Assembly: GCA_030652805.1 (NCBI GenBank)
Contig: JAUSPT010000101.1
Coordinates: forward strand, 1 to 21,018
Source: a bacterium
GTDB lineage: Bacteria; JAHJDO01
Direction of reading: 5' to 3'
DNA: 21,018 bases
A program made the translations under genes and the position numbers. The notes beneath the pieces were generated by a model. That model worked only from the letters and a program-made list of their open reading frames with translations, did no database searches and was not told the DNA's origin. Positions 1 to 21,018 of this stretch are shown piece by piece. The first letter of the stretch is position 1, and every line of letters begins with the position of its first letter.

Positions 1-8
1 ACAAGGAG

Positions 9-26
9 TTATCCACATTATGCACA
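9..26 (+). promoter_or_regulatory. Two abutting DnaA-box-like 9-mers
   Basis: TTATCCACA (9-17) is followed directly by TTATGCACA (18-26). Both fit the bacterial DnaA-box consensus TTATNCACA; the first is the E. coli consensus. They lie about 115 bp inside the element tip. The same pair is present inverted at 20993-21010. Binding is not shown by sequence alone. Confidence 0.55.
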
Positions 27-87
27 GAATTAACAAAAAGAAAAAGTTTGATCAAAAAGAAAAAATTACTACTACTAATCTTAACAA

Positions 88-133
88 AATAGGACATTTC
101 TACTTTGGTAAGAATAGGACATTTCTATTTTGG
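88..133 (+). repeat. Two 21-bp direct repeats in the element end
   Basis: AATAGGACATTTCTACTTTGG (88-108) recurs at 113-133 with one change (C to T), a 25-bp period. Repeated motifs near the tip are typical of multiple transposase-binding sites, as described for IS21-type ends. The mirror copy is at 20886-20931. The role is inferred. Confidence 0.6.
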
Positions 134-193
134 CTTGACAGCAATGCTTTTCCTGCTTGCCAAAACCAGTGCATAATGATAGCATATACTGTT

Positions 194-973
194 ATGAAGA
201 GTCATAAGCCTAAAATAATTGCTATTATTCCTGCAAGATATGCCTCTACCAGACTTCCAGGAAAAGTACTCAAGGATATTTGTGGGAAGCCTATGATACA
301 ACATGTTTATGAAATAGTATCCAATGTCAAATTTATTCAGGAGACAATCATAGCTACAGATGACAAACGGATACTAAGAGTAGCGCAAAAATTCGGAGCT
401 AATGCTGAGATGTCTCCAAAAAGCTGCAAATCCGGCACTGACAGAATTGCATGGATAATCAAGAAAATGCCTGATATTAGAGAAGATGACATTATCATCA
501 ATGTGCAGGGAGATGAGCCTTTAGTAAATCCAAAAGCTATTAAAAAGCTTATAAAAACGATATTGTGTGACGTACATGTCGTTATGGCAAGTTTAATGAC
601 TAAAATATCTAATATTAATGAATTGATGGATTCAGGCATAAATAAAGTAGTGGTAGATAAAAACAATTTTGCACTGTACTTTTCTCACTCCCCTATCCCA
701 TTTTCAAGGGATAAATTGAAGAATCTAAACACTAAACTAATTCTTGGGACAACGGACATATTCTATAAACACTTAGGAATATACGCCTACAGAAAACATT
801 TCTTATTAAAGTATGCCAAAATGCCTCAAACCTATCTTGAAAAGATTGAAAAACTTGAACAGCTTAGAGTTCTTGAACATGGTTATAGAATAAAAATGGC
901 GGAAACAGAATTCGACTCAATGAGTATTGATACTCCGGCAGATTTAAGAAAGATCCGGGAAATTCTTTCCTGA
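194..973 (+). CDS. kdsB: 3-deoxy-manno-octulosonate cytidylyltransferase (CMP-KDO synthetase)
   Basis: KdsB activates KDO with CTP to CMP-KDO in the cytoplasm, for addition to lipid A. Visible signatures are the N-terminal nucleotide-binding motif IPARYASTRLPGK (about residues 12-24), an ATDD segment, NVQGDEP and the C-terminal SIDTPADL. The 259-residue length from ATG 194 is close to the usual size of about 250. The frame stays open back to ATG 20 inside the element repeat, but those extra 58 residues are repeat-derived and lysine/asparagine-rich, so I reject them. ATG 176 is an alternative start. No clear ribosome-binding site precedes either start, and no good promoter is seen at 142-193. 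The element has inserted just upstream and may have separated the gene from its native control region. Confidence 0.93.
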   Translation: MKSHKPKIIAIIPARYASTRLPGKVLKDICGKPMIQHVYEIVSNVKFIQETIIATDDKRILRVAQKFGANAEMSPKSCKSGTDRIAWIIKKMPDIREDDIIINVQGDEPLVNPKAIKKLIKTILCDVHVVMASLMTKISNINELMDSGINKVVVDKNNFALYFSHSPIPFSRDKLKNLNTKLILGTTDIFYKHLGIYAYRKHFLLKYAKMPQTYLEKIEKLEQLRVLEHGYRIKMAETEFDSMSIDTPADLRKIREILS

Positions 974-984
974 AAAATTTCTAA

Positions 985-1020
985 TGTAAACTTTTCCTCT
1001 TTTTTCTCGTCTAATATAAT
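985..1020 (+). promoter_or_regulatory. Candidate promoter of the sigma/anti-sigma operon
   Basis: In the 974-1115 gap, an AAACTT-like -35 (988-993) lies 16 bp before TCTAA within CGTCTAA (1008-1014), similar to ECF-type promoters (GGAACTT, N16, TCTGA in E. coli sigma-E). A perfect TATAAT (1015-1020) overlaps it but lacks a good -35. ECF autoregulation is common, which favours the first reading. The rest of the gap holds a strong Shine-Dalgarno (1041-1049) before a three-codon frame (ATG AAG AAG TAG, 1051-1062), and no hairpin. Confidence 0.35.
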
Positions 1021-1115
1021 AAATAGAAAATCTCAGGGCGGAAAGGAGGGATGAAGAAGTAGAAGTCCTAGAATTAAAAAAATGCGAATCAAGTATTAAA
1101 AGGAGGAAAATGATC

Positions 1116-1625
1116 ATGGCAAAAAAGTATATTATTCTAATAACAATAGGTTTTGTCTTACTGGCTGGGTTGAATTTTCAGGGCATCTTTATCTATAGGG
1201 AACTCGCCAAAATTACAAAATCCAATGCTACAAGAGCAGAGCATCCTTCTAAAAGAAAATCCCGTATGCCACAAGCAAAAAGATACGACAGGGGCACTTT
1301 TGAGAAGGGCAGAGTTCCCATGACCACAAAAAGAGAAATTGAGCAACTCAAAAAACTAAGAGAAGAAAATCCCGAAAAATTTCAACAGCTAATGAAAAAA
1401 CGAAGAGCAAAGCTTAAAGAGAAACTTGCCTATCTCAAAGAACATGACCCTGAAAAATTCGCACAGCTTCAGAATAAATTTCAAAACGCAAGGACGAAAA
1501 GACTAAAGGAATTAAAACATACAGATCCTGAAGCTTTTCGTAAGGAAATAGACAAATTAAAACAGCTGAAAAACAATATAGAGAAAAATATTGAAAAGCT
1601 GGAAGAAGAATCTGAGCATAAGTAA
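1116..1625 (+). CDS. Membrane-anchored protein with three 26-residue helical repeats, unknown function
   Basis: I do not recognise this protein. It has one N-terminal hydrophobic segment (about residues 4-24), a basic linker, and then a highly charged helical region with three exact-phase 26-residue repeats centred on NPEKF, DPEKF and DPEAF (residues 87, 113 and 139 counted from ATG 1110), ending in a coiled coil. The topology suggests a body outside the cytoplasm. AGGAGG (1101-1106) lies 9 nt before ATG 1116 and only 3 nt before ATG 1110, so I chose 1116; 1110 would add two residues. It is the first gene of the sigma/anti-sigma operon, 11 nt before the sigma gene. A periplasmic sensor or stress effector, loosely like CpxP/Spy proteins, is possible, but no family motif supports that. 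Confidence 0.7.
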   Translation: MAKKYIILITIGFVLLAGLNFQGIFIYRELAKITKSNATRAEHPSKRKSRMPQAKRYDRGTFEKGRVPMTTKREIEQLKKLREENPEKFQQLMKKRRAKLKEKLAYLKEHDPEKFAQLQNKFQNARTKRLKELKHTDPEAFRKEIDKLKQLKNNIEKNIEKLEEESEHK

Positions 1626-1636
1626 ACCCTGATTAT

Positions 1637-2215
1637 ATGGTCTGTGAAGATAGCCAAACAATAAAAGAAGCAAAGGCAGGCAAAGAGTCTGCCTTTGCTC
1701 AACTAATAGAGAAATATATGAAAAAAACCTATAGTATGGCATACGCCCTTACTGGAAACAGCGAAGATGCAAAGGATATATCTCAGGAAACTTTTTTGCG
1801 AGTATTTCGCTCATTGGGAACATTTAACGAAAAATCATCTTTTAAAACGTGGCTTTACAGAATCGTTATAAACCTCTGTAATGATTATTACAGGCAAAAA
1901 TTACGTTTTAAATTCATCTTTTGGGATAAAGATAATGAAGATGCCCCAAACAGAAACATTGAAACTGTGCTCATGCCAAAGAGCATGGACAATAATCCTA
2001 GAGATAAAGCAGTAGAATCAGAACTGAATGAAAGATTAAATAATGCAATATCCAAATTATCTTTGAAACAAAAAGCTGTATTTGTATTAAAAAACTTCGA
2101 TGGTTTATTAATAAAAGATATAGCTAAAACACTTGGTTGTAGTGAAGGTACTGTAAAAAGCCACCTTCACAGAGCTTGCAGAAAAATACAAAAAAAGTTA
2201 AGACTGTTCTTATGA
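1637..2215 (+). CDS. ECF-type RNA polymerase sigma factor (sigma-70 family)
   Basis: This 192-residue protein has the two-domain ECF layout. Region 2 (about residues 20-90) carries the core-binding helix, with DAKDISQETFLRVF and the -10-reading segment FKTWLYRIVINLCNDYYRQ. Region 4 (about 133-187) carries the helix-turn-helix IAKTLGCSEGTVKSHLHRA, which reads the -35. A longer than usual charged linker of about 40 residues (WDKDNEDAPN onward) joins them. It lies between the repeat protein (11-nt gap) and the anti-sigma gene (19-nt gap to its ATG), so it is probably held inactive by that partner. No strong ribosome-binding site precedes ATG 1637; coupling to the upstream gene is likely. The subgroup and target regulon cannot be named from sequence. 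Confidence 0.93.
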   Translation: MVCEDSQTIKEAKAGKESAFAQLIEKYMKKTYSMAYALTGNSEDAKDISQETFLRVFRSLGTFNEKSSFKTWLYRIVINLCNDYYRQKLRFKFIFWDKDNEDAPNRNIETVLMPKSMDNNPRDKAVESELNERLNNAISKLSLKQKAVFVLKNFDGLLIKDIAKTLGCSEGTVKSHLHRACRKIQKKLRLFL

Positions 2216-2234
2216 AAAAGAGGAGGTGTTACAT

Positions 2235-2771
2235 ATGCTTAAATGCTGGATGATAAGGAAAAAGCTTTTGGAATACTGTTACAACGAACTATCTGGGGAA
2301 AAGGCTAATAAAGTCAGAAACCATCTATTAACCTGTTCAAAATGCCAAAGAAAATATGAGGATACCCAAAACCTGATAAGAGTACTTTCCAATAAAGAGA
2401 TTAAAAAACCTGCTGAGGGTTTTTGGAAGGAGTATAAAGAAGATCTAATGGAGAAATGGAACAAGGTAAAACATAAAAAATTATCACCAGAGAAATTTGC
2501 ATCTGTTCATATTCCTAACACAGCATTTAATACAAAAATCTCTCTACAGTTAAAGTTAGCAGTACCTATGCTTGTTTTGGTAATCACTGTTATAATCACA
2601 GGCATCTTTGTTAATAAAAAGGAACTCAGCACTGGACAATTGCTTAAGGAATATATAATTCTCGAGGATTTAGGAGAAAATGCAACATTTGTCTTGAATA
2701 ACAATAATGCTACTGACTCACTTGTGAAAGACATAGAGTTCTGGGAACAGGTAGATAGTAATTGGATATAA
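2235..2771 (+). CDS. Zinc-finger transmembrane anti-sigma factor
   Basis: This gene directly follows the ECF sigma gene and is most likely its membrane-bound inhibitor. The N-terminal cytoplasmic part carries the HX3CX2C zinc motif HLLTCSKC typical of zinc-binding anti-sigma domains, preceded by helical ELSGEKANKV. One transmembrane segment follows (LAVPMLVLVITVIITGIF), then a short outer tail of about 50 residues without a recognisable sensor domain. The start is ATG 2235, 7 nt after AGGAGGT (2221-2227); a GTG at 2226 overlaps the ribosome-binding site and is rejected. The gene ends 3 bp from the convergent glycosyltransferase. Release by regulated proteolysis, as in RsrA/RseA-type systems, is possible but is inferred from the family. 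Confidence 0.85.
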   Translation: MLKCWMIRKKLLEYCYNELSGEKANKVRNHLLTCSKCQRKYEDTQNLIRVLSNKEIKKPAEGFWKEYKEDLMEKWNKVKHKKLSPEKFASVHIPNTAFNTKISLQLKLAVPMLVLVITVIITGIFVNKKELSTGQLLKEYIILEDLGENATFVLNNNNATDSLVKDIEFWEQVDSNWI

Positions 2772-2774
2772 GAA

Positions 2775-3893
2775 TTATTTATTTTTTGACAGACACGTTT
2801 TATAAAGAACATCTGTTTGGCAGGCCATTTCTTGAATACTGAACTTTGCTACATGCTCTCTGGCTTTTCTTCCCATATCAATTCTTAATTGCTTATTATC
2901 TAAAATTTTTATAATAGCATTTGCCAGTTTATCACTGTTTGCCGGAGGAATGATAAAACCAGTTTCCGCATCAATCACTGCTTCCCTATTCCCACCAACA
3001 TCTGTTGCTACAACAGGTTTCCCTGCTGCCATTGATTCTAATATAACGTTTGAAAACCCTTCTACGAAAGAGGAAAGCACAGAAACATCTATGATATGAA
3101 GCAGCTCAGGGATATCATGCCTAAGTCCTGTAAAGATTACCCTGCCTCTTATCCCCAGCCGCATTGCCTGTTCCTTGAGCTCGGATTCTAACGGTCCTTC
3201 TCCAACAATCATGAATTTTACATTATCAATAATCCCATTGATTTTAGATGCAGCTTCTAAAAAATACTTATGCCCTTTTTGAGGATAAAGACGTGCAAAA
3301 ATCCCAACTAACAGCTCATCTTCCCCAACGCCAATCTCCTCTCTCTTAGCCTGATAGTCAAAGTCTTTATTAAACTCTTCAATATCTATGCCATTATATA
3401 TTGTTACAAACTTATTTGGATAAATTCCTGAATTTTTAATGTTAAATTCTCTTACAGAATCTGAAACAGCTATTATTTTGTCTGTGCACCTTGAAAGCAC
3501 CCTGTCAATCAGAAAGTGTTTTCTTGTTTTCCATGTATCTATGTTGTGAAGATTAGCAATAATCACTGGTATGCCTGCAAATTTTGCAGCAATGCGGCCA
3601 GGTGTGTTTGACCGATACATATGAGTATGAACTATATCAAATTTCTCATTCTTCATAAATTTGTATAACCTGTACAATCCCACAGGGTCCAATCTACTCC
3701 TCATACGTATTTTAACAACTCTTATCCCAAGAGCTCCCAGATCATTCTCATAAGCTCCCTGTTTATCCCGAATACAGCAGACCGTTATATCATATTTATC
3801 CCTTAATAAAGAAAGTACTCTAACCAGCCTTTTCTCTATTCCACCGACTGGCAGCCATGTTATTATTCTTAGAAGTTTAGGTTTATATTGCAT
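2775..3893 (-). CDS. GT4-family glycosyltransferase
   Basis: This is a cytoplasmic or membrane-associated GT-B fold transferase of 372 residues that uses a nucleotide sugar. The N-terminal half shows the glycine-rich acceptor-side loop (WLPVGGIEKRLVRVL) and VHTHMYRSN. The C-terminal half shows VGIFARLYPQKGHKYFL and the conserved donor-site EX7E segment EGFSNVILESMAAGKPVVA, followed by DVGGNREAV. These place it in GT4, which includes many lipopolysaccharide-core and capsule transferases; the exact sugar and acceptor cannot be read. Its first 11 nt overlap the end of lpxK, so it is translationally coupled and probably acts in lipopolysaccharide core assembly. It is the last gene of the long minus-strand block and ends 3 bp from the opposing anti-sigma gene, with no terminator hairpin visible. 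Confidence 0.88.
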   Translation of the reverse strand: MQYKPKLLRIITWLPVGGIEKRLVRVLSLLRDKYDITVCCIRDKQGAYENDLGALGIRVVKIRMRSRLDPVGLYRLYKFMKNEKFDIVHTHMYRSNTPGRIAAKFAGIPVIIANLHNIDTWKTRKHFLIDRVLSRCTDKIIAVSDSVREFNIKNSGIYPNKFVTIYNGIDIEEFNKDFDYQAKREEIGVGEDELLVGIFARLYPQKGHKYFLEAASKINGIIDNVKFMIVGEGPLESELKEQAMRLGIRGRVIFTGLRHDIPELLHIIDVSVLSSFVEGFSNVILESMAAGKPVVATDVGGNREAVIDAETGFIIPPANSDKLANAIIKILDNKQLRIDMGRKAREHVAKFSIQEMACQTDVLYKTCLSKNK

Positions 3894-5040
3894 TAATCAA
3901 CTTTTTTAATCTATCTATTCCTGAAATAATCCCTACTTCAATTCTGAGAACCAGTATTTCAAGATTCTTAATATTCAACCTTTGCAACCTTACTGCGTCT
4001 TTTTGCGTAGTAATGATAAATTTTACATTAAGCGCTTTTTGCCTCGCCTGTATGTTATCTATATCCTTTTTTGCGTACCAATAATGGTCAGGATACCTAA
4101 GCTTTTCTACTATTTTGGCTCCAACATGTTCCAATGTGTTCTCAAAAGATACTGGATCTCCAAGGCTTGAAAGCGCTATTACCTTTTCCCCCTTTATACA
4201 TTCAATATCCAGCTGCTCTTCTCCAGCAATACTTTTAAAACATACAGGCTTATGAATAGTGGTTATGACTTGTGCTGAGCTGTTAATATCAAGAAGCCTT
4301 TTCTTAATTATCTCTGTATCCTTAATCATATCAATTTTTGTTATTATAAAGCAATCTGCTCTTTTTAAACACTTATATGGCTCACGTAAATTTCCCCTTG
4401 GGAAAACATATCCATTACCAAAAGGACTGGAAGCATTTATAACTACTATATTTATATCTCTATGTAAGCGCCAATGTTGGAAGCCGTCATCTAAAACTAC
4501 TATATCTACGTTGAACTTTTCTTCTGCGATTTTTCCTGTTTCATATCTATTCTTGCCAACAAAAACAACTGTGCTTTTCAGGTTCTTTGCTAAAAGATAT
4601 GGCTCATCTCCTGCTTTTTCTACATTACACAAAATCTCTTTTCCATTAGAAACAAGTTTTATATCACTCTCTCCGACTCTTCTGTATCCTCTGCTCAATA
4701 CTGCAACTTTTTTCCCTTTTTTAATAAGCATATTCACTAGAAGTTCTACAACAGGAGTTTTACCAACTCCTCCCAATGTTATGCCTCCAATACTTATAAC
4801 TTTTGAGGAGAGTTTCCTTTTCTTTAGAAGATTCATGGAATACATAAAAAGCAGCATACTCTGGCCAATAATCACTAAAAATGAAATAAAGAAGAGACAT
4901 AGTTTTAGTAAGCTATGTCTTCTATTATCAGACACTATATTTCTATAAAAAAAATCGTGCCAATATCTACCAGACCATGGACCATAGACCATAGACCATA
5001 GTCTTTCACTGCGGTCTGTCGTCTGTGATCTGTCGTCCAT
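3883..5040 (-). CDS. lpxK: Tetraacyldisaccharide 4'-kinase, with a repeat-derived N-terminus
   Basis: LpxK phosphorylates the 4' position of the lipid A disaccharide at the inner membrane. The family's P-loop, GGITLGGVGKTP, is at about residues 85-96, followed by VAVLSRGYRR, the VVLDDGFQHWRLHRD motif and FPRGNLREPYKCLKRAD. A hydrophobic anchor helix lies at about 45-70. At 385 residues it is longer than the E. coli enzyme (about 330). The surplus is at the N-terminus, where roughly residues 1-23 are translated from heptameric repeats (4973-5038) and have no relation to LpxK. ATG 5040 lies 4 nt after the nrnA stop. ATG 4992 (residue 17) is another possible start, still inside the repeat. It overlaps the downstream glycosyltransferase by 11 nt. 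Confidence 0.92.
   Translation of the reverse strand: MDDRSQTTDRSERLWSMVYGPWSGRYWHDFFYRNIVSDNRRHSLLKLCLFFISFLVIIGQSMLLFMYSMNLLKKRKLSSKVISIGGITLGGVGKTPVVELLVNMLIKKGKKVAVLSRGYRRVGESDIKLVSNGKEILCNVEKAGDEPYLLAKNLKSTVVFVGKNRYETGKIAEEKFNVDIVVLDDGFQHWRLHRDINIVVINASSPFGNGYVFPRGNLREPYKCLKRADCFIITKIDMIKDTEIIKKRLLDINSSAQVITTIHKPVCFKSIAGEEQLDIECIKGEKVIALSSLGDPVSFENTLEHVGAKIVEKLRYPDHYWYAKKDIDNIQARQKALNVKFIITTQKDAVRLQRLNIKNLEILVLRIEVGIISGIDRLKKLINAI
4973..5038. repeat. Heptameric repeat at the 5' end of lpxK
   Basis: Plus-strand units GACCATG, GACCATA, GACCATA and GACCATA run without gaps from 4973 to 5000. A second heptamer series follows after a short spacer: TCTGTCG, TCTGTGA, TCTGTCG (about 5014-5034). 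The whole segment is read in frame as the first residues of LpxK. It begins within 10 nt of the nrnA stop codon. Confidence 0.8.
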
Positions 5041-5044
5041 AGTA

Positions 5045-6028
5045 TTAAACTCTCAATTCTAACACTGCAGTTCTTACAACATTTTTTAATACACTGCTTA
5101 ATTCCCCATTAATCGTACATGCAGCTGCATTGTGGTGTCCGCCTCCTCCGAATTTCGATGCAATTTTGCTGACATTTATCTTGCTTTTTGAGCGAAAGCT
5201 TATCTTTATATTTCCCTGAGAATGTTGTTTGAAGAGAATCCCTACCTCAACTCCTTCTACATTGCGCGCATACTCAACTATTTCCTCACTATCCTCTTCT
5301 CTTGCACATGCCTTTGTATACATATCAGATGTAATAAACATATAACCTATCTTTCCTTTAGCGTCAAAACTCAATGTCTCTAACGCAAGCTGCAATAATT
5401 TAAGCTTACTTACAGGAATGTTCTGATATATTTGATTGCATATTTTAGTATGATCAATGCCTGTTTGCAGAAGTTCAGAAACTGCCAAATGCGTCTCAGC
5501 GCTGGTATTAGAATACTGAAATGACCCTGTATCAGTCACAATAGCTGTATATAAACAAATCGCCTCAGGTTTCCTTATCTCCAATTTCATATACTTATAA
5601 AGATGAAAAATTTGTTCCCCAACTGAACTCATATGAGGATCTATCCAGTTTATAATGCCAAAACAATCATTACTCAGATGATGATCTATATTTATTACTG
5701 TTTTTATATTATTTATATGGTCTCTCATATTCCCCAGTCTACCTTTGCTTCCAACATCTAATACAAACGCTAGTTCACTATACGGCAGAGTTACATTATG
5801 CTTAATTAACCCGCTGTTAGGCAGAAACTTATATCTTGCTGGCAAGGGAAATGAATTAATTAGCTCAACGTCTTTTCCCATTCTCTTTAAAAGCAGGTAT
5901 AAAGCTATTTGGGAACCAATTGCGTCTCCGTCAGGATAGACATGAGTGGTAATAAGAAATCTTTTGTGGCAGGCTATTTGCCTGATAATCCTGTTTATAA
6001 TCTTCTCATTTTTGATTAGAAATTTCAT
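5045..6028 (-). CDS. nrnA: DHH/DHHA1 phosphoesterase (NrnA-type oligoribonuclease / pAp phosphatase)
   Basis: This family degrades short oligoribonucleotides and, in many members, 3'-phosphoadenosine 5'-phosphate, using two metal ions. All expected signatures are present: motif I THVYPDGDAIGS (about residues 28-39), motif II VLDVGS, the DHH motif IDHHLSNDC, motif IV IVTDTGSFQYSNT, and the DHHA1 glycine-rich FGGGGHHNAAAC near the C-terminus. The 327-residue length is normal. It overlaps the end of rbfA by 23 nt and sits in an infB-rbfA-nrnA order also seen in Firmicutes and other bacteria, where truB often follows; here lpxK follows instead. The exact substrate preference cannot be judged from sequence. 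Confidence 0.92.
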   Translation of the reverse strand: MKFLIKNEKIINRIIRQIACHKRFLITTHVYPDGDAIGSQIALYLLLKRMGKDVELINSFPLPARYKFLPNSGLIKHNVTLPYSELAFVLDVGSKGRLGNMRDHINNIKTVINIDHHLSNDCFGIINWIDPHMSSVGEQIFHLYKYMKLEIRKPEAICLYTAIVTDTGSFQYSNTSAETHLAVSELLQTGIDHTKICNQIYQNIPVSKLKLLQLALETLSFDAKGKIGYMFITSDMYTKACAREEDSEEIVEYARNVEGVEVGILFKQHSQGNIKISFRSKSKINVSKIASKFGGGGHHNAAACTINGELSSVLKNVVRTAVLELRV

Positions 6029-6353
6029 CTATCTTCTTCAGAACACGCATTCCATCTTCAAAAGCCTTATCATATATAAAGTGAAACTCTGGAGTAACCC
6101 TTAGATCCATGCTATGGGCAATACGAGTCCTGATAAATCCACTAGCTTGCCGGATATGTCTCATAATCCTGTTTTTATCTGAGCCCTCACCCGGAGGAAT
6201 TAGATAAACTTTAGCATAGTGCAGATCAGAACTTACCTCAACCCTATTGATTGTAACAAATTTTACAGCTATATCATTCATATCTGTAAGCAATATCTTA
6301 CTAATTTCTCTTTTTAAGGATTGATTTATTCGATCTGTTCGTCGTTTTGACAC
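6006..6353 (-). CDS. rbfA: 30S ribosome-binding factor A
   Basis: RbfA is a small KH-fold protein that matures the 16S rRNA 5' end in 30S subunits. The 115 residues show the family pattern: RTDRINQSLKREISKILL at the N-terminus, then VTINRVEVSSDLHYAKVYL, and the C-terminal LRVTPEFHFIYDKAFEDG. The start is a GTG at 6353, giving the common N-terminus MSKRRTDR. It lies 21 nt downstream of infB and overlaps nrnA by 23 nt, the classical infB-rbfA pairing, so it is almost certainly cotranscribed from the nusA promoter. Confidence 0.95.
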   Translation of the reverse strand: MSKRRTDRINQSLKREISKILLTDMNDIAVKFVTINRVEVSSDLHYAKVYLIPPGEGSDKNRIMRHIRQASGFIRTRIAHSMDLRVTPEFHFIYDKAFEDGMRVLKKIDEISNQK

Positions 6354-6374
6354 AATAATTCAGCCAATTCTATA

Positions 6375-8306
6375 TTATTTCAGCTTTTCCTTTTCCATGA
6401 CATGCGCTTCTATGATATCCCCTTCTTGGACATCTTTGCAGTTGTCTAGCCCAATTCCACATTCGAGCTCTGCTTTAACTTCTTTTGCATCATTCTTAAA
6501 TCTACGCAAAGAAGATATTTTGCCTTGATAAACAGGTTTGCCTTCTCTTGTTAAAGTAGCTACGCAATCTCTCCTGATCTTCCCTTCTAAAACATACGAC
6601 CCACAAATTAACGTAGTTTTTGAAATCTTAAAAATCTGACGCACTTCTGCTTTTCCTATTAAAACTTTTTTATATTCAGGCTCAATCAACCCTTCAACCA
6701 GTTTTTTAATATTATCAACAGCTTCATATATAATACTATAATATCTTATAGATACATCATTTCTTTCTGCAATATCTAATGCTCCTGATTCTGCATGAAC
6801 GCCAAAACCCAGTATTATTGCGCCAGAAGAAGATGCCAGTAAGACATCCGATTCGTTAATATTTCCGATTCCGCTATGAATAATATTTACCTTGACTTTT
6901 TCTAGGCTCAGGACCTCTAATGAGTTACATAATGGCTCAATAGACCCTCTAACATCCCCTTTAATGATAAGATAAATTACTTTTGTCTTATCATCTTTGA
7001 TATTAAAATTAGCAGTGTTTCCTCCTTTAACATGTTTTCCCGATTCTAATCTTGAACTCATTTCTTTGGCAACTTTTTCAGACTCTACTGCTAAAAACCC
7101 TTCACCTATTTCTGGAGCTTCTGAAAATCCAAGTATTTCTACAGGAGTAGACGGACCTGCTTCATATACTCTTTTGCCTTTATCATTTATTAAAGCTCTC
7201 ACCTTCCCGCAACACATCCCGGAAATAAAAGCATCTCCCATTCGTAAAGTTCCCTCTTGTATAATAACTGTAGCTACATGCCCTTTACCTTTATCTATTC
7301 TGGATTCTATGACTGTACCCTTTGCAGGAGTAGAGGTGTCTACAGTCAGCTCCAGCATGTCAGTCTCAAGGAGCAGCATTTCCAATAAATTATCCAATCC
7401 CTGCTTCTTAATAGCTGATACTTCCACACATACAGTTTTCCCTCCCCATTCTTCAGGGGTCAAGTCTTGCTCTGACAATTGCTGTTTCACTCGCTCTACA
7501 TCCGCATCTGACTTATCAATCTTATTAATTGCTACTACAATTGGCACATTAGCCGCCTTTGCATGATTAATGGCCTCTATTGTTTGCGGCATAATACCAT
7601 CGTCTGCTGCCACAACTAATACTACTATATCTGTAACATGTGCGCCTCTAGCTCTCATAGATGTAAATGCTTCGTGTCCAGGGGTGTCAATAAAAACGAC
7701 ATCTCTTTTGTTAACATTTAGTTTGTATGCCCCTATATGCTGTGTAATGCTTCCTTTTTCACTACCAGCAACATCTGCATGTCTAATGGCATCTAAGAGA
7801 CATGTTTTCCCGTGGTCCACATGACCCATTACTGTTACAATAGGAGCTCTTGAGACGGATCCCTTAGTTTTTATTTTTGTCCTGACAACAACATCTTTTT
7901 CATCAGCAACTCTAATTAGATCAGGATCGTAACCTAGCTCTATAGCAACTTCAACAGCAAGTTCAGGCTTGAGCATCTGATTAACATTAGCAAAAATGCC
8001 TCTTTCGATTAACTTCTTAATTAATGCAGTTGCATTTACATTAATCATTGTTGCGAGCTGTCCAACAGTGATATCCGAAGGTATTAAAAGACCATCCGAC
8101 GAGTCATCCAACGAAGATTTCCCTTTCTTTACGGTCTTTTGTTCTTTTAGCTTCCCTTCTTCTCTTAACATCTCAATAAAAAGGTTACATGCGTCATCCT
8201 CTATATCACTCATATGGGTTTTTATACTAACCCCCAACTTTTTCAGTTCTTTTATGACCTCTTTACTTGGCAAACCAACTTTTTTTGCTAATTTGTGTAC
8301 TTTCAT
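6375..8306 (-). CDS. infB: Translation initiation factor IF-2
   Basis: IF-2 is the GTPase that brings initiator fMet-tRNA to the 30S subunit and promotes 50S joining. Two IF2_N-type modules are visible (about residues 1-55 and 75-135). The G domain follows, with G1 GHVDHGKT (161-168), G3 DTPGHEAF (207 on) and G4 NKID (261-264), then the beta-barrel and C-terminal tRNA-binding domains. The 643-residue length is at the short end of the family; the long charged N-terminal extension found in enterobacteria is replaced by a linker of about 20 residues. It lies 18 nt downstream of nusA, the conserved bacterial order. Confidence 0.97.
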
Positions 8307-8324
8307 TTTCTCATAAGCCTAAGT

Positions 8325-9524
8325 TTATTTAAGCATTTTTATCTTTGCAGCTGTTTTTATTCCAATACCAGGCAATTTAAGTAAATCCTTTACTGATATC
8401 TTACTAATCTTGTTCATTGTATCATATCCATGATTTTCTAAAATACCTATTATTCCCTTACCAATGCCCGGTATATTAATTTTGTCTCTTTCCTCTTTCT
8501 TTTCATCAGCAACTATATCAATCCTGCAATCAACCAACCGTGACGTTAACTTTACATTCTGCCCTTTTTTGCCAATTGCAATAGCAAGTTGATCCGGGTC
8601 AACTAATACAGTCGCTGCTTTGTTTGCCTCATCCAATTTTACACTTTTTATTTCAGCTGGGGCTAATGCTTTTCTAATAAAGGTTTTAAGATCTTTATCC
8701 CATTCAATAACGTCAATCCTCTCACCAGCAAGTTCCTCAATAACTGCCTTTATCCTGGTGCCTTTTATCCCGACACACGCTCCGACACAATCAACATTTT
8801 CTTTGTTGCTGCAAACAGCTATTTTTGTTCTATCTCCTGCTTCTCTAGCAATAGCTTTTATTTCAACTATATTTTGAGCAATTTCGGGAACCTCTAACTC
8901 AAGCAATCGTCTTACAAACTCTGGATGTGTTCTGGAAACAATTATCTTAACCTTACTACCAGAATCTGCGACTTCTAAAATATAGGCGCGTATTCTATCA
9001 CCCTGTTTGTATCTCTCATTCAGTAAACGCTCCCTATACGGCATCCGAGCTTCAGCATCGCCGAGGTCAATTATCACATCTCCATAATCAAATCTATACA
9101 CAACTCCATTGATTAAAGTGCCTTGTCTTTCTCTAAATTTTTCATACAGATTGTCGTTTTCTACATCTCTTATCTTTTGCATTATTACCTGCTTTGCGGT
9201 CTGAGCGGCTATTCTGCCAAAATCATGAGGCGTTATCTCCTCGACATATATGCTGCCGACTTCCAAATTCTTATTTATTTTTTTCGCCTCTTTAATACCA
9301 ATTTCCTTATGTGGATCTACTACATCACGTACAACTTTTTTTCTTAAGAACACACAAATTTCTTTCCTATCTTCACCAATAGACACCTTAAGGTCTATGG
9401 AGGCTCCCAATTTTTTTTGCGCAGCTGATAATAAAGCTGTCTCGACAGCCTCTACAAGAATCTCTTTTTTTATATTTTTCTCTTTACAAAGCGTTGTTAT
9501 AATTTCGGAAATCTCTTTATTCAT
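8325..9524 (-). CDS. nusA: Transcription termination/antitermination factor NusA
   Basis: NusA binds RNA polymerase and nascent RNA and modulates pausing, termination and antitermination. Domains in order are an N-terminal polymerase-binding domain (about 1-125), an S1 domain (about 133-200, GTLINGVVYRFDYGDVIIDL), two KH domains (about 200-345, including GACVGIKGTRIKAV and AIAIGKKGQNVKL), and a C-terminal helix-hairpin-helix pair (IPGIGKGIIG, LPGIGIKTAA). It has 399 residues and lacks the duplicated acidic repeats of the E. coli protein. ATG 9524 has an AGAGG ribosome-binding site 6 nt upstream. rimP, the usual first gene of this operon, is absent; a promoter and leader hairpin lie directly upstream instead. 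Confidence 0.97.
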   Translation of the reverse strand: MNKEISEIITTLCKEKNIKKEILVEAVETALLSAAQKKLGASIDLKVSIGEDRKEICVFLRKKVVRDVVDPHKEIGIKEAKKINKNLEVGSIYVEEITPHDFGRIAAQTAKQVIMQKIRDVENDNLYEKFRERQGTLINGVVYRFDYGDVIIDLGDAEARMPYRERLLNERYKQGDRIRAYILEVADSGSKVKIIVSRTHPEFVRRLLELEVPEIAQNIVEIKAIAREAGDRTKIAVCSNKENVDCVGACVGIKGTRIKAVIEELAGERIDVIEWDKDLKTFIRKALAPAEIKSVKLDEANKAATVLVDPDQLAIAIGKKGQNVKLTSRLVDCRIDIVADEKKEERDKINIPGIGKGIIGILENHGYDTMNKISKISVKDLLKLPGIGIKTAAKIKMLK

Positions 9525-9544
9525 GATAATCCTCTATTAATAAC

Positions 9545-9575
9545 AAAGAGTGGGGAAACGTATTACCCACTCTTT
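9545..9575 (-). promoter_or_regulatory. Leader hairpin of the nusA operon (possible attenuator)
   Basis: A perfect 10-bp stem, AAAGAGTGGG with CCCACTCTTT, encloses an 11-nt loop between the nusA promoter and its start codon. On the minus strand the stem is followed by TTTGTTATT, an interrupted U-run. It could act as an intrinsic terminator/attenuator controlled by NusA itself, like the leader hairpins known ahead of rimP-nusA operons elsewhere. The regulatory role is inferred. Confidence 0.55.
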
Positions 9576-9602
9576 TCTATTTGCCGGGTTATTTCTCGGG
9601 GT

Positions 9603-9631
9603 TTTATATCACAATTTAGAAGACCTTGCAA
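9603..9631 (-). promoter_or_regulatory. Sigma-70-type promoter for nusA-infB-rbfA-nrnA
   Basis: On the minus strand TTGCAA (9631-9626) is followed by a 17-bp spacer and TATAAA (9608-9603), with an extended -10 TGA directly before it. It overlaps the stop codon region of the upstream STT3-like gene. The predicted start near 9596 gives a leader of about 70 nt that contains the hairpin at 9545-9575. Confidence 0.6.
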
Positions 9632-11546
9632 GAAATTTTTCAATAGCTTTTCTTATTTTGTCTTCCTCTTCAATCTCCTCTCTTGAGAATATCTTATAAA
9701 CTTTATAATACCTATTCTTATACTTTAATTCGAACTTTTTCAGTTCTTCAGGTTTGAATTCAAGTTTAAAAGCAGTTGTTGCTTCATCAAATCTTAAATT
9801 GCCCGTTATATACCTCCATGAATACACTCCTCTAGTAATATAAGTCCCCATTGTATAAACAAGATAATTTGTGTCCCTACCCTGACAGAATCTCCACAAC
9901 TCAGTTTCATCTCTTGAAAACATTGAGTACATATAATTCTTTATTTTATTTCTTATATCATCCGACTCTACTTTTGCATGAATTAATACAGGTCTGTCTG
10001 CATACAACCTTATAAATCCTGCTACTGAAAAGTTTGTTGCAATAGGACTATCTTCAGGAGTGTTCTTTTTAAGCCATTTGCATACATCCATTAGGGATGA
10101 AGGATGTTCAATAAATCCAAGTTTTTTGCAAATATGAGCTGTCTTTATATATTCAAAAGGCAGGAACATTAGAAGTAAAGCCGTAACCAGATTAACTATC
10201 TTTGATTTAAATTCGGGCATTTGAGTTTCGGATTTCGGATTTCGGATTTCGGATTTTTGGGGTATGCACTTATATATAAGGGAGATAGAACAACATAAGA
10301 AGAAGATTAGAAAGACTCTCATCCTTGCAAAAAGAAGATACAGAATCAGAAAAAGAAACGTTAAACATACAAAAAGGATATCCTCTTTTGTCGACCTTCC
10401 CTTACAACATTCTTTACAAAACAAAACAACTGCTACTAGCGCAATAAAAAGAGTTGAGCTAAAAAAAGTTACTATCTCTATAAGCGAAGGTGTAATATCA
10501 GCAGGTAACCACATAAAATTTACATCAAAAGGCAAAAGAGCTGGATTAGCTGGTTTTACTCCCAAGAATCTGAGTTTGTAGAGAAATAGAGATGTTATAT
10601 GAGAGTATGTACCAAACTGATTTTTTAGCACAAAAGAATTAATAACCTCTAAAAAAGCAAATACGCCAAGAAGCAATAATAATGTTTTTAATCCATTTAA
10701 TCTCTTCAATTTCATCAGGAAAGCTTTCAGGACGGCAATTGCAACTATAGAATATCCAAAAAACATCACATGACTGTAGAGAAATCCTATCTCTCTAAGC
10801 CTTATGTTTGTAAAACCTGCAAACATCATGAATAAAAGCCCTATAAAAACAAATTCTAAATAATTTGAGCTGCTCTTACTGTATATAATTAAAAACGCTA
10901 CTGAACAAAATAAAATCCCCAAATAGAGTTGGGTAAGATCCCATGATATAACAGCAACATAAAGCAATAATCCAGCCAGAATTGATAAAAACAGCCTTGT
11001 TTTGTATCTAGGCTGATTTGAAATAAAAAACAGCAAACTTAAATTAAGGAATATAAGCGGTAAAGCAAAAGTCTGTTTGAGAAAAATTTCTCCTGTAGTT
11101 TCCAGCACAGAAGGAAGCATTACTCCATAATATGCTGAGGAAATTAAAGCTGCAACCCGATTTTTAGAGACATTATATGCCAATATAAAAACTGCAATTA
11201 TACTCAATGAAAAAAGTAAAGGAATGATGTGTCTTATAAAACTAGTTAGTTGAAATTTACCCAGAAATGTTGAAATTCTATACAGATATCCATAGAAATA
11301 TTCCATAAAAACAAAAACTTTCTTTCGAATATTAATGTTTTCTGGATATTGAATTTTATTGTCTATAACAGGCAGGCTACCTGTCTCAGCAATGACTTTG
11401 GTGTATATAAAATGAGGAGCAGATTCATTAGAAAAAGGGAGAGAACCATAAGCCTCTGCTCTGTGGTCAAGTATCTGAAATCTTATAAATATAGAGATTA
11501 GATATACTAAGAATATGGCAAAAAATACTACATATTTTCGATACAT
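9609..11546 (-). CDS. Polytopic GT-C-like membrane protein, STT3/oligosaccharyltransferase-related
   Basis: This 645-residue protein has about a dozen hydrophobic segments (residues 5-22 and about 105-465) and a soluble C-terminal domain of about 175 residues. The first outer loop, ESAPHFIYTKVIAETGSLP followed by YPENINI, resembles the acidic donor-binding loop of STT3/AglB proteins. The C-terminal domain starts with SPIATNFSVAGFIRLYADRP, where STT3 proteins carry WWDxG; here that motif is absent. I therefore propose a lipid-linked-sugar transferase of the GT-C superfamily with uncertain activity. Residues 429-446 are encoded by a heptameric repeat (10211-10260) in a hydrophilic loop between membrane segments. 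It lies between rho and nusA with repeats upstream. No ribosome-binding site is clear at ATG 11546. Confidence 0.6.
   Translation of the reverse strand: MYRKYVVFFAIFLVYLISIFIRFQILDHRAEAYGSLPFSNESAPHFIYTKVIAETGSLPVIDNKIQYPENINIRKKVFVFMEYFYGYLYRISTFLGKFQLTSFIRHIIPLLFSLSIIAVFILAYNVSKNRVAALISSAYYGVMLPSVLETTGEIFLKQTFALPLIFLNLSLLFFISNQPRYKTRLFLSILAGLLLYVAVISWDLTQLYLGILFCSVAFLIIYSKSSSNYLEFVFIGLLFMMFAGFTNIRLREIGFLYSHVMFFGYSIVAIAVLKAFLMKLKRLNGLKTLLLLLGVFAFLEVINSFVLKNQFGTYSHITSLFLYKLRFLGVKPANPALLPFDVNFMWLPADITPSLIEIVTFFSSTLFIALVAVVLFCKECCKGRSTKEDILFVCLTFLFLILYLLFARMRVFLIFFLCCSISLIYKCIPQKSEIRNPKSETQMPEFKSKIVNLVTALLLMFLPFEYIKTAHICKKLGFIEHPSSLMDVCKWLKKNTPEDSPIATNFSVAGFIRLYADRPVLIHAKVESDDIRNKIKNYMYSMFSRDETELWRFCQGRDTNYLVYTMGTYITRGVYSWRYITGNLRFDEATTAFKLEFKPEELKKFELKYKNRYYKVYKIFSREEIEEEDKIRKAIEKFLARSSKL
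10211..10260. repeat. Heptameric TTTCGGA repeat inside the STT3-like gene
   Basis: Four perfect TTTCGGA units occupy 10226-10253, flanked by ATTCGGGCATTTGAG and TTTTTGG that look like part of the same element. It is translated in frame as PQKSEIRNPKSETQMPEF (residues 429-446), a hydrophilic loop between two membrane segments. Confidence 0.8.
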
Positions 11547-11550
11547 AATT

Positions 11551-11635
11551 TTTAGTATTAAGTAGTAAGAATTAAGTAAAAACCGCCACGCATTATAGAC
11601 TTAATCCTTAGAGCGAAGCGTCTTAATACTTAATC
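11551..11635. repeat. Inverted heptameric repeat between the STT3-like gene and rho
   Basis: Left arm units are TTTAGTA, TTAAGTA, GTAAGAA and TTAAGTA (11551-11578). The right arm has CTTAATC and CTTAGAG (11600-11613), then CTTAATA and CTTAATC (11622-11635), which are reverse-complement versions of the same unit. It fills nearly all of the 94-bp gap and begins 5 nt from the rho stop codon. Confidence 0.75.
11592..11597 (-). promoter_or_regulatory. Isolated perfect -10 box upstream of the STT3-like gene
   Basis: TATAAT on the minus strand lies about 45 nt before ATG 11546. No recognisable -35 is found 16-18 bp upstream; that region is repeat sequence. Weak evidence for a promoter. Confidence 0.2.
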
Positions 11636-11640
11636 CTGTT

Positions 11641-12909
11641 TTATACTTCAACCTGATTCATGGTTTCCATAAACTTTCTATTTGTTTTGGTCTTCTTCAA
11701 TTTCTCAATTAAGAATTCCATTCTTTCTGTTACACTCATTGAAATCAACACCTTACGCAATAACCAAATCTTGCTCAGATCTTTTTGATCTATTAAGAGA
11801 TCTTCTTTCCTTGTTCCTGAACGTTCCATATCAATAGCAGGGAAAACCCTCTTATCCACAAGCCGCCGATCCAGATGGATTTCCATATTCCCCGTTGCTT
11901 TAAATTCCTCAAAAATCACATCATCCATCCTGCTACCTGTATCAATCAGCGCTGTTGCTATTATTGAAAGGCTTCCCCCTTCTTCTATCTTTCTGGCAGC
12001 AGCAAAAAACCGCTTTGGTTTATGAAGAGCATTAGAATCCACGCCTCCTGAGAGAATTTTCCCGCTATGCGGCACCAGCACATTATATGCTCTGGCAAGT
12101 CTTGTAATACTGTCAAGCAATATAACTACATCTTTTTTGCACTCAACTAATCTTTTTGCTTTTTCAATCACCATTTCAGCCACTTGCACATGACGCTCAG
12201 GAGGTTCGTCAAAAGTCGAGCTTATTACCTCTCCATTAACAGAACGCTGCATGTCTGTGACTTCCTCCGGCCGTTCATCTATTAACAATACTATTAAAAC
12301 CACTTCCGGATGATTCCTTGAGATACTGTTTGCTATTTTTTTGAGAAGCACGGTCTTCCCTGCTCTTGGAGGAGATACTATTAATCCTCTTTGCCCTTTT
12401 CCTATAGGAACTAGAATATCCATGACCCGCATAGATATTTCATCAGGATCTGTCTCAAGTACAATTTTCGGCTGCGGAAAAATCGGGGTGAGACGATCAA
12501 ATTTAATCTTTTTTCTTGCAGTCTCCGGGTCGTCAGAATTTACTTTTTCTATCTTAAGTAAAGCAAAATATTTTTCGCCTTCCTTTGGAGGTCTGATCTC
12601 TCCTAATATCAAATCGCCTGTATGAAGGCTAAAACGGCGTATTTGCGATGGAGAGATATAAATATCATCAGGACATGGAAGATAATTGTAGTCTGAGGAC
12701 CTCAAGAACCCAAATCCTTCATTTAATACCTCAAGAACCCCTTCCCCGTAAATATGTCCGTCTCTTTTTGCATGTTCTCTAATAACTTTTAAAACCAGTT
12801 CCTGTTTAGGGAGGCCACTGTTATCTTTAATTTTAAGTTCTTCGGCTATTCCCTGAATTTCATCAACATCCATCCTTTTAAGTTTTATAACATCCAAACG
12901 TTTATTCAT
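11641..12909 (-). CDS. rho: Transcription termination factor Rho
   Basis: Rho is the hexameric RNA helicase that ends transcription of untranslated RNA. The N-terminal domain carries the cold-shock-like primary RNA site ([18 protein letters not shown]). The ATPase core has Walker A SPPRAGKT (about residues 179-186), Walker [15 protein letters not shown], and the conserved [18 protein letters not shown] region. I start it at ATG 12909 (422 residues): an AAGGAG lies 8 nt upstream and the ATG overlaps the coaE stop as ATGA. ATGs at 12915 and 12927 would add 2 and 6 residues and sit on or before the ribosome-binding site. Its mRNA is coupled to coaE. Confidence 0.97.
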
Positions 12910-13517
12910 GTGCATAACTCCTTCCATATTTTTTTGACTTGTTTTTCTGTTTCTTCTAATCCGTTATTGTTATCAATTATAAAATCGGAAAATCTCTCCT
13001 TTTCTTTTATTGACAGCTGCGCATTTATTCTTCTGCAGGCTTCTTCTCTGGTTAAAGATGATCTTGCTCTTAATCTTGCTATCTGATTCTCCATACCTAC
13101 AGAAACTACTATTAACTTATCAACAAGCGAGGTAGCTTCTGCTTCTACAATAAGAGGCGCGTTAATAATAGTTACATTTCCTTCGTCATTGCGAGGCGTA
13201 GCTGAAGCAATCTTTTCCTTTATAATCTTAATAATTTCCGGGTGCATTATACGATTAAGATACTCAAGCTTCTTTCTATCCTTAAAAACAATATCTGCTA
13301 ACCTTTTTTTATCAATCCTCCCAGAGTTATTAAGAATATCCCTGCCAAAGAAGCCAACTATCTTTGCAGGAACATTATTCCTATTAATCCTAGCATTTAT
13401 TAAATCATTTGCAATTTTGTCTGCATCTATTATCTCTGCACCAAGATCAGCAAACATTACAGCTACTGTATCTTTCCCCGAAGCAATCCCGCCGGTTAAG
13501 CCAACTACCTTTAACAT
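12906..13517 (-). CDS. coaE: Dephospho-CoA kinase
   Basis: CoaE phosphorylates dephospho-CoA with ATP, the last step of coenzyme A synthesis. The P-loop [12 protein letters not shown] lies at residues 6-17, followed by [18 protein letters not shown], the NAPLIVEA segment and the C-terminal [15 protein letters not shown]. The length of 203 residues is normal. Residues 102-113 ([12 protein letters not shown]) are encoded by a dispersed repeat (13181-13216) and lie in a loop between a helix and the next strand, where the E. coli enzyme is a few residues shorter. Its stop overlaps the rho start as ATGA. No strong ribosome-binding site precedes ATG 13517. Confidence 0.95.
13181..13216. repeat. Dispersed repeat inside coaE (CGTCATTGCGAGG type)
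   Basis: CTTCGTCATTGCGAGGCGTA followed by GCTGAAGCAATCTTTT matches, from memory, a repeat class that occurs between genes in many unrelated bacterial genomes. Here it is in frame within coaE and supplies residues 102-113. The match to other genomes is recalled, not searched. Confidence 0.6.
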
Positions 13518-13590
13518 ATAATTTCTAATTGTTAATTTTAAATTTTCAATGAATCTTTAATTTCAAAATTGCTAAACTATTTTTTTGTTT

Positions 13591-13620
13591 CCCTCTCTTC
13601 TCAAGAGAGGGTCAGAGTGA
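13591..13620. repeat. Hairpin-forming intergenic repeat (CCCTCTC type)
   Basis: CCCTCTCTT and AAGAGAGGG form a perfect 9-bp stem with a 3-nt loop (13591-13611), followed by TCAGAGTGAG. The T-run lies before the stem on the plus strand and becomes an A-run after it on the minus strand, so it is not a normal terminator for either direction. The 13518-13590 remainder is AT-rich with AATTT/AAATT-like units and no gene. Confidence 0.55.
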
Positions 13621-13621
13621 G

Positions 13622-14485
13622 TTACGTCAAAATCAGTTTATTAAACCCCAATTCCGCAAAAAGCCTGTTAACTTTACTCCTGTCAAAATCTTCCCTAAAA
13701 ACTTTCGAACCACAATCCTCCCAGCATATTTTGATGGGAACATCTACCCTGAGACAAACCAATCTTTTACTTAATTCTGCTTGATGAGAGAACTGGCTCA
13801 AATTCTTTCTAATCCTTTCGTTCGGTATTTTATCTATGTTTTTCAAAACCCCTTCTAGGTCACCGAACTGTTTAACTAGTTTTGACGCTGTTTTTTCTCC
13901 AATCCCCATAACTCCGGGAATATTATCAGAGCTGTCCCCTCCAAGAGCCGCAATATCAACAAGCTTTTCAGGCTCAACACCATATTTTTCACGAACTTTG
14001 TTCCTATCAAAAACAGCTCCTTCTTTAACAGAGCGTATAATCCCGATATTGTCAGTTGCAATCTGCAGAAGGTCTTTATCGGGACTCATAACAAATACAT
14101 CAAACCCATTCTTCTCTCCCTCTTTGGCAATGGTAGCAAGAATATCATCCGCCTCATATCCTCCCAGCTCAAAGATAGGAATATTTAAAGAGCGTATAAC
14201 CTCTTTAAGTATCGGAAACTGGATAATCAGATCATCCGGCGTTTTAGGACGATTCGCCTTATAAGAAGCAAATTCCTTGTGCCTGAAAGTAGGCTCCGGC
14301 AGATCAAAAACTACTCCAATATAATCCGGTTTCTTCATGCGCAATATTTTCATAAGACTTACAGTGAATCCATACACAGCATTTGTCGGCAGCCCTTCCT
14401 TCGTCTTCAGTTCCCTTATAGCGTAAAAGGATCTGTAAGCATACGAATTACCATCTATAAGATATAACGACTTTTTCTGACTCAT
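13622..14485 (-). CDS. Standalone 5'-3' exonuclease (PolA N-terminal domain type)
   Basis: This flap/5' nuclease acts in primer removal and repair. Conserved metal-site segments are all present: LIDGNSYAYRSFYA (residues 8-21), the YKANRPKTPDD lid region, GGYEADDILA, MSPDKDLLQ and GGDSSDNIPGVMGIGEKTA, the last leading into the helix-hairpin-helix. It has 287 residues and stops where full-length DNA polymerase I would continue into its proofreading and polymerase domains. The following 104 bp up to coaE hold a repeat and no polymerase remnant. It is either a natural single-domain nuclease (like B. subtilis YpcP) or a polA cut at its 3' end. It lies downstream of the secretin gene, separated by a 157-bp repeat-rich gap. 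Confidence 0.88.
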   Translation of the reverse strand: MSQKKSLYLIDGNSYAYRSFYAIRELKTKEGLPTNAVYGFTVSLMKILRMKKPDYIGVVFDLPEPTFRHKEFASYKANRPKTPDDLIIQFPILKEVIRSLNIPIFELGGYEADDILATIAKEGEKNGFDVFVMSPDKDLLQIATDNIGIIRSVKEGAVFDRNKVREKYGVEPEKLVDIAALGGDSSDNIPGVMGIGEKTASKLVKQFGDLEGVLKNIDKIPNERIRKNLSQFSHQAELSKRLVCLRVDVPIKICWEDCGSKVFREDFDRSKVNRLFAELGFNKLILT

Positions 14486-14519
14486 TGCTAGTAAATATTC
14501 AGTGAACTCCGTTGAAGAA

Positions 14520-14632
14520 AAATCCGAAACAAATTAGAAATCTCAATTTTCAAAATTCAAAACATTGTTTCGAGCATTTGTATTTTGGTAATTTGAATTT
14601 GTTTCGTGCTTCGTATTTCGTGCTTCGAATTT
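14520..14632. repeat. Intergenic repeat between the secretin and nuclease genes
   Basis: Heptamers TTCGTGC, TTCGTAT, TTCGTGC and TTCGAAT run from 14603 to 14630. An 11-bp inverted pair, CGAAACAAATT (14525-14535) and AATTTGTTTCG (14596-14606), encloses a 60-nt AT-rich middle that has weaker internal symmetry. It fills most of the 157-bp gap 14486-14642. I see no promoter or terminator in the rest. Confidence 0.75.
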
Positions 14633-14642
14633 AAGTTAAGTC

Positions 14643-17600
14643 TTATAGTGTGTCTTGCGGCGTAATCCGCGCATTTCCGCTGGCATCCAATATGCTCACT
14701 GTTACAAATATCAAAAGCTTCTTTTTGTCATTGCTCTTTACCTTGTGCTGAAACAATTTACCCAGTAGGGGAATATCCGAAAGAAAAGGCACCTTATATA
14801 CAGTCTTTCCGCTAGCATCTTCCATAAACCCGCCAAGAACAATTGTATCGCCATCATGAACAGTTACATATGTCTCTATATCCTTGCTGTAAAAATTTGG
14901 CTTACGATATCCTGTTGTATCAGAAGAAGATGAATAATAAGGGGTCGACCAACTCTCAACATTACTAACCACAGGCTGCAAGTATAATGTAACACAATTC
15001 GTGGCTTCATTTACCTGCGGTGTAACATTCAGTATCATACCAACATCCTTGTCCGTGAACGTATAATCATAGGTTGTAATCGCAGCCGAGGTCGTAGTCG
15101 CAGCCGCAGTAGTGCTTGTTACGGTATCCACATAAGTGACTGTCTCAACAAATCTGACAATTCCGGGCTTATTATTAAGCACTGTCAGCTTTGGAGCTGA
15201 AAGAGTATTGGTATCTGCTCTGCTCTGGAGCGCTCTTAAGACAGATGTGAATTGTATTCTATTTAAAACAGCTGCATATGTCATGTTTAGTCCAGTAGTT
15301 CCAAGACCTGTAATGCCCGAAAGAACATCTCCTGTAAAAGTATGTGTCTTTTGCAATGTCCCAGATGTTCCATGTACGCCTTTCACAGCAGTTTCAGGCT
15401 TTGCCTGATTTTTATTATACGTTCCTGTAATGTCTTTAAAACCTATACCTATGTCCTCCCCTTCCTGCAATCTCACATATACATATCTTGCCTCTATAGA
15501 GACCTGAACAGGAGTTCTGAGCTCAGCTAATATTTTCTCTGTCTTATCCAGATTCTCAGGGGTATTCTTAACAAATAGCTTATTGAGTTCACTCTGCACA
15601 GTGATACTGGCGCCTGTTGGCTGAGGAACAAGCGCTTCTAAAAGCGCTTTTATGCTTTCGCCGCTTACTGCGCCAGCCACTCCGCCAGTCTCTTCCCCTG
15701 CTGCTCCCAATCCAGTTGCTTGCTCCTCAGCCGTAGTCTTGAAACCAGACTCTGTTAAACGTTTTATATTCATTGAAGACCCATACTCCAAGGGGTAGAC
15801 TCTTGTTTCCAAATCTTCAAGAGGCTGAGTCAGAATCCTGGCATTGGTAGAAATCCATATGTACTCCTTTGTAAACTTGTAATCCAGGCCCTTAGGCCTT
15901 AGTATTGCTTCAAGCACACTTAGGAGAGTCATATCCTGCAGGAAACATGTTACCTTCGTATTTACAGAACCTGTTGGCTGAGCAACTGCTGCCTCTCCTG
16001 CCCAGCCCTCAGCCTGTTCTGCTGCAGGAGCCGCCTGAGCAGACGCTCCGCCAGAGAATATTGCCTCGTCAACAACAATATTAATACCTGTCTGCTTTAT
16101 TAAGAACAGTACTACATCTCTCAAATCCGTGCCCGTATACTTTACAAGCGGAACCTTAATGCTGCTTGCCTTATCTTTTAATTCTATAGCTGCTCCTGCC
16201 CTTTCTTTCTTGCGTTCTAATTCTTTTCTCCTCTTCACTTCAGCTGGTGGCAACTGCGCTTTAGTAACCTCTAACATTCGCTCATCAGAGATAGTCTGAA
16301 GCCGCTTTCTGCTGAGATTCTCTTCCTTAATTGTCTTCTCTGTTCTGGCCTTTGATATTAGAAGCTCTACACTTCTGCGAAGATTTTCATCTAAAACATC
16401 AGGAAGAATCTCTTCAAGTATTTTAATTGCCTCATCATATTCTCCTGCGTCTGCCTTTATCTTGGCATCCGTAATCCTATCCTGTATATCCCTCTTTTTT
16501 AAGACTTCTTTTCTCTCTATCTGCTTTTTTGCAGTCTTCGCCTGCTGAGCAGATTCCCTTTCATTCTGCTCTCTAAGCGACTCCTCTGAGGCTTTTAAGT
16601 ATTCCTTTGCCCCTTCATGCGCAGAATCAAGACTCAAAACAGCATTGAATTCTTTAATTGCATCAGAATATTCGTCATTACGGTATAATTTTTTGCCATT
16701 TCTGTAACGTGTTTCTATCTTACTCTCTAATTCTTCCCTTTCAATCTGCCTGCGCTCTTCTATCTTCTTTTTCTGAAGCGCTATTAAATCCGCCTCTTTC
16801 TCTGTATCCTCCTCTGCCTTTTGTTTTGCAAGTTTTGATGTCTTCTCTGCTGCCTCCTGTTCAGAAACGTCAATTTTTTCTCTTGTTTTATCTGCCATCT
16901 TTAAAGCTTTTTTATTTCCGGAATCTATACTGAGAACTTTTTGGTATATAGTAAGAGCTTGTTTGTAATCCTTGTCCCCGTAACTCTCGTCAGCCTGCTT
17001 AAAGAGTAATTCTATTTGCTCTCTCTTTATTTCCTCTGCTCTCTTCTGTGCTAATTCTTTCTGTTCCTCAATAAGCTGAGCTTTATCGCTCCGCATTTTC
17101 TCTATCATCTTTGTCGCTTTATTATTTTCAGGATCTATCAGAAGCACTTCTTTAGAAACAGACATTGCGCCACTGTAATCTTTGTTGCTGTATAGCTGTT
17201 TGGCTTCTCTCACTAACCTGTCTATCTTTTCCTCTCTGGCTTCTTCCTTAAGCTTACGATCTTTCTCCGCCTGCTTCTGCGCTTCTAAACGCGCCTGCTC
17301 AGCAAGTTTTCCCTTGTTAGCTAATTCCCTTTCCCTGGCAATTTGAGTCCTCTCTTCTGATTTTGTAATTAGTTTCTGCGCAGACTTATTATCTGAGTCC
17401 ATTTTGAGAATTGCCACGCATTGAGCTATTGCCTCATTATACTTCTCGTCTGAATACAGACTCCTTGCAATATCAAACAATTCATCCAGCTTCTTCTGCT
17501 TTTGCTTCTCAGCTTGTCTTTTCACCAGCTCTTCTTTTTTACGCTGTTCCTCTAATTCTTTCTTCCTTTTTCTTTGCATGCAAACTTGCGCCTTCTTAAG

Positions 17601-17882
17601 AAGACGGTGAGCACCTGCATTATACTGGTCAATCTCGTGCACCTTCTGACACTCGATAATTGCTCTTTCGTAGTCTCCTCTCTTATAATACTGCCTGGCT
17701 AACTTATAATATTCCTTTATTTTTCCCTGATCATTTTCTGACAAAGCTGTATCAGCATAAACAACTTGGCTGGAAAATGCTGAAGAGATCTGAGGACAAA
17801 AATCAAATATTTTTGAACATGTAAAATGAACAGTCAGAAAAGAAAAAGCTAATAGAACCATGCCTAAACTGTATTTCTTCAT
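14643..17882 (-). CDS. pilQ: PilQ/GspD-type secretin with an N-terminal TPR array
   Basis: This is the outer-membrane channel of a type IV pilus or type II-like system. A signal peptide (about 1-42, cleavage near VYADTA) is followed by six TPR-like units starting near residues 53, 131, 220, 289, 388 and 467. Charged K/E/R-rich coiled-coil linkers separate the units. Secretin modules follow: VPLVKYTGTDLRDVVLFL (577 on), an N-domain ending VQSELNKLFVKNTPENLDK (about 762-780), then the channel core with TLSAPKLTVLNNKPG (893-907), VGMILNVTPQVNE and DGDTIVLGGFMEDASGK to VPFLSDIPLLGKLF. At 1079 residues it is far longer than typical PilQ, because of the TPR part. AGGAGG lies 7 nt before ATG 17882. 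It is the last gene of the pilus operon. Confidence 0.93.
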   Translation of the reverse strand: MKKYSLGMVLLAFSFLTVHFTCSKIFDFCPQISSAFSSQVVYADTALSENDQGKIKEYYKLARQYYKRGDYERAIIECQKVHEIDQYNAGAHRLLKKAQVCMQRKRKKELEEQRKKEELVKRQAEKQKQKKLDELFDIARSLYSDEKYNEAIAQCVAILKMDSDNKSAQKLITKSEERTQIARERELANKGKLAEQARLEAQKQAEKDRKLKEEAREEKIDRLVREAKQLYSNKDYSGAMSVSKEVLLIDPENNKATKMIEKMRSDKAQLIEEQKELAQKRAEEIKREQIELLFKQADESYGDKDYKQALTIYQKVLSIDSGNKKALKMADKTREKIDVSEQEAAEKTSKLAKQKAEEDTEKEADLIALQKKKIEERRQIEREELESKIETRYRNGKKLYRNDEYSDAIKEFNAVLSLDSAHEGAKEYLKASEESLREQNERESAQQAKTAKKQIERKEVLKKRDIQDRITDAKIKADAGEYDEAIKILEEILPDVLDENLRRSVELLISKARTEKTIKEENLSRKRLQTISDERMLEVTKAQLPPAEVKRRKELERKKERAGAAIELKDKASSIKVPLVKYTGTDLRDVVLFLIKQTGINIVVDEAIFSGGASAQAAPAAEQAEGWAGEAAVAQPTGSVNTKVTCFLQDMTLLSVLEAILRPKGLDYKFTKEYIWISTNARILTQPLEDLETRVYPLEYGSSMNIKRLTESGFKTTAEEQATGLGAAGEETGGVAGAVSGESIKALLEALVPQPTGASITVQSELNKLFVKNTPENLDKTEKILAELRTPVQVSIEARYVYVRLQEGEDIGIGFKDITGTYNKNQAKPETAVKGVHGTSGTLQKTHTFTGDVLSGITGLGTTGLNMTYAAVLNRIQFTSVLRALQSRADTNTLSAPKLTVLNNKPGIVRFVETVTYVDTVTSTTAAATTTSAAITTYDYTFTDKDVGMILNVTPQVNEATNCVTLYLQPVVSNVESWSTPYYSSSSDTTGYRKPNFYSKDIETYVTVHDGDTIVLGGFMEDASGKTVYKVPFLSDIPLLGKLFQHKVKSNDKKKLLIFVTVSILDASGNARITPQDTL

Positions 17883-17899
17883 CGCTAAACCTCCTAGAA

Positions 17900-18484
17900 C
17901 TACTTATTAATTTCTATCCTTATGTCCTTCTTCTTATCTTCGTCGGATAGTAGCATGTAAGTTTTTGTTATGTCAAGAACTTTAAGGTTTTCAACAAGTT
18001 CACCTTTCCCCACATAAAATTCTTCTCCTGTACTTTTATTCTTTATCGTTGCAACCAGCCGTCCTCCAATATCAATAACACCGATATACTCATATTTTGT
18101 TGCTGGTTTTATTTTCTTTTCCACTTTCTTTTCCATTACTAGTTCTTCTTTAATCTTAAGCCCTGGCACAGAAGAAAAGGCGTTACGTTTATAAAAATCA
18201 CGATAGTATAGAATAGGCTTTTTGGTAAAAAGCCCAGCAGACGCACCTAAAGTTTCCTCTTTTGGAATATCCTTATTCAAGACAGCCGGATTATATCTTT
18301 GTTCCAACCCAAATTCAGCCTCCAAAGACATGCCTATTTCTTCATTATGACCCCACTGCATGCCCAGTCTGACAGAAAGAAAGAGAAAAACAACCAGAAT
18401 AAGCCAAAAAATTACTCTTTCAAAATTGTCTTTGAGAATAGCTAAAATTTGGATTAACAGCACTGTCACTTCTTTCCTCCACAT
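17900..18484 (-). CDS. PilP/GspC-like inner-membrane platform protein
   Basis: The protein has a short cytoplasmic start, one membrane segment (VIFWLILVVFLFLSVRLGM), a proline-containing linker with YYRDFYKRNAFSSVPG, and a C-terminal beta domain (YEYIGVIDIGGRLVATIKN onward, then VGKGELVENLKVLDI). That layout matches PilP and the HR domain of GspC, which contact the secretin. Similarity is by architecture and pattern, so PilP and GspC cannot be separated. A TTG at 18496 would overlap the previous gene by 10 nt. I prefer ATG 18484, 2 nt after the upstream stop (TAA AG ATG). It lies directly before the secretin gene, as pilP does. Confidence 0.72.
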   Translation of the reverse strand: MWRKEVTVLLIQILAILKDNFERVIFWLILVVFLFLSVRLGMQWGHNEEIGMSLEAEFGLEQRYNPAVLNKDIPKEETLGASAGLFTKKPILYYRDFYKRNAFSSVPGLKIKEELVMEKKVEKKIKPATKYEYIGVIDIGGRLVATIKNKSTGEEFYVGKGELVENLKVLDITKTYMLLSDEDKKKDIRIEINK

Positions 18485-18486
18485 CT

Positions 18487-19206
18487 TTAAATCCAAACAA
18501 TTGTATTTATCAACAAATCAAGAGAAAGCATATTTGCTTCCTTTGAAGTTATAGAGATTTTCTCTATAACATATAATTCAGAAGCATTTTGCACGTTATA
18601 TAAAAACTGAGTGATTGCCATAAGATTGCCATTTACAGTAAGTTCTATAGGAACTTCTTCAAAATAGGATTTATTGGAAATCTCACCAAATGTTAAGCTA
18701 TTAATCGAGAGTAAGTTGCTATTGATACCCAGTTTAAGAATATCCTGCATAACCCCAAGCTGCCTCAATAAAGCAGGAACCTGTTTCCCATCAGGCATTG
18801 CATCTGAGAATCCCAATGATGGAGGAATTTCTACACCTGATTTATTGGAGAGCTTAAGCATCTCTCCTCTTACGGTTAATAGTCTCTGCTGGAAAAAAAG
18901 CGCAGGATTTCCTGATGTTGGCATCTGAACGTTTTGCTCAAAAGTCAGCTGCTTCTTTACCAATTCATATTCTTTTTCTAACCTCTTATTCCCTTCCTCC
19001 AATACCTCGATAATCCTTTTAGATGGAGGCCCTTCACTTCCAGACAAATACTTTCTCAGCTTGGAAGATTTGGAAGTATATTGACTCCCCACAATATGCT
19101 CCTTTTTTCTTATAGGCCCAGCTAATGTAACATATAACATACCAAGAATAACCAGTGTTATTACACCTATTCCTATCAGTATATATTTTTCAGAGACACG
19201 TCTCAA
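18487..19206 (-). CDS. pilO: PilO/GspM-like inner-membrane protein
   Basis: PilO pairs with PilN in the periplasmic alignment ring of the pilus machine. This 239-residue protein has one N-terminal membrane helix (YILIGIGVITLVILGMLYV), a coiled-coil stretch (about 60-90) and a C-terminal ferredoxin-like domain ending with VPIELTVNGNLMAITQFL and LYVIEKISITS, a pattern typical of PilO. The start is TTG 19206: no in-frame ATG lies near, and GAAGGGA sits a suitable distance upstream. It follows the PilM-PilN gene by 4 nt. Sequence conservation in this family is low, so the identification rests on topology and gene order. Confidence 0.78.
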   Translation of the reverse strand: MRRVSEKYILIGIGVITLVILGMLYVTLAGPIRKKEHIVGSQYTSKSSKLRKYLSGSEGPPSKRIIEVLEEGNKRLEKEYELVKKQLTFEQNVQMPTSGNPALFFQQRLLTVRGEMLKLSNKSGVEIPPSLGFSDAMPDGKQVPALLRQLGVMQDILKLGINSNLLSINSLTFGEISNKSYFEEVPIELTVNGNLMAITQFLYNVQNASELYVIEKISITSKEANMLSLDLLINTIVWI

Positions 19207-19210
19207 TCTT

Positions 19211-20794
19211 CTATCCCTTCTTTAATACAAGATTTAACTCAAATTGGACTTTAACCAGCTCAACCGTCTCAGCCCCACCCTTTTCCTTAGTCTCTTTGTA
19301 ATTGATCAATTCAACACCTTCAAAATACGGCGAAAATTTCAATCGAGAAATAAAATCATCTATAGCAGGGTATGAGTCGGCTACTCCAACTGCTGACAGA
19401 GTACTACCTCCCTCTTTTGCAGTAGAAGAAAATTGTGAAATAACAATACTAGAAGGGGTAAGTCTGCTTATTTCCATTAGTGTTCTAGCCCACAAATCTC
19501 TTTTTAAAATTACAGACTTAGAAACACTTAATCTCTGTTTTATCTTTGTTCTCTCCTCCTTTAACTCATTTATTCTCGGGATAAAAGAGTCGTATTTCTT
19601 CAATATATCATTTATCCTCTGAAGCTTGGAGTCTTTAATCGTATAACTCTGGAGTGTAAATATATGCACTGTTATAAAGATTAATATTAGCAAAACCGCT
19701 GACATAATTAATGGTACTCTTTTCTTCTTAAGTTTCTTCTCTGTAATTAGTTTTAGAGGAAGAAGGTTTGCTTTTGTATCAGACTCACCAAGTGCTGTTA
19801 ACGCAGATCCAATAGCAACACTCCAAGCATTGGAGTTTTGATCAACGATATTCAGTACTCTCTTATTACTAATTAGAATATTTGAAAAAGGGTTTAGTCC
19901 GACTACTTCCATTTTGAGATTATTAGATAGAAACTCTGCAATCTCTTTTAAATTAGAAGTCTGTCCAGTTAAAACAACCTTTCTAAATTCTGATTTTCTA
20001 TCCATCTGAGACATATAAAAACTAATTGACCGATGTATCTCACCACTCAAAGTTTCCAAAACAGATACAGCTGCATTAAGGTCTTCTTTTTTAAATTTTG
20101 CCTTTTCAGCATCTTCAAACCCTATGCTCTGCTCCTTTTGAATTGCTTTAGTAATATCATTTCCTGCAATATGTATTGATCTAGTAAAAACCAGTTGTTT
20201 CCCCTTTGCAACACTAATATCCGTTGATGTTGCTCCTATATCTATTAGTACAATCGGTCCGTTATCTAATACATTATTAAATTTGGCACAATTGAATACT
20301 GCAAATGAAGTAGCTTCAATTAGATCCACGGCTATTCCTAGTCCTGAAATTCTGGCTAGAAGATCATTAATCAGCCCTGATTTTACAGCAACTAAAGCAA
20401 TATTTATTTCTTGGGCTGCTTTATCATCTTCTTCTAAAATCTGATAGTCCCAAACAACCTCTTCTAATGGGAAGGGAACTTGTTGTTGAGCTTCATACTT
20501 TATGATCTGCCTTATTCTACTTGCTCCTACGGATGGAACCTTAAAATGTCGGACAATAACAGAACGTCCAGGCATAGATACTACTAGCTGGGATTTTGTA
20601 AGTTTTTCGAAAGGAGCGATTGCCTCTGTAAGTGCTGAGAGTATATTTTCCTCTTTTGCCCTTCCATCCTTCGCCTTTATACTGACAATATTTGCATTCT
20701 TAAGCTCTATTCCTTGAGGAGTTTTTACAAGCTCTACAACCTTAACGGAATTGCTGCCAATATCCAGACCTATGCCATTTTTAGCCTTAGTCAT
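19211..20794 (-). CDS. pilM: PilM-PilN fusion (GspL-like) of the pilus/secretion platform
   Basis: Residues 1 to about 340 are an actin-like PilM domain. They include GLDIGSNSVKVVEL (phosphate-1, 9-22), the YEAQQQVPFPLEEVVWDYQ region, IDIGATSTDISV (phosphate-2, 184-195) and VVLTGQTSNLKEI (adenosine site). Immediately after comes NLLP (343-346), the PilN motif that docks into PilM in two-protein systems. A membrane helix (360-379), a coiled coil (about 385-425) and a PilN-like periplasmic domain follow. The two partners are thus one polypeptide, the same overall plan as GspL. It is the first gene of the four-gene operon, 4 nt before pilO, with a strong promoter 50-75 nt upstream. No strong ribosome-binding site precedes ATG 20794. 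Confidence 0.9.
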   Translation of the reverse strand: MTKAKNGIGLDIGSNSVKVVELVKTPQGIELKNANIVSIKAKDGRAKEENILSALTEAIAPFEKLTKSQLVVSMPGRSVIVRHFKVPSVGASRIRQIIKYEAQQQVPFPLEEVVWDYQILEEDDKAAQEINIALVAVKSGLINDLLARISGLGIAVDLIEATSFAVFNCAKFNNVLDNGPIVLIDIGATSTDISVAKGKQLVFTRSIHIAGNDITKAIQKEQSIGFEDAEKAKFKKEDLNAAVSVLETLSGEIHRSISFYMSQMDRKSEFRKVVLTGQTSNLKEIAEFLSNNLKMEVVGLNPFSNILISNKRVLNIVDQNSNAWSVAIGSALTALGESDTKANLLPLKLITEKKLKKKRVPLIMSAVLLILIFITVHIFTLQSYTIKDSKLQRINDILKKYDSFIPRINELKEERTKIKQRLSVSKSVILKRDLWARTLMEISRLTPSSIVISQFSSTAKEGGSTLSAVGVADSYPAIDDFISRLKFSPYFEGVELINYKETKEKGGAETVELVKVQFELNLVLKKG

Positions 20795-20842
20795 ATTTTA
20801 ATATTCTTTTCTGCTCTACTCAATTAACGTATTATCAACGGG

Positions 20843-20884
20843 ATTCTATCATTGCCATTCTATATTGTCAAGAATACCTGTCAA
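20843..20884 (-). promoter_or_regulatory. Two overlapping sigma-70-type promoters ahead of pilM
   Basis: On the minus strand, TTGACA (20871-20866), a 17-bp spacer and TAGAAT (20848-20843), with an extended -10 TGA, form a near-consensus promoter. A second TTGACA (20884-20879) is the very tip of the element repeat; it lies 16 bp before another TAGAAT (20862-20857). The two are offset by about 14 bp. Either would give a leader of about 40-60 nt before pilM. Confidence 0.65.
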
Positions 20885-21018
20885 GCCAAAATAGAAATGT
20901 CCTATTCTTACCAAAGTAGAAATGTCCTATTTTGTTAAGATTAGTAGTAGTAATTTTTTCTTTTTGATCAAACTTTTTCTTTTTGTTAATTCTGTGCATA
21001 ATGTGGATAACTCCTTGT
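20878..21018 (-). repeat. Right copy of the 141-bp inverted end repeat
   Basis: Exact reverse complement of 1-141. It includes the TGTCAAGCC tip (from 20879), the two 21-bp direct repeats (20886-20931) and the two DnaA-box-like 9-mers (20993-21010). The element body would lie to the right of the window. It stands 84 bp upstream of pilM. Confidence 0.75.

Follow-up and report, generated by a model that had tools for sequence, protein, structure and literature searches.

Four heptameric sites in the window

The window, that is, the whole stretch of 21,018 nucleotides that was analysed, contains four sites that carry heptameric repeats (Table 1). The first-pass annotation had reported these sites, and all four were found at the coordinates it gave. 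Tandem Repeats Finder was run on the window and returned period 7 for site 1 (4972-5001, 4.3 copies, 91% matches; also 5014-5037), site 2 (10226-10256, 4.4 copies, 100%) and site 3 (11554-11578). For site 4 it returned period 14, equal to two heptamers, at 14602-14632.

Table 1. Coordinates of the heptameric sites and the host reading frame within the window
Feature	Position	Strand	Remarks
Site 1, 'class D' hairpin element	4972..5043	.	between DHH/DHHA1 gene and lpxK
Dpy19-like membrane protein ORF, 645 aa, host of site 2	9609..11546	-	PF10034, E 1.4e-22
Site 2, solo AAATCCGx4+AAA array	10226..10256	-	inside Dpy19-like ORF, in frame; encodes KSEIRNPKSE
Site 3, 'class C' hairpin element, AGNATTA-unit arms	11551..11638	.	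between rho and Dpy19-like ORF
Site 4, 'class A' palindrome, incomplete copy	14520..14632	+	profile match, model positions 22-133, E 4.7e-26

Site 1 consists of two arms of 28 nt that are 75% complementary, one of GACCATA units (4974-5001) and one of GTCTGTC/GTCCATA units (5016-5043). Its RNA fold has a z score of -5.15 on the plus strand and -3.48 on the minus strand. A second full copy of class D lies at C32:77833-77901 (fold z -6.48). Site 3 is the weakest of the four sites. It is heptameric in its two arms only (AGTATTA AGTAGTA AGAATTA AGTA and CTTAATA CTTAATC) and not in the middle; the arms at 11554-11570 and 11621-11637 are 88% complementary, with a fold z of -4.35 on the minus strand. 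Two further copies of class C were found in a sister species of the same genus (G002), at L287:16085 and L287:19628. The right arm of site 4 (14602-14632) reads TTCGTGC TTCGTAT TTCGTGC TTCGAAT, and the copy is without three of the four left-arm heptamers, which amounts to exactly 21 bp. Rfam gave no match at gathering score in the window or in locus L019.

The four sites had been described as heptamers of different sequence, a description that stands only in part. The TTTCGGA units of site 2 and the TTCGTAT and TTCGTGC units of site 4 have the core TTCG in common and are variants within one family. In site 1, the GACCATA and TCTGTCG series form the two mutually complementary arms of a single hairpin. 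Judged by sequence, sites 2 and 4 are one family and sites 1 and 3 are two further hairpin families with heptamer arms. What is common to the sites is their architecture, arms built of heptamers.

Excess of period 7 in the genome

The genome of the window (G000) comprises 2.00 Mb in 102 contigs, of which 1.52 Mb were scanned; this sample consists of contigs that were first picked for TTTCGGA matches and then widened. At a score of at least 12, the sample holds 38 tandem arrays of period 7, compared to three of period 6 and three of period 8 (Fisher p 5e-13). The excess over both neighbouring periods, on which the first-pass annotation had staked its proposal, is thus present. In a 0.96 Mb subset, 23 period-7 arrays were counted against none after Markov shuffling. 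The 285 kb of G002 contain 22 period-7 arrays and 0, 0, 1, 0 and 0 arrays of periods 5, 6, 8, 9 and 10; some of these regions had been picked because they contain known arrays, so that the rate per kb is too high and the contrast between periods is affected solely via AAATCCG. Searching the genome for TTTCGGATTTCGGATTTCGGA with up to three mismatches gave 33 overlapping places and none for the reversed-pattern control, and CATAGACCATAGACCATAG gave 11 matches compared to one for its control. The units in G000 are highly diverse (AAATCCG, ACCATAG, ACAGACG, ACTCATC, AATTCCC, AAATGGG, AAAAATC, AAAATTC and others).

Column-wise autocorrelation of non-coding DNA showed no signal at lag 7 (0.285, compared to 0.288 and 0.286 at lags 6 and 8). 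This measure is uninformative because the arrays are too few to shift a genome-wide mean, and segment counts were therefore used. Several units are A-rich, as would be expected if the arrays were chance low-complexity sequence of an AT-rich genome. The shuffled sequence, the near absence of adjacent periods and the empty reversed-pattern control rule this out, and we regard a chance origin as practically negligible. The genome thus shows the 7-bp tandem excess, over chance and over adjacent periods, that characterizes heptanucleotide simple sequence repeats.

Several of the four sites had been noted to hold exactly four units, and this was borne out beyond the window. In this genome, 14 of the 17 perfect arrays that reach 21 bp or more measure 29-35 bp, compared to 26 of 83 (31%) at loci of other phyla (binomial p 2e-5), the 17 arrays including repeats of one family and thus not being fully independent.

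Class A is a dispersed imperfect palindrome

Class A is an imperfect palindrome of 133 bp. A profile was built from four copies and 31 copies were aligned. About 18 high-scoring copies are present in the 1.52 Mb, and about as many in the G002 sample. The left arm is made of exactly four heptamers in almost every copy (AAATCCG AAATCCG AATATCG AAATCCG AAACAAAT...), and the right arm has 3, 4 or 5 heptamers among the dispersed copies. The TTTCGGAx4 array of site 2, a solo array of four units, is built from the same unit as the left arm and matches it. Exact steps of 21 bp were observed between L102 and L290 and also between the class A copy of the window and other class A copies. Near-full-length matches occur in Phycisphaerae, Planctomycetota, Kiritimatiellales, Desulfobacterales and another deltaproteobacterial MAG. 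The left-arm 27-mer AAATCCGAAATCCGAATATCGAAATCC is identical in G002 and G004, which belong to the same genus, and in G005 and G033, members of other families.

At orthologous sites of sister species, class A copies have been gained or lost. Comparison of filled and empty class A sites revealed no target-site duplication, and the junctions are untidy. RNAalifold over all class A copies found neither a conserved consensus hairpin nor compensatory pairs and so lends no support to a conserved RNA structure. The palindrome may therefore be what remains of an inverted origin instead of a selected structure.

Arrays within reading frames

Arrays lie in frame within the genes for MurB, IspG and CobT and within the Dpy19-like gene. 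Set against solved homologues, MurB has about 13 additional residues after MNAG because of its array, and the CobT array gives a net gain of about four residues. The IspG array gives no net gain (two residues fewer than the homologue) and therefore replaces a variable loop. Since 7 is coprime to 3, the heptapeptide encoded by a heptamer array does not depend on the frame, and a unit free of stops over its seven codons is therefore tolerated. Within genes, the reading frame allows only three-unit changes. Repetitive peptides of these predicted proteins, among them SEIRNPKSEIRNPK and KNQKSKIKNQ, are explained by the heptamer arrays. The in-gene arrays at position 10226 of the window and in L025, L026 and L027 are without an inverted partner.

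The six independent AAATCCG arrays that are located in or at genes all have AAATCCG on the sense strand (two-sided p 0.03). Both strands of AAATCCG are open, yet the orientation is uniform.

Gain, loss and replacement between sister species

The sister species are about 90% identical, and the flanks at orthologous places mostly show 80-97% identity. Three outcomes were observed at such places: the array is shared, it is present in one species only, or it is replaced by another. Site 1, the CobT, IspG and PyrK arrays and several class A copies are shared with an equal number of units. The AAATCCGx4 arrays in CobT, IspG and PyrK are perfectly conserved between G000 and G002, and the IspG and XerC arrays are likewise perfectly conserved in G004. 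Many class A copies occur in one species only; site 1 itself is present in G002 and absent in G003. The first-pass annotation had suggested comparing the sites between close relatives for gain and loss, and this comparison revealed both, together with replacement.

Replacement was seen in genes as well as in spacers. At site 2, AAATCCGx4 corresponds to AATTCAA/AATTAAA in G002, both in frame. In MurB, AAAAATCx4 stands against AAATCCGx4 at equal length, with four units in both species. A spacer on C36 carries a TCTGCCC-type array in one species and a GTCTATG-type array of equal length in the other, and the class C element of site 3 is matched by an AAATTAA/AAATTCA array in the G002 spacer. In further cases, a class D element corresponds to an AATTTTG array and a class A element to one of class C. 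The place of site 4 is taken by other repeats in G002. The unit number at orthologous sites is thus mostly equal and rarely altered, whereas the unit sequence can change wholesale, as in MurB and the C36 spacer.

Counted in fixed windows, four of the 18 occupied G002 windows have a different array in G000 (p 6e-5; p 9e-4 when one case is removed, in which the arms of a single class A copy had been counted). In windows poor in long ORFs the re-use of sites was not significant (p 0.34), and the re-use of spacers may therefore be mere tolerance. The strongest evidence for re-use comes from the in-gene replacements.

Heptamer arrays and inverted pairs in many phyla

Scanning GTDB contigs with TTTCGNNx4 yielded at least 120 stretches from many phyla. 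Among the matches listed (878 kb, with the selected arrays left out), 118 further arrays of period 7 were found, compared to 10 and 12 for periods 6 and 8, and their unit sequences number in the dozens; these loci were chosen for one heptamer family and do not represent a census. Among the matches listed from many phyla, 110 of 303 arrays have an inverted partner within 150 bp where about 10 are expected, a count in which both arms of a pair are entered separately and the selected arrays are included. For the arrays of our own genome the figure is 11 of 59, with about two expected. A shared period without shared sequence, as the first-pass annotation had proposed for the window, therefore holds genome-wide and across phyla. 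That the same period occurs with such diverse units favours a common cause of the period.

Origin of the arrays

Many arrays are arms of dispersed palindromes, and this shifts what needs to be explained. We consider it reasonably probable that each of the four sites is a copy or a fragment of a small interspersed element with arms of tandem heptamers, as a rule about four to the arm. Whole elements are imperfect palindromes of 133 bp (class A), about 70 bp (class D) and about 90 bp (class C), and single arms also stand alone as four-unit arrays. The number four would be an inherited arm length. Copies would spread between loci without clear target-site duplication and would survive at places where the damage is small, namely spacers and variable protein loops. 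Slippage or gene conversion, acting in steps of 7 bp, might maintain the period. The 7-bp length is a property common to many bacteria, and its probable cause is the replication machinery, not any one element. The first-pass annotation had preferred a common generating mechanism to descent from one element. This does not agree with the finding that site 4 represents one copy of the dispersed 133-bp element, whose left arm is matched by site 2, nor with sites 1 and 3 as members of two further dispersed hairpin families. Neither a target-site duplication nor transposition machinery linked to the elements was found. Reverse transcriptases and Y1 transposases were considered as the machinery and showed no clear link; PF01797 proteins were present in all 10 genomes searched, but also in five of 14 controls.

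Alternatively, each array could have grown by independent local slippage, with a length of 7 favoured by the stretch of DNA that the polymerase holds. Period 7 is dominant in many phyla with dozens of unit sequences, class A right arms differ in 7-bp steps, and the polymerase hypothesis has been published (as cited in PMC4679880 and PMC4692102). On the other hand, AAATCCGx4 recurs at unrelated loci and whole 133-bp elements are dispersed. Local growth also predicts a falling length distribution, not the peak at 29-35 bp that sets this genome apart from other phyla. The contact of the polymerase fits the breadth of phyla, but does not by itself account for the four-unit peak and the dispersed 133-bp elements, and we consider independent slippage unlikely. 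Slippage as such, one of the two mechanisms that had been suggested, agrees with the 7-bp steps between dispersed copies, whose right arms have 3, 4 or 5 units, and disagrees with the rarity of changes in orthologous unit number. Simple slippage predicts variable copy numbers at orthologous sites, but the observed unit number is usually kept. The other suggested mechanism, a templating enzyme such as a reverse transcriptase or terminal transferase that writes heptamers de novo, would explain how a whole array can be replaced at constant unit number in MurB, and both G000 and G002 have reverse transcriptases. However, G004, which is 90% complete and has class A copies and AAATCCGx4, yielded no reverse transcriptase, and one enzyme with one template would not yield dozens of unit sequences. 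This suggestion is unsupported and, in our view, highly improbable.

A protein or RNA might instead read four heptamers as a binding or regulatory site, with sequence and number kept by selection. The perfect conservation of AAATCCGx4 in three genes of G000 and G002 and that of the IspG and XerC arrays in G004 would fit such a role, as would a length of 31.5 bp if it corresponds to three helical turns; fourfold heptamers of Geobacter metallireducens are annotated as putative global regulatory elements (PMC2700814). The free variation of the unit sequence at orthologous places (site 2, MurB), the unrelated host genes and the gain and loss of copies between sister species argue against selected sites, which have a small chance of being the explanation. 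We give a similarly slim chance to the idea that many phyla share an unrecognised process that rewrites arrays in place and keeps unit number, position and frame, even in murB. The origin from interspersed elements with heptamer arms remains the reading we prefer.

Comparison with known repeat systems

ERIC, REP and REPIN sequences are interspersed palindromes, ERIC being about 130 bp long, and Rickettsia palindromic elements reside in frame within genes. The present elements resemble ERIC in that spacers contain many copies of an imperfect palindrome with a length of about 130 bp, and Rickettsia palindromic elements as short in-frame elements in genes. They differ from all of these by their tandem-heptamer arms and in that the copies seen within genes are single arms (for REPINs, see PMC3116915). 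Like Rickettsia palindromic elements the arrays are found in frame, but the in-gene copy itself is not a palindrome. Terminal inverted repeats with target-site duplication, the hallmarks of MITEs, were not observed: the arms are imperfectly inverted and there is no duplication.

Reports since 2007 describe heptamers as the most frequent class of long repeats in many bacteria (Mrazek et al. 2007, as cited in PMC4679880 and PMC4692102). As far as these citations describe them, the heptanucleotide LSSRs of that study are similar to our arrays in being the commonest class in many genomes and in their scatter over phyla; here, many arrays are arms of dispersed palindromes and their length peaks at four units. 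Heptamer repeats of Xanthomonas have four units in most arrays and form 70-75 inverted close pairs (Rehm et al. 2015, PMC4692102). The Xanthomonas and Nostoc repeats (GGGAATC and GGGGA(T/C)T) share with ours the heptamer unit and the occupation of the same spacers in sister species with sequence variation (PMC4692102), and our arrays likewise mostly have four units and often form inverted pairs. In contrast, those repeats are G-rich and capable of forming quadruplexes, whereas the units of our four sites contain no G-tracts. Furthermore, several families coexist here in one genome, and some arrays are in frame in conserved genes. Heptamer families are also known from heterocystous cyanobacteria, as STRR.

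The GGACCGG family of Geobacter metallireducens, with 49 copies of four tandem heptanucleotides, is also multicopy and occurs within and between genes; its units are GC-rich and the available part of the source describes no replacement at orthologous sites (PMC2700814). The TAACTGA repeats of Beggiatoaceae, Cyanobacteria and Bacteroidetes (PMC4679880) are likewise intergenic tandem heptamers with a patchy distribution over phyla, but consist of a single unit upstream of start codons, and related heptamers are rarely repeated. Literature searches with the exact sequence words returned no relevant paper. In the mostly non-subscription literature we found no report of several palindromic families with four-heptamer arms coexisting in one genome, of a spread of such families across phyla or of the replacement of whole arrays inside genes.

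Heptamer repeats, four-unit arrays, inverted pairs and sequence variation within the same spacer of sister species have thus been published. The new part is the interspersed palindromes and the replacement of arrays in place. Sister species that carry different arrays of equal length at the same sites are a case in which slippage, copying between loci and selection make different predictions that can be checked.

Comparison of repeat loci between relatives

At the place of the window's class D hairpin (between the DHH/DHHA1 gene and lpxK), the hairpin is present in the window's genome and in its sister species G002, while G003 is empty. The corresponding place in G001 (contig C164, locus L281) holds ~1.2 kb of other DNA instead. 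Two orthologous class A copies carry one left heptamer (L102:6400) versus four (L290:10632), an exact 21-bp difference, and the identical step is seen in the window's class A copy. A second type of interspersed repeat, CATTGCGA...GAAGCAATC, has 14 copies in 1.52 Mb of the window's genome, and in G002 a further copy of it takes the place of the window's class A copy. In L271 of G004, which belongs to the same genus, and in L273 of G005, which belongs to another family, the heptamer arm is immediately followed by a short palindromic module with the sequence CATCCCGATAATGTCGGGACAAAT or a near variant of it.

Repeats within coding regions

Features located in the window and in orthologous genes
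Feature	Coordinates	Remark
Dpy19-like ORF	window 9609-11546	PF10034, E 1.4e-22
Second interspersed repeat	window 13187-13222	in frame within CoaE ORF
AAATCCGx4 array in PyrK-like gene	L026:5736-5780	
G002 ortholog of this array	L292:11940-11985	

The Dpy19-like family is named after an animal protein; the window ORF is a bacterial member. In the PyrK-like gene, the AAATCCGx4 array is located within the iron-sulfur loop. Directly 3′ of it, reading by eye indicated an apparent +1 frame shift in both species (AAAAAATAAGATG). This may be either a broken gene or a case of recoding.
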